From Vibrio sp. SS-MA-C1-2 (GTDB lineage: Bacteria > Pseudomonadota > Gammaproteobacteria > Enterobacterales > Vibrionaceae): a stretch of DNA of 64,000 nt. Shown piece by piece: positions 1-64,000 of this stretch (within the stretch, counting starts at the first letter, position 1; every line of letters starts with the position of its first letter). The stretch spans positions 310,001 through 374,000 of the forward strand of contig NZ_CP090980.1 in the NCBI RefSeq assembly GCF_021513135.1, in the 5' to 3' direction. The position numbers and the translations under genes are program-made. The notes beneath the pieces were generated by a model. It ran no database searches, was not told the DNA's origin, and saw only the letters and a list, made by a program, of their open reading frames with translations.

Positions 1-1
1 T

Positions 2-364
2 ACAAAGCGAATGTTATTAGTCACCCCAATTCTTCATGTTTGTGCTGCAATCTGGCTATTTTTTGCTCCAGTAGAGCCCATTTTCATGATGCTTGGTCAA
101 TTATTAATGATCTTAGGTAATGGTATTGCCCTTCCATGTGCTCAGGCAATGGTTATGCAACCGTACAAAACTCAAGCTGGCGTCGCGGCTGCAATGTCGG
201 GAGGAGGTCAAATGATTGTCTCTTCTATTGTTAGCCTTATTTTGGTTCAATTAGGCTTAAATCAAGCTTGGCATCTCTCCTTTATTATTGTTATTTTTGC
301 CTTTATTACCCTCAGTAATATTTTACGCGGCTTTGATCCAAAAACGGTTGCTATTGAGCTGTAA
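2..364 (+). CDS. MFS multidrug transporter, C-terminal part (partial)
   Basis: The frame is open from the left edge of the window, so the gene starts outside it; 120 residues remain. Several hydrophobic helices are visible, with a loop rich in Gly (SGGGQ) followed by a last helix and a short basic tail. This looks like the last third of a 12-helix major facilitator exporter of the Bcr/CflA drug-resistance type, acting in the inner membrane. The family call rests on general helix pattern and resemblance only; the substrate cannot be told. Confidence 0.7.
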   Translation, partial: TKRMLLVTPILHVCAAIWLFFAPVEPIFMMLGQLLMILGNGIALPCAQAMVMQPYKTQAGVAAAMSGGGQMIVSSIVSLILVQLGLNQAWHLSFIIVIFAFITLSNILRGFDPKTVAIEL

Positions 365-383
365 TACACTCATGCATAAAAAA

Positions 384-411
384 GCTGCATTTTAATAAAA
401 TAAAATGCAGC
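384..411 (-). terminator. Rho-independent terminator, best on minus strand
   Basis: GCTGCATTTTA pairs perfectly with TAAAATGCAGC around a 6-base loop. On the minus strand the stem is followed by a T-run (the A-run at 378-383), so it would end the two-gene outer-membrane transcript coming from the right; it may also serve the MFS gene from the left. The rest of the 310-base gap holds a short ERIC. Confidence 0.65.
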
Positions 412-559
412 ATATTCAACTTTAATGCGCCAACTCTATTAATCCGTCAACTGAATTGGATAAAATACAAATAAAATATAACACAACAATAACAATTACG
501 CTGCATTATGATCACTAATTGACAGAGAGTTGACTTATTGATATATCGAAACTCACTTA

Positions 560-637
560 TATACCTAAAATAATTGGAGTCGCTAGTAGGCGGCAAGTGA
601 AGCCAACAACCTAGCAACGCCAATGACTTTGCGTATA
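560..637 (+). repeat. ERIC element, internally deleted (about 78 bp)
   Basis: It has the ERIC left end (TATACC, then AATTGGAGTCGCTAGTAGGCG) and the right-arm core (AGCCAACAACCTAGC), but the middle hairpin arms with GAGGCCCCATGAG and GATTGGGGCG are missing. The right end reads as a copy of the left arm, so it may be a product of intra-element recombination. Confidence 0.7.
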
Positions 638-674
638 TTACACAGACACTCTCAAGTAGAAATGAAGTTACGGA

Positions 675-1109
675 TTAGAAACGATAAGTAACGCCAAATG
701 CAGCTGAAACATCAAAGTCAACATTTGACTCTAAATCAACACCTGGATTGACCTGAAAATAAGCTCTCAAATTATTTTGAAAGTCAGCTTCAATACCAAT
801 AGGTACTCTTGGTCCAAAACCATCATCCCAATCAGCCCAGCCGCCAACACCAATATACCAGTCAAAAAGTACAGAATGGCTATCATCACCAATAGGTGCA
901 GTTGCTAAGCGATAATCGTAAGCAATTCCATCATTACCAAATGAGACTTTATTTTTTTTATATTCAATAATACCGCCAAGACCTCGATCAAAACCGATTC
1001 CCATCGCAATTTCATTGGATTTTTGTGTCATCATTCCACTTTCATTGGCTGCAAAAGAGCCAAAAGAAAGCACTGATAATAAAAGAAAAGTGGCTGTTTT
1101 ATTCATCAT
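675..1109 (-). CDS. Small outer-membrane beta-barrel protein, unknown function
   Basis: 144 residues with a clear signal peptide ending SFA|ANES and a mature part of alternating hydrophobic/polar strands ending in GVTYRF; a C-terminal aromatic Phe is the usual outer-membrane barrel signature. Two adjacent ATG codons are possible starts. It lies 17 bp downstream of another small barrel gene on the same strand, so the two probably form one transcript ending at the hairpin near 384-411. I do not recognise a named family; it is too small for a porin and may be an 8-stranded barrel. Confidence 0.75.
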   Translation of the reverse strand: MMNKTATFLLLSVLSFGSFAANESGMMTQKSNEIAMGIGFDRGLGGIIEYKKNKVSFGNDGIAYDYRLATAPIGDDSHSVLFDWYIGVGGWADWDDGFGPRVPIGIEADFQNNLRAYFQVNPGVDLESNVDFDVSAAFGVTYRF

Positions 1110-1126
1110 CTACTCAGAAAACTCAA

Positions 1127-1660
1127 TTAAAAGCTAAAAGTAACGGTTGCGGCAGCAACATTAACTTTGCTGTAGTCACCAAGCTCAAAAATAGTATAAC
1201 TTACACCCACGGCGACATGATCCGTTGCATAGAAATTAGCACCAATACCGTACATAAAATCAGTGTCATCTTCATCGATATTTTGAGCTTGATCTGAAAT
1301 ACTAACATCATTCAAACTAAAGCTATGCACACCCGCTTTACCCCAAACACCAATCGGGCCAAGGCTCATACCTACGCGAGCGGCAAGATATAGAGTTTCT
1401 GCATCTGAATTACTATCGTAAGAAGAGAAGTTACCAAAATTCTGATAGCCCGCTTCAATATCAACAACAGGTAAAATACCCGTACCAACATAAGCACCAT
1501 ATGAAGACCAATCATCAGATCCCCAACCAGTTTGATCAAATTCAGTTGTACCGAATGAACCACCCACATAGACCAGTGGATCTTTTGAAGACTCTTCTGC
1601 CGCAAGGGTACTACAAGAGATGAATGCTGTTGCAACGAATGCTAACGTTTTTAATTTCAT
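1127..1660 (-). CDS. OmpA/OmpW-like outer-membrane beta-barrel protein
   Basis: 177 residues. A signal peptide ends in STLA|AEES; the mature part has repeated amphipathic strands separated by acidic loops (DSNSD, DEDDTD) and ends VTFSF, typical of an 8-stranded outer-membrane barrel. Its size matches the OmpA transmembrane/OmpX-type barrel fold, without any peptidoglycan-binding domain. It is the first gene of a probable two-gene unit with the 144-aa barrel downstream. Function is unknown; the family call is by fold pattern. Confidence 0.75.
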   Translation of the reverse strand: MKLKTLAFVATAFISCSTLAAEESSKDPLVYVGGSFGTTEFDQTGWGSDDWSSYGAYVGTGILPVVDIEAGYQNFGNFSSYDSNSDAETLYLAARVGMSLGPIGVWGKAGVHSFSLNDVSISDQAQNIDEDDTDFMYGIGANFYATDHVAVGVSYTIFELGDYSKVNVAAATVTFSF

Positions 1661-1871
1661 AATATGACTTCTCTTTTATTATAAATATGGTTAAATCACT
1701 AAGCCAAAAAAGGAGTTATTACCGTAAATTTATTGGCTCTGAAACAGTATCTGTTTCGTGTCTAACTAATATAGCCAACAATATTTAAAATACATGAAAT
1801 TACATTACAAAATTAAATTAATTCTTCCCTTATTTAGTATAAAAGCTCAATAATACAATGACTAAACTAAA

Positions 1872-2017
1872 AACAATTGGAGTTATTGGTATGAAAAAAG
1901 TACGAAAAGTAATATGATTTTGGCAAATGAGTGAGGCCCCATGAGTATAGGTGTACTCTATGATTGGGGCGAACGAGTGCAGCCAACAACCTAGCGACTT
2001 CAAGTATGAAGAGTATA
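1872..2017 (+). repeat. ERIC element with altered left arm
   Basis: The right three quarters (TGAGTGAGGCCCC to GAAGAGTATA) is a good ERIC; the left part keeps AATTGGAGTTATTGGTA but is then replaced by about 25 A-rich bases. Its right end stops 14 bp before the acetyltransferase start codon, so the element forms that gene's 5' leader. The rest of the 371-base gap is AT-rich. Confidence 0.7.
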
Positions 2018-2031
2018 ATAAATAAGAAGCG

Positions 2032-2628
2032 ATGATGAACAACCAAACAGAAAAAGAAAAGATGTTAGCGGGTCTGGCATACAATGCTTGGGATGATGAA
2101 CTAACTCAAAATAGAATGAGAGCGAAATCGATTTGCCATCAATTTAATATGGCGGATCCAACTCAATTAACCGAACGTATGAAAATAGTAAAGTCTTTAC
2201 TCTCTTTTCAGGGTGAGGCTCATATGGAACCTAACTTTTATTGTGATTATGGTTTTAATATTCATGTAGGTAATAATTTCTATAGCAATCACAATCTCAC
2301 TATTCTAGACGTTTGTGAAGTAAAAATAGGGGATAATGTCCTTATTGGCCCTCATGTCATGATAACAACTGCAGGTCACCCTATCGATCCGATTGAACGT
2401 CAAATCACGGAGTTTGGCTCTCCAATCTCAATTGGCAATGATGTCTGGATTGGTGGAAATGTCTCAATACTACCGGGTGTGTCGATTGGCGATAATGTCG
2501 TTATCGGTGCAGGAAGTGTAGTCAATAAAGATATTCCGAGTGATAGTGTTGCTGTTGGTAATCCATGTCGAGTTATCAAAAAAATAAGCACGACAAATAA
2601 TTATACCCCAAATAATTGGCGTTGCTAG
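2032..2628 (+). CDS. maa: Maltose/sugar O-acetyltransferase (left-handed beta-helix)
   Basis: 198 residues. It matches the Maa/LacA/NodL acetyltransferases, which move acetyl from acetyl-CoA to a sugar hydroxyl in the cytosol. Seen: the N-terminal helical Mac domain (EKEKMLAGLAYNAWD), then hexapeptide repeats (IGDNVLIGPHV, IGNDVWIGGNV, IGDNVVIGAGSVV) and the catalytic His in TAGHPIDP (about residue 116). The last residues (about TPNNWRC) and the TAG stop are encoded by the left end of an ERIC element, replacing the usual short basic tail. A second ERIC ends 14 bp upstream. The ribosome site is weak. Confidence 0.9.
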   Translation: MMNNQTEKEKMLAGLAYNAWDDELTQNRMRAKSICHQFNMADPTQLTERMKIVKSLLSFQGEAHMEPNFYCDYGFNIHVGNNFYSNHNLTILDVCEVKIGDNVLIGPHVMITTAGHPIDPIERQITEFGSPISIGNDVWIGGNVSILPGVSIGDNVVIGAGSVVNKDIPSDSVAVGNPCRVIKKISTTNNYTPNNWRC

Positions 2629-2716
2629 TCGGCGGCAAGTGAGTGAGGCCCCATGAGTATAGGTGTAGTCTATGATTGGGGCGAACAACCTAGCGACTTC
2701 AAGTATGAAGGGTATA
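2602..2716 (+). repeat. ERIC element overlapping the 3' end of maa
   Basis: It runs from TATACCCCAAATAATTGG to GAAGGGTATA. It lacks about 12 bases in the right arm (GCGAACAACC in place of GCGAACGAATGCAGCCAACAACC). Its left end provides the last codons and stop of the acetyltransferase gene. Confidence 0.85.
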
Positions 2717-2785
2717 AATTCAGCTAAAGATAGGGTTTTTACTGTATACTCGGTGGCACTCTTTATTAACTAAAAAATAAAACGA

Positions 2786-3004
2786 ATGAATGGACTCTCA
2801 CGAAAATTTTATATGATTTTTCTGATCATTATTGGTGCAAGCTTTATTAGTAGTGCCTTTGACGAATTTGGGCTATATAGCGCAACACAAGACGTACAAA
2901 AGATGATTAATGCAATTTGTATGTTAGCAGGCGCAATCTTCGCACCGGTAGTATTAAATTTAATCAGTACGGGAAAAGCCTCTTTAATTCCAAAGTGGAA
3001 ATAA
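2786..3004 (+). CDS. Small membrane protein, unknown function
   Basis: 72 residues with two hydrophobic segments (about residues 9-25 and 40-60) separated by a polar loop and ending in a basic tail (IPKWK). It would be an inner-membrane protein of two helices. It is isolated between two ERIC elements, ending 4 bp before the second. No family is recognised and there is no strong Shine-Dalgarno, so it could be a degenerate or lineage-specific gene; the hydrophobic pattern speaks for a real protein. Confidence 0.5.
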   Translation: MNGLSRKFYMIFLIIIGASFISSAFDEFGLYSATQDVQKMINAICMLAGAIFAPVVLNLISTGKASLIPKWK

Positions 3005-3008
3005 TATA

Positions 3009-3136
3009 TATACCCAAAGTAATTGGCGTTGCTAGTAGGCGGCAAGTGGGTGAGGGCCCATGAGTATAGGGGTACTCTATGATTGGGGCGAACGAGTGCA
3101 GCCAACAACCTAGCGACTTCAAGTATGAAGGGTATA
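3009..3136 (+). repeat. ERIC element, full length (128 bp)
   Basis: A complete copy from TATACCCAAAGTAATTGG to GAAGGGTATA, with the central arms (GGGCCCATGAGTATAGG and GATTGGGGCG) intact. It directly abuts a second, degenerate copy on its right. Confidence 0.9.
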
Positions 3137-3256
3137 AGCCAAAGTAATTGGCGTTGCTAGTCGTGGCAAATGAATGTCGCCATTACGGTTATAAACCTAG
3201 CCTAGCCTAGCCTAGCCTAGCCTAGCCTAGCCTAGCAACTATAAGTACGAAGAGTT
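3137..3256 (+). repeat. Degenerate ERIC copy with pentanucleotide expansion
   Basis: The left arm (CCAAAGTAATTGGCGTTGCTAG) and right end (AACTATAAGTACGAAGAGTTTA) can be recognised, while the centre is replaced by a variant (GCCATTACGGTTATAAACCTAG) also seen near 10648 and 13960. The right end overlaps the stop codon of the minus-strand reductase gene. Confidence 0.65.
3196..3235. repeat. Tandem pentanucleotide (CCTAG) x8
   Basis: Eight exact head-to-tail copies of CCTAG lie inside the degenerate ERIC. The ERIC core normally has a single CCTAGC; a two-copy form occurs at about 13981. This looks like a slippage expansion of the ERIC core. Confidence 0.9.
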
Positions 3257-4908
3257 TAGGCTTTCGCAAACAGATAAGTTCGATAGCCACCGATTAAGTT
3301 TCTGGCTTGGTAACCTGAATTAACCAATTGACGATAAGCAACGTTACCCCGTAACCCAACCTGACAGTAAATAACAATCTCTTTATCTTTAGGCAATTCA
3401 CTCATTCTTGTGCGCAGTTGATCCACAGGGATATTAACCGCACCTTCGATATAACCAATTTTCTCTAGCTCACCCGGATTACGAACATCCAGTAAAAGCT
3501 GGTTTTCATTTAACTGATCTATTTGATCAAAATGAATCGGTGTTAGATCTCCCATCAATATATTATTGGCAACAAAAGCCGCCTGATTAATCACATCCTT
3601 TGCACTACCATAAGGCGGCGCATAAGTTAGTTCTAAATGTTGAAGTTGCTCAATGGTCATCCCTGCGCGTTGTGCGACAGCCAAAATATCTATTCGTTTA
3701 TCAACGCCATCTTTTCCTGCAGCCTGCGCCCCTAAAATCTTGCCATTTTCAGGAGAAAAAAGTATTTTTAGCGAAACAACTTCAGCACCGGGGTAATAGC
3801 TGGCATGGCTAGCAGTGTGAACATACACCTTTTCATACGGGATCGCTGAGCGTTTTAAGAATTTCTCATTTTTACCTACCGATGCCACCGCTAAGTCAAA
3901 GATTTTCACAATCGACGTGCCTTGAGTTCCTTGATAAGTTTCATCACGACCAAAGATATTATTTGCCGCCATTCGACCCTGTCTATTTGCAGGTCCAGCT
4001 AATGGCACAAATCCAGCCTCTCCTGTGACAAAATCTCTATCCTCGATTGCATCTCCCACCGCATAGATATAAGGATCACTGGTCTGCATTGAGTCTGTAG
4101 TAAAGATCCCGCCAAGTTCGCCCAGTTGTAAACCCGCTTCTTTTGCTAACTTAGACTCTGCTCTTACACCAATGGCCATAATAATAAGATCGGTACTGAT
4201 TTTATTACCATCACTTAAAAATAGATCCGCACTGCGATCGGCTTCTTGATACTCAACACCTTCAAGGGCAACCCCTAAACGTAAATCAACCCCTTTAGAT
4301 TTAACTTCAGCATGCGCAAATCCCGCCATCTCCCTATCTACCGAAGTCATTAATTGATCTGTCATTTCAATTAAGGTGGTTTTAATACCTAATTGATGGA
4401 AAGCTTCAACCATCTCAAGTCCAATAAAACCGCCACCGACGACCGTCGCATGTTTAGGTTTATTTAATTTAATCAGATCTAAGATACGATCCATATCTGG
4501 AATATTACGGAGAGAGTGGGCTAATGGATTAGATATTCCTTCAATGTTAGGAATGAACGGTGCAGCACCCGGACTGAGAATAAGATAGTGATAAGATTCA
4601 ATATACTCGTTCTGATCAATCAAATTTTTAACGGTGACTGTTTTATTTTCTTTATCAATCTTTACCACTTCATTGTTGACTCGAACATCAACATTAAAAC
4701 GGGCAAGGAAACTTTCAGGTGTTTGAAGTAATAATTTACTACGTTCCTGAATATCACCACCAATATGATAAGGTAAACCACAGTTTGCAAAAGAGACAAA
4801 ATTTCCTCTCTCAAGCATGATAATTTCAGCCTCTTCACTCAATCGACGCGCTCTTGCTGCAGCAGAAGCCCCACCAGCTACACCACCGACAATCACAATC
4901 TTGCTCAT
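3256..4908 (-). CDS. CoA-disulfide reductase / persulfide reductase with C-terminal rhodanese domain
   Basis: 550 residues, the usual length for the CoADR-rhodanese fusion. An N-terminal FAD-binding motif (VGGVAGGASAA) is followed by the single redox Cys in SFANCGLPYH (Cys43), a second NAD(P)H-binding Rossmann motif (VVGGGFIGLE), the FAD motif YAVGDAIED, the dimerisation domain, and a rhodanese domain with active Cys515 in YCQVGLRG. Family members use NAD(P)H to reduce CoA disulfide or CoA/glutathione persulfides and polysulfides in the cytosol. It is divergent from an ArsR-family regulator and YeeE-type transporters, which supports a role in sulfide or polysulfide handling. The exact substrate cannot be read from sequence. 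Confidence 0.9.
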   Translation of the reverse strand: MSKIVIVGGVAGGASAAARARRLSEEAEIIMLERGNFVSFANCGLPYHIGGDIQERSKLLLQTPESFLARFNVDVRVNNEVVKIDKENKTVTVKNLIDQNEYIESYHYLILSPGAAPFIPNIEGISNPLAHSLRNIPDMDRILDLIKLNKPKHATVVGGGFIGLEMVEAFHQLGIKTTLIEMTDQLMTSVDREMAGFAHAEVKSKGVDLRLGVALEGVEYQEADRSADLFLSDGNKISTDLIIMAIGVRAESKLAKEAGLQLGELGGIFTTDSMQTSDPYIYAVGDAIEDRDFVTGEAGFVPLAGPANRQGRMAANNIFGRDETYQGTQGTSIVKIFDLAVASVGKNEKFLKRSAIPYEKVYVHTASHASYYPGAEVVSLKILFSPENGKILGAQAAGKDGVDKRIDILAVAQRAGMTIEQLQHLELTYAPPYGSAKDVINQAAFVANNILMGDLTPIHFDQIDQLNENQLLLDVRNPGELEKIGYIEGAVNIPVDQLRTRMSELPKDKEIVIYCQVGLRGNVAYRQLVNSGYQARNLIGGYRTYLFAKA

Positions 4909-4961
4909 TCCAGAATCCTCTCCAAGGTTAACAATAGATCAAGAATAGAACAAAACTATAT

Positions 4962-5026
4962 ATTAGTAAACTCTAAATTAGAGTTTTTTAAATTAGTAAA
5001 ATATGAATTAGAGAAAACTAAATTAG
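4962..5026. promoter_or_regulatory. Candidate ArsR/BigR operator array: five ATTAG motifs at 15-bp spacing
   Basis: ATTAG starts at 4962, 4977, 4992, 5007 and 5022, each exactly 15 bp from the next. Within it lies a perfect 17-bp palindrome (AACTCTAAATTAGAGTT, 4969-4985). The array sits in the 182-bp gap between the divergent reductase and regulator genes, where an autoregulating repressor would act. Binding is inferred. Confidence 0.6.
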
Positions 5027-5053
5027 TCTTGACTAAAATAAAGAGCATCGTAT

Positions 5054-5071
5054 GATTAGCAAAGTCTAATC
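5054..5071. promoter_or_regulatory. Inverted repeat GATTAG-N6-CTAATC, candidate repressor operator
   Basis: A perfect 6-bp inverted repeat, using the same ATTAG half-site as the upstream array, ends 19 bp before the regulator's start codon. Position and motif suggest autoregulation of the arsR-yeeE operon. Confidence 0.55.
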
Positions 5072-5090
5072 CGTAAACAGAGGTCAAATA

Positions 5091-5396
5091 ATGGATTTAA
5101 ATAAAATGCGACAAGACTCTGCCGTTGTTGCAGAGTTACTTAAAACCATTGCGCATTCCGAACGGTTGATGGTGTTGTGTCAGCTCATTGGCAGTGAAGT
5201 TCCTGTCAGTCAATTACAAGCAAACTCAGTACTGAGTCAGTCAGCACTCTCTCAACATTTAACTGTATTAAAAAAGAAACAGTTAGTAACGGCACGCAAA
5301 GAAGCACAACAAGTCTTTTATTCACTCGCCGATCAAAAACTGGTGATATTAATTCAACAATTACAGGATCTATATTGTCCGCATAACGAAAGTTAG
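5091..5396 (+). CDS. ArsR-family regulator, BigR/YgaV-like persulfide sensor
   Basis: 101 residues, a single winged-helix domain: helix-turn-helix about residues 38-61 (VSQLQANSVLSQSALSQHL) and beta wing about 64-79. The only two cysteines are Cys30 (LMVLCQLIG) and Cys96 (LYCPH). This spacing (one Cys in helix 2, one in the last helix) is that of the BigR/SqrR/YgaV group, in which the pair forms a disulfide or tetrasulfide on contact with reactive sulfur and releases DNA. It leads an operon with two YeeE-type genes (8 bp gap) and faces the persulfide reductase. The assignment combines Cys positions and context. Confidence 0.85.
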   Translation: MDLNKMRQDSAVVAELLKTIAHSERLMVLCQLIGSEVPVSQLQANSVLSQSALSQHLTVLKKKQLVTARKEAQQVFYSLADQKLVILIQQLQDLYCPHNES

Positions 5397-5404
5397 GAGT
5401 TATT

Positions 5405-5857
5405 ATGTCATTTACTTTTCCATGGGCTTCCCTATTTGGCGGAATTTTATTAGGACTGTCAGCCGTATTACTGTTGTGGGGAAATGGCAAGATCGCGGGG
5501 ATCAGTGGGATCTTATCAGGTATTCTACCGTCTAAATCTGCTCCCCAAAACGACAAGGCTTGGCGAATGCTCTTTTTACTCGGCATGATTTTAGGTGGCT
5601 TTATTATTAACCAAGTTACTGTGATGATTGACCAAGGTGGACTTTACTCTATTCCAGAGAGTTACTCAGGCTCTACCCTATTAATTGCGGTGGCGGGATT
5701 ATTGGTTGGCATTGGCACAAAATTAGGCAATGGTTGCACCAGTGGACATGGAATTTGTGGCATGGGTCGCCTCTCGGTTCGTTCCATGGTTGCCACCATC
5801 ACCTTTATGATCGTCGCTGCAATCACCGTTTTTATCCGCCTTCATATTCTTAATTAA
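5405..5857 (+). CDS. YeeE/YedE family transporter, first half (PmpA-like)
   Basis: 150 residues with about four transmembrane helices and the family motif GNGCTSGHGICG near residue 117, whose cysteines are thought to relay thiosulfate or sulfur through the membrane in full-length YeeE. Here the transporter is split: this gene and the next, 10 bp downstream, each resemble one half of the fused protein, as in PmpA/PmpB pairs. It is preceded by a good ribosome site (TTAGGAG). The operon's regulator suggests induction by sulfide or persulfide. The transported species is inferred. Confidence 0.85.
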   Translation: MSFTFPWASLFGGILLGLSAVLLLWGNGKIAGISGILSGILPSKSAPQNDKAWRMLFLLGMILGGFIINQVTVMIDQGGLYSIPESYSGSTLLIAVAGLLVGIGTKLGNGCTSGHGICGMGRLSVRSMVATITFMIVAAITVFIRLHILN

Positions 5858-5867
5858 GGAACAGATT

Positions 5868-6284
5868 ATGTTTTTCATTACCGCATTAATATCAGGCCTT
5901 CTTTTTGGTATGGGCATGGTGATTTCTGGCATGGTTGATCCCATCAATGTTATCGGCTTCTTAGATATTGCAGGGGATTGGAAACCCGACCTTGCTTTTG
6001 TTATGGGTGGGGCACTGTTAGTCTTTGCGCCGACTTATCTTATTTTTATTAAAAAACAGAAAAAACCTTTATTTTCAGAGACCTTTAATTTACCCATTTC
6101 TCAAATCATCGATAAAAAACTCTTCATTGGCGCAGCACTTTTTGGCATTGGTTGGGGATTAGCGGGGATTTGTCCAGGTCCTGTCGCCTCTTCACTCTCG
6201 ATGATCGGCGAAAACAGCGATATTTTAATTTTTTTCGTGATGATGTTAATTGGTTTTAAATTGCCAACTTTGATTAAGCGTTAA
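5868..6284 (+). CDS. YeeE/YedE family transporter, second half (PmpB-like)
   Basis: 138 residues with an N-terminal hydrophobic segment (GMGMVISGMVDP), a central pair of helices, and the second-half family motif GLAGICPGP containing the conserved Cys. With the preceding gene it should form one inner-membrane sulfur-compound channel of the YeeE/YedE (DUF395) family. It is the last gene of the operon arsR-yeeE1-yeeE2; an ERIC starts 7 bp after the stop, so the mRNA 3' end probably folds with that element. Confidence 0.85.
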   Translation: MFFITALISGLLFGMGMVISGMVDPINVIGFLDIAGDWKPDLAFVMGGALLVFAPTYLIFIKKQKKPLFSETFNLPISQIIDKKLFIGAALFGIGWGLAGICPGPVASSLSMIGENSDILIFFVMMLIGFKLPTLIKR

Positions 6285-6290
6285 TACTCT

Positions 6291-6415
6291 ATCCAAAGTC
6301 ATTGTCGTTGCCAGTCGGCGACAAGTGAATGAGGCCTCATGAGTATAGGTGTACCATATGATTGGGGCGAATGAGCGTAGCCAACAACCTAGCAACTTCA
6401 AGTAAGAAGGGTATA
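6291..6415 (+). repeat. ERIC element, near full length
   Basis: The copy runs from TATCCAAAGTCATTGTCGTTG to GTAAGAAGGGTATA with intact central arms (GAGGCCTCATGAG and GATTGGGGCG). It lies directly after the sulfur operon, in its direction of transcription. Confidence 0.85.
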
Positions 6416-6541
6416 TATCAAGAACAACTCCCAACCCAAGAGTCGTCCTTAATATTCTTCTGACATTACACACACAATTTAGTGACATAAGTTTAGATAA
6501 AAAAGGGTAAATTAACCAAAATCTAAAAATATGGTTTCATA

Positions 6542-7642
6542 ATGAAAAAATTAACATTAGTTCTATCTTTAATTACTACCTCTATTTTATTATCAGGGTG
6601 CAATTCTTCTAGTTCATCATCCCCTTCTACAAACAATTCAACACAGGAAATCGGCTCCTTTACCCTCAATGTTTCCGATGCTCCTGTTGATCAAGCGAAT
6701 CATGTTGTCACCACTTTCTCAGAAATTGTGCTTGTCCCTGTAAAAGATAATTCATCCGAAAACGATGAAAGCCGTAAACCTTTCTACATTAATACATTTG
6801 ATGAAAAGCAAGTAGATTTATTGCAATATCAAGGCGAGAATTACGAAACAATCATTTCAAGCTTAGATGTTCCTATTGGTGATTACACTATGTGTCTCTA
6901 TGTTAAAAATGGTGTAACAGCGGGTGCAACAGACCGCTCTTATGTTGATACTGATGATGGCATTCTTCCTTTAGTTGTGGAGAATCAAGGATCTTGCTCA
7001 GGAATTAAGCCTCAAGGTGAGAATACTGGTCGTCTTTTCTTCAATAAAACCTTCTCAATAAATAGTGGTTATAACTCTTTCCTTGTCGACTTTGATCTAC
7101 GTAAAGGATTAACTAAACCGACAGGGCAAGACCTATTTAAATTAAAACCGACTGCCGTTCAGTTAACAAACCTTGGAACAACGGGTTCAATTACAGGCTC
7201 GATTACCGAGCAACAAATGAGTGCTTGTATCAATGATACTCAATCTATGATCAATGGAACTGAAGGTGACGAGTTTGTTCACGCTGCTTATCTTTATGCG
7301 GGTGAGATGGATCGCAGTATGATGGGCGATGCTTACGACACAACAGAACAAAGCGATTTAAGCAAACCTGTCGCCATTGCCAATATTCTAGGTCATGATA
7401 CAAACAATGATGGCGAATTTGATCAGTTTGATTACTACTTCCCATCAGTCGGTGCAGGCAATTACTCAATTGCTTATACCTGTGTCGCTAACAATGATGA
7501 TCCAGACAACATCGACTTAATTGACACGAAAAATATTAATGAGAATGCAGAGAGTGGCTTTATGTTTTATCAACACTACACACCAGTAACGGTTGAAGCC
7601 GCTAAAACAACAACACAAAATCTCACTCAACTACTATTTTAA
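6542..7642 (+). CDS. DUF4382 domain lipoprotein
   Basis: 366 residues. A lipoprotein signal peptide ends in the lipobox LLSGC (Cys20), followed by a Ser-rich linker. The first domain (GSFTLNVSDAPVDQANHVVTTF, about residues 38-210) has the start typical of DUF4382, a beta-sandwich found in surface lipoproteins. The second half has internal acidic segments (DTNNDGEFDQFDYY) resembling Ca-binding loops. It is probably anchored in the outer membrane. Function is unknown. It stands alone on the plus strand; no strong Shine-Dalgarno is visible before the ATG. Confidence 0.8.
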   Translation: MKKLTLVLSLITTSILLSGCNSSSSSSPSTNNSTQEIGSFTLNVSDAPVDQANHVVTTFSEIVLVPVKDNSSENDESRKPFYINTFDEKQVDLLQYQGENYETIISSLDVPIGDYTMCLYVKNGVTAGATDRSYVDTDDGILPLVVENQGSCSGIKPQGENTGRLFFNKTFSINSGYNSFLVDFDLRKGLTKPTGQDLFKLKPTAVQLTNLGTTGSITGSITEQQMSACINDTQSMINGTEGDEFVHAAYLYAGEMDRSMMGDAYDTTEQSDLSKPVAIANILGHDTNNDGEFDQFDYYFPSVGAGNYSIAYTCVANNDDPDNIDLIDTKNINENAESGFMFYQHYTPVTVEAAKTTTQNLTQLLF

Positions 7643-7660
7643 TCCACTCGTCAAAGCAAA

Positions 7661-7702
7661 AACCTCAATCACATGACATTGATATAAAATGTGGTTGAGG
7701 TT
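7661..7702 (-). terminator. Terminator hairpin between convergent genes
   Basis: AACCTCAATCACAT pairs with ATGTGGTTGAGGTT (one G-T pair, 14-bp stem). On the minus strand the stem is followed by TTTTTGC, so it ends the exporter transcript; it may also act for the lipoprotein gene from the other side. Confidence 0.75.
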
Positions 7703-7719
7703 AATCAATCCAATTAACG

Positions 7720-8958
7720 TTATCTTGCATATTTAGGTATAACCAACCAAACCAATCCCAACATAAAAAGGGCATATAAGGTCGCAAACCCTAACGACAT
7801 TAAAACCAACAGACAGATAATTAATGAGATAAATGCAAGAATACGCTGAAAGCCCGCTAATAAACGAAAAGCACTCCACATCGCAAATAGATAAATCACC
7901 ACAAAGATGCCATTAGCTAACGCAAGAAAATGCTCAATATCAATATTAGAAAACTCGCCAAATAAGCAAGAGAGCGCTAATGTCACACCAACAATTAAGG
8001 TCGCACGGACAGGAACACCACGACGAGAAAGCGTTGCCACTTTACTTGTTGGACGATATTCACGCACCAGTGCCCAAATCATTCTTGCTAAACTTTGAGT
8101 ATATAAATTAATGGTTGCAAAACAGGCGAGAAAACCAATCACACTAATCAACCAAGTCACCTGAGAACCGAAGAAAATATTCGCTAAATAAGGAACAGAT
8201 AGGGTATTTAATGCTTCGTCACCATAAGCATGATGCTTTAACACAACCGTAGTAAATAAATAATAAATGGTTCCAGCCACCAAACAACCAACAATAATCG
8301 CAATAGGATAATCACGATCGGGGCGCTTAAACTCCTCTCCCATATGAGCAAATGCCTCGATACCCACAAAACACCAGAACATAATGGCAATCGCATCCAT
8401 AATGGGTAAAAAAGAGTCTGTAGGGGAAGTGTGTGGCAGTAAATCATGCGTTTCTATATCACCATACCAAGCAAACAGTATCACCAATAATACAATCCCC
8501 ATCGCAATCAATGTCTGTAACTGACTCGAGGAGCGACTTCCGGCAAAATTAACCCCCATCAGCAATACGACAATGACCAATTGCGCAATGAGTGGTGTCG
8601 CTAAAAGTGTTGGTGCAATTTGTTGAGCAAAACCACCAGCAATAGCAATCGCGGCAGGAACACCAACAGGAATAACTGAAAGAAAGAGAATCCCAATCGC
8701 TTTTTCTAGTCGAGACCCAAAAGCTTGTCGAACAAAATAGGATGCTCCACCTGCATTGGGGTAGCGCTTGCCTAATGCCGCAAAGGTGATAACAATTGGA
8801 AAAATAGCAATAATTAAGAGCCACCACGCCCATAATACTTGTTCACCGGCAATGGTTGCGGCAATCGCTGGCACCATAAACAGCCCTGTTCCTAGCAGGG
8901 TTGTTGACATCTGTCCTATTCCACCCAGTAAGGTGATCTCTTTTTTTAATCCTGACAT
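7720..8958 (-). CDS. yjeH: L-methionine/branched-chain amino acid exporter, APC family
   Basis: 412 residues with about 12 transmembrane helices. The N-terminus (MSGLKKEITLLGGIGQMSTTL) and the segments GTGLFMVPA, YPNAGGASYFV and LFLSVIPVGVPAA follow E. coli YjeH closely, an inner-membrane APC-superfamily exporter of methionine and branched-chain amino acids. Length fits the family (418 in E. coli). It is a single-gene unit with its own terminator, convergent with the lipoprotein gene. An ERIC lies about 70 bp upstream of its start. Confidence 0.9.
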   Translation of the reverse strand: MSGLKKEITLLGGIGQMSTTLLGTGLFMVPAIAATIAGEQVLWAWWLLIIAIFPIVITFAALGKRYPNAGGASYFVRQAFGSRLEKAIGILFLSVIPVGVPAAIAIAGGFAQQIAPTLLATPLIAQLVIVVLLMGVNFAGSRSSSQLQTLIAMGIVLLVILFAWYGDIETHDLLPHTSPTDSFLPIMDAIAIMFWCFVGIEAFAHMGEEFKRPDRDYPIAIIVGCLVAGTIYYLFTTVVLKHHAYGDEALNTLSVPYLANIFFGSQVTWLISVIGFLACFATINLYTQSLARMIWALVREYRPTSKVATLSRRGVPVRATLIVGVTLALSCLFGEFSNIDIEHFLALANGIFVVIYLFAMWSAFRLLAGFQRILAFISLIICLLVLMSLGFATLYALFMLGLVWLVIPKYAR

Positions 8959-9029
8959 AACCGTCCTAGTTGGTTAACTTACTAAAAGAATTCTGTTTTA
9001 TTCGTGGAATTGTTTGTTTAATGACATCT

Positions 9030-9157
9030 TATACTCAAAGTCATTGTCGTTGCTAGTAGGCGGCAAGTGAGTGAGGCCTCATGAGTATAGGTGTACTATA
9101 TGATTGGGGCGAACGAATACAGCCAACAACCTAGCGACTTCAAGTATGAAGGGTATA
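9030..9157 (+). repeat. ERIC element, full length (128 bp)
   Basis: A complete copy from TATACTCAAAGTCATTGTCG to GAAGGGTATA, lying in the 333-bp gap between the divergent exporter and the 293-aa gene. Nothing else was recognised there. Confidence 0.9.
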
Positions 9158-9291
9158 TTTGTATTAACTCTCTTTTATTTGTTCTTTTCTCAAACTTAAG
9201 TCCAACAGATTAAAATCAGCCTTGACTTAAAGTTAACTTTAACTTGTATTTTATTGTTAATCATTAATTTTAATAAAAAGGAACTTAATCG

Positions 9292-10173
9292 ATGAATAAA
9301 CACATGACGCAAGGGATCAATGCTTTAGCCAGTGTTGTTGAAAATGAAAAGAATGGATGGTTTGGTGGGCATATTGGAGCCGCATTAATTGCCGGTTCGG
9401 AGTTACTGAATAGCAAGACTTTATCTGAAAGTGGCAAAGCCGCCTTACATAAGAGATTAGATCAAATATCAGACCAATATAAAAATGAGATTTTAACGTT
9501 TGAACATATATTAGATCAATATACCGATGACTTTTCACCGATATTAAACGCATTAGAAATCAGCACAACAAACCTTTCTCATTCTGGTCATGGCACTATT
9601 TATGGCGCTCTCTTTTTAACTGCCGCACAAGGGAATAAAGTGACTATGAAGCAAGTTGAGAATGTCGCTTCATTAATTATCAATTGCCAGCAAGATAGAG
9701 GGAATCGATATGCCGGTATAGACGATTATCGTAACCACCCATTAACTGACTCAACATTAGCCATAGAACAACAAAATGCACTTGAAGGCGAATGGATCTA
9801 TCAATACGCAGTAAACCAAAGTACCCAGGATATCCACTACGACAACAATGATCACTTTTTAGCCGGAGAGAAAGTTCATGGTATCACTCATGCTCAAGCA
9901 CTTTATCAGTTAGAAGTATTAGGCTATTCCATGTTAGCTGAACAAGGCAAACAGGTTTTACTCAGACAACTTATTTTAAATAACCAAAAGCCCGATAATA
10001 AACTCATTAAAGTGAAAGCTAAAAATTTTGACCTTACAAGTTCAAATCTCACCGTTAAAGACTTTAACGACCTGCATCAAATCAAGCTTGCTTATAGCTA
10101 TCAGCAGCTTGAATCAAAGCTATCTTTACCTCTAAATAAACTGGATAACTTATGGGGATCACATTACAAATAA
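9292..10173 (+). CDS. Conserved-looking hypothetical protein, 293 aa
   Basis: No family recognised. The protein is soluble (no signal peptide or membrane helix) and mostly helical. Gly/His-rich motifs recur at helix starts: GWFGGHIGAALIAGSELL (about 23-40), LSHSGHGTIYGALFL (about 95-109) and EKVHGITHAQALYQLEVLG (about 193-211). Such Gly-His helix repeats faintly recall alpha/alpha-barrel enzymes, but no catalytic signature is clear. A reasonable ribosome site (AAAAGGAAC) precedes the ATG. It is flanked by ERICs on both sides and appears to be its own unit. Confidence 0.75.
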   Translation: MNKHMTQGINALASVVENEKNGWFGGHIGAALIAGSELLNSKTLSESGKAALHKRLDQISDQYKNEILTFEHILDQYTDDFSPILNALEISTTNLSHSGHGTIYGALFLTAAQGNKVTMKQVENVASLIINCQQDRGNRYAGIDDYRNHPLTDSTLAIEQQNALEGEWIYQYAVNQSTQDIHYDNNDHFLAGEKVHGITHAQALYQLEVLGYSMLAEQGKQVLLRQLILNNQKPDNKLIKVKAKNFDLTSSNLTVKDFNDLHQIKLAYSYQQLESKLSLPLNKLDNLWGSHYK

Positions 10174-10293
10174 TCAGGGATCTAAGATTTCATATTCATG
10201 TTGGTTAAATAGAATGTAAATGTTGAGTGTCCAACAACGGTATACATACCAATTTACCCCATCACTAAGCCTGCCATTTTATTTGTCCTAGGA

Positions 10294-10421
10294 TATACCC
10301 TTCTTACTTGAAGCTGCTAGGTTGTTGGCTACGCTCATTCGCCCCAATCATATAGTGCACCTATACTCATGAGGCCTCATTCACTTGCCGTCTACTAGCA
10401 ACTCCAATTACTTTGGGTATA
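10294..10421 (-). repeat. ERIC element, full length, reverse orientation
   Basis: It reads TATACCCTTCTTACTTGAAG to ACTTTGGGTATA on the plus strand, the reverse of most copies in the window. It lies in the 336-bp gap after the 293-aa gene. Confidence 0.9.
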
Positions 10422-10509
10422 GATCCGTCTTTTTAATCAATAATGATGGCACGACTTCGCTTATCATCATTACCCATAAATGAAACCAGAAGTAAAATAG
10501 GAACAGATA

Positions 10510-10623
10510 ATGAGTTGTTGTAATAAAGCGCCGAATGGCGGTTCAAATGATATTGGCTTAATGTTAAAAGTCGTTGGCTCTATGCTCGTGATCATGTTGA
10601 TTTTAATGCTACTATTTGGCTAA
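10510..10623 (+). CDS. Small Cys-Cys membrane peptide, 37 aa
   Basis: A 37-codon reading frame begins MSCCNKAPNGG and continues into one hydrophobic helix (about residues 17-36) ending LLFG. A good Shine-Dalgarno (AGGAAC) stands 7 bases before the ATG. The layout is a vicinal Cys pair plus a single membrane anchor. It lies 171 bp upstream of the copper ATPase gene on the same strand, so a role in metal handling is possible but not shown. It could also be a chance frame, but the ribosome site, helix and composition argue for a gene. Confidence 0.6.
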   Translation: MSCCNKAPNGGSNDIGLMLKVVGSMLVIMLILMLLFG

Positions 10624-10647
10624 TTACGTTAATCTTTAATTTATTTT

Positions 10648-10699
10648 CAGCCATTATTATTATAAACCTAGTCTAGCGACTTCAAGTATGAAAGGTATA
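10648..10699 (+). repeat. ERIC right-end fragment
   Basis: Only the right end is present (CAGCCATTATTATTATAAACCTAGTCTAGCGACTTCAAG in variant form, then GAAAGGTATA). The same variant (GCCATT...TTATAAACCTAG) occurs at about 3181 and 13965. It is in the leader region of copA. Confidence 0.65.
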
Positions 10700-10794
10700 G
10701 GGATATTAATGGCTGATATCATGTAAAATAACCCAATGAATAATAAATGGAATCAGACTAAAAATAGATTTCATCAATATTTTGGAGACTCGAA

Positions 10795-13700
10795 ATGAGT
10801 ACTGTTGAACTACAATTACGTGGACTTTCATGCCAACGTTGCGTAAAAAAAGTCACCGATCTAGTGACAACACTCCCAACCACTGAATTAATTGAGATCA
10901 GTAAAGAAAAATTACGACTCAATAGCGAACTTGCAACCCGTGAGATCATCTCGCAAATTGAAACATTGAAGTTTCAGGCTGGATGGACATACCATTTTAA
11001 ACTCACTGGATTAAGCTGCAAAAAATGTGTCGCGAAGTTAACCGCTCAATTAGAGATGTTCAATACCTCAGAAGCCAGCACCATTGAAATTATCGAACTA
11101 ACTACCTCTGAGCTCACCATTTGGGCATCTCTAGATAGCCAAGAAATTATTCAAGCGGTAAATTCTGCAGGCTTTCATGCTAAAGAACAGGCGCATTACT
11201 CGCTGTCAGGTTTAAGTTGTGGCAAATGTGTCGCAAAAGTAAACGCCGTATTTGAAAATGATCCGGATATTGAGCAACGGACCGTAACAAAAACCGACTT
11301 AACGTTAATTTCATCCCTTTCTCATCAAACGGTTATTTCTCGGATCGAAGCGTTAAATTATCACGTCTATTTTATCTCATATTCTCAGCAGCAAGACGCT
11401 GACATATTGCAAGCACAAGCACAAGCACAAGCACAAGCACAAGCACAACAAACAGAACAAAAAACGGATAAAAGTGCAACCACCACAGACAAGAAAAAAC
11501 CTGAAACAGAAACTAACACCAAAGCAGATACCCTCTATTTCAATATCAGTGGCATGAGTTGTGCAAGTTGTGTCGCCAGTGTAGAAAAAGCCTTTACCAA
11601 AGTGACAGGCGTCAAAAATGCCCGCGTTAACTTAGTCGAGCGAACCGCAGCGATCAATGCCGATCATATCGATGATGAGTTGATTCAACAGCTTATCACC
11701 TCAGTCAGTCAATCGGGATACAGCGCCACGCTGACACAGAACTTAAATAGTCAACAACAGCAACAGAAAGAAGCGATAGAGAAAGAGCTAAAACACCATA
11801 AACGTGCCGCTATCTGGGGAATAATTGCCGGAGGCCTGATGATGATTTGGGGCTTAAGCGGCGGTAATATGATGATCCGTAATATCAGCGATCAACTGAT
11901 ATGGGGGGTGATTGGGCTAATCTGTTTAGCAATTATGTCAACGGTCGGTAAGTACTTCTACCAAAATGCATGGAAAGCCTTAAAACATAAACATGCTACC
12001 ATGGATACCCTTATCGCATTAGGGACAGGCGCAGCTTGGATCTATTCGGCGATTTTAGTGATTGCTCCAGAGATGTTCCCTGCCACTTCCCGTCATGTCT
12101 ACTTTGAAGCCAGCGTGATGATTATCGGTTTGATCTCATTGGGTCATTATATTGAGACTTACTCCAAAGCCAAAATGACCAAATCATTACAAGCACTGGT
12201 CAAGCTACAACCGAAAACCGCCACGGTTATTGATAACGACAACAAAGAACAGCAACAACCGATCGCCTCAATTATTGAAGGTATGCGAGTTCGTGTGAAA
12301 CCGGGAGAGCAGATTCCTGTCGATGGAACCGTACTTGAAGGACACTCCTATGTCGATGAGTCGATGCTAACCGGTGAACCACTGAGTGTTGCGAAAGAAG
12401 CAGGAAAGAAAGTCTCAACCGGCACCGTTAATGGCGATGGTAGCTTAATTATTGAAGCCAGCAGTGTTGGCAGCGATACCATGCTCGCGAAGATCATTGA
12501 GCTGGTTCGTGAAGCACAAAGCAGCAAACCCGCCATTGCTAAATTGGCAGATAAAATCTCCTCGGTCTTTGTGCCGATTGTCATTTTGATTGCGATAATC
12601 ACCGGGATTATCTGGGCAATTTGGGGGCCAACGCCATCATCAAGTTATGTGTTGATCGTGGTCACTTCTGTCCTGATTATTGCCTGCCCTTGCGCCCTAG
12701 GTTTAGCGACCCCACTATCGATCACCGCAGGAATCGGTAACGCGGCTCAGATGGGGATTTTAATTCGTGACGCCAATGTCTTACAGACTGCAAGTAAAAT
12801 AGATACTTTAGTCTTTGATAAAACCGGCACATTAACCAAAGGTAAACCGACGGTACAGAACATGACGGTATTCGATCAACAGTTAACCGAAGCACAACTG
12901 TTTGAACATATTTACGGCATAGAAAAAGGGTCGGAACACCCATTGGCGAAGGCGATCTGCCAATATGCGGAACAGCAAAAAATTAAAGCCAGCTCTCTAA
13001 TCTCGTTTAATAACTTACGAGGTCAGGGTGTTGAAGCAACAATCGCGAAGACTAATATCGATACTAATATAGATACCGATTCCGATAATCATGCAATCAA
13101 CCATTCTGTCACTGCAAACGATAACTGGTTAGTGGGTTCGATCGGATTAATGAACTCACGGGCTATCGATTTAACGGAGACAACCCCGAAACTGACGCAA
13201 TATACAGAGCAAGCATGGACTCCTATTTTAGCGGCTAAAAATGGTAAAATAGCCGGTATTATTGCGGTTTCAGACCCGATAAAAGACGATGCAGCAGACG
13301 CGGTACAGAAGATAAAAAGCCAAGGTTTACGCGTGGTAATGTTAACGGGAGATAACCAAACCGTCGCTAAAAAAATTGCCGCCATTATTGGTGTCGATGA
13401 GATTATCGCAGAAGTATTACCCGACCAAAAAGCACAACATATTCAAGCCCTCCAACAAAAAGGGTATAAAGTGGCGATGGTGGGAGATGGAATCAACGAT
13501 GCCCCAGCGTTAGCGTCTGCCGATGTTGGCATAGCCATGGGAAGTGGTTCAGATGTGGCGATAGAGAATGCACAAATGACGCTACTTAACTCATCCCCAA
13601 CGTCGGTTGTGGATATGGTGGCACTGTCGAAAGCGACAATGACCAATATTCATCAAAATCTGTTCTGGGCGTTTATGTATAACACACTGATGATCCCGAT

Positions 13701-13833
13701 TGCCGCCGGTATTCTATTTCCTGTATTTGGGATTTTACTTAGCCCTGTCTTTGGTAGTGTCGCCATGGCGCTCTCTTCCATCACGGTCGTACTCAATGCT
13801 AACCGTTTAAGAGGATTTAAAGTTAAGCATTAA
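10795..13833 (+). CDS. copA: Copper-exporting P1B-type ATPase with four metal-binding domains
   Basis: 1012 residues, longer than E. coli CopA (834). It pumps Cu(I) out of the cytosol using ATP. Four N-terminal heavy-metal-binding modules are visible with CxxC pairs at Cys13/16, Cys75/78, Cys142/145 and Cys256/259; a QA-repeat linker separates the third and fourth. Then come the membrane helices, the phosphatase motif TGE, the intramembrane CPC (631-633), the phosphorylated Asp675 in DKTGTLTKG, and the hinge [11 protein letters not shown]. The start has a GGAG ribosome site. No convincing CueR site was found upstream. The small CC peptide precedes it. Confidence 0.95.
11411..11446 (+). repeat. 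In-frame hexanucleotide repeat (AAGCAC) x6 in copA
   Basis: Six exact copies encode an alternating Gln-Ala stretch in the linker between the third and fourth metal-binding domains. The unit is a multiple of three, so slippage would change linker length without breaking the frame. Confidence 0.9.
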
Positions 13834-13872
13834 TAAATGGTTCGAGCAGAAAATTAGAATAATCAGGGTATA

Positions 13873-14094
13873 TATACCTAAAATAATTGGAGTTGCTAGT
13901 AGGCGGCAAGTGAATGAGGCCCCATGAGTATAGGTTTTCTATATTCATGGGGCGAACGAAGACAGCCATTCTTGTTATAAACCTAGCCTAGCAACTTCAA
14001 GTATGAAGGGTATAGTAACTTCAAGCTTGAATCTGCGAAGTATGAAGGGTATATACCAACAACAACGCCATGATCAGCTTGAAGTATGAAGGAG
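13873..14094 (+). repeat. ERIC element (variant right arm) followed by degenerate right-end copies
   Basis: An ERIC runs 13873-14014 with the variant right arm (AGCCATTCTTGTTATAAACCTAGCCTAGC). Behind it the right-end sequence is repeated in decayed form: AACTTCAAGCTTGAAT...GAAGTATGAAGGGTATA to 14053, then GCTTGAAGTATGAAGGAGATA to 14095. It separates copA from the convergent DUF11 locus. Confidence 0.75.
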
Positions 14095-14101
14095 ATATGA
14101 G

Positions 14102-14361
14102 TTATTCCACCTCTAACATAAATGTTAATGTGACAACTTCTCCGGGAGCGACGGGACTGCTAACAAGGCCTGTAATTTGACCACTGCCACTGCGACCACC
14201 ATTGATACTGCCTTGCGGGTGAGAAATGGATGGCAACCCATTTTCACTGCGGAAGAAGGTATAATCGGGCGCAAGATCCATGATTTTGACGTTATACGCA
14301 TCATCGATGGCTGTGTTTGCTGCATTTAGCTGATAGATAACACACTGTTTGGGCATAATGT
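14102..14361 (-). pseudogene. Detached C-terminal segment of the DUF11 protein (frameshifted)
   Basis: This frame begins in-frame codons at the G-tract end and gives MPKQCVIYQLNAANTAID..., ending SSPVAPGEVVTLTFMLEVE. It matches the C-terminal DUF11-type domain end of the paralogue at 25146 (GECAIWRVVAKNVG ... PGDKAAVEFKVKVN). It continues the 952-aa upstream frame if one G is added to the G7 run at 14383-14389, which gives ...EGGAFVKTGLNIMPKQC. It therefore is most likely the lost end of that gene, not a separate 84-aa protein. Confidence 0.75.
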
Positions 14362-17220
14362 TTAGCCCTGTTTTAACAAAAGCCCCCCCTCTATTTTTCC
14401 ATCACAGTTTGCATCTAAGCCTTGTAGCTTTTCTATCCGCATATTGGTATTACTTAATACCGTGACATCCGTCACGCTTGGAGCGCTACAATCAGCAGTG
14501 AGGACAGGGTTTAATTGGTTAGCCGTGATAGTGGCTGTATTCACCGTACCTACAGGGGTTTGAGTTCTGGTCATGGTACTGACCCATAATACCTTTGAAC
14601 TGTGAGCTGGAATCGTAAGACTCCCCGATGGTGATCCCTGATAAGCGATCAATGTGTCGGTTCCATCAAACTCTTCATCTTTTCCTGAACTACCACTATC
14701 AAGATAAACCATTGAGTTAAAGAAGTTAACTTGATCCTCAACCAATGTGATTTTGAAATCGACGCTGGCATCAAGCGGATTGGTTAAGGTATGTTTATAC
14801 ATTATGGAGCCCCCTCCAAAGGCGGCACCTTTTTGGTCAGGTTGCAGTGTAAGGCACTTCACATTCTTAATCGAGACTTGGTCATATTTTGTATCTGATT
14901 GACCGGTAAGATGAGACGTTGCATTGAAGTAGATTGGATAATCACCATCATCGACACCATTAGGGATGGTAATGAAAGCTTTCACTTTGGCGCTCTGACC
15001 TTGAGCAAGAATCGGGATATCTGTTATTGTTTTACCTGCCCCATCTGTAAATTTAATCGTCCAACCAGCAGGAAGCGTTGTGGCGGGGAAACTATTCGTT
15101 GTGTTATAGAAGAGATCATAACCATCGGCAATACCCGAGGTGTTATTGACAAATAAAGTAAATGTCACTGTTGTTCCCTCTTCCGTGGTAATGGTAGTGA
15201 CTGGCGAAGTAGTAATACCCGCACCTTTTCCACAGCTAAATCCATCATTCGGTGTCGAGTCTTCTTGATCACATTGAGCATCAGTTACTGCAAAGTTATT
15301 AGTTAAATCTACGCGACTTTCTTCAACCTGATACAAAATATCATTGACTGAGTTAGTCTGACTAGGATCACCCACAGATTGCGCCGATTTAGTCAGCGCA
15401 ATAATTTCCTCATTAGTGGCATAACTATTTGGTAGCGTTAAAGCCGTAATAATTTGATAACCACAATACGCTTGAGGAGTATCACTACTGAGCACCTGAT
15501 TATCTGGGCACTTTGGTGTTGTCGAATCAAGTTCACCATAACCTAGGATTGGCCCAGTATCGATAATGCCATCATTATTGGTGTCTAGCAGTGGTGTCAC
15601 GCCATCACTTTTATAGAAGGCGACGATAGCACCTGCTGTTTTTAAGTCTGAGTGAAGACCAGTTACATAATCAAAAATTAAATTAATGGTGTCTGCTTGC
15701 GCACCGGTATTCCAAAAATAGTTACTGAACTTAACGGTTTGTCCTTGTTGGGCGCCATGAATGATCACATTATCAAAGTTGCTACCATCATCTGTAGTAC
15801 ATGTACTGCCACTGGCGTCACCACATGGGGTGATCTCGGTAGGCAAACGACATGAACCTGAAGATGAAGATGAAGATGAAGAACCCTGACAAGTACCTTG
15901 ATCAATGCCTCCTCCATTATTGGCGATAACGCTATATTCACCAAGGACGACAAAAGGGACGGTGTTGGTTGTCATAGGCGAAGACCAATCAGGCCCCCCA
16001 AAACCGGAGGTATTAGCATAGGCATATGTTGCTTCATTATAAAGGATACCAGCCGGCGTCCCCTCTTCAATGACAATATCTGCACTAAATGTCGCAGAGT
16101 CTCCTGCCTTTAAGCCATCAAGTGTCAATATTAATGAATTATCACCGTGATTAAAAGTTGCGTCAAAATTACTCTCATGATAGTCACTATTCGTATCATC
16201 TATTTTCCCTTGAATATTGATGTTTCCAGTAGGTGAAGGCTTGTGTTCATTCATAACGATTGGAAGATCAACACCATTGATTGCCCATTTAATATGTGCT
16301 CCGGATGATGGTTCGCCATCTATGACTGGATTTAATTGCATACCCGATGGAAGATAATCCATAATATACACATTGGATGGGGCTGATGTCCCAATAAAAT
16401 CAATAAAGTCTACAGTTGATACATTTGTATAAGTAAACATTAAGCGATAACGCTCGCCACTCCCAGAAACACCTATGGCTGGAGTAATTGACTTGCTAAC
16501 ATAAATCATTGCCGTATTGAGTATATTTAATTCTGTTTGAGCGGAATCAAAAATGTTCGTATCAGTCTCACTGGTCGCCGTTAATTGGTATTTCTCCACC
16601 CCTGAATTGCTATTACTGAGCACATTCATGACAAGATTGGCTTTTTCACCAGGAGCAAGAGGACCAAAATTTAACGACGTAGCCGCCCCTCCAGCACAAC
16701 TTAACAAAGGGCTATTTTTATCATCAGGGAGGCCATCACTATTTATATCACGGTAAAGTATTGCCGTTGAGATAAAAACAGGCATATCTTCACAAAGAAT
16801 CGTATAACTATCGCTAGTATTACCTAAATTCTGAATCGAGTGAGGAATAGAGACTTCTGTATTACCTCCGAATCCCCCGTTGGCTGGAATATGATAATAA
16901 CTCGCACCATCATTTGTCACCTCGACACCATATACTTCTTGAATCTCTGTAATAACAATATTGGATTCTATCTGATGAGCAATATCCGCACTGTCGATGT
17001 AGGTTGCCGCAGCTTGGTTTTTGATCATAGTGCCGGCTGGTAATGCCGCTTGAGCCATAAAAGAGAAGATCAGCAACGCCATCACTAACAGCGAAGTCAT
17101 CAAGGGAGAGATCCTATTCCCGACTCGCTTAGCTTGAAAATGAGCAGAGGGTAAACGATCAGATTGCAAGCAACGGGACAATAAGCTGGCAGTTAATGGA
17201 TTTTGGCTATTTAACATCAT
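14362..17220 (-). CDS. Large secreted DUF11-type repeat protein (C-terminus cut by frameshift)
   Basis: 952 residues. An unusually long N-terminal region (about 38 residues) precedes a hydrophobic signal core (MTSLLVMALLIFSFMAQA|A). The mature start (LPAGTMIKNQAAATYIDS) repeats the opening module of the two other large proteins of the locus. Several Ig-like/DUF11 beta-sandwich domains follow, with Dxx(N)DG-type loops (DINSDGLPDD, DTNNDGIIDTG) suggesting Ca binding, and a Ser8 linker encoded by GATGAA repeats at about 15860-15883. The frame ends early at LLLKQG because of a one-base shift at a G7 run. It starts 12 bp after the OmpA-like lipoprotein gene, so it is in one operon with it. Probably exported to the surface. 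Confidence 0.8.
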   Translation of the reverse strand: MMLNSQNPLTASLLSRCLQSDRLPSAHFQAKRVGNRISPLMTSLLVMALLIFSFMAQAALPAGTMIKNQAAATYIDSADIAHQIESNIVITEIQEVYGVEVTNDGASYYHIPANGGFGGNTEVSIPHSIQNLGNTSDSYTILCEDMPVFISTAILYRDINSDGLPDDKNSPLLSCAGGAATSLNFGPLAPGEKANLVMNVLSNSNSGVEKYQLTATSETDTNIFDSAQTELNILNTAMIYVSKSITPAIGVSGSGERYRLMFTYTNVSTVDFIDFIGTSAPSNVYIMDYLPSGMQLNPVIDGEPSSGAHIKWAINGVDLPIVMNEHKPSPTGNINIQGKIDDTNSDYHESNFDATFNHGDNSLILTLDGLKAGDSATFSADIVIEEGTPAGILYNEATYAYANTSGFGGPDWSSPMTTNTVPFVVLGEYSVIANNGGGIDQGTCQGSSSSSSSSGSCRLPTEITPCGDASGSTCTTDDGSNFDNVIIHGAQQGQTVKFSNYFWNTGAQADTINLIFDYVTGLHSDLKTAGAIVAFYKSDGVTPLLDTNNDGIIDTGPILGYGELDSTTPKCPDNQVLSSDTPQAYCGYQIITALTLPNSYATNEEIIALTKSAQSVGDPSQTNSVNDILYQVEESRVDLTNNFAVTDAQCDQEDSTPNDGFSCGKGAGITTSPVTTITTEEGTTVTFTLFVNNTSGIADGYDLFYNTTNSFPATTLPAGWTIKFTDGAGKTITDIPILAQGQSAKVKAFITIPNGVDDGDYPIYFNATSHLTGQSDTKYDQVSIKNVKCLTLQPDQKGAAFGGGSIMYKHTLTNPLDASVDFKITLVEDQVNFFNSMVYLDSGSSGKDEEFDGTDTLIAYQGSPSGSLTIPAHSSKVLWVSTMTRTQTPVGTVNTATITANQLNPVLTADCSAPSVTDVTVLSNTNMRIEKLQGLDANCDGKIEGGLLLKQG
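14383..14389 (-). other. G7 homopolymer tract at the frameshift point
   Basis: On the coding (minus) strand the sequence is GAGGGGGGGCTTTT. With seven G the 952-aa frame stops 6 codons later; with eight it would read through into the conserved C-terminal domain. This is a candidate phase-variable tract or a sequencing error. Confidence 0.7.
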
Positions 17221-17232
17221 TTTACTCCCTGC

Positions 17233-17808
17233 TTATTTAATTCGTTGATTAACGTTTGATTGTTCACGGTTAACTTGATTAAAGTCGGTCAATAGCAACT
17301 GAACGCGGCGATGGTTAGCGTAGTCAGCAACCTTCCCCGCTTGCTTAATGGGATAACGTTCTCCTGCTGCCATGGTTTGAATACGATGGGATGCAATCCC
17401 TTGCTGAGTCAGATACTGGCCGACGTGGGTTGCTCGTTGCAGTGACAGTTTATCGTTATAACTGCGATCGCCTCGGGCATCGGCGTAACCGATCACCATA
17501 ATGCTGCTCTCTGGGTATTTTTTTAGTTCAGCGACATACCGATTGAGCTGCTGTTTATCTTGTTGATCAAGTTCTGCCTGATTCAGCTCAAAAAAGATCC
17601 CTTCTGGCCATTCGGGTTTTGCTGGCACTTTTACCGCTGGTGCTTTAATCGGTATCAACTCTGTCGTAACATTTGAAACAATCTGTTTTGCTTGAGAGTC
17701 CACCACACAGACCCCTGTGTCGTATTTCGCGTAAATTTTCTCTGTTGAACTACAGCCTGTAAGCATGAGTGAAAATAGTGCGATTGTGAGTGTTGTTTTA
17801 TTCATCAT
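17233..17808 (-). CDS. OmpA-like peptidoglycan-associated lipoprotein
   Basis: 191 residues. Lipobox LTGC at Cys19, followed by a linker rich in Pro/Lys, then an OmpA C-terminal domain (about 70-180) with FFELNQAELDQQDKQQLNRYV, the peptidoglycan-binding signature VIGYADARGDRSYNDKLSLQRA and the end NHRRVQLLL. Such domains bind diaminopimelate in the cell wall and tether outer-membrane complexes. It lies 15 bp after the 2235-aa giant and 12 bp before the 952-aa DUF11 gene, so it very likely anchors that assembly to peptidoglycan. It differs from Pal by its length and isolated context. Confidence 0.9.
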   Translation of the reverse strand: MMNKTTLTIALFSLMLTGCSSTEKIYAKYDTGVCVVDSQAKQIVSNVTTELIPIKAPAVKVPAKPEWPEGIFFELNQAELDQQDKQQLNRYVAELKKYPESSIMVIGYADARGDRSYNDKLSLQRATHVGQYLTQQGIASHRIQTMAAGERYPIKQAGKVADYANHRRVQLLLTDFNQVNREQSNVNQRIK

Positions 17809-17823
17809 CTTAAATTCCCTTTT

Positions 17824-20800
17824 TTACTCTGCTAACCAGTCAAACATCTGCTCATCAAACTTAAACATTAAGTTGATGTATCCCCCATCGAGGTTGTAGC
17901 CTTGTGGATCGAGATCGTCGTCATTAAATCCAACAAGGTTATAACCAATTCCGAGACGTAAATTCTTCATTAACAGGTAGTTAATCCCTGCTCCCGCAGA
18001 ATAACGGACACTTTCAAAACCATCCGTTGCCAACACTCCGCCATGGATATCAAGATCCCAACGTTGATCTATGTTGTAGATAATTCGGCCATCGTAAATA
18101 GAGCTAACAGAGTCAACTTGTTTGAGTATTTCGGTATCTCGATAGCTCTCACTTTTCACCCCGACGCGTCCCGATAACGTGACGTTGTCGGTCAACTGAT
18201 AGTTTTGATGGGTTGAGGCGATATGGACATCTCTCTCGGCGTCGTCGTCCTCTTTTTTCCACTCATACATGGCTAACATGTTGTAGCGATTATTGAGGCG
18301 AGGACGGTAAGCAAAACCAAGGCTAAAGTCATTGCTCCAACTGTCGTCACCATCTGCACGGTCAACATAGCGGAACTCTTCTCGAACCATCGCGCTCCAA
18401 TCGATATTAATTCGCGTCACCCACGCCCCTGAAACGCCGTAATAATCTTGGCTTTCACCACTGCGATACTCGACACGGCTACTGGTTTTATAGTTATCGT
18501 GACGGGTGTCGGCTATTCCGACGGATGCCGCCCAACCATTCTCTAAACTCTTGTTATTGCCGCTATAGAGCACATGAACATACTCAAGGCTTGGATCTAT
18601 CGATAGACCCGGCTCTAATTCGAAACGTCCTCGGTAGCCGTTGATCAACTCCAGTTCTCGTCCATCACTCACACCACGTTGTTTGAGTTCATTGTAGGTT
18701 TGACCACCACCGAGCCAATCAACTTCGATACCGGCTGAGAACTCATTGGTTGAACCACTGCCTAGCCCACTGATCCCTGACACAGAATCGACAAACTCAT
18801 ATTGAGCATAAACTTTGGCTTGATCATGAACCTGTAGATCCCCTCTCGCGCTGACTCGTTCTTTCTCGGCATCATCAAAACTTCGTTCATATTCAAGATC
18901 AACACGGCCTGATTTATCGAGAATATTAATATTACGACCTAAGCCGACAATCCCCGTAGCGAACTCTTCATTGCGATCTGAATTATTTGAGTACTCACTT
19001 TTGATATATCGGCTTCCCGCGGTCACATCCCACTCAGTACCAAACAGTGGTGTGGTAACGGTGGCACCAATACTTTGTTGGGTATCATCATCAACCAAAT
19101 CTTTACTGTGATTACCATCGATATTTAAGGTCACGTTCGATCCAAGACGTTGGGTATGGTCAATACTTAACTCTTCTTGTCCTTTCATGATGCCTGAACC
19201 ACTGTGATCGAAACCTTGTTCGGCATAGGCGTACTCAATGGCGGTATCCGCATTACGGCTCCAGTTATGCTTAATTCGGATTCGATACGCGTTACCTGAT
19301 TCAAGATCATCAAGCTCTTGATCGGTCAGTTCTCGATCAGGATCGTTCTTTAATCCTGTATTTTTGATCTTGGCGAATGAGCCACTTAAGGTTGTTTTCG
19401 ACCCTAACTCATAATCAAACCAAACACTGCCAATATCGTAACCTTCTGTTCGATGTTCATTGGTTTCATAACTGACACCAGCAAGCAGATCATCGGTAAC
19501 ACGATAGGTTAAGCGTCCACCCGCGAGGTTATATTTATCACCGCCATCTTCAACGTCATACGTCACTTGAACGGTAATCGGGTTAAACTCTTCATCGACA
19601 CTTGGGATCGCATCGTTAAAGCGAATGGTTCCGTTGTAGTAATCTAAAACGTAGTCGGTATAACGAGAGAGTTCTTTCTTATCGATCACTAGCCCTCGGT
19701 TGTCACGGTCATAAGTAAAAATAGTGACGGTTTCTGAGTGGCGGACGATATCTTCTCGGGTATCTCCGTTGATGTCGTAGAACATCGCGGTTCCGTTACC
19801 ATCAAAACGTGCGACTTTCAGTAAATCTTCAGGTTGTGCGCCATAGACTTGTATCCGAAGTTTATTATTATCGTATACGCCCATTAATCCATTCACGACT
19901 TGAGTCGACTGTCCGAGATCATAACTGTTGGCATCATCGCCGGTGTTGTAATCCCCCCACATCAAGAAGTGTCTATCGCGCTCAAGCTTGGCATAGAATT
20001 TACTGGTGCTGCGCGCTTCATAACCTCGAATACTGGCATCCCCGGCAATCGGGTAGTAGCTTTCTGGGTTTAGTTCGCGGAAGAAATCCTCATCGTCTTT
20101 ATCGGTGTCGTAACTTAGGGTTAAGTAATTACCGCCCACAATTCGACCCTTCATAAAGATCGCAAAACGGTCGGAATAGTCCCACTCTCCATCTTGATAG
20201 CCTTCTAATTGGTTATCGGGAATGGTGCCCGTGATATCGGCAAATTTGGCACTTAAATTAGCCACACCGGTAACAAATAGCGGACGTTGATCGGCAATTT
20301 GATAAACAGTGGTTTCATCTTCCATGTCGTTATATTTTGCTGCAACTTGGATATTACCGGTCACTTCTGATGAGCGGAGGTAAACGGTCTTTTCACCGTC
20401 AGTCACACGAACTTGATGCCCCGTCTCTTGATCTTGAATATCAGGATCAAGCCAGACATTGCCTGCATCAGAATCTAACGTAATAAAGTGGGTGCCGCTC
20501 ACGAGGTTATTATTGTTATCGTAAACACGAACCTTAAGTGGAACCACACTACGTCCCCCATCGGCTTTCAGGTTTTGATCGCTATCAGCGGTAATCGACA
20601 CCCTAACTGGAGATAGCGGTCTGATAAAGGTTTCACTTAATAACACTCGTTCATTGTTGAACTGATCAACGGCTTTAATTTCGACTAGATTTTTGCCTGT
20701 TTTGAGTGGCACACCATACCAGCCAAGGATTTCAGCTCGTTCACGTTTATTTAATACCTGCTCACCTAAGCGATCTTCATTGACCTCTTCACCATTGAGG

Positions 20801-23800
20801 TAAAGTTTAGGCTTCATCCCCGATTTAACGACCGCGATAAAACGCCCATCAGCACGAGTTGGATCTGTCGGCCATAACCATGTTCCTTCGGCGGCTTGTT
20901 GACGGGTGATCTTTTTCGCTTCTTTTAATGGCAATGGAATGGAACGTTCGATTTTATTATCAATCGCAAAGCGTTTTTCTAATGGGATCCCTTCATAAAT
21001 GGTCGGCACTATTTTGCCTTTGATTCGATATCCGGCTAAATCCCCTTCTAACTGTGTTAAACGCGTCTCTTCGGGACTAAAACCGATCCGTAAGCTGAAT
21101 TTTTTCTCATCTAACTGATAGAGATAGGCCTCTTCTTGCAACGCTTTATCTAACTTATTGAGACGATTCATCATCGCTTTTTCTGTCCCTGCACCTAACT
21201 CAATTGCAAAGCCTGTAAATTGAGCGAGTTTCTTGGTTTCAGGATTTTCAACATTGACCTTTTGATCGCCAGGACCATACAGTACGGCATTGTTTAGATC
21301 ACCGGTTGTCGGTGCAGTTTGGTTATTTTCTTCTAATGTGCCTTGGTAGTTCATCGCTTCATCTAATAACCAACTGCCATTAATATTGACGTTGCGCTCT
21401 TTAATTTCTGCCATGATCGCTTCGCTATTAGTGGCTGGACAATTAGCGGCAAAGTCGGCGCGGTGCATCTCCCCTATTCTTACATCAGCAAAACGAGAGC
21501 TTCCTTCCCCGGCATTTCGGGGGTCGAGGGGTTTGAGTTCCAGCCCTTCTGGCAAGCTATAAGGATCGGCTCGCAACACATGAACCCCGGGTTGAACGCC
21601 AAATAGCGAATACTGTCCGTTCTCATCGGTAATGACATAGTCACCGGTCTCTAGGTAGAGTTTAACGCCACCAATTGGCCACTCACCATCAGCTTGTTGA
21701 CCATCACAATTTCCATCGAGGTAGACTTTACCAAAGATGATACTGCGATCGTTTAGCACGCCAGTTTGTCGGATATCGATACGGAAATTGGCCGTATTAG
21801 ACTCAATAATCTCCTGACTATTTCCAACTGAAGCAGTGACATAGGCTGAGTTTATGCCATCGGATTCAATCGCGCCTGACGTGAGTTGTAATAGGTATTT
21901 CACCTCAACAGGTTCGCCAATTTTTAGTTTTATGGCGTGACCTTGACCTGATAACTGATTGAGATCAAAGTGAAGTGAACCATCGCTCAGTTGAGTCGGG
22001 TCATCGACAGAGACGCTGTTGATGGTGGTCATTCCTTCGATATATTTAAAACCATAAGGAATGGCATCATAAAGATTGAGACGATAAAAGTCGCCAGCAT
22101 CCATGTAATTATTGATGGTCACGGTGTAACGAACATAACTACCGATTTCAGCTTCTGAAAGGTCGGCGGTTTTCTCGATCAACAGTTGTCCTGAGCTGAT
22201 GGTTGGATCAACGGGAATATCAAACTGTAACTCGCCATCATTAGGATAAAAAATACCAGACTCTTGTTGACCCATCGGGCCATCTTTACCGTAAGAGGCG
22301 TCGGTGACATGATAATTAATAAAAGCATTCGGCTGTTTGATTTCTGTCGGCCAGCTATAGCTTTCACCATTGGCGACGTTAATGAAATATCCGTTATTAT
22401 TGGTCTCTAATAGCGCTTCGGGATAAGGCACGGTGCCATCACTGGTTGAATTCACCGTCTCAAGTCGTATTGGTTCCGAATCTTTAACGTATTGATAGAA
22501 CGTAACAGGAACATCAGCAACGGGTTCTTTTGATAAGGTATTAAAGACGCGCATTTGAGGGCTAACCCATGAGATATCTTCTAACAATAAGTTATATGAA
22601 CCTTCTTGCTCTGGATCGCTCTCATAAACACGAACTAACAGCCGTTCATTAAACTTAGCGGAGATTTGGCAATCGGCATTGGTCAGATCGCCATCACCAA
22701 AGTTTAGATCTTCAGCGTCTAAATTAATGATCGCCCGCATAGAGTCAACGAGATCGTCGGTGGTGATATCTCCCGTATAAAATGGACTACCTGAAAGGCT
22801 ACCTAAACACTGCGCACCGCCACGGGTTGATTTAATGGCTCGACTCTTTTTGGTCATGGTCGACGGATCCTCATTCGGTATTCCCGACGAGTTCACTTTG
22901 ACATGAGAAGGGGCAACGGTTTTAAAAATCCCCGTATTTGGCCCAGTCTCTGCCATATACCAATAGATATACTCCCCACTTTCATTAATCAAACGAATAG
23001 GGAAGCCGGAATCTTTTGGCCCGATTAAATCGATCAATGCTCGGTTTTTATTGGCTCTTGGTAGATTGATTCTTGCATGGATACTGTCTTTTAATGGTTC
23101 GAAGCTACCACTGTCGGTATGGGTGTAATATTCGGTATCTTCAAAATGTTCATCATTACTGTAATCAATTTTGCGACGCGTTTGCACCAAGTTGGAATTA
23201 ACCTTGGTAAAACTGATGGTTACCGCGGGCTGATCTAACGAACCGAGGGTATTACAGTAGTTATTACTGTAAATAGTTTTCCCTTGATTGCTGGGATCGT
23301 CTGTGTTGGCACTTCTCTCTCCAATATTGACTTCGGCCACTGAATTAACGACCAATTGTTGATCATGGAACGATTCATTAACTCTGGCGTTATAAGTAAA
23401 ATGACCAAAGAAGTTAGGCTGGAAATAGGTTTTATTCACTAAAAAGCCAATTCGCTCTATAGGAGAATTGACGTTCTCTTTCCATGTATCATACCGATAC
23501 CAGTCTAATTCTTGATTAGAAGGGTTAAGGCTGCTGCCTTGACGGTTTTTACCCACTAAAACGATACCACCAATAAAATCATTACTTGAGAGGGAGATCA
23601 GCCTTGGTGCATAATCGTCGATATTGACCATCTCTTCAATGGTGATGTTTGGTGGAACATCGGCGGTAATCAAAACCCCTGAAAGTTGTTTAACGTTTGA
23701 ATCTTCAGAGTCATAAACGTTGTAGGGACCTTCGGTATAGTCGATCATTTGATTACCCGTATTTCGGTAGTCGACCCTGAAATCGATCTTATCACCTGGG

Positions 23801-24531
23801 TATAAAATAGTTTCACACAGGTGAGTTCCCTTTAGAGAGATATCGATATTACCCGCAGTATTAACGATCACTTTACTCCATGTTTCATCCGTGACCATCT
23901 TATCTTCTATCGAGGTTGTCACTGTGGAAAAGTAGTAGTTACTGCCATCAATTTGAGTGGGTGGAACATAGACAGAAAATAGGATTGGGAAGATCTCACC
24001 CGGCGCTAATCTAGGGGTGATATATTGACCTGAACTCTCTTTTTCTAATTCAACTTCTTCTGGCTCAAGTTGTCCATTTTGATTGTTATCAGAATAGATT
24101 TTAATTTTGTATGACGTTGAGCTAACATGCGACCCTAGTGAACCACTGTCACTCTCTGATGTGTTGAAAGTGTCGACGAGATAGCGATCTTTGACATTAC
24201 CCCGATTGATCACTTGATGAGAAATATGTGTCTCATGACCAGGGGCCGTCACGGCAATCGTTGCTGGCGCCGCAGTGCTGTTATCGATCTCTTGATCTGG
24301 GGTTATTTCAACCCCCAAAATTTCACCTACCGTAAACTTAGCGGTATTGGAAAAGATATACTGATGAAAAAATCCTGTTTCACTATCGATATAACTGGCG
24401 GTTGCCTGATTATAAATCACTTGCCCCGGGGGCGTTAATGCAAACACATTACTTACCATAAGTAATAGCGCACCGATAACGATAGTGAAGTCCTTTAATA
24501 TATGTTTTTTTTGCGCTGCCATGATCATCAC
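17824..24531 (-). CDS. Giant outer-membrane protein: DUF11, SdrD-B-like and Ig-like domains with C-terminal beta-barrel
   Basis: 2235 residues. A signal peptide ends NVFA|LTPPG. The N-terminal module (LTPPGQVIYNQATASYIDSE) is shared with the locus paralogues. Beta-rich domains follow; a DUF11 domain (SGQLLIEKTADLSEAEIGSYVRY, about 775-915), an SdrD-B/carboxypeptidase-regulatory-like domain (GKVYLDGNCDGQ ... DENGQYSLFGVQPGVHVLRA, about 930-975), an invasin-like Ig domain (about 1310-1405), then from about 1410 a long run of amphipathic strands resembling a TonB-receptor-sized outer-membrane barrel. The end (FDWLAE) lacks the classical terminal Phe. The layout fits a barrel anchoring an exposed or periplasmic filamentous N-terminal region. 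Base composition looks GC-richer than the flanks. Function is unknown. Confidence 0.85.
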   Translation of the reverse strand: MMIMAAQKKHILKDFTIVIGALLLMVSNVFALTPPGQVIYNQATASYIDSETGFFHQYIFSNTAKFTVGEILGVEITPDQEIDNSTAAPATIAVTAPGHETHISHQVINRGNVKDRYLVDTFNTSESDSGSLGSHVSSTSYKIKIYSDNNQNGQLEPEEVELEKESSGQYITPRLAPGEIFPILFSVYVPPTQIDGSNYYFSTVTTSIEDKMVTDETWSKVIVNTAGNIDISLKGTHLCETILYPGDKIDFRVDYRNTGNQMIDYTEGPYNVYDSEDSNVKQLSGVLITADVPPNITIEEMVNIDDYAPRLISLSSNDFIGGIVLVGKNRQGSSLNPSNQELDWYRYDTWKENVNSPIERIGFLVNKTYFQPNFFGHFTYNARVNESFHDQQLVVNSVAEVNIGERSANTDDPSNQGKTIYSNNYCNTLGSLDQPAVTISFTKVNSNLVQTRRKIDYSNDEHFEDTEYYTHTDSGSFEPLKDSIHARINLPRANKNRALIDLIGPKDSGFPIRLINESGEYIYWYMAETGPNTGIFKTVAPSHVKVNSSGIPNEDPSTMTKKSRAIKSTRGGAQCLGSLSGSPFYTGDITTDDLVDSMRAIINLDAEDLNFGDGDLTNADCQISAKFNERLLVRVYESDPEQEGSYNLLLEDISWVSPQMRVFNTLSKEPVADVPVTFYQYVKDSEPIRLETVNSTSDGTVPYPEALLETNNNGYFINVANGESYSWPTEIKQPNAFINYHVTDASYGKDGPMGQQESGIFYPNDGELQFDIPVDPTISSGQLLIEKTADLSEAEIGSYVRYTVTINNYMDAGDFYRLNLYDAIPYGFKYIEGMTTINSVSVDDPTQLSDGSLHFDLNQLSGQGHAIKLKIGEPVEVKYLLQLTSGAIESDGINSAYVTASVGNSQEIIESNTANFRIDIRQTGVLNDRSIIFGKVYLDGNCDGQQADGEWPIGGVKLYLETGDYVITDENGQYSLFGVQPGVHVLRADPYSLPEGLELKPLDPRNAGEGSSRFADVRIGEMHRADFAANCPATNSEAIMAEIKERNVNINGSWLLDEAMNYQGTLEENNQTAPTTGDLNNAVLYGPGDQKVNVENPETKKLAQFTGFAIELGAGTEKAMMNRLNKLDKALQEEAYLYQLDEKKFSLRIGFSPEETRLTQLEGDLAGYRIKGKIVPTIYEGIPLEKRFAIDNKIERSIPLPLKEAKKITRQQAAEGTWLWPTDPTRADGRFIAVVKSGMKPKLYLNGEEVNEDRLGEQVLNKRERAEILGWYGVPLKTGKNLVEIKAVDQFNNERVLLSETFIRPLSPVRVSITADSDQNLKADGGRSVVPLKVRVYDNNNNLVSGTHFITLDSDAGNVWLDPDIQDQETGHQVRVTDGEKTVYLRSSEVTGNIQVAAKYNDMEDETTVYQIADQRPLFVTGVANLSAKFADITGTIPDNQLEGYQDGEWDYSDRFAIFMKGRIVGGNYLTLSYDTDKDDEDFFRELNPESYYPIAGDASIRGYEARSTSKFYAKLERDRHFLMWGDYNTGDDANSYDLGQSTQVVNGLMGVYDNNKLRIQVYGAQPEDLLKVARFDGNGTAMFYDINGDTREDIVRHSETVTIFTYDRDNRGLVIDKKELSRYTDYVLDYYNGTIRFNDAIPSVDEEFNPITVQVTYDVEDGGDKYNLAGGRLTYRVTDDLLAGVSYETNEHRTEGYDIGSVWFDYELGSKTTLSGSFAKIKNTGLKNDPDRELTDQELDDLESGNAYRIRIKHNWSRNADTAIEYAYAEQGFDHSGSGIMKGQEELSIDHTQRLGSNVTLNIDGNHSKDLVDDDTQQSIGATVTTPLFGTEWDVTAGSRYIKSEYSNNSDRNEEFATGIVGLGRNINILDKSGRVDLEYERSFDDAEKERVSARGDLQVHDQAKVYAQYEFVDSVSGISGLGSGSTNEFSAGIEVDWLGGGQTYNELKQRGVSDGRELELINGYRGRFELEPGLSIDPSLEYVHVLYSGNNKSLENGWAASVGIADTRHDNYKTSSRVEYRSGESQDYYGVSGAWVTRINIDWSAMVREEFRYVDRADGDDSWSNDFSLGFAYRPRLNNRYNMLAMYEWKKEDDDAERDVHIASTHQNYQLTDNVTLSGRVGVKSESYRDTEILKQVDSVSSIYDGRIIYNIDQRWDLDIHGGVLATDGFESVRYSAGAGINYLLMKNLRLGIGYNLVGFNDDDLDPQGYNLDGGYINLMFKFDEQMFDWLAE

Positions 24532-24800
24532 ACCATTAATTGGGTTAATGCCTAGCTATCCATGCAATAGAAAGCTGCTTTATGAAATTAAATTATTTTA
24601 TTTTTTGTTTTTTGTTTTTTATTACTTACTTCTATTTAATTAAAGTGCCACTCAAAACACTTTAATTAAACAGAAATTAGTACGGCTCTAGGGTTAAATA
24701 GATGCTCTATGCTTTACTTATTCAATGTATAATTCTTAAATTATTACTAATTAAGCCAGAGTGTTGCTTTATTTTTCACTCTTTATTTTCACTACAATTT
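24532..24800. other. AT-rich leader upstream of the giant gene
   Basis: Part of a 614-bp gene-free gap. It is strongly AT-rich, with T-rich runs at about 24595-24625; it probably holds the promoter of the giant-ompA-DUF11 operon, but no single promoter could be chosen with confidence. Confidence 0.3.
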
Positions 24801-24856
24801 TTATTAATTTATTAATTTATTAATTTATTAATTTATTAATTTATTAATTTATTAAT
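24801..24856. repeat. Tandem octanucleotide (TTATTAAT) x7
   Basis: Seven perfect head-to-tail copies occur about 270 bp upstream of the giant gene. Length variation here could change promoter spacing or DNA bending. Confidence 0.9.
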
Positions 24857-24927
24857 TTTAATTATCACCCAACATAATTAACAACCCTAACTCATTAAAA
24901 ATACAGGAAAATAAAACATGAGAAAAT

Positions 24928-24977
24928 AAAGCCAACGACAGCTAGCGTTGTGATTCATTTAAGTTGCGGTTGGCTTT
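24928..24977 (-). terminator. Inverted repeat AAAGCCAAC/GTTGGCTTT
   Basis: A 9-bp stem with a 32-base loop; on the minus strand it is followed by ATTTTCTC and on the plus strand by TTCTTATTTTT. It may terminate the 1056-aa gene's transcript before the giant gene. Confidence 0.4.
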
Positions 24978-24984
24978 TTCTTAT

Positions 24985-25038
24985 TTTTACTTTTACTTTT
25001 ACTTTTACTTATAAAATATGAATTATGAATTATGAATT
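24985..25038. repeat. Two short tandem arrays: (TTTTAC) x4 and (ATGAATT) x3
   Basis: A hexamer array at 24985-25008 and a heptamer array at 25018-25038 lie side by side in the same AT-rich gap. Confidence 0.85.
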
Positions 25039-25059
25039 ATGATTACAGTTTTATTCCCT

Positions 25060-25104
25060 GATTGAAGCTGCTGCCTTATTTTAAATGGGGCGACAGCTTC
25101 AATC
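25060..25104 (-). terminator. Hairpin GATTGAAGCTG/CAGCTTCAATC downstream of the 1056-aa gene
   Basis: A perfect 11-bp stem with a 23-base loop, about 40 bp after the stop codon of the minus-strand gene. No strong T-run follows on the minus strand, so it may act as a mRNA 3'-end stabiliser or weak terminator. Confidence 0.5.
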
Positions 25105-25145
25105 TTTTGGGGGTTAAATTGAATTAATCCACTATTTCAGCTTGA

Positions 25146-28100
25146 TTAATTAACCTTGACTTTAAACTCAACAGCCGCTTTATCACCAGGGATCATGGTG
25201 CCAATCACGAAGCCAACGGTTCCATCAATAAAGTCAGCATAAGAATATGGCGCTAAAGAACAAATATCCCCGATCTCAGTATCAATATCGCCACCAGCGG
25301 CGTGAGGGGTTTGACCAAATCCATCCGGATTATGCAGAGCTGTATTTTCTCCTGCTACCCCATTCAAGACACAAGCTCTTAATGTTCCGTCTACAAAGGT
25401 GGTAAATTCGGGGAGGTTATCCTGAATCACCACATTTTTAGCATTTTCGGTTCCGACATTCTTTGCAACCACACGCCAGATTGCACACTCGCCAGGTAAG
25501 ATCGTGGTACTGTGATTGATTTGGAATGTAGTTGTGACATCTGTTGTTGCCCCACAATCCTTAGCCTTAGCTACGAACTTGAACAGTTTCAGTTTAACAT
25601 CAGAGGTCACGACTGTGACTTTATCGATGGCAATATCATCGGAAGTCGTCGATGTTGTGACAGTGATGGTCGACTCGTTTGTCGCGCCTTCTTTAGCACT
25701 GGTTGGTGCAGTCACTTCGGCGACAATCGAGATCGTTTTTTTCGGCTCAAGGGTAAAGACTGGGTTTAACGCATTTGTTGCACAGTCTAAGTTAGTTGGG
25801 GAGGTATAAGTTACACCATCAATAATGATAGGATCAGTAAAAGTACACACTTCACTCAGCAGCACTTTAGTACCATCATCTAATACCACTTTAATTACGG
25901 TATTAAAATTATTGGCTGCTTCAGTATCAGCAACACCAATCGATATGGTATCGCTTGCAAAGCCGTTGTTGGTAATATCATGTTCAAACTCAACACGTCC
26001 ACCTTGTTGGACTGAATTTTCAAGTTTGACTGGGCTAATAATGACATCAGGATCAAGTGTAACGGTAATGGCATCAATCTTGTAGTCGTTAATCGCATCT
26101 GCTGCACCCTCTCGAGCTGAAATGGCTGAGAATACGATATTTGTTGTATCTGCTGTGGCATCTTCTGGTACCGTAACATGAGCGGTATACGCAAATACAT
26201 TATCTAGACCAGGCGCTGGACCGACAGGATCAATGATCTCTGTTTCTCCATCAATCACGACACCACGACTATCTTTAAAGACAACGACCCAACCTGCAGG
26301 GAGATCTTGAATAACTTTATCGGGTTTACCCTCCGCATCAAAAGATAAACCAGTATCAATACCATGTCCTAAGATATAGCTATCAGGCGTTGAGCTTTCG
26401 TTAGCAATAAAGAGGTCAAATATAACCGTCTCTCCCGGTACTGCTTGTTTAATTTTAGTAGCGTTCCCGGTTTCAGTTCCAGTTCCTGCTTTATCAGCAT
26501 TTACTGGTGGTTCAACATCTTTATCACCAAAGCCTGTAGCTTGAGTTGAGTTAGCTAAATCAACACGCGCAGTGCTTTTAGTGATCTCCCCAAGGAATTC
26601 GTCTTTACCAGCTGATTCAATGCTTGGATCACTCACCGAAGTGATCTTGGTCGTTGCGGTTAAGTCTGTATCACCTACATGACCAAATGGTAACGTGACC
26701 ATGACTCTAACCAGCATTTGGTTACAAGAAAAATCTATATTATCAATGGTTTGAACCGAACTATCTGTTGTTAAACAACTTGCAGATTGCATTGGTGCGG
26801 TATTACCGTTAAGCAGCGGAATCTCACCATTTGCATTCATATAAGACACTTTCGTATCTTCTGGGAAGCCTTGAGGGCCGATTGAAGGTGTACTCGGATG
26901 AGGATGATTACCTATATCAGTGGTTAAAATAAAGGCTTGTTCCGTGTTACTCAGGTTAGTAACAATGTTATAGAAGAAGAATTGAGAACCTTCTTCAGCT
27001 TCATCAACTGTCTGAATATTTGCAGTTGGATTGGTATCACCTACACCACCAGGGTCGCTAGCCGCTCCTTTATTTCCTGTATCGACAATCTCCCCATCAA
27101 TGATAGACGTTAGGACATCTTCACCAAGGAAGTGATTATTAGATTCTGAACATTCAGCGGTTGTATAGTTGGTATTGGTGCTATCTGAATCATAACAACC
27201 GTAAGCGATATTGTTGATCCCCTCTTTTGGATTGATATCTAACGGATCAAAATCAACAGAGAAAGTAACGGTCATAGTTGTACCGGATTCTAAGATGAGA
27301 TCTTTAGCACAAACACCGGCTACACTTGTCTCAGATTTACCATTTGAGTTGTAATCTTCGGCTGGAATTGAAATTGGCGTGAGGGGAGATAGAACACTAG
27401 ATGTAATCGAACCTGCTTCATCTAATGTACATGCGGCTGCGTCAATATCTGCACCCAATGAACCATTGAAACTAGCACTAACAAAAGTTGTTCCCTCTGG
27501 TAATCCATCCACAAAAATAACATCAGATGCATCTGCCTGACCGACATTTCTAATCGTTACGGTATACTCGATTCGGTCAGTTCCCGTCACCGCACCACCA
27601 TCTGGAATGAATGCCGCATCTTTAACAAGTTGTAGAATAGGCACATCACCAGCAACAACGTGAACCAGATCGTGGTTGCTTCCTTCACCACCTGAACTTG
27701 AATCAAGACCGTTATTGGGAGTAAGATCGTCAACGACAATACCAGGAGCACTTGTTGATGCATTAATAAACATACCGTATGTTGTATTAGCGGTTGTACC
27801 TGCTGTTGGAGCTTGAAGAAGAATATCTTTAGACTCACCTGGCGCCAGTTTAATGGATTGCGAAGCACCAGTACCAGCACAACTATACTCTGAGCCCAAT
27901 TCATTAGAGTCAACTTGACCATTGCCATTTAGATCAAAGTAGGCCTTTGGAGTAAGACCAGTGACGGCACCACCTTCATCATGAGACCCACAGGACATTG
28001 AGTAAGTATCTAATACATTACCCTCATTGGTTAAAGTATGAACAGTTGTTGCCATTCCACCAATTGGTACTGAGACTACTCTATCCACACCGAGGCTAGC

Positions 28101-28316
28101 CGCATAAGCTTGTCCTACTGTAATTACCGCTTCATTAGAGGTTGCGGTGAACCCATTCCCGAGGGCATCTTCATAAGTTACTGTCGCCTGGTTGGTTATT
28201 TCTGTATCTGGCGGAGTACTTGCTGCATAAGCTAAACCTGAGAGGGAAGAAACCCCTAAGATTAAACCTGCTGCCCACGTAAGCTTCCATTTATTACGCG
28301 TTTCCATATCAATCAC
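25146..28316 (-). CDS. Large secreted DUF11-type repeat protein, intact paralogue
   Basis: 1056 residues with a signal peptide ending AYA|ASTPP. The opening module (PPDTEITNQATVTYEDALGNG) parallels the other two large proteins. A first DUF11 domain (VKDAAFIPDGGAVTGTDRIEYTVTIRNVG, about 230-370 with inserts), further beta-sandwich domains with acidic loops (DLNGNGQVDSNE), and a final DUF11 domain (GECAIWRVVAKNVGTENAKNVV ... PGDKAAVEFKVKVN) follow. It looks like a surface-exposed, possibly Ca-stabilised, filamentous protein. It is transcribed toward the giant gene but separated from it by 614 bp of repeats, so it may be its own unit. Confidence 0.85.
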   Translation of the reverse strand: MIDMETRNKWKLTWAAGLILGVSSLSGLAYAASTPPDTEITNQATVTYEDALGNGFTATSNEAVITVGQAYAASLGVDRVVSVPIGGMATTVHTLTNEGNVLDTYSMSCGSHDEGGAVTGLTPKAYFDLNGNGQVDSNELGSEYSCAGTGASQSIKLAPGESKDILLQAPTAGTTANTTYGMFINASTSAPGIVVDDLTPNNGLDSSSGGEGSNHDLVHVVAGDVPILQLVKDAAFIPDGGAVTGTDRIEYTVTIRNVGQADASDVIFVDGLPEGTTFVSASFNGSLGADIDAAACTLDEAGSITSSVLSPLTPISIPAEDYNSNGKSETSVAGVCAKDLILESGTTMTVTFSVDFDPLDINPKEGINNIAYGCYDSDSTNTNYTTAECSESNNHFLGEDVLTSIIDGEIVDTGNKGAASDPGGVGDTNPTANIQTVDEAEEGSQFFFYNIVTNLSNTEQAFILTTDIGNHPHPSTPSIGPQGFPEDTKVSYMNANGEIPLLNGNTAPMQSASCLTTDSSVQTIDNIDFSCNQMLVRVMVTLPFGHVGDTDLTATTKITSVSDPSIESAGKDEFLGEITKSTARVDLANSTQATGFGDKDVEPPVNADKAGTGTETGNATKIKQAVPGETVIFDLFIANESSTPDSYILGHGIDTGLSFDAEGKPDKVIQDLPAGWVVVFKDSRGVVIDGETEIIDPVGPAPGLDNVFAYTAHVTVPEDATADTTNIVFSAISAREGAADAINDYKIDAITVTLDPDVIISPVKLENSVQQGGRVEFEHDITNNGFASDTISIGVADTEAANNFNTVIKVVLDDGTKVLLSEVCTFTDPIIIDGVTYTSPTNLDCATNALNPVFTLEPKKTISIVAEVTAPTSAKEGATNESTITVTTSTTSDDIAIDKVTVVTSDVKLKLFKFVAKAKDCGATTDVTTTFQINHSTTILPGECAIWRVVAKNVGTENAKNVVIQDNLPEFTTFVDGTLRACVLNGVAGENTALHNPDGFGQTPHAAGGDIDTEIGDICSLAPYSYADFIDGTVGFVIGTMIPGDKAAVEFKVKVN

Positions 28317-28564
28317 CTTATATTAGTAATATGAAATCATTAAAAAAGAATTGGTTTTATTATTTTTAAAATTCAAATAAGTCATCACCCTCCATGAAGT
28401 CAATTTTTATTTATACTTTGTTTCCGTACTTAGTTATTTTTTCTTTTTTAGTTACTTTTCTTTGTTATTTTACTTTGTTATTTTACTTAGTTACTTTTCT
28501 TAATTATTAATATGTTTAGCTATTAATATGTTTAGTTATTAATTAATATGTTTATTATAAATAA

Positions 28565-29056
28565 TTAATTAACTTTAACTCGATAAGTAAATACTTGTTC
28601 TTCTCCCGCTTTTAATAACGCTTGAGTATTCCAGCGCAGGGCGTGATACTCTTCGGCAGAGATAATAACTTCCACTTCTTTACCATCTTTTACTTCTTTA
28701 CGCTTTACTGGCTCAGATTCAAACGTTTTTTTGTTATCTATTGAGACGGTAAATTCTGAATCAACTTTGGTTCGGTTACTGTTTGCAACATAGGTGGTAT
28801 TGGTTGGGATCGGCCCTGTAATCGCAAGGGATTTAAGATCACCCTCAGAGACATTGCTATAAACCAGTTGATATTCAATGATATCCCCCGGGAATGCCTC
28901 TTCGGCTGGTGAGCGAACCTCTTCACCACTGTTGTCCACCGTGACTCGATAAGCTTCTATAACACTATTTAGTTTTCCATCCGCTATGGCGCCGGTTGAA
29001 AATATTAATGAGCTTGAGATAAATAATGTAATAATAAATGATAATAATCTTTTCAT
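28565..29056 (-). CDS. Small secreted single-domain DUF11-like protein
   Basis: 163 residues: signal peptide (ending GAIA|DGKL) and one DUF11-like beta-sandwich (about 25-163) with the family pattern PGDIIEYQLVYSNVSEGDLKSLAITGPIP ... LKAGEEQVFTYRVKVN. The C-terminal pattern repeats that of the 1056-aa protein downstream (AAVEFKVKVN). It is the first gene of the locus in the direction of transcription and may be a minor subunit or cap of the same structure. The 248-bp gap to the next gene is AT-rich with loose repeats of TTATTTTACTT and TTAATATGTTTAG. Confidence 0.8.
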   Translation of the reverse strand: MKRLLSFIITLFISSSLIFSTGAIADGKLNSVIEAYRVTVDNSGEEVRSPAEEAFPGDIIEYQLVYSNVSEGDLKSLAITGPIPTNTTYVANSNRTKVDSEFTVSIDNKKTFESEPVKRKEVKDGKEVEVIISAEEYHALRWNTQALLKAGEEQVFTYRVKVN

Positions 29057-29220
29057 ATTGCAAACCTTATTGATATTGAAAGAATTAAATTTAGTTCACT
29101 ATACCACTGAGAGGTTAAATTATATTCATGATGGGTTGCATTATAATTCTAAATAATATTTTTAAATTTAATAATAAGGTTAAAGATTGTTACGCTTTAT
29201 TTCAGGGCATATTTCATTTC

Positions 29221-29324
29221 AGGACAGGCATGATTTTTATAATCTCATAACATGGGACAGGCACAAATTTATAATATTGGTCAGATAAAACATTCAATTT
29301 ATATATAACTTATGCCTGTCCCAT
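29221..29324. repeat. RAYT-associated repeats: three GGACAGGCA copies, two as an inverted pair
   Basis: AGGACAGGCA at 29221-29230, ATGGGACAGGCA at 29252-29263 and its exact inverse TGCCTGTCCCAT at 29313-29324. They lie within the 449-bp gap upstream of the transposase gene. The pair could fold into a hairpin. Together with copies at 30.6, 31.8-31.9, 33.4-33.5 and 39.5 kb they form a dispersed family. Confidence 0.8.
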
Positions 29325-29505
29325 AACATTAGTTTAATAGCTAAAATCTTCTCGGATTAATAACAATCTTTTCTACTGCAACTACAAGTTGTTTCAACTA
29401 TCTTAGGAACAAACTTCACAAATTCACTCCTATTGTCATGCATCACCAATGCTATTCAATGAAAATAGCAGTGGAATTCAACTATGAATGTATTAAGGAG
29501 AAATC

Positions 29506-30459
29506 ATGACGACAGCAAGAAGTAAACAAATCTGCTTAGAAGCAACAAAATATTATCATTGCGTCTCTCGATGTGTTCGTCGCAGCTTTTTATGCGGAGA
29601 AGATGCTGTCACTCAAAAATCATTCGAACACCGCCGAGCTTTCATTGAATCAAGAATGAAGCAATTATCTGAGGTTTTTACTATAAAACTTTGTGCCTAT
29701 TCGATAATGAGTAACCACTATCACTTAGTTTGCTGTATTGATGAGCAGGAAGCATTGCAGCTTAGCAACCTTGAAGTAATAAATCGATGGCTAAAACTGC
29801 ATCACTCACCCACACTCATTACTAAATATGTAAGTGGTGATTTAAAAACTAAATTTGAAATGAAGCAGTGTGAAAAAATTATTCAAAGTTGGCGTAACCG
29901 TTTATATAGTCTGAGTTGGTATATGAAATCATTGAATGAATGGATTGCTACATTGGCAAATAAAGAAGATAGATGTACAGGGCATTTTTGGGAGGGACGA
30001 TTTAAGTGTCAGGCACTATTGGATGATAATGCTTTAATTGCAGCAATGGCATATGTTGATTTAAACCCTGTTCGTGCAAGGGAAGTAAATTTACCTGAAC
30101 AGTCGCGATACACATCAATTAAAACTCGAATTGATGCCATAAAAAATAATTTAAACTTACCAACGTTTTTGGCTGGATTTAAGACAAAAGTAAAAAAACG
30201 CCACATATTAAATTTTACTCTGAGCGATTATTTAAAGTTATTAGATTGGACAGGAAGGCAATATCGAGATGATAAATCAGGAAAAATTAATCATAAAGCG
30301 CCATCTATTTTAAATCGTATCAATATCAACATAGAGCAATGGATTTATCGTTGTCTTTATTTTGAAGAGAAAAATGCACATTTAATTGGATCGAAGAAAG
30401 ATATTGATCAAGCTATCACGTTAATGGGGCGAAAGTATTCTTGTGGTTTAATTATCTAG
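29506..30459 (+). CDS. REP-associated tyrosine transposase (RAYT, Y1/HUH family)
   Basis: 317 residues. The Y1-transposase HUH motif is SNHYHLV (His71, His73) and the catalytic Tyr is Tyr183 in MAYVDLNPVRA. The opening (CVRRSFLCGEDAVTQKSFEHRRAFI) is typical of the gammaproteobacterial transposase subgroup with a C-terminal helical extension. RAYTs are single-copy, domesticated relatives of IS200/IS605 enzymes that nick and spread short palindromic repeats. No terminal repeats like those of a full IS flank it; instead GGACAGGCA repeats do, and these are its likely substrates. A strong ribosome site (AAGGAG) precedes the ATG. Confidence 0.9.
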   Translation: MTTARSKQICLEATKYYHCVSRCVRRSFLCGEDAVTQKSFEHRRAFIESRMKQLSEVFTIKLCAYSIMSNHYHLVCCIDEQEALQLSNLEVINRWLKLHHSPTLITKYVSGDLKTKFEMKQCEKIIQSWRNRLYSLSWYMKSLNEWIATLANKEDRCTGHFWEGRFKCQALLDDNALIAAMAYVDLNPVRAREVNLPEQSRYTSIKTRIDAIKNNLNLPTFLAGFKTKVKKRHILNFTLSDYLKLLDWTGRQYRDDKSGKINHKAPSILNRININIEQWIYRCLYFEEKNAHLIGSKKDIDQAITLMGRKYSCGLII

Positions 30460-30644
30460 AATATCTTCACTTCACATATCTTCTTTCACTTTAAGCCGTA
30501 TTCATATTCTCTACAACGCCTACTTTCATTGTTCTTATTTATTTGGCTTTTATTGTTCTTAAAATACGAACAGTTACTTCGTAAAGTTGCTATTTATTCC
30601 TATAATTGACTGCTATATTATAAATCTAAATAAAGTATTTAAAT

Positions 30645-30655
30645 GAGGACAGGCA
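30645..30655 (+). repeat. RAYT-associated repeat copy (GAGGACAGGCA)
   Basis: A single copy in the leader of the FMN reductase gene. Its ATGAGGACAGGCA includes an ATG in frame with that gene, which can mislead start prediction. Confidence 0.75.
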
Positions 30656-30708
30656 TCCATTTGCAACAAGACTCCTCAAAAATAATTAACTACAAATTAA
30701 GGTCTTAT

Positions 30709-31233
30709 ATGAAAATTTTAGCAATTGGTGCAAGCACAAGCACATCATCAATCAATCAGAAACTAGCAAGTTATGCTGCATCTTTAATTTCAGGTGCAAC
30801 AGTGACTGTCCTTGATTTAAACCAATATGATATGCCTATTTTTAGCGAGCAATTAGAAAAAGAAGTTGGTCAACAACCAAACGCAAAGGCTTTTTTTGAA
30901 GAGTTAGGTAAATATGATGCCATTGTTATTTCATTTGCTGAACATAATGGTCATTATACTGCCGCATTCAAGAATATTTTTGATTGGACGACAAGAGTAA
31001 ATCGCGAAGTTTATCAAAATATACCTACAATAATGCTTGCAACCTCACCGGGTCCGGGCGGTGCACAAAATGTCCTTGCTGCAGCAACTGGGTCTGCTCC
31101 ATTTTTTGCAGGCAATGTAAAAGGTCAATTATCTGTTCCTAATTTTTACTCAAACTTTGATTTAGAAGAAAATAAAATAATAAATGCAGATATTGAAAAG
31201 GAACTACAAGAAACAATCAATAAACTACTGTAA
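30709..31233 (+). CDS. NADPH-dependent FMN reductase family protein
   Basis: 174 residues from the start chosen here (MKILAIGAST). The flavodoxin-like fold is shown by the N-terminal phosphate loop GASTSTSSINQKLA, the central YDAIVISFAEHNGHYTAAFKNIFDW (family motif around the bound flavin) and the SPGPGGAQNVL loop. Family members reduce FMN, quinones or azo compounds with NAD(P)H in the cytosol. An in-frame ATG 66 bp upstream lies in a GGACAGGCA repeat and lacks a ribosome site, whereas AAGG stands 7 bases before the chosen ATG. Substrate unknown. Confidence 0.85.
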   Translation: MKILAIGASTSTSSINQKLASYAASLISGATVTVLDLNQYDMPIFSEQLEKEVGQQPNAKAFFEELGKYDAIVISFAEHNGHYTAAFKNIFDWTTRVNREVYQNIPTIMLATSPGPGGAQNVLAAATGSAPFFAGNVKGQLSVPNFYSNFDLEENKIINADIEKELQETINKLL

Positions 31234-31244
31234 TTAAATTAATA

Positions 31245-31280
31245 TTTTTGGCACATAGGCAATGTCTCATGTGCCAAAAA
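31245..31280. terminator. Perfect inverted repeat between convergent genes
   Basis: TTTTTGGCACAT pairs with ATGTGCCAAAAA (12 bp, 12-base loop). It sits 12 bp after the FMN reductase stop and before the convergent gene's end. The T/A runs lie inside the stem, so it is not a textbook terminator, but the position fits a bidirectional one. Confidence 0.5.
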
Positions 31281-31305
31281 CCCTACTTTTTCAAATTATT
31301 GTAAG

Positions 31306-31743
31306 TTAAAATCCACGTTGCTTCCAAAAATTAGCTTCATCAGCTGCAACAACATCAAAGGTTTTTTCCGCAATGAGTTTTCCATTAAGCTCTAAGGTCA
31401 TTCTCCATTTTCCAATATTGCTATCAAATCCATTAATGGGATCTAGCAACTGGATTGTATCCCCTAAGTAAAAATCCCAATCATTACTACGAACATAAAC
31501 TTCGCCATCAAATGGTGGAAGCACTTTTCCTTTCTTCCCTAACACTCCTGGGTGATAAATACAAAACTCGATTAATTCACCTTTTGCTTTCTTAATATTA
31601 ACGGTAAGACCGAATTCTATATCTTCGTTAGCTGGAATTGTTGTTGTGAACTCAGTAATTTTTGGTAGTTGCTTAGATTTTGCATCCCAATGAGAATATA
31701 TTCCATAAGATGTCATATCAATAATTGGGGTTCTTTTTGCCAC
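31306..31743 (-). CDS. DUF3859 domain protein
   Basis: 145 residues if the GTG start (V-A-K-R-T-P) is used; a TTG eight codons earlier is possible but has no better ribosome site. The protein is beta-rich and soluble, with the segments IIDMTSYGIYS, FGLTVNIKKAKGE, GEVYVRSNDWDFYLGD and GKWRMTLELNGKLIAEKTFDV, an immunoglobulin-like pattern that fits DUF3859 (family call from memory). Function unknown. It converges on the FMN reductase and has RAYT repeats just upstream. Confidence 0.7.
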   Translation of the reverse strand: MAKRTPIIDMTSYGIYSHWDAKSKQLPKITEFTTTIPANEDIEFGLTVNIKKAKGELIEFCIYHPGVLGKKGKVLPPFDGEVYVRSNDWDFYLGDTIQLLDPINGFDSNIGKWRMTLELNGKLIAEKTFDVVAADEANFWKQRGF

Positions 31744-31802
31744 GTTGAAGTCTCTACTTACTATCAATCAAGAAATTATAACTCAAATCAATAAGTAAAT
31801 TA

Positions 31803-31911
31803 AGGACAGGCACTTATTAACGGATATATTTATGATTGATTAAATAAATTAAGCTATAAAGGTCAAATGATCATTTACACTTAAAATCCAATACAAATTG
31901 TGCCTGTCCCA
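31803..31911. repeat. RAYT-associated repeats: inverted pair, 86 bp apart
   Basis: AAGGACAGGCAC at 31802-31813 and GTGCCTGTCCCA at 31900-31911 are inverses of each other. They lie in the divergent gap between the DUF3859 gene and rhlE. Confidence 0.8.
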
Positions 31912-32053
31912 TATTCAAATCTACAGACAAACAATCTACATCGTCATAAAAATCTATAAAGCTTATAAATTGTGAGATAAATCACTCTATTTGCTTTATA
32001 ATGGCAAACAATTCTAATTAAATTTAAGACTGTCTGTTTAAGGAGTCGGCTAC

Positions 32054-33343
32054 ATGTCATTTTCATCTCAAGGGTTTCACCCTGAACTCGTTAAAGCACT
32101 TGTTGAATGTGGTTACGAAAAACTCACACCTATTCAGCAAAAAGCGATTCCAATGGCACGTAAAGGCCACGATATTTTAGCGACGGCTCAAACAGGAACA
32201 GGGAAAACTGCTGCGTTTTCATTACCACTTATTCAACAGCTGCTTGATAATGAAAAACCTGCATCACGCAAAACAACGAGAGCTCTTATTTTAGCACCAA
32301 CCCGTGAACTAGCAGCTCAAATTAGTCAGAATATTAAAGAGTTTGTTAAATATACCAACCTAAGTGTGACAGCGGTATATGGCGGAAATAAGATGTCATC
32401 ACAAGTTCGTCAGTTAGAACTTGGTGTTGATATTTTAGTTGCAACCCCTGGCAGATTAGAAGAACACCTCCAAGAAGGAAATGTTTCAATCAACCAACTT
32501 GAGTTTTTAGTCTTTGATGAAGCTGATCGTATTCTGGATATGGGCTTTATTAATGCGGTTAGAAAAATCATGATGGAAGTTGAGAGTGCACCTCAAATTA
32601 TGATGTTTTCTGCAACAACCTCAACTCAAATGAACCAGTTGGCTGTTGATATTCTTCGTAAACCAAAACGTATTATTGTTGATCGTGAAAATACTGCAGC
32701 GAAAACAGTTGCTCATGTTGTTTATCCTGTCGATCAAGAGAAAAAGACCGAACTTCTTTCTGAGTTAATTGGTCGAAAAAACTGGAAACAAGTTTTAGTT
32801 TTCGTGAACTATAAAGAAACTGCAAATGAAATAGTCAAAGAGCTAAAATTAGATGGTATTAAAGCTGTTTTATGCCATGGAGATAAAGGTCAAAGTGCTC
32901 GCCGTCGTGCCCTTACAGAATTTAAAGAAGGTAAAGCTCGCGTGATGGTTGCAACCGATGTTGCGGCACGAGGTTTAGATATTGAAGATCTTCCATTTGT
33001 TATTAATTACGATATGCCTTTCCTTGCTGAAGATTATGTCCACCGTATTGGTCGAACAGGTCGTGCAGGAAAGAGTGGTCATGCTGTTTCATTCGTTAAC
33101 CGTGAAGAAGAATTGACGCTAGTTCAAGTTGAATCATTAATCCAACAACGAATTCGTCGCGTTGAACAACCAGGTTATGAACCGAAAAACCGTGATTCGT
33201 ATATTTTGAAAATGAACAGTAAGCCTGCATTTAAAAACCGTCAAGGTCGTCGAAATAACATGGATAACCCTCAAGCAGATCAGGCATCAGCAGAACGCCG
33301 TTTAGCCATGATTAAACGTGTAAGAGATCGTCAAAAAAGTTAA
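32054..33343 (+). CDS. rhlE: ATP-dependent RNA helicase RhlE (DEAD-box)
   Basis: 429 residues. The standard DEAD-box motifs appear in order: Q motif (F-x17-TPIQQKAIP), Walker A AQTGTGKT (about 45-52), PTRELAAQ, TPGR, DEAD in VFDEADRILDMGF (about 156), SAT in FSATT, and ARGLDIEDLP ... HRIGRTGRAG in the second RecA domain. The C-terminus is a basic tail (KNRQGRRNN). RhlE acts in cytosolic RNA remodelling, notably ribosome assembly and RNA decay. A good ribosome site (AAGGAG) precedes the ATG. A palindromic RAYT repeat after the stop may serve as its terminator. Confidence 0.92.
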   Translation: MSFSSQGFHPELVKALVECGYEKLTPIQQKAIPMARKGHDILATAQTGTGKTAAFSLPLIQQLLDNEKPASRKTTRALILAPTRELAAQISQNIKEFVKYTNLSVTAVYGGNKMSSQVRQLELGVDILVATPGRLEEHLQEGNVSINQLEFLVFDEADRILDMGFINAVRKIMMEVESAPQIMMFSATTSTQMNQLAVDILRKPKRIIVDRENTAAKTVAHVVYPVDQEKKTELLSELIGRKNWKQVLVFVNYKETANEIVKELKLDGIKAVLCHGDKGQSARRRALTEFKEGKARVMVATDVAARGLDIEDLPFVINYDMPFLAEDYVHRIGRTGRAGKSGHAVSFVNREEELTLVQVESLIQQRIRRVEQPGYEPKNRDSYILKMNSKPAFKNRQGRRNNMDNPQADQASAERRLAMIKRVRDRQKS

Positions 33344-33373
33344 ATATAAACATCAGATTCAAAACTTACATAC

Positions 33374-33409
33374 TATGCCTGTCCTTATTCCTAACATAGG
33401 ACAGGCATA
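33374..33409 (+). repeat. RAYT-associated palindrome acting as a likely rhlE terminator
   Basis: TATGCCTGTCC (33374-33384) and GGACAGGCATA (33399-33409) form a perfect 11-bp stem with a 14-base loop, followed by CTTTTAAATT, 31 bp after rhlE. This is the tightest palindrome of the repeat family in the window. Confidence 0.8.
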
Positions 33410-33432
33410 CTTTTAAATTCAGTTTAAAACCA

Positions 33433-33502
33433 TGCATGTCCTCGTTCAATATTTGTGCCTGTCCCAACTTTATATTAACCTCATTAAATTATGCCTGTCC
33501 TC
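33433..33502 (-). repeat. RAYT-associated repeats: three copies in one orientation
   Basis: TGCATGTCCTC (33433-33443, one mismatch), GTGCCTGTCCCA (33455-33466) and ATGCCTGTCCTC (33491-33502) are in the same orientation, between rhlE and ltaE. Confidence 0.75.
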
Positions 33503-33564
33503 ATTTATCGAGATAATGTTATAGTAGAATCATGATCTTAATACTTAACATTTAGGAATATTCC

Positions 33565-34575
33565 ATGATTGACTTTCGTTCAGACACTGTAACTCACCCA
33601 ACTTCGGCTATGCGTGAAGCAATGGCTAAAGCTCCTGTCGGAGATGATGTGTATGGTGATGATCCTACTGTAAATGAGCTTGAGCTTTGGGCTGCTGAAC
33701 GTCATGGTTTTGAAGCTGCTTTATTTACTTCATCGGGTACACAAGCCAATTTGCTTTCGATTATCAGTCACTGTCAACGAGGTGATGAATACTTATGTGG
33801 TCAAGAGGCTCATAACTATAAATATGAAGCGGGTGGTGCTGCGATTTTAGGATCTGTTCAACCACAGCCTATTGAGAATGCTGAGGATGGTTCTTTACCT
33901 TTTGAAAAATTAAAAAAAGCGATTAAACCTGATGATATTCACTTTGCACGAACTCGCCTATTAAGCTTAGAAAATACCATTGGCGGCAAAGTACTCCCTC
34001 TCTCTTATTTATCAGAAGCTCGTGAATTTGCTGATAAAAATCAATTAAAACTTCATTTAGATGGCGCAAGAGTATATAACGCAGCGACAGCATTGAATAT
34101 AGATGTCAAAGAAATTGCACAATATTTTGACTCAATGACAGTCTGTTTATCTAAGGGTCTTGCTGCTCCGATTGGCTCACTGATTTTAGGCACTCATGAA
34201 CTGATCAATGAGGCACGTCGTTGGAGAAAAATGGTTGGTGGCGGTATGCGTCAAGCGGGTATATTAGCTGCGGCTGGCAAACTAGCACTAACAGAGCAAG
34301 TGCCGTTATTAATTGAAGATCATAAAAATGCTAAATATTTGGCTGAAGAGTTAAACAAAATAGAACATTTTTCTATCGATCCGTCGTCAGTTCAAACCAA
34401 TATCTTGTTTGCTGAAGTATCTGAAGAGTTAGATCAAGCACACTTATTAAATGAACTAAAAAAACAAAATATTTTAATTTCAGGCGGTAATCCTATGCGT
34501 TTCGTTACTCATAAGGATGTTGATCGTCAAGGAATTGATAAGTTACTCGCAGTTATTGACAATTTAGGTCATTGA
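33565..34575 (+). CDS. ltaE: Low-specificity L-threonine aldolase
   Basis: 336 residues, close to E. coli LtaE (333). It is a PLP enzyme splitting L-threonine and L-allo-threonine into glycine and acetaldehyde in the cytosol. The N-terminus (MIDFRSDTVTHPTSAMREAM) and GDDVYGDDPTVNELE are family hallmarks; the PLP lysine is Lys197 in CLSKGLAAPIGS and HLDGARVYNAA supplies the Asp for the pyridine nitrogen. A ribosome site (TTTAGGAAT) precedes the ATG. An ERIC starts 5 bp after the stop. It complements the serine deaminase gene nearby in amino-acid breakdown, though they are not one operon. Confidence 0.93.
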   Translation: MIDFRSDTVTHPTSAMREAMAKAPVGDDVYGDDPTVNELELWAAERHGFEAALFTSSGTQANLLSIISHCQRGDEYLCGQEAHNYKYEAGGAAILGSVQPQPIENAEDGSLPFEKLKKAIKPDDIHFARTRLLSLENTIGGKVLPLSYLSEAREFADKNQLKLHLDGARVYNAATALNIDVKEIAQYFDSMTVCLSKGLAAPIGSLILGTHELINEARRWRKMVGGGMRQAGILAAAGKLALTEQVPLLIEDHKNAKYLAEELNKIEHFSIDPSSVQTNILFAEVSEELDQAHLLNELKKQNILISGGNPMRFVTHKDVDRQGIDKLLAVIDNLGH

Positions 34576-34580
34576 TAACT

Positions 34581-34709
34581 TATACCAAAAATAATTGGAG
34601 TTGCTAGTAGGCGGCAAGTGAGTGAGGCCCCCATGAGTATAGGTGTACTATATAATTGGGGCTAATGAGCGTAGCCAATAACCTAGCAACTTCAAGTAAG
34701 AAGGCTATA
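34581..34709 (+). repeat. ERIC element, full length (129 bp)
   Basis: The copy runs from TATACCAAAAATAATTGGAG to GAAGGCTATA and begins right after ltaE. It is the first ERIC after a 20-kb stretch without any. Confidence 0.9.
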
Positions 34710-34713
34710 ATCA

Positions 34714-34778
34714 TAAAAAACCAAGTCATTCAATTTTCTTATGAATCACTTTTAAATAGAAAATGAAATGGCTTGGTT
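34714..34778 (-). terminator. Terminator of the minus-strand lipoprotein gene
   Basis: AACCAAGTCATT pairs with AATGGCTTGGTT (one G-T pair); further ATTTTC/GAAAAT pairing lies inside. On the minus strand the stem is followed by TTTTTTATGA. Confidence 0.75.
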
Positions 34779-34787
34779 ATTATTGAA

Positions 34788-35327
34788 TTAATTGATACAA
34801 CGGAAACGATAGTAAAGTTGATACTGATTAGTTTGTGGGATCTTTTTGCTGTATTCTTGAATTTTTTCCCAACCATCATTGCAAGCTTTATCCATTTCAC
34901 TATAAAGCGCTTGAACGGCACTGTTAATCGTTGCTGTGGTATAGCTAGTTTCAATTAAATGTGAAACAGGGTTGGCATTCGTTGCTGTCTCTTTTGGAAT
35001 TGAAGTTGTTGAAACCGCTGTAGCAGTTGTCGCTGCCGTTGCACTCTTAGTATTTGCTGTTTTAGGCGGAATCGTTGGTGTATCAAGTTGAGGGGCTGCT
35101 GTTTTCTGCTTATTCATTGCATCATTAAGCAGACCTGGATTATTTTCTTCATCACTCCAAACAACTAAACTCTTCCCCTGACTTTCATCAGAGAACGCGG
35201 CCATATTGTCGCCTGTTTCAAGAACATCAACAGCATAGACGGTATTTTCATCTGTACGACTAGTGGTATTACAACCGGCAAGTAATACTGTTCCAATTAT
35301 GGTTACGACCACTCTATTCATAATCAT
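34788..35327 (-). CDS. Putative lipoprotein, unknown function
   Basis: 179 residues. The signal peptide ends at the lipobox LLAGC (Cys19). A long Thr/Ala/Pro/Lys-rich disordered linker (about 75-120) precedes a short C-terminal helical domain (SAVQALYSEMDKACNDGWEKIQEYSKKIPQ) ending YYRFRCIN with two cysteines that could form a disulfide. Probably an outer-membrane-anchored periplasmic protein. No family recognised. Its ribosome site (AAGGGAG) directly follows the T-run of the porin terminator, so read-through from the porin promoter may drive it. Confidence 0.75.
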   Translation of the reverse strand: MIMNRVVVTIIGTVLLAGCNTTSRTDENTVYAVDVLETGDNMAAFSDESQGKSLVVWSDEENNPGLLNDAMNKQKTAAPQLDTPTIPPKTANTKSATAATTATAVSTTSIPKETATNANPVSHLIETSYTTATINSAVQALYSEMDKACNDGWEKIQEYSKKIPQTNQYQLYYRFRCIN

Positions 35328-35334
35328 CTCCCTT

Positions 35335-35363
35335 AAAAAAAGAGTAGCAGAAATCTGCTACTC
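35335..35363 (-). terminator. Strong Rho-independent terminator after the porin gene
   Basis: GAGTAGCAG pairs perfectly with CTGCTACTC over a 4-base loop (9 bp) and is followed on the minus strand by seven T. The T-run merges into the Shine-Dalgarno of the next gene. Confidence 0.9.
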
Positions 35364-35453
35364 ACTGTTTTCTCTTGTTTTTAAAGTTTAGTTCAATTAT
35401 TTATAAATTTGATCTAAAGGCAAAATAACCACTAAACACTTATATGAGATGAT

Positions 35454-36512
35454 TTAGAACTTCAACATCATACCGACAGTTGCAAGGCTGTTTTTACCAT
35501 TGCTGCCGTAACCAAGATCTGTTTGACCTTGAGCTAAAGTCACGTAAGTCTTCATTGCTGGACTAAAGTTATAATCCGCACCAATGGCATAGTTATAAGT
35601 ATCATATGATTCAGAACCATCTTTTTGTTCTAAATCACCATAGGCCCATTGAGCTTTCAGTAAAATTTTTCCCAAGTGATAGCCAGCATTTAACAAGTAA
35701 GCGTTTTGAGATTCAATATTTTCACGAGAAAGCCCTACAGTGCCTAATCCTCTCATACCACCTTCACCAGAAAGATCATCATCACCATGACCATCCGCAT
35801 TTTGATAAGCTGCACCAAACTCAAAGGCACCGACATGATATTTACCGGTTAATTTAATAATATCCGTATCATTAATATTATTATTATAGGCTAAACCCAC
35901 TGCCCAAGTTTTGCTGGTGCTATAAGTTAAAGCTGTTGAAATACCATCAGCAGGACCATTGTCACCCTCGCTCCCCTCACCAGGCTGAATAATCATTGTC
36001 CACTGTAAGCCACCTAAAATAGTTGGTGTTTGGTAGCTTATTAGGTTACTAACACGGTCATCACCAACGAAAACATAATCATAATCAGCATTTGTCTGGT
36101 TATCAAAAAGATCAATTCCACCCGCTTTAGTATGCATCACTTGCTTGGTTGCAGAGCTGTAACGACCAAATTTTACCGAACCCCAATTCTGTCCCGCTAA
36201 GCCAAAGAAGGTATCACGTTGAACAAGATCAACCTGACTACTCGTATTACTTCCATCGACATTTAAACCAAACTCATATTTATAGATAGCTTTCAAACTC
36301 GTGTCTGGCACATCTACATCACCTTTAATACCAAAACGAGAAGCTCTACTTTCAAGTTCCCAGTCATGAGTATTAACACCAGCATGAGTCTCTTGTTCAT
36401 GATACCCGTAGTCCATTTGAATCAGACCATAAATATCAACTTGACTTGCCATTGCACCGGCTGGAAGTAGAAGGCCAACCAATACTGATTTCGCTAATAA
36501 ATTACGCTTCAT
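35454..36512 (-). CDS. Gram-negative general porin (OmpU/OmpC-like)
   Basis: 352 residues, a normal length for a 16-stranded trimeric porin. The signal peptide ends AMA|SQVD. The mature start (SQVDIYGLIQMDYGYHEQE), SRFGIKGDVDVPDTSLKAIYKYEFGLNVD, and RDTFFGLAGQNWGSVKFGRYSSA are porin_4 family hallmarks, including the constriction-loop region. It ends VGMMLKF with the terminal Phe needed for barrel assembly. It allows diffusion of small hydrophilic solutes across the outer membrane. It has its own terminator and a long AT-rich upstream region. Confidence 0.9.
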   Translation of the reverse strand: MKRNLLAKSVLVGLLLPAGAMASQVDIYGLIQMDYGYHEQETHAGVNTHDWELESRASRFGIKGDVDVPDTSLKAIYKYEFGLNVDGSNTSSQVDLVQRDTFFGLAGQNWGSVKFGRYSSATKQVMHTKAGGIDLFDNQTNADYDYVFVGDDRVSNLISYQTPTILGGLQWTMIIQPGEGSEGDNGPADGISTALTYSTSKTWAVGLAYNNNINDTDIIKLTGKYHVGAFEFGAAYQNADGHGDDDLSGEGGMRGLGTVGLSRENIESQNAYLLNAGYHLGKILLKAQWAYGDLEQKDGSESYDTYNYAIGADYNFSPAMKTYVTLAQGQTDLGYGSNGKNSLATVGMMLKF

Positions 36513-36756
36513 ATCTTCACCTATTTATTGTAAATTCCATTAGTGTGATTATTGTTATCACTACCCTAAATATAGGCGAGAAAATTTAAAATTCTAATAA
36601 CTTATTCATAACAACCAAGCGTTGAGCGTGTCATCAATTATTAATTTTAATCGATAGAAAAAAGATTAAATATTAACCATTGATTGATAGGGTTTTTTTT
36701 AAACTGTAGAAAAAATCATATGAGGAGTAAGTGAAATAAAAAAATAAAAAAATGAT
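36513..36756. other. Upstream region of the porin gene
   Basis: Most of a 374-bp gene-free gap, very AT-rich with A-runs (about 36738-36764). It must hold the porin promoter (minus strand). No operator could be identified with confidence. Confidence 0.35.
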
Positions 36757-36808
36757 AAAAAAAAGCAATTGAAACTCTCTAACTAACATTAAATTAAGTC
36801 TCAATTGC
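36757..36808 (-). terminator. Terminator of the DUF2960 gene
   Basis: GCAATTGAAACT (36765-36776) pairs with AGTCTCAATTGC (36797-36808) with one G-T pair; on the minus strand the stem is followed by eight T. It lies 79 bp after the DUF2960 stop. Confidence 0.75.
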
Positions 36809-36886
36809 CGAAGTATTTATTTAACTACGATTCAAGCATTATTCTGATTCAACCATTGTTTCGATTCATCATTGCTCAGTCACGAT

Positions 36887-37156
36887 TTAACTGCGGTTAT
36901 CTTTTATCGATTGGCTCTCTTCACGCAAGAACGCGATTTTGCCAAAACCTAACTGTTTAAAATAGCTGTCTCGATACTCTTTTACTGCTTTAGAATCGGT
37001 TGATACCATACCAACTTGGAGTTCCATTTTTAAAAACTCAGTCAGGTCAATTCCTTCGGCAGCCGCGACAGCTTCATGAATCGTTCTATATTGACCGTAA
37101 GAAAATGGAATATCTTTTTGCTTCTTTTTAAATACATAACGCACAGTACGCGCCAT
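36887..37156 (-). CDS. DUF2960 family small protein
   Basis: 89 residues, basic N-terminus (MARTVRYVFKKKQKDIPFSYGQYR) followed by helices (HEAVAAAEGIDLTEFLKMELQ) and the end YRDSYFKQLGFGKIAFLREE. This pattern fits DUF2960, a small cytosolic family of Vibrio, Photobacterium and Shewanella; the call is from memory of the family. A good ribosome site (AAGGA) precedes the ATG and a terminator follows, so it is a single-gene unit. Function unknown. Confidence 0.7.
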   Translation of the reverse strand: MARTVRYVFKKKQKDIPFSYGQYRTIHEAVAAAEGIDLTEFLKMELQVGMVSTDSKAVKEYRDSYFKQLGFGKIAFLREESQSIKDNRS

Positions 37157-37189
37157 AAGGAAATCCTCTCTATTAATCTTTCCACTATT

Positions 37190-37215
37190 ATACCCTTCTT
37201 GATTACAGGGTATAG
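37190..37215. repeat. Mini-ERIC remnant: both ends, no middle
   Basis: TATACCCTTCTTGATTACAG and GGGTATA: the two outer ends of an ERIC in 26 bp, forming a 7-bp inverted repeat around 12 bases. It may be a deletion relic or a chance match. Confidence 0.45.
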
Positions 37216-37372
37216 CTAATTTTAATTTACACAGTATCAGTGATATACCTTTATAATCACTATCGGTATAAATAATCTCGGTATATCTATTTGTTAATGA
37301 ATTGGTTATTATGCTCAGAATAAAAAATTGTTGTGAAAATGTATCACTTATTCACTTTATTAGGTCTTCTTT

Positions 37373-38740
37373 ATGCTTTCAATTTTCGATATTTATAAAA
37401 TAGGCGTTGGTCCTTCGAGCTCACATACCAATGGTCCAATGCTCGCTAGCTTTAAATTCTATCAACTTATACAAGATCAGCTTTCTAATGTTTCTCGTAT
37501 TCAAGTTGATCTCTATGGTTCTCTTTCGTTAACGGGTATTGGTCACCATACTGATCGTGCCTCAATTCTTGGTTTGATGGGCTATACACCAGATAATATC
37601 GACATTGTTGTAGCTAATAAAAAGATGCAAACGGCAATTTCCGATCAAAAGTTACCATTAAGTGATCAGGTCATTATCGACTTTAATTATCAAACCGATA
37701 TTCTATTCCACAAAGAAAATCTTCCACTGCATGAGAATGGTATGAAGATCCATGCATTTGATAAATCGGGTCAGAAGATCGTTTCTGAAACATTTTACTC
37801 TATCGGTGGTGGATTTATTGCAACCGCGGATGAACTTCAGTTTGGCAAGAAAAATGGGACAGTCACCTTTTCTTATCCTTTCAAATCTGCCGATGATTTG
37901 ATTAAACTGACAGAGAAGCATGGTTTAAGTTTAGCAACACTAATTCAACAAAATGAGTTGGCTTACCGTAGTGATGACGAACTAACAGCTAAAGCCAATC
38001 AAATTTGGCAAGTCATGTCCGATTGTATGGAACGTGGTTTTGCAACTGAAGGCATTTTAGATGGCGGATTAAATGTCACCCGTCGCGCACCTGCTCTACT
38101 AAAACACCTAGAAGCAAATGACGACTCCCTTGATCCGATGGCGACACTTGACTGGATCAATCTGTTTGCGTTTGCGGTTAGTGAAGAAAATGCAGCCGGT
38201 GGACAAATTGTCACTTCTCCGACAAATGGTGCGGCTGGTGTCATTCCTGCAGTATTAATGTATTACCATAAATTTGTCCGAGAATTAGATGCCAATCAGA
38301 TTAAAGATTTTCTTGCCGTTTCTGCCGCAATCGGAATGTTGTATAAAGTTAATGCGTCAATCTCTGGTGCTGAAGTAGGCTGTCAGGGTGAGATTGGTGT
38401 TTCATCTTCAATGGCGGCGGCTGGCTTAACCTCTTTACGTGGTGGCAGTAATGAGCAGATCTGTATTGCAGCAGAAATTGCCATGGAACACTCATTAGGC
38501 ATGACTTGTGATCCGATCGGTGGATTAGTACAAATTCCATGCATCGAGCGTAATGCCATGGGCGCAATGAAAGCGATTAATGCATCTAGAATGGCATTAA
38601 AAAGAACCAGTAAATCCTTAATATCCCTAGATAAAGTTATCGCGACAATGTATCAGACGGGTAAAGATATGAATAAAAAGTATCGTGAAACATCACAAGG
38701 TGGATTAGCGGTTATTCATTTAGCACCACCGTGTGAATAA
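37373..38740 (+). CDS. sdaA: L-serine ammonia-lyase (iron-sulfur type)
   Basis: 455 residues, as in E. coli SdaA/SdaB. It deaminates L-serine to pyruvate and ammonia in the cytosol using a 4Fe-4S cluster. Seen: the N-terminal signature MLSIFDIYKIGVGPSSSHTNGPM, SPTNGAAGVIPAVLMYY, the cluster cysteines in GAEVGCQGEIGVSSSMAAAG, SLGMTCDPIGGLVQIPCIERN and the terminal tail ending PPCE whose Cys also contacts the active site in this family. Whether it is sdaA or sdaB cannot be told. It stands alone on the plus strand. Confidence 0.93.
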   Translation: MLSIFDIYKIGVGPSSSHTNGPMLASFKFYQLIQDQLSNVSRIQVDLYGSLSLTGIGHHTDRASILGLMGYTPDNIDIVVANKKMQTAISDQKLPLSDQVIIDFNYQTDILFHKENLPLHENGMKIHAFDKSGQKIVSETFYSIGGGFIATADELQFGKKNGTVTFSYPFKSADDLIKLTEKHGLSLATLIQQNELAYRSDDELTAKANQIWQVMSDCMERGFATEGILDGGLNVTRRAPALLKHLEANDDSLDPMATLDWINLFAFAVSEENAAGGQIVTSPTNGAAGVIPAVLMYYHKFVRELDANQIKDFLAVSAAIGMLYKVNASISGAEVGCQGEIGVSSSMAAAGLTSLRGGSNEQICIAAEIAMEHSLGMTCDPIGGLVQIPCIERNAMGAMKAINASRMALKRTSKSLISLDKVIATMYQTGKDMNKKYRETSQGGLAVIHLAPPCE

Positions 38741-38857
38741 ATTTACTTTAGACTCAGCAAGCCAAGCTTTAAAATTGAAGTAAAAAGCGCTAAATAACAG
38801 ACGGTGATGGATTCTATTCATCATCGTTGTTATAACTTAGAAGCACATTCTCTCAAT

Positions 38858-39469
38858 CTAATTTTCTCGCCATTGTATTTTAACCACAGAACTACTGTGT
38901 AAAACACCCTTTGGTGGAATAACAGAATCAGGACCATTCCATTGAGGATCAAAAATATAATAAAACGGCGATGATTGACTCTTTTGACAAATAACCAAAC
39001 CCGAAGCCTCTTCAACTCCCGCCTTACAAAGCTCTAAATTATCAATAACTTGTGAAAATCCATCGCCTATTTCTCCCCCTTCGCTAACAAAAACTTCCTT
39101 ATTTTCAACATTAATCAAAGTAAATCTAGATTGCAGACTTTGTTGAGATCCAGCTTGTTGTCCATAAAACGTAAGTAACAACTTATCCCCTTGCCATAAT
39201 TGACTTTGGTAGACGGTACTCCCTTCGCTCGATGTTTTGCTATCACGAAAAATAAACCCTTGTTTAACTAAAGAGATATTTAAATCTGCTCGACGGTCAA
39301 TTTTATCACCTGAAATATATAAGCCAGAGGGTTTTAGCTCAACCTGAATTCGTTCAATCTCATCTTTCTTAACCTGGTCACGTTTACTACAACCCAATAA
39401 TATTAATGAAAGTGCAGTAACTGATAATAAAACTTTATGCTGATAAAACATACAAGTAAACATCCTCAT
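38858..39469 (-). CDS. YfeY-like RpoE-regulated lipoprotein (DUF1131)
   Basis: 203 residues (a start at the third Met, residue 7, is equally possible). Lipobox LLGC at Cys27. The C-terminal half (GGEIGDGFSQVIDNLELCKAGVE ... YYIFDPQWNGPDSVIPPKGVLHSSSVVKIQWR) aligns by eye with E. coli YfeY (IGTPFSDLYSKAFGNCQKA ... FSGEWRGPEGLMP ... KIIWRR), including the two cysteines. YfeY is an envelope-stress-regulated lipoprotein of unknown role. No clear sigma-E promoter was identified here. Confidence 0.75.
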   Translation of the reverse strand: MRMFTCMFYQHKVLLSVTALSLILLGCSKRDQVKKDEIERIQVELKPSGLYISGDKIDRRADLNISLVKQGFIFRDSKTSSEGSTVYQSQLWQGDKLLLTFYGQQAGSQQSLQSRFTLINVENKEVFVSEGGEIGDGFSQVIDNLELCKAGVEEASGLVICQKSQSSPFYYIFDPQWNGPDSVIPPKGVLHSSSVVKIQWREN

Positions 39470-39520
39470 TCATAAACGATAAAAAACATTAAATAACAAT
39501 AGATTATACCCAACTAAACT

Positions 39521-39555
39521 TGCGCCTGTCCCTTATTCATTCCATGCCTGTCCCT
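39521..39555 (-). repeat. RAYT-associated repeats, two distant copies
   Basis: TGCGCCTGTCCC (39521-39532, one mismatch) and CATGCCTGTCCCTC (39542-39555) lie side by side, 9 kb from the transposase gene. Confidence 0.75.
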
Positions 39556-39699
39556 CATTTATATTCCCTCATTTACAAGGAGATATAAAAATTAATAAAA
39601 AACTTACAACCGGTGTTTTGATTTGAGTCAATTTTATCTAAATTTGCTCGACTATACTCAAAGAGGTTGTTAAAAAAACGTCAAAAAAGGAGATTTAAA

Positions 39700-39882
39700 A
39701 TGGAATTGAAACAAGATCCTAAATGTTACACCGATGTCTGTGTTAATGGAAAGTGGTTTCATTATGACCACTGTGGAACCACGGCTTATATGTTAAAAGG
39801 CGGAGATTCAAATACGATTCACCTACGCCGCGAACCTTTCACTGAAGATGAATTAATTACCTTGCTTGAAGAGACCTTCTAA
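39700..39882 (+). CDS. Small Cys-containing protein, unknown function
   Basis: 60 residues from an ATG preceded by a strong AAGGAG ribosome site; an in-frame ATG 33 bp upstream has none. It has three cysteines (CYTDVC...DHC) around FHYDH, then an acidic C-terminus (TEDELITLLEETF). Soluble, no signal peptide. The strong ribosome site supports a real gene. No family recognised. Confidence 0.65.
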   Translation: MELKQDPKCYTDVCVNGKWFHYDHCGTTAYMLKGGDSNTIHLRREPFTEDELITLLEETF

Positions 39883-40213
39883 TGGGTAACGTAAAATTAT
39901 TTGCTCTTTTACCGATTATTTGAGAATTAACATGAATAATACTTGAATAATCTGTTCAAGGGCTGGGTTTGATATGAAAGGCTCACTATTTATATACCTA
40001 TAATAACCATTATTTATAAGTCGTCATCCTCTTATTATTTCCCATTCAGATCTCATTAATGTATCAGTATCGCCCCGCTTAACACAGAACAATCACATTA
40101 AAACCTCAACTAATTTATCAATGCAAAAAAAGCCTCATTTTCATAACAAAGCTATATCTTTTCAAAAAAGTCATGGTAAACTTCAGTCAATATAATTTTC
40201 AAATTTCAAGTGC
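39883..40213. other. Gene-free gap, nothing recognised
   Basis: AT-rich spacer of about 330 bases between two small genes. A weak ERIC-like end (ATATACCTATAATAAC) appears near 39992 but no further match follows. Confidence 0.4.
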
Positions 40214-40226
40214 AGGGAGCGCAACT

Positions 40227-40412
40227 ATGACAAATAATGACGTAATGTTTTCTCAAAGACTAGCAATGATCACAAAATGGCAACCAGAAAATGGCCGTGA
40301 ATCTCAAGCAATGCAAACGTTGCTCACTTCATGCTTAAATAATAAGCTAGGTGTAAAAGAGAAAGAGCATAATAACCTTCATGTTCATCATCACCGCAAT
40401 TCTCATTATTAA
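40227..40412 (+). CDS. Small His-rich-tailed protein, unknown function
   Basis: 61 residues (MTNNDVMFSQRLAMITKWQ...). The ATG has an AGGGAG ribosome site 7 bases before it; a longer in-frame start 54 bp upstream has none. The first part is helical; the C-terminal tail (HNNLHVHHHRNSHY) has seven His, which could bind a metal or simply be disordered. A strong terminator follows 30 bp after the stop. No family recognised. Confidence 0.6.
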   Translation: MTNNDVMFSQRLAMITKWQPENGRESQAMQTLLTSCLNNKLGVKEKEHNNLHVHHHRNSHY

Positions 40413-40442
40413 TCTCGTTAGAGCAACACCCTAGCCAAAAAG

Positions 40443-40495
40443 TGAGTTATTGATATTCAGTCTGTTCTGAATTAACAATAACTCATTTTTCTTTT
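40443..40495 (+). terminator. Rho-independent terminator
   Basis: TGAGTTATTG pairs with CAATAACTCA, with an inner ATTCAG/CTGAAT stem, and is followed by TTTTTCTTTTT. It ends the small His-tailed gene. Confidence 0.88.
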
Positions 40496-40530
40496 TATCG
40501 TATTATCACACCCCTAAATTAAATACGATA

Positions 40531-40660
40531 TATACCTTAAATCATTGGCGTTGCTAGTAGGCGGCAAGTGAATGCGGCCCCATTAGTTATAGGTGTACTC
40601 TATAATTGGGGCGAACGAATGCAGCCAACAACCTAGCGACTACCAAGTAGGAAGGGTATA
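40531..40660 (+). repeat. ERIC element, full length (130 bp)
   Basis: The copy runs from TATACCTTAAATCATTGG to GAAGGGTATA and ends 7 bp before the stop codon of the minus-strand thioredoxin-like gene. Confidence 0.88.
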
Positions 40661-40667
40661 CCTACTC

Positions 40668-41165
40668 TTATCCAAACAGTTTGGCATACCAGACCCGAGC
40701 AATAATTCCAAACGGTGTTGTTGCCCCTGTTGTCATCGAACTTATTTTCCCTTGATATACAATATAAATCGTCGGTGTAACAGAAACACCCCATTCTCGA
40801 CTGTAATTCCCTTTCTGATCATTAATCACATCAAAATGATACCCTTTATAATCTAGGTACTGCTTCATTTTCTCATCACTTCCTGACGTTAATGCAACTG
40901 TCTGAGTAGGGTAATATTCAGATAAAATATCAACTGTCGGAGTCACAACTTTACAAATCGGACACCACGTTGCCCAAAAATAAATAATAACCGGTTGTTC
41001 AGCGCTTAATGCATTAACATCAATTCTGTCTCCCTCTAAATTTAGAGTAACGACGGTAGGGATCTCATCGAAAGAGATATCTTTACTGCGCCAAAAATCT
41101 ATCATTAAAGAAATAATTGCAAAAATAACCATCCATTTTAGTAAATTAAGTGCTCTCGTTTTCAA
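40668..41165 (-). CDS. Membrane-anchored thioredoxin-like disulfide oxidoreductase (ScsD/TlpA-like)
   Basis: 165 residues. One N-terminal membrane helix (about 8-25) anchors a periplasmic thioredoxin fold with active site FWATWCPICK (Cys68, Cys71) and the cis-Pro motif VTPT. The size and the CPxC motif resemble ScsD, a protein linked to copper or oxidative stress resistance, and related TlpA-type enzymes that act on protein disulfides. It is a single gene between two ERICs and not beside other scs genes, so its partner is unknown. Confidence 0.82.
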   Translation of the reverse strand: MKTRALNLLKWMVIFAIISLMIDFWRSKDISFDEIPTVVTLNLEGDRIDVNALSAEQPVIIYFWATWCPICKVVTPTVDILSEYYPTQTVALTSGSDEKMKQYLDYKGYHFDVINDQKGNYSREWGVSVTPTIYIVYQGKISSMTTGATTPFGIIARVWYAKLFG

Positions 41166-41181
41166 GTTATACCTTTTTGTT

Positions 41182-41305
41182 TATACCTAAAATAATTGGC
41201 GTTGCTAGTAGGCGACAAGTGAGGCCCCATGAGTATAAATGTACTATATGATTGGGACGAATGAATCCCGTCAACAACCTAGCAGCTTCAAGTAAGAAGG
41301 ATATA
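41182..41305 (+). repeat. ERIC element, slightly diverged
   Basis: The copy runs from TATACCTAAAATAATTGGCG to GTAAGAAGGATATA, with GATTGGGACG in place of GATTGGGGCG and a short deletion in the left arm. It lies 17 bp before the thioredoxin-like gene's start (minus strand). Confidence 0.82.
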
Positions 41306-41498
41306 TATGTAAATTAATTGGGGGGCTAGTCATCAGCATGTAAGTAATTTCCCATAAGTACAGCAATGATACCTTAAAACCCATTTCATACTTAAAATAT
41401 CTAGTGCTGTCGTCAACTTAATTGATCACTTTTTTATCTGATAATTATAATTTCATCTATAGTAAAGGATAAGGGTTAGATATTAAAAAGGATTCGAG
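41306..41498. other. Upstream region of psiE
   Basis: A stretch with another faint ERIC-like trace (TAATTGGGGGGCTAGTC at about 41317). A CTGTCGTCA motif at about 41407 loosely recalls a Pho-box half but no second half is convincing. Confidence 0.3.
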
Positions 41499-41900
41499 AT
41501 GCCATCACATTTACCGCCAAGTTTTACCCGCCACTTTCTAAAAATATTTCATATTGGTGAAGCTATTCTATTAATTGGGATCTCTTTAGCTATATTAGTG
41601 GCTATTAGCGATGAATTTATCCATATTTTTCATACAAAAACCGTCACATTGACAGATATCCTCTTAATGTTCATCTATTTAGAAGTATTAGCGATGATCG
41701 AGCAATTTGTTTCACATGGTAAAATTCCTGTCCGGTATCCGATTTATATTGCAATTATGGCGATTGCTCGTTATGTCACATTAGGTATGAAGGAGCTTCC
41801 ACCATCAGAAGTCGCTTGGCTAGCGTTAGCCGCTTTTATTTTAGCGCTATCTACGGTATTAATTCGTTTTGGTAGCCATCATTGGCCTTATAAGAGTTAA
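41499..41900 (+). CDS. psiE: Phosphate-starvation-inducible protein PsiE
   Basis: 133 residues, the usual PsiE size, with four membrane helices: after an N-terminal amphipathic stretch come ILLIGISLAILVAISDEF, DILLMFIYLEVLAMI, YPIYIAIMAIARYV and VAWLALAAFILALSTVLIRFG. The family motif FVSHGKIPVRYPIYIAI is intact. It is an inner-membrane protein of unknown molecular role, named for induction by phosphate starvation in E. coli. It is a single gene followed by two ERIC copies. Confidence 0.9.
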   Translation: MPSHLPPSFTRHFLKIFHIGEAILLIGISLAILVAISDEFIHIFHTKTVTLTDILLMFIYLEVLAMIEQFVSHGKIPVRYPIYIAIMAIARYVTLGMKELPPSEVAWLALAAFILALSTVLIRFGSHHWPYKS

Positions 41901-41903
41901 TGA

Positions 41904-41987
41904 TATGCCGAGAGTAATCGAAGTTGCTAATAGGCGGTAAATGAAAAAGACCTCATGAGTATAGGTTTTCTATATGATTGGGGTTAA
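41904..41987 (+). repeat. Truncated ERIC, left half only
   Basis: The left arm up to the central GATTGGGG is present (TATGCCGAGAGTAATCGAAG ...), then the element stops and the next ERIC begins after TTAA. The right half is absent. Confidence 0.75.
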
Positions 41988-42115
41988 TATACCTAAAATA
42001 ATTGGCGTTGCTAGTAGGCGGCAAGTGAGTGAGGCCCCCTGAGTATAGGTGTACTCTATGATTGGGGCGAACGAATACAGCCAACAACCTAGCGACTTCA
42101 AGTATGAAGGGTATA
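41988..42115 (+). repeat. ERIC element, full length (128 bp), abutting a truncated copy
   Basis: A complete copy from TATACCTAAAATAATTGG to GAAGGGTATA, joined to the broken end of the previous element. Confidence 0.9.
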
Positions 42116-42197
42116 GAAGCAACTCAAGTAAGATATGCCTAATAATAGAGTAACTGAGTAAGATCGACTCTTATATCATTCATAAAGTATCCAAACG

Positions 42198-42959
42198 CTA
42201 TGACATTAACTCATTTATTTTTTCTTTCGCTAAATCCAGTCCAATTGACGCTTTTTGTTTAATCACTAAGTCTGCTCTTCTTGCTGCTTCGCCTAAATTA
42301 GAATATTCATTCGGATTAGCGTTAGGATCAATGAGTATGCCATATGGATTAAATCCGTGTCCAAAATAATGCTGTAAAGGATTAACTTCTAGTGTTGTCC
42401 CTATAACAATAAAGATATCCTCAGGACGCATAGAATCTAATAATTGATACATAGGTGGGTAAGTCTGTTCAACACTTTCACCAAAAAATATCACAGATGG
42501 CTTACAAGCCGGTTTATAGCCGAAACCCTTTACATAATCTTGTTGGTAATTGTACTCACTAAAACCAATATTTATTTGATGATCAGGGCGATTGATATAA
42601 TCAGGAATGATATGGGTAAGTAAGCCATGAATATGCAAAACATTCTTAATTTTAGCCTGCTCTTGAAGGTCAGAAATATTTGCCGTAATAGAGAAAACGC
42701 GATCCGGACCAAATTGGGTTTGCAGCTCTTTTATTAATAAATGTGCACGATTAGGTTTACACTGAGCTAATGCAATACGCCTTTGATTATAAAATTGATG
42801 CACTTTGGCGTAATTCTTTTGCCAAGTATCAATATTACAAACATCATTAATATCATGACCTTCCCATAACCCATCTGCATCACGAAAAGTTGGAACGCCT
42901 GACTCGGCATCTAAACCTGCGCCAGAAAAGATAATAACCCTAGGTTTTCCAGTAAACAT
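42198..42959 (-). CDS. Divergent Sir2-family NAD-dependent protein
   Basis: 253 residues. The Sir2 NAD-binding start (FSGAGLDAESGVPTFRDADGLWEG) and the motif HIHG (likely catalytic His) followed by PSVIFFGE and VIGTTLEVNP place it in the sirtuins, which use NAD+ to remove acyl groups from lysines or to hydrolyse NAD. It is atypical: the conserved TQNID is TANIS, and the four zinc-binding Cys between HG and FFGE are absent (only one Cys remains there). It overlaps the upstream antiporter gene by one base (TAATG), so the two are translationally coupled. Activity is uncertain. Confidence 0.85.
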   Translation of the reverse strand: MFTGKPRVIIFSGAGLDAESGVPTFRDADGLWEGHDINDVCNIDTWQKNYAKVHQFYNQRRIALAQCKPNRAHLLIKELQTQFGPDRVFSITANISDLQEQAKIKNVLHIHGLLTHIIPDYINRPDHQINIGFSEYNYQQDYVKGFGYKPACKPSVIFFGESVEQTYPPMYQLLDSMRPEDIFIVIGTTLEVNPLQHYFGHGFNPYGILIDPNANPNEYSNLGEAARRADLVIKQKASIGLDLAKEKINELMS

Positions 42960-44563
42960 TAAGACTCCTCCTTTTGCGATCTCGGAGTTAAATCCAATTT
43001 TAAACGGTCACACACATGTTGAGCAAAACCGGTACCCGCTTCGTTATAAAGATTAAATGCAGCATCCGCCCCACTCTCAAGTAGACCATCAATTTGATCC
43101 GAATATTCAGCAATTGCGGCAACTTTGCCTTCAAAACCTTTTTGCTTTAATTGCTCTAAGGCAATTTGATTCGCTTGATGGTGTGGCATCGCGAGTAAGA
43201 CTAATTTAACATTTTGAGTGTTTAAGATCCTTGCCCAAAAATCAGAATCGGTTGCATCCGCAGTAATCACGTTACGCCCCTCTTCTTTATGTTTATCGGT
43301 CATCTCCTCTCGCACTTCAACACCCAATAAAGTATCACCAAACTGCCGATGTAACTCTTTATACGCGCCTGTCCCTATTCTTCCCATGCCTAATATCAAC
43401 ACTTTCGCATCACCTGGGTTTATTAAACGGTCTTTTTGATTCAGCCGCTCCATCGTGGTCTCTTTCAACCACTGACTAGAATATTGATAAAATTGATGCC
43501 CTAAACGATTCAATGGAGCAGAAATCATAAAGGAAAGAGAGACAGCAAGTGCAATCGCAGTCAGAATATCCGCAGGCATCCAACCTAATTGATACGCTAA
43601 TCCGCCAACAATCAAACCAAACTCACTGTAATTAAAGAGCGTTAATGACGCTAAAAACGAGGTTCGAACTCTAAAATTAAATTGGTTGAGAATAAAGAAA
43701 TATAAAACCCCTTTAATAGGTAACATCAGTAATAACAATACAGCCAATACGGCGCCGCTTACAGTAAGCGAAACTGATAAACCAATATTTAAGAAGAAAC
43801 AAACTAAAAAAAGTTCTTTCATATTAAACAGGGACTTTGAAAGTTCAGAAGCTTTTTTGTGACCAGCAAGCAACATTCCAAGAATCAATGCACCTAGATC
43901 CGGCTTCATGCCTACCAACTCAAACAGGCCTGCACCCACCACCAGCGCCATGAAAATACCGAATAGTACCAACATTTCACCGTGGCCGACTTTATCAAGC
44001 AAGCGATAAAAAAGAGGACGTAGCAGTGGAAGAGCAAAGAGAGCAATCGCATACCACTCAGGAACTTTACCTGTTGAGGCGGTTAAAAATAATACCGCAA
44101 AGATGTCTTGCATTACTAGGATACCGATAGCGATAGTGCCAAAGGTTGCGTTCATCTCTCCTTTCTCTTGTAACGTTTTGACTGCAAACACGGTACTAGA
44201 AAAGGAGAGCGCAAAACCCAAAACAATCAGTTCACGGTTGGCCATCTCAGCCAGAGACGTCATTCCTGTTAACTTCAATGCATAGAGAATAAAGGTAAAA
44301 AGCAACGTGGTGGCCACATTATGAAGTGTCGAGCCCAGCCAAATCTCTTTACCTAATAAGGTTTTGATATCAAGCTTTAAACCAATAGTAAACAGAAGTA
44401 GAAGGACACCAAGATCGGCAAGTGCAGTAATTGTTGGCTGGGTTTGATAACCAAAAAAGTGTAAACCAAAACCAGTAAAAAGGAAGCCAACCATTGGAGG
44501 AAGATGACATTTCAGCGCTAAAAAACCTGAGAGGAACGCAGCGGTAATGATAATAACTTCCAT
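42959..44563 (-). CDS. Kef/YbaL-type cation:proton antiporter with RCK domain
   Basis: About 534 residues from the ATG chosen (MEVIIITAAFL); a GTG five codons earlier is the alternative. A monovalent cation/proton antiporter-2 membrane domain with about 12 helices (LALKCHLPPMVGFLFTGFGLH, LLLLFTIGLKLD, FALSFSSTVFAVK) is followed by a cytosolic TrkA-N/RCK domain with the NAD-binding motif LGMGRIGTGAYKEL (about 400) and acidic ADATDSDFW. Such proteins exchange K+ for H+ and are gated by nucleotides or glutathione conjugates. Its stop overlaps the Sir2 start. Exact subgroup is not certain. Confidence 0.88.
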   Translation of the reverse strand: MEVIIITAAFLSGFLALKCHLPPMVGFLFTGFGLHFFGYQTQPTITALADLGVLLLLFTIGLKLDIKTLLGKEIWLGSTLHNVATTLLFTFILYALKLTGMTSLAEMANRELIVLGFALSFSSTVFAVKTLQEKGEMNATFGTIAIGILVMQDIFAVLFLTASTGKVPEWYAIALFALPLLRPLFYRLLDKVGHGEMLVLFGIFMALVVGAGLFELVGMKPDLGALILGMLLAGHKKASELSKSLFNMKELFLVCFFLNIGLSVSLTVSGAVLAVLLLLMLPIKGVLYFFILNQFNFRVRTSFLASLTLFNYSEFGLIVGGLAYQLGWMPADILTAIALAVSLSFMISAPLNRLGHQFYQYSSQWLKETTMERLNQKDRLINPGDAKVLILGMGRIGTGAYKELHRQFGDTLLGVEVREEMTDKHKEEGRNVITADATDSDFWARILNTQNVKLVLLAMPHHQANQIALEQLKQKGFEGKVAAIAEYSDQIDGLLESGADAAFNLYNEAGTGFAQHVCDRLKLDLTPRSQKEES

Positions 44564-44792
44564 ATCGACAATAAGCACCTTTTTCTAAAAAATCTATTTT
44601 ATTTAGTATGTTACAATTGTATGCCAAATCAACAGTAGTTAGCAAGAAAGTAAATATAGTTTAGTAACGGAGAAAATAAATAGTGTCTATCGAGCGCTTA
44701 TTTATAACATTCAAAATGAAAATTTAAAAGAACAATAAAAAGAGACGAATTGATAATACTTAAGAAAAAATGTCTCTTTTTTATTTCAGATA

Positions 44793-44920
44793 TATACCCT
44801 TCTTACTTGAAGTTGCTAGGTTGTTGGCTGAGCTCATTTGCCCCAATCATATAATACATTTATACTCATGGGGCTTCACTCACTTGCCGCCTACTAGCAA
44901 CGCCAATTACTTTGGGTATA
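44793..44920 (-). repeat. ERIC element, full length, reverse orientation
   Basis: It reads TATACCCTTCTTACTTGAAG to CTTTGGGTATA and ends 6 bp before the stop of the minus-strand hydrolase gene, in the 363-bp gap before the antiporter gene. The rest of that gap is AT-rich with nothing recognised. Confidence 0.9.
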
Positions 44921-44926
44921 ACAACT

Positions 44927-45748
44927 TTATTTTAAGAAATTCACAGTTTTCAAAATCACTTGTTGCTGCTGATCATTATCTGAGAATACCCCAAAAATAT
45001 GACCCACTTTTGAAATTTCGATATGCTTTGCCAAAGCTTCACGGTTATTTTCAGTTAAGACTTTTGGTGCATCCGTCACCACTTTATCATCCGTTTCACC
45101 GGTAATAAATTGTACATCGCCTTTATAGTGTTTAAAGCTATTAATCACATCATATTGTAGCAACGACTCGATAAACTGATCTGAAACTGTTAATTTTCTA
45201 AAACCTAAATCCAAGGTAACTTTACCTTGCTCTTTCGCTGTCGCTTTATCTTGTTGAGAAATCCCTTGATATAACTCATCCAACTGCATTGGCGTTGACC
45301 ATAAAGAAAGTTTATTGATCTCTTTATAATCACTAAAAGCTAAAATAGAGATCTCTCCCCCTAAACTAAAGCCTTGGACTTCAATATTTGTTGCGCCTTT
45401 ATCAACTAAAAACTGATACGCATTTTGTGCATCTTCGACCATAGTCGTGATTGATGCTTTATCTGAAGTCACAGGAGAATCACCAAAACCTCTAAAATCA
45501 ATACGTAGAGAGTTAACCCCTTCTTTCTCTAAACTATTCGCCAATGAAGTATAAAGATCACCCACTTCATGACGAGAAGAACCATAACCATGCAGCATTA
45601 AAACGGTTTTAGTCGCTGGTGTATCAGCAACAACATAAGTGCCCACTGCGCCATCAATATTAACGATTGTCTCGTCGGCCATTGCTGTTCCCATAAATAA
45701 AGAGCTTATAGCAAAAGTGGCAAATCCTTTTATAAATCTATTTTTCAT
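44927..45748 (-). CDS. Exported alpha/beta hydrolase
   Basis: 273 residues from the start chosen (MKNRFIKGFATFAISSLFMGTAMA|DE), which gives a clean signal peptide. A longer frame would add 34 residues read out of an ERIC element and is unlikely. The fold motifs are the oxyanion-side HGYGSSRHE, the nucleophile elbow GFSLGGE (Ser), the acid loop ITGETDDKVV (Asp) and the late His in KVGHIFG. It is a periplasmic serine hydrolase or esterase; the substrate is unknown. It is upstream of the antiporter on the same strand, separated by an ERIC. Confidence 0.85.
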   Translation of the reverse strand: MKNRFIKGFATFAISSLFMGTAMADETIVNIDGAVGTYVVADTPATKTVLMLHGYGSSRHEVGDLYTSLANSLEKEGVNSLRIDFRGFGDSPVTSDKASITTMVEDAQNAYQFLVDKGATNIEVQGFSLGGEISILAFSDYKEINKLSLWSTPMQLDELYQGISQQDKATAKEQGKVTLDLGFRKLTVSDQFIESLLQYDVINSFKHYKGDVQFITGETDDKVVTDAPKVLTENNREALAKHIEISKVGHIFGVFSDNDQQQQVILKTVNFLK

Positions 45749-45792
45749 ACTTTCTAATTTCCATTGCTTGACCCAATCAGTTCTTTTACTAC

Positions 45793-45920
45793 TATACCCT
45801 TCATACTTGAAGTCGCTAGGTTGTTGGCTGCACTCGTTCGCCCCAATCATAGAGTATACCTATACTCATGGGGCCTCACTCACTTGCCGCCTACTAGCGA
45901 CTCCAATTATTTTAGGTATA
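45793..45920 (-). repeat. ERIC element, full length, reverse orientation
   Basis: It reads TATACCCTTCATACTTGAAG to ATTTTAGGTATA, 45 bp upstream of the hydrolase start. It contains the in-frame codons that artificially extend that gene. Confidence 0.9.
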
Positions 45921-46011
45921 TAAATGAAGATTGAGATATTTAATTTATTGATAAGTCCGTATCATACCATCATATTATTCTTATCCACTAATAAATGCAG
46001 AGACCTCTTTA

Positions 46012-46434
46012 ATGACAGTAAAACAGAAACTCACACTAATTAGAGGCGTTCCCGGCAGTGGTAAATCAACTTTAGGTGCGACATTAAATGGTACATTACT
46101 CGAAGCAGATATGTATTTTATTGATAAAAAAGGCAATTATCGTTTCAACGGTAATAAAATAAAGCAAGCCCATCAGTGGTGTCAAAATGAAACTAAAAAC
46201 GCCCTATTACGAGGGGAAGATGTTATTGTTGCGAATACCTTTATTAAACTTTGGGAAATGCAATTTTATTTAGAGTTACCCCACCAACTCAATTTGCCGA
46301 TAGAAGTCGAAGTTATCGAACTAGAAGGCCGATTCCAAAATATTCATCAGATCCCTAACAGGGTAATTCAAAAGATGAAATCACAATTCCAACCTTACTC
46401 TTACAACGCGACAGCTACAATCAGGCACAAATAA
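46012..46434 (+). CDS. P-loop kinase-like ATPase (N4BP2/polynucleotide-kinase-like)
   Basis: 140 residues. The Walker A motif GVPGSGKST (residues 12-20) is followed by LLEADMYF, a likely Asp for substrate or Mg, and a short core ending with VEVIELEG. The compact size and the phrase IRGVPGSGKSTLG fit the AAA_33/N4BP2-like kinase group that phosphorylates small molecules or nucleic-acid ends. Substrate unknown. It is a single gene that shares a terminator with the convergent glgB. Confidence 0.8.
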   Translation: MTVKQKLTLIRGVPGSGKSTLGATLNGTLLEADMYFIDKKGNYRFNGNKIKQAHQWCQNETKNALLRGEDVIVANTFIKLWEMQFYLELPHQLNLPIEVEVIELEGRFQNIHQIPNRVIQKMKSQFQPYSYNATATIRHK

Positions 46435-46481
46435 AAAAGCCCTTATGTCATTATTAAAAATAAAAACAATAAGGGCTTTTT
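46434..46481. terminator. Bidirectional terminator
   Basis: AAAAAGCCCTTAT pairs perfectly with ATAAGGGCTTTTT (13 bp). T-runs follow on both strands. It lies between the convergent kinase-like gene and glgB. Confidence 0.9.
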
Positions 46482-46507
46482 AAATTTTATACTTTTAACT
46501 AAATAGA

Positions 46508-48712
46508 TTATTTATCAGCGTGAAACAACCAATATTGCGTTGAAAGCGGCGGCAAATTAACCACAATCGAGAACGGTGACTCACCAACAGCAATCGCTTC
46601 CGCTACAGCGTCTGATGTAACAGGATATTGACTACCATTATAATATTCAGCATCACTATTTAAGATCAATTCATAACGTCCAGCCAATGGAACACCGATA
46701 CGGTAAGCCACTTTTGGATCTGGGGTTAAATTCGCTGCCACCAATACACGCTGCTCTCCTTGTTCAGAAAGACGCTCCCACGCTAAGATGCTGTTCTCAC
46801 GATCTAATTCCACACGCCATTCGAAACCACGATCACTGCAATCCAATTGATGCAAAGCCGGATATTGACGATAAACTTGGTTCAGATCACGGGTTAGATT
46901 CTGCATCCCTTGGTATTGAGGCTGCTCTAGCAGTGACCAATCAAGCTCGGCATCATGGTTCCATTCGGTTTTTTGACCAAACTCCGCGCCCATAAAGTTA
47001 AGCTTTTTGCCCGGCATACCATACATATAACCGTAATAAGCACGCGCGTTGGCCATCTGCTGCCACTCATCGCCCGGCATCTTATTGGCAATCGCCCCTT
47101 TACCGTAAACCACTTCGTCATGAGAAAGTGATAGCACATAGTTTTCACTAAAGGCATAAACTAGCGGGAAAGTGATGGTATCATGGTGCCATTTACGGTG
47201 AACGCTCTCCTCTTGGAAATAAGCGAGAGAGTCATGCATCCACCCCATATTCCACTTAAAACCAAACCCTAAACCATTGAGATCAACAGGACGAGAGACC
47301 CCATCAAAAGCCGTTGACTCTTCTGCAATCGTCATCACATTTGGATAGTGACGATACGCTTCTAAATTCACCCATTTCAACAGATCGATAGCATCGTAAT
47401 TGTGATTACCACCATCACGATTCGGGATCCATTGATCATGTTCACGTGAATAGTCAAGGTAGAGCATCGACGCCACCGCATCGACACGTAAACCGTCAAT
47501 ATGGAAATTATCCAACCAATAAAGCGCATTGGCCACTAAGAAACGACGAACATGTTCACGGCCATAGTCATAAATATAGCTCTTCCAATCTTGATGCCAG
47601 CCACGACGAGGGTCAGGATCATTAAATAGCGCCGTCCCATCGAAATTAGCTAAACCATGTTCATCAGAAGGAAAATGAGCAGGAACCCAATCCAATACTA
47701 CGCCCACACCCGCTTGGTGACATTGATCGACAAAGTATTTAAAGTCGTCAGGTGAGCCATAACGGCTGGTTGGCGAAAACATACCAATAGTTTGATAGCC
47801 CCACGAACCATAAAAAGGATGTTCACTGATCGGCATCAATTCAACATGCGTGTAACCCATCTCAACTAAATACGGCACCAGTTGATCAGCTAATTGACGA
47901 TAATTTAAAAAATCACCATTGTGATCGCGACGCCAACTACCGGCATGCAACTCATAAAATGAGAGTGCTTCAGTGTGCTTCTCTGTGACTTCACGTTGGC
48001 ACCATGCACTATCTTTCCATTGGTAGCCTTGTTGATTGTAAACCTTTGATGCAAATGAAGGATATTGCTCACTGTCATACCCCCAAGGATCAGCTTTGTT
48101 TGGCAGTAAATTGCCCGTTGAATCTTTAAGCTCAAACTTGTAACGCTCACCTTCTGAAAGAGAAGGAACAAATAGCCCCCAAAGACCATCATCCATACGT
48201 TGCAGTGGGTGGCGTCGACCATCCCAGCTATTAAAATCACCAATCACGCTGACAGTTGACGCATTCGGCGCATAAACCACAAAACGGACCCCCGTAACCT
48301 CTTTTCCGTCACGAGAAACCGTCAGTAACTGTGCGCCCATCTCTTTATATTGAGAACTGGGCTCTAACAGTGCGGCTTTCGACGGATAAATATTATGGAA
48401 TTGGTAAGGGTCAGCAATTTGTTGAACGCCACTTTGCCATTCAATTGCCAGCTCATAATAGCGAGCCGTTAAATCAAGATCTTTAAGTGCATGAGAAGAT
48501 GACAGCACAAATGCACCATGGTGCGGTTGAGAAAGTGCAATAGTTTGACCATCATCTAGCACAAGAGAGACATTTATTGCTCCAGGCATCCAGACATTAA
48601 GAAGGTCATCATTATCAAACTGAGGACCAAGAATCGAAAAAGGGTCTGATAGCTCAGCGCATTCTAATTGATGATATCGGGTTTTACTTAATAGGTGGTT
48701 CGTCCCAGACAA
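46508..48712 (-). CDS. glgB: 1,4-alpha-glucan (glycogen) branching enzyme
   Basis: 734 residues, matching E. coli GlgB (728). It makes alpha-1,6 branches in glycogen in the cytosol. Two N-terminal beta domains (second one [21 protein letters not shown]48) precede the GH13 barrel with [16 protein letters not shown] (nucleophile Asp), MTIAEES (acid Glu) and [11 protein letters not shown]. The start codon is TTG, with AAGGAG eight bases before it; there is no ATG nearby that fits. It follows malQ, but a terminator-like hairpin lies between, so expression relative to malPQ may be lowered or controlled separately. Confidence 0.95.
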
Positions 48713-48725
48713 AATATTTCTCCTT

Positions 48726-48748
48726 AAAAAAAGGCCCGTAATGGGCCT
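48726..48748 (-). terminator. Terminator/attenuator between malQ and glgB
   Basis: AGGCCC-ATTAC-GGGCCT on the minus strand is followed by a T-run (six or seven T) that runs straight into the glgB Shine-Dalgarno (AAGGAG). It is GC-rich and compact, so likely functional. Confidence 0.85.
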
Positions 48749-48758
48749 CTATATAAAT

Positions 48759-50939
48759 TTATTTTTGACTCGCTTCTGCTCTTATTCTTGTCAAGTCATT
48801 GGTTAATTGAGCAATATCATCTCGAGAAAAGATATCACCTAGATTCGCAGATAGCTTACGGCGCCAGTTGGGGTACTCATCAACAGTACCCGGAATGTTG
48901 ACTGGCTTATCCATTTCTAACCAATCTTCCAATTGTAAACTTAATAGCGCACTAGCACCAGCAGCAAGATGCTTCTGCATACTAAAGTTAAGTGCTTGCT
49001 CCATTGGCATTGCATTTGCATTATGACCAATACCATCAGGTAAATAACCATGCCAGTTTAAGCTATCAACTAGGCGCTGTTTAGATTCAGCTCGATCATC
49101 AAAAAGACCTTGAAGCTGTTCTTTATCTGGATAAAGCCCTAATTCGCTGCCCATCTTAAGATCTTCACAGTGCCAAAATCCTTTTAAGGTTGGCATATCA
49201 TGCGTACAAAGTGCAGACATCGATTGCTCTGGATAGTGACTTGGAGAGTAGTAACCACCATCTTCAGCAACTTCAAAGAAGAAAACTTTATAAGAGTGAA
49301 CACCTGCATCGGCCAGTAAAGAGATAATTTCATCAGGCACGGTACCTAGATCTTCACCGATAACCGCACACTGATGACGATGGCTCTCTAAAGCGAGAAT
49401 GGAAAGCATATCTTGTACTGGGTAATAGATATATGCACCATTATTCGCAGATTCGCCACGAGGAATAAGCCATAAACGAAGCAACCCCAGAACATGATCG
49501 ATACGTAAAGCACCACAAGATCGCATATTGGCACGTAACATATTGATATAAGCTTTGTAGCCACTATTTTTTAGCGTTAATGGATTAAGTGGCGGCAGTC
49601 CCCAATTTTGACCGAGTGGACCTAGGATATCTGGCGGCGCGCCAACCGAAAGATCCATACATAATGTACCGTCGTTTGCCCAAGTTTCAGAACCGCACTC
49701 GCTCACACCTACGGCAAGGTCACGATAAAGACCAAGGGTCATGCCCTGCTCTTTAGCAAAATGTTGCACTTCACTCAGTTGTTCCGCTGCCTGCCATTGG
49801 CTATACATATAAAGCTGAATCGTATCTTGATTTTCAATAATGTAATTCTGTACATCCTTACGATCAAACTGGCGATATTTCTCTGGAAAAACGGGCCAGC
49901 CCCAACAGTTTGAATCTTGTTGGATTAACTCAGCGTGCAGTGCATCAAATGCCGCTTGATGAACTAAGCTATCTCCGCCTTCTTTAACAAATGCTTGAAA
50001 CGCTTTTGCTCGAACACTGTTCTTTGCTAAATGTTGCTGTTGAAACACCTTAAATAATAGAGGCAGAATCGCCATCTTAAGGGCAGAAACTTCACGATAT
50101 TGTACCCATTCATTTGAGCGCGCTACAGAAATTCGTTGTTGGAAATCAACACTGCCTACTAAATTTTGAGCTTCTTCACTTTGAGCAAATTCAGCAATCG
50201 CACCCACATCTAAATAGATCGTATTTAGCCAAGTACGAGATGATGGGCTATACGGACTTGCCGACTCAGGCATTGCTGGAAATAGAGAGTGAATTGGGTT
50301 TAAGCCAACAAAATCACCACCACGTTGAGCAATTTCACCCACTAACTGTTTTAGATCACCAAAATCACCGATACCCCAGTTTTGCTCAGTACGTAGCGTA
50401 TAAAGCTGTATACTGGTACCCCAGGACTTCTTACCTTCTGCTAATGTTGGTTGTTTATAGCAACTCGCTGGCGTCACAATAAGGGTCATTTCATAAGGGG
50501 TTTTACGACGTTTTCGATTAACGTTTAGCGTATGATAACCCTCGGATAAGGTTACAGGGAGTAAGAAAACGATCGCGCCATTTTCTGTACGCTCATCACG
50601 CACGTCAAGATCACTTAACTGACCGTTGGTGACGTCACCTTGCTCAGTTTCTAGCTGCCAACTAAACTCATTAACACGCGCACTTGTAGCGACATGCAAT
50701 GAGATTTCTAGTGGCTTATCTTGTTGAATAACCAATACAGGATCAAGAACGGGTTGTTGATGCATTTTTTGAGCTGAAGCAAGTAATTTGCTGTCACTGC
50801 TTGTATCATAACCTAAACCAGCAAGGATCTTACGTTGCTGCTCTTCTGATACATGAGCTTCATCGCCCCAAGCACTGATATAGCTCTCCGCTAAGCCGGC
50901 TAACTTTGCAACCTGTTGTAATTCAGTTTCTTTTGTCAT
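48759..50939 (-). CDS. malQ: 4-alpha-glucanotransferase (amylomaltase)
   Basis: 726 residues, close to E. coli MalQ (694). A GH77 enzyme that moves glucan chains between maltodextrins in the cytosol, giving longer chains for the phosphorylase and free glucose. Seen: SWGTSIQLYTLRTEQNWGIGDFGDL, SPYSPSSRTWLN, ALRIDHVLGLLRLW (nucleophile Asp region), VIGEDLGTVPDEI (acid Glu) and CTHDMPTLKGFW. The N-terminal domain is the extended one of enteric/Vibrio MalQ. It lies 129 bp after malP on the same strand, with a hairpin between. Confidence 0.95.
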   Translation of the reverse strand: MTKETELQQVAKLAGLAESYISAWGDEAHVSEEQQRKILAGLGYDTSSDSKLLASAQKMHQQPVLDPVLVIQQDKPLEISLHVATSARVNEFSWQLETEQGDVTNGQLSDLDVRDERTENGAIVFLLPVTLSEGYHTLNVNRKRRKTPYEMTLIVTPASCYKQPTLAEGKKSWGTSIQLYTLRTEQNWGIGDFGDLKQLVGEIAQRGGDFVGLNPIHSLFPAMPESASPYSPSSRTWLNTIYLDVGAIAEFAQSEEAQNLVGSVDFQQRISVARSNEWVQYREVSALKMAILPLLFKVFQQQHLAKNSVRAKAFQAFVKEGGDSLVHQAAFDALHAELIQQDSNCWGWPVFPEKYRQFDRKDVQNYIIENQDTIQLYMYSQWQAAEQLSEVQHFAKEQGMTLGLYRDLAVGVSECGSETWANDGTLCMDLSVGAPPDILGPLGQNWGLPPLNPLTLKNSGYKAYINMLRANMRSCGALRIDHVLGLLRLWLIPRGESANNGAYIYYPVQDMLSILALESHRHQCAVIGEDLGTVPDEIISLLADAGVHSYKVFFFEVAEDGGYYSPSHYPEQSMSALCTHDMPTLKGFWHCEDLKMGSELGLYPDKEQLQGLFDDRAESKQRLVDSLNWHGYLPDGIGHNANAMPMEQALNFSMQKHLAAGASALLSLQLEDWLEMDKPVNIPGTVDEYPNWRRKLSANLGDIFSRDDIAQLTNDLTRIRAEASQK

Positions 50940-51006
50940 TTGAATTCCTTATAAACAGTATCTTCACTATTTATCTCTATCTCTTAATGATTGAAATCAT
51001 CTCACT

Positions 51007-51043
51007 CAGAGGATGAAAGCATGATTAAATCTTTCATCCTCTG
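51007..51043 (-). terminator. Intercistronic hairpin between malP and malQ
   Basis: CAGAGGATGAAAG pairs perfectly with CTTTCATCCTCTG (13 bp, 11-base loop), without a following T-run. It may stabilise the malP mRNA end and give more MalP than MalQ, not stop transcription completely. Confidence 0.65.
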
Positions 51044-51068
51044 GTATTATCCATAATTTAGTTAATGA

Positions 51069-53531
51069 TTATTGGCTTTTAACTGATTTCAATTTCCAAA
51101 TGTTATTGGCATAATCACGAATGCTTCGGTCAGAGCTAAATTTGCCAACTGAAACACTATTAATAATGGCCATTTTAGCCCAGTTGCTCTGGTCTCTATA
51201 GGCACGATCAATACGCTCATGAGCATTAACATAACTTGCAAAGTCAGCCAGCACTAAATATGGGTCACCGCCATCAAGAAGATTATGACGAATACCCGCG
51301 AATGCATTTGGATTACCCGGCGTGAATCGATCTGAGCCTAACATATCAAGCGAAGCTCTTAATATGCTATCTGAATTGTAATAATCATAAGGCTTATAAC
51401 CAGAAGCTTTAAGGGCTAAGACTTCATCCACTAATAGACCAAAGATGAAAATATTCTCATCGCCAACTTCTTCACGAATCTCAACGTTAGCACCATCCAT
51501 TGTACCGATGGTTAATGCGCCGTTTAATGCCAGCTTCATGTTACCTGTTCCAGACGCTTCTTTACCGGCAGTAGAAATCTGCTCTGAAACATCCGCGGCT
51601 GGAATGATCATCTCTGCAAGGCTAACACGGTAATCAGGCATAAAGACAACTTTAAGCTTGCCATTAATACGTTTGTCGTTATTAACGGTATCAGCCACTT
51701 TATTGATTGCATGAATGATCTCTTTTGCGAGAGCATAACCCGGAGCAGCTTTCGCACCAAAGATAAATACGCGCGGATGCATATCGAAATCTGCATCGTT
51801 AAGCAGACGATGATACAAGGCTAAAATATTTAGCAAGTTTAAGTGTTGACGCTTATATTCGTGTAGACGTTTGATCTGTACATCAAAAATCGCATTAGTA
51901 TCGATCTCAATGTCCATATTCTCTTTGATCCAATCCGCTAAACGTTGTTTATTCACCTTCTTCGCGGCCATAAACTGCTGTTGGAATTGCGGGTCATCAG
52001 CATACTTTTCTAGCTCTTTTAGCTTATCAAGATCACCAACCCACTCGTCACCAATTTTATTACTGAATAGCTCAGCCAGATCAGGGTTACAATACTTTAA
52101 CCAGCGACGTGGTGTTACGCCATTGGTTACGTTTTGTAGTTTACCCGGGAATAGTTGATCAAATTCAGGGAAAAGGTCACGTTTAACTAATTCAGAGTGA
52201 AGCGCAGCGACACCATTTACCGCATAAGTACTGACAACACAAAGGTTTGCCATGCGTACCATACGTTGATGCCCTTCTTCGATAATCGAAAGTTTCGCTT
52301 TCTTCTCATTATCGCCCGGCCACTGCTTTTCAACTAATGTCATGAAACGTGCATTAATTTCAAAAATAATCTCTAGGTGACGAGGGAGTAGCTGACCAAT
52401 CAGAGCTTCGCTCCACTTCTCTAACGCTTCTGGAAGTAAAGTATGGTTAGTATATGCAAATGTCTTAGAACAGATTGCCCATGCACTGTCCCAACTTAGC
52501 TCATACTCATCAATTAAGATGCGCATTAATTCTGGGATCGCAATGGTTGGGTGTGTATCATTTAATTGAATAGCTTCTAGCTTAGCAAGGTCTTCTAAAG
52601 CATGACCCGCAGCAAGATGACGCTCAAGGATATCAGCAATAGAACAAGCACAATGGAAGTACTGCTGCATTAAACGCAGTGTTTTACCTGAATCGTGGTT
52701 ATCATTTGGATAAAGAACTTTCGTTACGTTACCCGCTTCAATCGCAGAGAATTGAGCACCTAAATAATCACCTTGGTCAAAACGTTGCAGGTTGAATGGC
52801 GCAGACGTCTTACATTCCCATAAACGTAAAGGATAAACAGAGTCATTTTTATAACCAACAATTGGCAAATCCCATGCAATCCCTTCAACAAATAATGCAG
52901 GGACCCAACGACGCCCTTGGTTACCATTCTCTTTAATATAAGTTTCAATCGAACCATATAAACCGATATTTTTAGTGAGTTCAGGACGCTGAACTTCCCA
53001 AGGGTAACCTTGTTCACCACGCCATGCATCAGGCGCCTCTTGTTGCTCACCATCGTCAAAAGACTGACGGAATAAACCATATTCATAATGCAGGCCATAA
53101 CCTACCGCAGGAAACTCTTGTGCGGCTAATGATTCCATAAAACATGCAGCGAGACGCCCTAACCCACCATTACCTAAAGCAGGATCTCTCTCTTCTTCAA
53201 GCAGGTCAGAAAGATTCAGGCCTAGCTCAGACATTGCCACGGCAACATCATCATAAAGATCCATGTTAATCAAGTTGTTACCTGTTAAACGACCAATTAA
53301 AAACTCAAGAGAAAGGTAATTAACACTGCGGCTATTGCTTGCCGATAAATTTTGTTCGGTAGCTAATAGGTTTGCGGTTGTAGACTCTGCTAAAGCACGA
53401 CCTAAAGCCAGATACCAATCTTGTTCAGTCGCAGTTTCAACGGTTTTAGCAAACGTAGTGACTAAGTGTCTAGTTACTGCTGCTTTAAATTCATTGCGAT
53501 TAAACGCTTGTGTTTTTATTGAAGTCGTCAT
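51069..53531 (-). CDS. malP: Maltodextrin (glycogen) phosphorylase
   Basis: 820 residues, the typical size. It cleaves alpha-1,4 glucans with phosphate to glucose-1-phosphate, using pyridoxal phosphate. Family landmarks: RSVNYLSLEFLIGR, DPALGNGGLGRLAACF, QLNDTHPTIAIPELMR, KRLHEYKRQHLN and the PLP lysine in EASGTGNMKLALNGALTIGTMDGANVEI. It heads the malP-malQ-glgB group, and MalT-type boxes lie 76-119 bp upstream. MalP is favoured over GlgP because of the malQ and malT neighbours. Confidence 0.95.
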   Translation of the reverse strand: MTTSIKTQAFNRNEFKAAVTRHLVTTFAKTVETATEQDWYLALGRALAESTTANLLATEQNLSASNSRSVNYLSLEFLIGRLTGNNLINMDLYDDVAVAMSELGLNLSDLLEEERDPALGNGGLGRLAACFMESLAAQEFPAVGYGLHYEYGLFRQSFDDGEQQEAPDAWRGEQGYPWEVQRPELTKNIGLYGSIETYIKENGNQGRRWVPALFVEGIAWDLPIVGYKNDSVYPLRLWECKTSAPFNLQRFDQGDYLGAQFSAIEAGNVTKVLYPNDNHDSGKTLRLMQQYFHCACSIADILERHLAAGHALEDLAKLEAIQLNDTHPTIAIPELMRILIDEYELSWDSAWAICSKTFAYTNHTLLPEALEKWSEALIGQLLPRHLEIIFEINARFMTLVEKQWPGDNEKKAKLSIIEEGHQRMVRMANLCVVSTYAVNGVAALHSELVKRDLFPEFDQLFPGKLQNVTNGVTPRRWLKYCNPDLAELFSNKIGDEWVGDLDKLKELEKYADDPQFQQQFMAAKKVNKQRLADWIKENMDIEIDTNAIFDVQIKRLHEYKRQHLNLLNILALYHRLLNDADFDMHPRVFIFGAKAAPGYALAKEIIHAINKVADTVNNDKRINGKLKVVFMPDYRVSLAEMIIPAADVSEQISTAGKEASGTGNMKLALNGALTIGTMDGANVEIREEVGDENIFIFGLLVDEVLALKASGYKPYDYYNSDSILRASLDMLGSDRFTPGNPNAFAGIRHNLLDGGDPYLVLADFASYVNAHERIDRAYRDQSNWAKMAIINSVSVGKFSSDRSIRDYANNIWKLKSVKSQ

Positions 53532-53606
53532 GATTATCTCGCTTTCTTATATAACTAATTATGATGTGTTGTATTTGTCATATAATGGCCTAAATTGCGA
53601 GAAATA

Positions 53607-53650
53607 CCTCATCCTAGGGTAAATTAATTTAGGGAGGAGTAGGGAGGAGG
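53607..53650 (-). promoter_or_regulatory. Candidate MalT boxes upstream of malP
   Basis: GGATGAGG on the minus strand (53607-53614) and two direct GGGAGGAG copies on the plus strand (53632-53639 and 53642-53649, 10 bp apart) match the core of the known MalT box (GGGGA(T/G)GAGG). Mixed-orientation boxes before malP and the presence of malT nearby support the call. Confidence 0.7.
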
Positions 53651-53848
53651 AGCTTATTTATATTGAGTTTTCATTGAAGTAGAGAGGATTACAGTCGACA
53701 TAAATCCAACTGAATGAGAATTAAACTCGTCCAAAAAACAATCAACAATGAACAAAAAAAGCTCAAAAAATAGAACTAAAGGTCAAAAGTTAGTCAAATA
53801 TCATCAATACACGATAAAAATATAACCAACGCGCAATAATCAACAATC

Positions 53849-53950
53849 TATACCTAAAATTATTGGCGTTGTTAGTTGGCGAATCAATATAAACAACCTA
53901 GCAGCTCCAATTACTTTGGGTATAGAGCAGCTTCCAGTATGAAAGGTATA
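53849..53950 (+). repeat. Internally deleted ERIC with extra right-end fragment
   Basis: The left arm (TATACCTAAAATTATTGGCG) is joined to the AACAACCTAGCAGCTCC core and then to an inverted left end (AATTACTTTGGGTATA), as in the element at 560. A further right end (CTTCCAGTATGAAAGGTATA) follows to 53950. It lies in the 425-bp gap upstream of malP. Confidence 0.7.
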
Positions 53951-53956
53951 AATACG

Positions 53957-54286
53957 TTATTTCGTTTCACGAGCCAGCTTATTTTTTCTAGAGAGTTTGA
54001 CAAGATCTTGCAATGATTCAACTTGTTTAATATTTTTTGAAGCAAAAATATCTCGATGGTAGTACTCGATTTGATTATTTTTATCTGTTCGTTTGAATCG
54101 ACGAAGACAACCGCAAGATTTTCTTCGACCACGTATTAAAGCATCTGCACGGGCAAAGGCCAAATTGCCGCAGTCGCAATGACAGAGCCATCCTTTCTGA
54201 TCTTTATAGGTGTCGGTACTAACTGCGATCAATAGCCCAAAACGTTGAAAGGTAAGATCAATTCGATTCCGTATTATATTTGCCAC
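53957..54286 (-). CDS. Small zinc-ribbon protein, phage-type CxCxCG...SCGCL motif
   Basis: 109 residues. The segment GWLCHCDCGNLAFARADALIRGRRKSCGCL (quoted in two parts: GWLCHCDCGN and KSCGCL) is the Cys-rich ribbon common in small phage and mobile-element proteins and in DNA-binding helpers of homing endonucleases. The rest is basic and helical (ESLQDLVKLSRKNKLARET). It is probably a DNA-binding protein of mobile origin. It lies alone between ERIC clusters, upstream of malT and malP. Function unknown. Confidence 0.7.
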   Translation of the reverse strand: MANIIRNRIDLTFQRFGLLIAVSTDTYKDQKGWLCHCDCGNLAFARADALIRGRRKSCGCLRRFKRTDKNNQIEYYHRDIFASKNIKQVESLQDLVKLSRKNKLARETK

Positions 54287-54339
54287 TTAAACTACCTAAC
54301 TAATAGTTAGAGATACCTTTGTTATTCGATCATGAGTTC

Positions 54340-54457
54340 TATACCCTTCTTACTTGAAGTTGCTAGGTTGTTGGCCTCGTTCATTCGCCCCAATCATATA
54401 GAAACCTAGACTCATGGGGTTTCATTCCTTGCCACCTACTAGCAATACTTTGGGTAT
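54340..54457 (-). repeat. ERIC element, reverse orientation, slightly shortened
   Basis: It reads TATACCCTTCTTACTTGAAG to ACTTTGGGTATA with changes in the central arm (GAAACCTAGACTCATGGGG) and a short deletion near the left end of the family consensus. Confidence 0.85.
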
Positions 54458-54485
54458 AAAAGGCACAAGTTATATCTAAATAACT

Positions 54486-54590
54486 TTATCCCTTTTTTAC
54501 TTAACGTTGTTAGGTTATTGGCTGCACTCGTTCGCCCCAATCATATAGAACAACTATACTCATGAGATCTCTGTTATTTGTCGCCAACTA
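54486..54590 (-). repeat. Degenerate ERIC, reverse orientation
   Basis: TATCCCTTTTTTACTTAACG and GGTTATTGGCTGCACTCGTTCGCCCC can be recognised; the outer left end is lost after CCAACTAACCACT. It is the more decayed of two adjacent copies. Confidence 0.7.
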
Positions 54591-55029
54591 ACCACTAAAA
54601 ATACAGGAGGTCTATCTCTATTACATTCAAAGATTATTTAAAATAATTATTATTAAAAACAGAAAATAATAATCAATAACGTTTAACTTATTATTTACTC
54701 TATTCCTGCGGTATATTTAAAAATATCATTTCATCGTGTTTTGTAAATAGAATGACTCATTTAATAAAAAATATTAAATTTACTTTTTATTAAATTTTTC
54801 AATTATATAAATGTTCAGTTATGGAACCACCCTGATAAAATCACGCCTCAGCAAGCCCTCCTCTCAATGTGATGTATATCGCACTTTTAGTAGATTTATC
54901 GAGATACTAAGCAATTAGCTTCTTTTAAGTTAATCAATCTTGTTTAAATTTTGATACATTAACGGCAGCTATTTTTTCTCAGCACTGATTGATATCTGCT
55001 GTTTATCTGACAAATTGAAAATAAATATT
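54591..55029. other. malT upstream region
   Basis: 439 bp, very AT-rich to about 54830. Apart from the CRP-like site at 54866-54887 nothing definite is seen. Confidence 0.4.
54866..54887 (+). promoter_or_regulatory. Candidate CRP-binding site upstream of malT
   Basis: AATGTGATGTATATCGCACTTT has TGTGA-N6-TCGCA, one base from the CRP consensus TGTGA-N6-TCACA, and AA/TT flanks. It lies 143 bp before the malT ATG. CRP activation of malT is established in E. coli. Confidence 0.65.
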
Positions 55030-57741
55030 ATGTGGATTCCCTCTAAAATTACCAAACCCGCTGATTTACATCGCGCCATAGAAAGACCAAGGCTGTTATC
55101 CTTATTAACTAATGCTGCCCGCTATCGATTAGTACTTTTCCGCTCCCCAGCAGGTTATGGCAAAACAACGATTGCTTCTCAATGGCTTTCTCAGCTTAAT
55201 CATGTTGCTTGGTTCAATTTAGATGAAAATGATAATGACCCATTTCGATTTGTTAATTATTTTATCAGAGCGATTAATAAAGCGACCAATAATCAATGTA
55301 AACAGAGCCAAATCATTGCCGAACGTCGACAATTTTCAACATTATCCGCTCTGTTTAATGAACTATTTATTGAGTTAAGCCAATTTAATAAACAGTTATA
55401 TGTTGCGTTAGATGATTATCATTTAATTAATAATGATGAAATTAACCGTAGTATTCGATTTTTTATTAAACAGATGCCAGAAAACATTACGGTTGTTATC
55501 ACTAGTCGCTCACAACCTACACTAGGTATCGCCAATTTGCGGGTCAGAAATCAATTAATTGAAGTTGGAGTCGATCAGCTTGCGTTTGATCATGATGAGA
55601 CCTCCTATTTCTTTGAGCAGCGCGTCACAGATAAAGTCACTGACTCTACGATCAATGAAATTGTCACTCAAATTGAAGGCTGGCCTTCTGCGTTACAATT
55701 AATTGCTTTACACACTAAGCAAGTTAATGCCGACCTTGCCCAATCAGCCCTATCCATGGTTAATTATAATAAAGGGCATTTATGGGAGTACTTAGCAGAA
55801 GAGATCTTTGATTTATTACCCGAAAATCAACAAAACTTTTTACTACAATGTTCAGTTTTCTCAACGTTTAATGCTCAGTTAATTATTGAAGTAACGGGAC
55901 AAATTGACGCCCCAAGTATGTTAGAACAGCTTCATAAACAAGGTGTATTTTTATCTGCTCTAGAGGGTGAATATGAATGGTTCAAATTCCACAATCTATT
56001 TCGAGAATTTCTAATCCATCAGCGTCAATTGCAACTGCCTAATCAAGAGATACAAATCCACACAACTGCCGCTCACGCATGGTTGAAACAAGGTTCGCTC
56101 CATCAAGCTTTAGAACATGCAATGCTAGCTAAAAACAGTGCTTTAATTATTGAAATTCTATTAGAAAATAGCTGGGGTATGTTCCAAAAAGGCGAGTTTT
56201 CTCTATTAGATAAAGCGCTGGAAAAAATTGATTCTGAATCTTTTTATACCTATCCAAGGTTACTTGTACTTCGAGCATGGTTAGCACAAGGACAGCATCG
56301 TTATCAGCAAGTTGGGCATATCCTTGAGGATGCAATGGTTGAGTTAGCAGAAAGAGGAAACAAGCTCGATGATTCCCTGCTCGGTGAAATCAATGCATTA
56401 AAAGCGCAAGCCGCTATCAATTGTAATGATCCGGTCACGGCTTTAAATCTGTCTCAAGAAGCACTCGGGCAACTAGACAGCAACGACTATCGTAGCCGAA
56501 TTGTTGCAACTTCAATTGTCGGTGAAGTTCATCATGTTTTAGGTCATTTAAGCCGTGCTTTGCCAATGATGCAGCAGACAGAGAAAATTGCACGTCAACA
56601 TAAAACACATCAACAGGCACTTTGGGCGATCTTACAACAGAGTGAAATCCTTATTGCTCAAGGACAATTACAAGCGGCTTATGAGCTACAAGAAAATGCG
56701 TTTAAGTTAATTAAAGATCAACATCTCCAGCAAGTTCCTCTTTATGAATTTTTGTTAAGAATTAGAGCTAACATTTTATGGTCTTGGTATCGACTTGATG
56801 AAGCGGAAGATTGTATCCATGAAGGATTGGCGGTACTTGCAAACAGCACTGATGCCAATTCGCTTCATTGCTATGCGATGCTGGCCCGTATCGCGTTAAG
56901 TCGTGGCGAAATTGATAAAGCGTCACGCTACCTTGATACCTGCCAAACTCTAATTAACAACAATATTTACCACATTGATTGGTTAGCTAACACCTACTTC
57001 GTGCAAATTAACTATTGGCAACTGACTGGCAATCAAGCAGCAATTAAAAATTGGTTAGCGGTTGCAGAGCGTCCAGATGGGGCAAATAACCACTTTCAGC
57101 AGCTGCAATACCGTAATATCGTCCGTGCTCAAATATTACTGGGTGAGTTGACGGCAGCAGAAGAAACTCTCAAATATATGATTGAAGAGTGTGACCGATT
57201 AGAACTCATCACGGATAAAAACCGCAATTTAATCTTAAAAGTCTTGCTCAGACAGGAGCAAAATTTAGCGGATGATGCTTATCAAAGTCTGAAGGATGCA
57301 CTGCAATTAACCAGTAAAACCGGCGTCTTAGGCGATTACTTATTAGATAGTGACAAACTTCAACCTTTACTACAGGCTCTATTAAAAGACAAAGAGACCA
57401 ATGAGTTAGAACAACACCGAATCAATTTATTGTTATCAGAAATGTGTCATATTGAACGTTCGAATTCAACTCACTTTGATGAAGCCTTTGTTGAACAACT
57501 GCTTAGTCATCCCAATATTCCAGAGTTAATTCGCGTCAGTCCGTTAACTCAACGAGAGTGGCAGGTTTTAGGATTGATTTATGCGGGCTTTACCAATGAT
57601 CAGATTTCAAATGAGCTCAATGTTGCGATTACCACAATTAAGACCCATATCCGAAATCTCTATCAAAAGCTAAGTATCAGTAATCGTAAGGAAGCGATTA
57701 TGACAGCAGAAGAGCTACTTTCCTTGGTGCACATTGTTTAA
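55030..57741 (+). CDS. malT: Maltose regulon activator MalT (LuxR-family STAND ATPase)
   Basis: 903 residues from ATG 55030 (MWIPSKITKPADLHRAIERPRL), which matches the E. coli MalT start; an upstream TTG would add five residues. The STAND NTPase Walker A is SPAGYGKTT (about 40), with LYVALDDYHLI as Walker B. A long TPR-like helical region binds maltotriose in the family, and the C-terminal LuxR helix-turn-helix is LTQREWQVLGLIYAGFTNDQ to VAITTIKTHIRNLYQKL. It activates maltodextrin genes when bound to ATP and maltotriose. Targets here include malP. Confidence 0.95.
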   Translation: MWIPSKITKPADLHRAIERPRLLSLLTNAARYRLVLFRSPAGYGKTTIASQWLSQLNHVAWFNLDENDNDPFRFVNYFIRAINKATNNQCKQSQIIAERRQFSTLSALFNELFIELSQFNKQLYVALDDYHLINNDEINRSIRFFIKQMPENITVVITSRSQPTLGIANLRVRNQLIEVGVDQLAFDHDETSYFFEQRVTDKVTDSTINEIVTQIEGWPSALQLIALHTKQVNADLAQSALSMVNYNKGHLWEYLAEEIFDLLPENQQNFLLQCSVFSTFNAQLIIEVTGQIDAPSMLEQLHKQGVFLSALEGEYEWFKFHNLFREFLIHQRQLQLPNQEIQIHTTAAHAWLKQGSLHQALEHAMLAKNSALIIEILLENSWGMFQKGEFSLLDKALEKIDSESFYTYPRLLVLRAWLAQGQHRYQQVGHILEDAMVELAERGNKLDDSLLGEINALKAQAAINCNDPVTALNLSQEALGQLDSNDYRSRIVATSIVGEVHHVLGHLSRALPMMQQTEKIARQHKTHQQALWAILQQSEILIAQGQLQAAYELQENAFKLIKDQHLQQVPLYEFLLRIRANILWSWYRLDEAEDCIHEGLAVLANSTDANSLHCYAMLARIALSRGEIDKASRYLDTCQTLINNNIYHIDWLANTYFVQINYWQLTGNQAAIKNWLAVAERPDGANNHFQQLQYRNIVRAQILLGELTAAEETLKYMIEECDRLELITDKNRNLILKVLLRQEQNLADDAYQSLKDALQLTSKTGVLGDYLLDSDKLQPLLQALLKDKETNELEQHRINLLLSEMCHIERSNSTHFDEAFVEQLLSHPNIPELIRVSPLTQREWQVLGLIYAGFTNDQISNELNVAITTIKTHIRNLYQKLSISNRKEAIMTAEELLSLVHIV

Positions 57742-57780
57742 TTTTTGATGCCTGAGGAAATGAAAGTTTACACGCTGACT

Positions 57781-57827
57781 CTCCATCCTGATATACCTCA
57801 AATAGGAAGGATAATATCAGGATGGAG
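57781..57827. terminator. Hairpin between convergent malT and modC
   Basis: CTCCATCCTGATAT pairs perfectly with ATATCAGGATGGAG (14 bp, 19-base loop). There is no clear T-run on either side, but the position between convergent genes suggests a shared terminator. Confidence 0.6.
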
Positions 57828-57850
57828 GGCTTATGTGATTGCGATTGTGT

Positions 57851-58924
57851 TTATCCCATATCTTCTTGGCTAACACTCACCCCTTTGATTTGTGCAAATA
57901 CCTCATCCCCAACTTTTAATCCTAACTCATCAACAGCCCAATTCGTTAAGGTTGCCCAAATAAAGTTATCACCAATTTTTAATTGTAACTGGCTATTCTC
58001 TTTAGCATCAATAAGCTGAGTGATGGTTGCAGAAAGAATATTACGAATACTGGTACCTTCAGGTCGGTGGAGCACAATGGAGACATCACTGGCCCTAATT
58101 CGAACTCTTACTGACTCACCCACGACTTTTTCTAATGCTGAAACCCAAAGAGAAGAGTGGTTTGAAATTGCTAATTGACTCATTGCATATTTTGGATGAT
58201 GACCAATGAGCTGTGCAGTAATCATCGAGCTCTGCTCATACCCCTCCAGCCAAGGTCTCATCTCCGCGCTACTCCATACTGTTGCAAGTTCACCACTAGC
58301 TACAACCCTTCCTGCATCAAGAACCACTAAATGGTCAGCAAGGCGCAAAATTTCTTGTAAACTATGGGTGACATAAACAATGGGAATAGAAAACTCATTC
58401 GCCAGTTGTTCTAAATAAGGTAAAAGTTCCCGTTTACGAGGAAGATCTAACGATGCTAAAGGCTCATCCATTAACAAAAGTCGTGGTTGACTCAGCAGCG
58501 CTCGACCAATCGCCACACGCTGTTTCTCCCCACCAGAGAGCGAACTAGGATAACGATTAAGTAGATCAGAAAGTCCTAATAATGCAACCACTTGTTGAAA
58601 AAGCTCAGGCTGATGCTTTTTACTGCCATACTTAAGATTCCCCTTAACCGTATAATGCGGAAAGAGACGAGCATCTTGGAAAACATAACCAATTTGACGC
58701 TGTTCAGGAGGGAGAAAAATTCGTTTTTCACTATCAAAATAGATTTTATCATCAATCGCTAACAAGCCCTTATCTGGACGCGATAAGCCACTTAATTGAT
58801 TAACAAACGAGGTTTTCCCTGCCCCTGAACGACCAAAGATCGCAGTAATTCCGCTAGAAGGAAATTGGCAATCAATATCTAATAACAGTTGTCCTAATTG
58901 CTTTTGAATGGCAACTTGAAGCAT
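57851..58924 (-). CDS. modC: Molybdate ABC transporter ATPase
   Basis: 357 residues. ABC ATPase with Walker A GRSGAGKTS (about 31-39), VFQDARLFPHYTV (Q-loop), signature LSGGEKQRVAIGRAL, Walker B LLLMDEPLASLD, and H-loop VTHSLQE. The C-terminal extension (about 290-357; SVRVRIRASDVSIVLHRPEGTSIRN) is the TOBE/Mop domain that binds molybdate and marks ModC. It powers molybdate uptake for molybdenum-cofactor enzymes. It lies 50 bp after modB in the modABC operon. Confidence 0.93.
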   Translation of the reverse strand: MLQVAIQKQLGQLLLDIDCQFPSSGITAIFGRSGAGKTSFVNQLSGLSRPDKGLLAIDDKIYFDSEKRIFLPPEQRQIGYVFQDARLFPHYTVKGNLKYGSKKHQPELFQQVVALLGLSDLLNRYPSSLSGGEKQRVAIGRALLSQPRLLLMDEPLASLDLPRKRELLPYLEQLANEFSIPIVYVTHSLQEILRLADHLVVLDAGRVVASGELATVWSSAEMRPWLEGYEQSSMITAQLIGHHPKYAMSQLAISNHSSLWVSALEKVVGESVRVRIRASDVSIVLHRPEGTSIRNILSATITQLIDAKENSQLQLKIGDNFIWATLTNWAVDELGLKVGDEVFAQIKGVSVSQEDMG

Positions 58925-58974
58925 CTATTCTTCCTTAATCTATTAATCAACACATATTCACGATTGAACAGTCG

Positions 58975-59664
58975 TTACCCAGCAAGACGACGTTTCATTC
59001 TTTTTGCCATCCACTCAGAGAATAGCAGTGAAAGCAGAGAGATAATAATCGCCACAATACAAAGCCGACTTGCTTGCGCTTCTGCACCCGGTGTTTCAAT
59101 AAATGTATACATCGCTAACGGGATTGTCTGAGTTTGACCGGGAATATTAGAGACAAAGGTAATCGTCGCCCCAAACTCCCCTAAGCTACGAGCAAATGCC
59201 AATACCACGCCACTAATGATGCCTGGAACCACTAAAGGCAGTGTAATGGTAAAAAAGACTCGTAAACGATTCGCACCTAACGTTCTTGCTGCTTGTTCTA
59301 ATTTAATGTCGACCCCTTCTAGCGCTAAACGTATCGAACGTACCATCAAAGGGAAAGAGACCACCGCAGAGGCTAAAACCGCGCCTCGCCAGCTAAAACT
59401 GAAACTAAAACCAAACCATTGGTAGAGCCATTGTCCAATAAACCCCTGTCGTCCCATTGCGACTAAAAGCAGATAACCAATAACAACAGGAGGAAGTACT
59501 AATGGAAGGTGAATAATACCATCTAAAAGAGACTTACCTATAAACTGATATCTCGCCAGTAACCAAGCGAAAAGTATGGCAAATGGAAGACTCCAAATTA
59601 CCGCGGTAGAAGCCACTTTTAAGCTTAATAATAAAGCATCAATTTCATAGGGTGTTAAGGTCAC
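58975..59664 (-). CDS. modB: Molybdate ABC transporter permease
   Basis: 229 residues with about five membrane helices and the permease EAA loop (LEQAARTLGANRLRVFFTITLPLVVPGIISG) that docks to ModC. Length matches E. coli ModB (229). The start is a GTG overlapping the modA stop (GTGA), which implies translational coupling. It carries molybdate through the inner membrane. Confidence 0.93.
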   Translation of the reverse strand: MTLTPYEIDALLLSLKVASTAVIWSLPFAILFAWLLARYQFIGKSLLDGIIHLPLVLPPVVIGYLLLVAMGRQGFIGQWLYQWFGFSFSFSWRGAVLASAVVSFPLMVRSIRLALEGVDIKLEQAARTLGANRLRVFFTITLPLVVPGIISGVVLAFARSLGEFGATITFVSNIPGQTQTIPLAMYTFIETPGAEAQASRLCIVAIIISLLSLLFSEWMAKRMKRRLAG

Positions 59665-60437
59665 TGAACAACCTTAAAACCAAATGTTTTATACGTTGCT
59701 TTGGCTTGTTTAGATAATAAGAAGCGATAAAAGTTAGTCGCAGCTTTAGAAGGTGAATGAGAGACTAGCGCCATTGGATACTCTATCGCGGAGTGGCTAC
59801 TTTCAGGAAAAGTAGCAACAATATTCACTTTTTTCGAGATTAATGCGTCGGTTGTATACACAATACCAAGCGGAGACTCACCGCGTTCAACCAAAGCCAG
59901 CGCTGCACGGACATTATTTGCACTGGCTAAACGGGTTGATAGCGTTTGCCAAACCCCTTCACTCTGTAACGATTGTTTTGCATAGATCCCCGCTGGAACA
60001 TAGTTAGGGTCAGCAACCACTAATCGGCTACCATTTAACCCTGCTAGCCATTGTTCACTTTCAGATAATTTAAATGGGGAAACAGAATGATGAATACCTG
60101 AAATCACGGCTAAACTATTTTTAACCAAAACTTTTCGACTATTTGCATCAACGGCTTTTTGATCAATAACGTAATCCATCCAACGATCATTAGCTGAAAT
60201 AAAAATGTCTGCAGGTGCGCCTTGGCTAACTTGACGAGCCAGAGACGACGAACCCGCATACGAAACAATCACATCATCACTAGAAATCGCTTTATATTGT
60301 TCAACGACTTTATTCACGGCATCAGTCATTGAAGAGGCTGCAAAAACCGTCACTCTTTCTTGAGCGAATATTTGATGACTTAATGTCAGTGAAATAAGTG
60401 CAACTCCGACGACCTTTAATTTGCCTATTAATGACAT
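59661..60437 (-). CDS. modA: Periplasmic molybdate-binding protein
   Basis: 258 residues with signal peptide ending IFA|QERV. The binding-protein motifs are VFAASSMTDAVNKVVEQY (the Ser residues that bind oxyanion), VSYAGSSSLARQVSQGAPADIFISANDRWMD and DPNYVPAGIYAKQ. It captures molybdate or tungstate in the periplasm and delivers it to ModBC. First gene of modABC. A ModE operator was looked for upstream but only a weak TATATAACC half-match is seen. Confidence 0.93.
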   Translation of the reverse strand: MSLIGKLKVVGVALISLTLSHQIFAQERVTVFAASSMTDAVNKVVEQYKAISSDDVIVSYAGSSSLARQVSQGAPADIFISANDRWMDYVIDQKAVDANSRKVLVKNSLAVISGIHHSVSPFKLSESEQWLAGLNGSRLVVADPNYVPAGIYAKQSLQSEGVWQTLSTRLASANNVRAALALVERGESPLGIVYTTDALISKKVNIVATFPESSHSAIEYPMALVSHSPSKAATNFYRFLLSKQAKATYKTFGFKVVQ

Positions 60438-60543
60438 ATATAACCTGCTTATTATTACGCTTTAATGGATTCTACTCTAAAAATAGAATGAGGTGTTACT
60501 CGATAACAGTGACCATGGTAAAGAATTTGAAAAAAGAGACAAA

Positions 60544-60577
60544 AAAAAGGATTCTCATACAAATGAGAATCCTTTTT
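60544..60577 (-). terminator. Strong Rho-independent terminator
   Basis: AAAAAGGATTCTCAT pairs perfectly with ATGAGAATCCTTTTT over a 4-base loop (15 bp). T-runs follow on both strands. It ends the small minus-strand gene at 60663 and isolates it from modA. Confidence 0.92.
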
Positions 60578-60662
60578 CATCATCACTCAATCTATTCAAA
60601 TTTCCCATATTGAAAGGAACGAGAACAAATCAGATTAAGTTAACTTATTCGATTTCAGCGAT

Positions 60663-60854
60663 CTACTGTTGATTTTGCTGTTTTGTCGCATAAAAGTGAG
60701 CAAAATACTGTTCTAATATTTCTGGAGTCAATTTACCTTGCTCTTCCAATGCTTTTAACTCAGCAGCAATTTTTTTCTGCTCTTCTAGGGATGGCAATGG
60801 AATCTCAGGCTCATCACCAGCATCTTGGATTAGCTGTTCAAGATCATTTTGCAT
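60663..60854 (-). CDS. Small acidic protein, unknown function
   Basis: 63 residues, highly charged and helical (SLEEQKKIAAELKALEEQGKLTPEILEQYF), with no signal peptide. Probably a small cytosolic conserved protein. The short match of PLPSLEEQKKI to type I restriction specificity subunits is a chance coiled-coil resemblance. It has its own terminator, supporting expression. No family recognised. Confidence 0.65.
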   Translation of the reverse strand: MQNDLEQLIQDAGDEPEIPLPSLEEQKKIAAELKALEEQGKLTPEILEQYFAHFYATKQQNQQ

Positions 60855-60965
60855 AATGTTTTCCTACATTTTCTATTGGATCTAATAAATATTAAACCGT
60901 ATTAATAATTAAATTATAACTGATCCATAGTCAAAGAGAAATCATCGAGATCAATAGATGAAAAT

Positions 60966-61688
60966 TTAGCAAACTGTTTTATGAATTTGATAATGTTCTT
61001 TTCTACCATTATAAGCATTGACTAACACATCAATATCTTCTTGGACAAATGGACGCAGTCCACCTAAGATCATATGCTTACACCCCGTACCAATAACTTC
61101 GCCTTCAGATTTAAAGACAAACCCTAAAGTAACATTGCCACGCTTACCTTCAATATCTAAGCGAGTCTCTGCTAATTCAATCGTCGGTTCTGAGAAATCA
61201 AGTGTCGTAAAATGAATAGACATATCTTCATACATCACTAACGGACGAGACGGATTAATCATCATTCCTTTGTCTTTCATCAGTGGCATTAAAATATGCG
61301 GAAAATTTTCACCTGAAAAGCGTACATAATTTTTAATTAAATGAGCCACCATACCTTGATCTGTCGAGCATTCGCCCTGACGCTCAACCTTTAAGTAGGC
61401 TTTTTCTTGCTGATCGATAAATTGGAAGTTTTCATCATCTAAGTGATGAGGTGATAATTCAGTCGTATCATTGACCACAGCCGCAAATCGAAACGTCATC
61501 GATTGACTGACACCAATTTGGCTCAACGTTAACCCAAAAAGAAGATCACCCGGAACACAAAAGCGGGTCGCATCTTCATCGTGAATGGGATTAAAATCAT
61601 TAGCGATCGCTTTTGCAAAGTGGCTAGCTTGTGGACGAGTAATCGACCATTGCCCGTCTTTTTCGTTAACATATTCAGAGATAAACAT
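60966..61688 (-). CDS. DUF3581 family protein (hot-dog-like)
   Basis: 240 residues. It matches the gammaproteobacterial DUF3581 family in size and in the segments QASHFAKAIANDFNPIHDEDATRFCVPGDLLFGL and GTGCKHMILGGLRPFVQEDIDVLV. The motif NDFNPIHDEDA resembles the active-site region of MaoC-type hot-dog hydratases, so a role in acyl-CoA or lipid handling is possible, but not shown. Cytosolic. It stands alone upstream of the 63-aa gene. Confidence 0.8.
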   Translation of the reverse strand: MFISEYVNEKDGQWSITRPQASHFAKAIANDFNPIHDEDATRFCVPGDLLFGLTLSQIGVSQSMTFRFAAVVNDTTELSPHHLDDENFQFIDQQEKAYLKVERQGECSTDQGMVAHLIKNYVRFSGENFPHILMPLMKDKGMMINPSRPLVMYEDMSIHFTTLDFSEPTIELAETRLDIEGKRGNVTLGFVFKSEGEVIGTGCKHMILGGLRPFVQEDIDVLVNAYNGRKEHYQIHKTVC

Positions 61689-61947
61689 AAGGATTGATTC
61701 ACACAGTTTTAATAATTACTGCCAGTCTACACTAAAACAGTGATTTCAATGGTCTAGCCAGATAAAACAACCAGTAGAGAAAACTGAAATCATCGCGATA
61801 AAAGGTGTGATCCCCTTCATGAATTTTCATTCCATTAACTTTAATTTAACGATCTATTTAACACTTACTAATATTATGGTTTTTATTCTCAATTATTATT
61901 TGATAACTTGAAAATAGAATAAACATCAGCAAAAAAGAAGACAAAAA

Positions 61948-62631
61948 ATGCAGCCGTTAATAGGAAATATAAAAAGTCCATTAGCAAAAAAATGTGTCAT
62001 ATTTGACTGCAACGGGACACTTAACAACAGCGAGTTTCTTTGCAATCAGTCACTTATCAATGTATTTAATCGTCACTTTAATTGCAATCTGACTATCGAA
62101 GAGTGCATGGAACAATACAATGGTGGTAACGTTGTTGATGTCATTTTCGAGCTTATGCATTTTACTGGCGTTTCAGCCCCATTAGAATATGTAGAAGCCT
62201 TATATCGACAAGAGCGAGAAATTCAATTTCAACAACACCTAAAACCCACCAAAGGAATCATCTCTCTGCTTACTCGATTAAAAGAGCAAGGGATTGAGAT
62301 GTGTGTTATCGCCAAGTGTGACAGTAAGAATATGCTAGAAAATTTAACACTCTTAGGCTTATCCTCTTTTTTTAAAAATAGCCTATTTTCTGGTGATGAT
62401 TTTAATAGTTATAAACCTGAACCTGACATTATTCATTATGCCGCCCTTAATATGGGGTATTCATTAGATGAATGTATCTTTATTGATGATTCACTATTAG
62501 GGGTTCAAACCGGAGTAAATGCACAGGTTACAACCGTTCATTTCCATTCTAACCCCGCATTTAAAAAATTCGATAATCCAGAGGTTATTGAGATAGAGGA
62601 AATTGAACATTTAAGCCAGTTACTTATTTAA
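61948..62631 (+). CDS. HAD-superfamily protein, YieH-like, with substituted catalytic residues
   Basis: 227 residues. The fold is that of YieH-type HAD phosphatases, with cap domain (about 30-95) and the ends YKPEPD (motif III Lys) and CIFIDDSLLGVQTG (motif IV Asp-Asp). Motif I reads FDCNGTL in place of FDxDGT: nucleophile Asp20 is kept, but the general acid/base Asp is Asn22. Motif II reads VIAKCDSKN where YieH has VVSNGPNN, so the Ser/Thr is Ala. It may be an inactive or binding-only phosphatase relative. It stands convergent to the LysR gene (29-bp gap). Confidence 0.85.
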   Translation: MQPLIGNIKSPLAKKCVIFDCNGTLNNSEFLCNQSLINVFNRHFNCNLTIEECMEQYNGGNVVDVIFELMHFTGVSAPLEYVEALYRQEREIQFQQHLKPTKGIISLLTRLKEQGIEMCVIAKCDSKNMLENLTLLGLSSFFKNSLFSGDDFNSYKPEPDIIHYAALNMGYSLDECIFIDDSLLGVQTGVNAQVTTVHFHSNPAFKKFDNPEVIEIEEIEHLSQLLI

Positions 62632-62660
62632 GCTTAAAAGTTTAACTATTTTAGAATTAA

Positions 62661-63584
62661 TTAATGGCTGGTTAATAGTGAAGAACTTAACGGCAAACTA
62701 CTTTTATTCAAAATAGACTCATTTTGTAACCTTGCTACAAACCAGTCAGTCAAATAAGAGATATCTTCTCTATTACTTAGTCTTAAGGTTAAGAGTTCTG
62801 TTACTGTCGGTAATAAATTAGAGTCAATAATGTCCACTTTTTGATGATCTATCAGAGAATCAACTAATGAAGAGTGGATACAAGCAATCCCTTTACTTTT
62901 ACTACATAATTCAACAATTAACTTATTATCTTCTAACTGCCAAACAGGCATTACATTCATTAAATTAGATAAAATATGTTGACGCTGTTGAGGATTTAAC
63001 AACAGTCGAAAATAGCTCAAATCAAAAATAGACCTTGCTTGTTCAATATGTGGCGTTAACTCTTTTGCGGCAATCCAAACATATTTAGATAACTCTAAAG
63101 TATATGATTGACAATCTAATGTTTCAAATTGGTCATTGAAACTGATAATAATATCCAGTGTTCCGTCACTCAACAGTTGTTCTAATTCTTGACTTTCACG
63201 ACACACAACATTTAATTCAATTGATGAAAATAAATTTTCAAAATCTAAAAAGACGGATAATAACTCATCACCAAAGGCAATAGGATCGACACCAATAGAT
63301 AAAATCGGTTTTTTATTTTCAGCTAGAACTTGTACTTGTTCTTTAAATTGAACCGCTTGATTTTGTAGTAGCCGAGCTTTTTTTAGTAATAAATTACCAT
63401 TAGCTGTCAATTTAATACTACGACCTTGACGAAGAAAAAGAGTAAATCCTAAATCTATCTCTAAATTTTGAATCGTTTGACTGACATTACTTTGACTGCG
63501 CTTTAATTTTTTTGCTGCCAAACTAAAAGAGCCGTTATCTGCTACAGAAATAAACGCATCAATAGCATCAATTTGAATTTTCAT
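62661..63584 (-). CDS. LysR-family transcriptional regulator
   Basis: 307 residues from the ATG chosen (MKIQIDAIDAFISVADNGSF), which has AAGGA nine bases upstream; a TTG six codons earlier is the alternative. The N-terminal winged helix-turn-helix (SFSLAAKKLKRSQSNVSQTIQNLEIDLGFTLFLR) is typical; the C-terminal part is the LysR substrate-binding domain (ILSIGVDPIAFGDELLSVF ...). Effector and targets are unknown. No divergent partner gene lies directly upstream; the next gene is on the same strand. Confidence 0.9.
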   Translation of the reverse strand: MKIQIDAIDAFISVADNGSFSLAAKKLKRSQSNVSQTIQNLEIDLGFTLFLRQGRSIKLTANGNLLLKKARLLQNQAVQFKEQVQVLAENKKPILSIGVDPIAFGDELLSVFLDFENLFSSIELNVVCRESQELEQLLSDGTLDIIISFNDQFETLDCQSYTLELSKYVWIAAKELTPHIEQARSIFDLSYFRLLLNPQQRQHILSNLMNVMPVWQLEDNKLIVELCSKSKGIACIHSSLVDSLIDHQKVDIIDSNLLPTVTELLTLRLSNREDISYLTDWFVARLQNESILNKSSLPLSSSLLTSH

Positions 63585-63640
63585 TGTGCTAATCCTTAGC
63601 AAAAAACATATGAAAATAGTTTATACCATAATTCCAACAT

Positions 63641-63694
63641 GAAAAAAAACCCTATAAAATCATATTTTTATACATTCATATGACAAATAGGGTT
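63641..63694 (-). terminator. Likely terminator of the OmpA-domain gene
   Basis: AACCCTAT (63649-63656) pairs with ATAGGGTT (63687-63694); on the minus strand the stem is followed by eight T. The loop is long (30 bases). Confidence 0.55.
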
Positions 63695-63796
63695 ATTAAG
63701 CGTGTTATTGCACCAATTTAACAAAATTTCGGCACTAATTTAATATAAGCAAATCAAATCGTCGTTAAGTATTCATTAAATAGTAACAAAAGCATA

Positions 63797-64000
63797 TTAC
63801 TCAATAGTGATCTCGACTCGTCGATTTTTTTCTCTACCCACTTCCGTTTCATTACTTTCAACAGGAGTCGCTTCTCCTTGAGTTTGAATCGCCAATTTAT
63901 CCACTGCAATTCCATTTTGGTTCAAATTATCTGCCGTTTTAGTGGCACGATCCAAACCTAACTCTAAGTTATATTTCTCACTGCCGATACTATCAGTATG
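63797..64000 (-). CDS. OmpA-domain protein, C-terminal end (partial)
   Basis: 67 residues in an open frame running off the right edge. The sequence (HTDSIGSEKYNLELGLDRA, later GEATPV, then GREKNRRVEITIE) is the C-terminal OmpA/MotB-like peptidoglycan-binding domain, with the Asp of HTD and the Arg of RRV that contact diaminopimelate in the family. The gene's start lies outside the window, so it cannot be told whether it is OmpA itself or a lipoprotein. Confidence 0.85.
   Translation of the reverse strand, partial: HTDSIGSEKYNLELGLDRATKTADNLNQNGIAVDKLAIQTQGEATPVESNETEVGREKNRRVEITIE

Follow-up and report, generated by a model that had tools for sequence, protein, structure and literature searches.

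The frameshift near the 3′ end of a DUF11-type surface protein gene in the window, the 64-kb stretch of DNA that was analysed as a whole, is most probably an assembly artefact that stems from an undercalled G homopolymer and not a biological switch (estimated probability roughly 0.87). The window lies within contig C1 (1.04 Mb). The genome comprises 4.33 Mb in three contigs, looks complete (100% completeness) and is placed in the Vibrionaceae through its Photobacterium relatives. The break, the two frames that it separates and the genes of the surrounding cluster are located as follows:

14362..17220, minus strand: 952-aa open reading frame, the pre-break part of the gene, encoding a DUF11/NEW3-like surface protein with a signal peptide
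14383..14389, minus strand: G7 run, site of the frame change, most likely an undercalled homopolymer
14102..14401, minus strand: open −1 frame with the gene's conserved C-terminal segment, aligned to 17 orthologue C termini
17233-17808, minus strand: OmpA-domain protein, neighbour in the cluster
17824-24531, minus strand: 2235-aa DUF11/SdrD_B-like protein, neighbour in the cluster
25146-28316, minus strand: 1056-aa DUF11 paralogue, neighbour in the cluster
28565-29056, minus strand: 163-aa DUF11 protein, neighbour in the cluster
17233..29056, minus strand: whole span of the neighbouring genes, same cluster as the broken gene

The broken gene is the last of this minus-strand group, in which it follows the genes for the 163-aa, 1056-aa, 2235-aa and OmpA-domain proteins. 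Its 952-aa frame (17220..14362) harbors a PF10633 match at residues 712-768 and contains the G7 run at 14383-14389, with the stop codon located six codons past the run, exactly as a previous sequence-only reading had described it. The adjacent −1 frame stays open over 99 codons, from 14401 to 14102. The same reading had assigned the conserved C-terminal domain of the intact paralogue to this second frame, which is borne out by a BLASTP match of the segment to the C-terminal end of the 25146..28316 paralogue (E 7e-7, 39% over 36 aa) and by an end-to-end alignment with 17 orthologues from Photobacterium. A single G7 run is present in the 64-kb window, compared to 1.9 expected from shuffles. The lone run is therefore no more than chance, and the unusual part is the frame change that takes place at it.

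Orthologues of the gene are found in 17 other genomes of the family, all of which belong to the one genus Photobacterium; no further orthologues were detected at E ≤ 1e-30 in a 394-genome sample of the order. All 17 take on a single open frame of 925-948 residues that runs through the break position, and the comparison of their DNA gives a longest G run of only 2-5 at the site. Relatives that carry the same G7 together with two separately started genes were thus not found. A separately started 3′ gene was also considered for the window itself and was rejected, as it is absent in the relatives and the segment forms the C-terminal end of the secreted protein in 17/17 orthologues.

The segment behind the break keeps 18 of the 18 columns that are invariant among the 17 orthologues, and the pre-break part keeps 123 of 181. 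Identity to the orthologue consensus amounts to 47% after the break versus 37% before it. Judged by these 18 invariant residues across 17 orthologues, no decay of the post-break segment is seen. Because the invariant columns are kept and the match to the consensus does not fall below that of the pre-break part, the segment is constrained like the rest of the protein, or was so until very recently.

A scan for further breaks in the assembly covered 1.64 of the 4.33 Mb (all of C1, 580 kb of C2 and 20 kb of C3) and tested for a frame change across each homopolymer flanked by coding sequence on either side, and 800 kb of Photobacterium piscicola (G066:C46) were treated alike as a control. A codon-usage scan of C1 for split open reading frames that ignored homopolymers was swamped by ordinary operon junctions, and the search was narrowed to homopolymer sites. 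Coding G/C runs of at least six show a frame change at 18 of 81 sites, and all 18 shift in the same direction (p = 8e-6). The corresponding count for A/T runs of at least six is 49/1370 (~4%, Fisher p = 5e-9 against the G/C runs), with both directions represented, and G/C runs of 4-5 show a frame change at 25 of 1996 sites (p = 2e-15 against the runs of at least six). In the control, the frame changes at 1/30 G/C runs of at least six (p = 0.02 against 18/81). G/C runs of at least seven are scarce, with 8 in 1.64 Mb versus 12 in 0.8 Mb of the control (p = 0.015), a pattern that short-calling of long runs would produce.

Three of the 18 sites (G6 at C1:6656, 276622, and 471191) look like true junctions of neighbouring genes, with a start codon located just past the run. 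After subtraction of these junctions, and with two sites falling into one gene, about 14 breaks remain, the G7 site included. It speaks against the undercall that the reading frame continues unchanged across most coding G6 runs and some coding G7 runs. Register is not the common factor of the other breaks, which fall into more than one register and include C runs.

The genes that are broken belong to no single category. In at least seven of them, the two halves match consecutive parts of one family. This applies to an RND efflux pump on C3 (PF00873 positions 2-848 and 855-1020), a CodB-type permease, FadL, DmsC, TssF, YgfZ, and ispD, whereas the split of a YnjB-like binding protein is partly supported. 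Another RND efflux gene, at C2:807208-810239, appears to be split into two successive pieces (PF00873 positions 3-494 and 510-1020). The decisive case is ispD, whose halves cover TIGR00453 positions 2-123 and 122-219 and are split at the G/C run C2:177428-177433. The gene is intact in 60/60 other Vibrionaceae searched, and the genome contains no second full copy. For bacteria that depend on the MEP pathway, IspD is essential. As an essential gene without a second copy cannot be lost by a living organism, the ispD break at least is not real. Together with the signature that is common to the other breaks, this leads to a systematic undercall of G/C homopolymers. Of the three readings offered from the sequence alone, the sequencing error, there only the “simple alternative,” is the one that the evidence favors: many unrelated genes are broken at G/C runs and always in one direction. 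Phase variation and slippage do not share this support.

The undercall would act at the G7 site in the same manner as at the other G/C runs of at least six throughout the genome. The sequencing or consensus method would have shortened the run, and one intact gene would thereby appear as two frames. In the organism, 17220..14102 would then form one continuous gene that encodes a full-length secreted surface-type protein, in a cluster that is also found in Photobacterium. The real protein most likely has the C-terminal domain. We infer that the G7 site shares the cause of the genome-wide breaks, the link to this single site being statistical.

A recent, one-off indel in this strain, be it a truncating mutation or a young pseudogene, is an improbable explanation. 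It would account for the lost frame and for relatives without a counterpart. The break is also located close to the 3′ end, a region in which real indels are relatively more frequent (PMC3711429), and this speaks for a real indel and against an artefact. The post-break segment, however, shows no decay, and the genome-wide bias to G/C runs and to one direction is the signature of sequencing.

Still less probable is phase variation, in which the G run would change its length by slipped-strand mispairing and toggle the C-terminal domain, with the assembly capturing the OFF state. The homopolymer does lie within a surface-type protein gene, the frame that follows it is intact, and G runs of at least seven are rare in this genome. 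Such a switch predicts that the tract is kept at the locus, but none of the 17 orthologues has a run above G5 or a break at the site, and seven Gs are short for a contingency tract. Slippage should also produce both directions instead of the one that is seen, and the same signature recurs in housekeeping genes, including the essential ispD. The proposal of an OFF variant thus finds no support. If the run were real and variable after all, which is very unlikely, the locus would constitute a lineage-specific contingency locus of Vibrionaceae at which the strain alternates between a full-length form of the DUF11-type surface protein and one truncated at the C terminus.

A programmed −1 frameshift at the G7, ribosomal or transcriptional, that yields a short and a long protein is hardly credible. 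G GGG GGG at 14383-14389 stands in the register of a slippery heptamer, and the conserved frame is reached by a −1 shift. The heptamer and the break are, however, both absent from the 17 single-frame orthologues, the other breaks are spread over registers and C runs, and the RNA 3′ of the G7 is unremarkable (minimum free energy of pseudoknot-free structure −16 kcal/mol, z = −0.19 versus shuffles). The slippage suggested by the sequence-only reading is accordingly not upheld.

Several other repeats are found in and around the cluster. A perfect tandem array of the 8-base unit TTTATTAA (7.4 copies) is located at 24800-24858 between two cluster genes, ~270 bases upstream of the gene for the 2235-aa DUF11 protein, and, as a candidate length-variable repeat, is by its sequence more classical than the G7 run. 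Inside the 952-aa frame, a four-copy 6-base tandem repeat at 15859-15882 codes for a short serine run, and changes by whole units would keep the frame. The gap 3′ of the gene (13870-14097) contains three near copies of a 19-23-base direct repeat as well as two inverted-repeat pairs, one of which is a 15-base hairpin and possible terminator. At 11410-11448, the perfect 6-base repeat CAAGCA (6.5 copies) lies in frame within a gene for a copper-type P-ATPase with several metal-binding domains. Outside the window, the same genome encodes another secreted protein with a weak DUF11-type match (L070:12990-15646, corresponding to C1:792990-795646). Two G6 runs coincide with an apparent frame change in its gene, which also carries, at C1:793973-793982, a G10 that is in frame and exceeds every other G run of the 1.64 Mb scanned. 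This locus could be another artefact or a better place for real phase variation.

As biology, the break at the G7 site probably does not matter. Its significance is one of data quality, as about 14 apparent breaks at G/C runs occur in 1.64 Mb of a seemingly complete genome. Read support is needed before any frameshift, pseudogene, or phase variant apparent in this assembly is believed.

The closest counterparts of the window protein are the Photobacterium orthologues of ~930 aa (P. piscicola, P. damselae, P. phosphoreum, P. kishitanii, and others), which can be aligned from end to end, the C-terminal segment included. A nearby frame of ~2200 aa with a weaker match is also present in several of their genomes. 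The orthologues differ in being ~37-40% identical to the window protein and in their unbroken frame. The poly-G phase-variable surface genes of Campylobacter and Neisseria resemble the broken gene in that a G run is located in the coding region of a surface-type protein. In contrast to them, the run here is short, is not known to vary in length and lacks conservation in orthologues, and the same breaks affect housekeeping genes.

The breaks also resemble known undercalls in long-read assemblies. A PacBio-only genome of Clostridium autoethanogenum contained ~240 false deletions, mostly in homopolymers, that were found with Illumina data and checked by Sanger sequencing, and its annotation suffered 142 errors from apparent frameshifts (PMC4687164). 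In the Kastor study, which deals with nanopore assemblies of Pseudomonas, deletions in homopolymers make up most of the errors in a nanopore assembly (PMC12007338). Both cases share with the present genome that many unrelated genes are broken at homopolymers, nearly all in the direction of a deletion, and that genes needed for survival are hit. The difference is that the excess here is concentrated at G/C runs of at least six and does not extend to all homopolymers.
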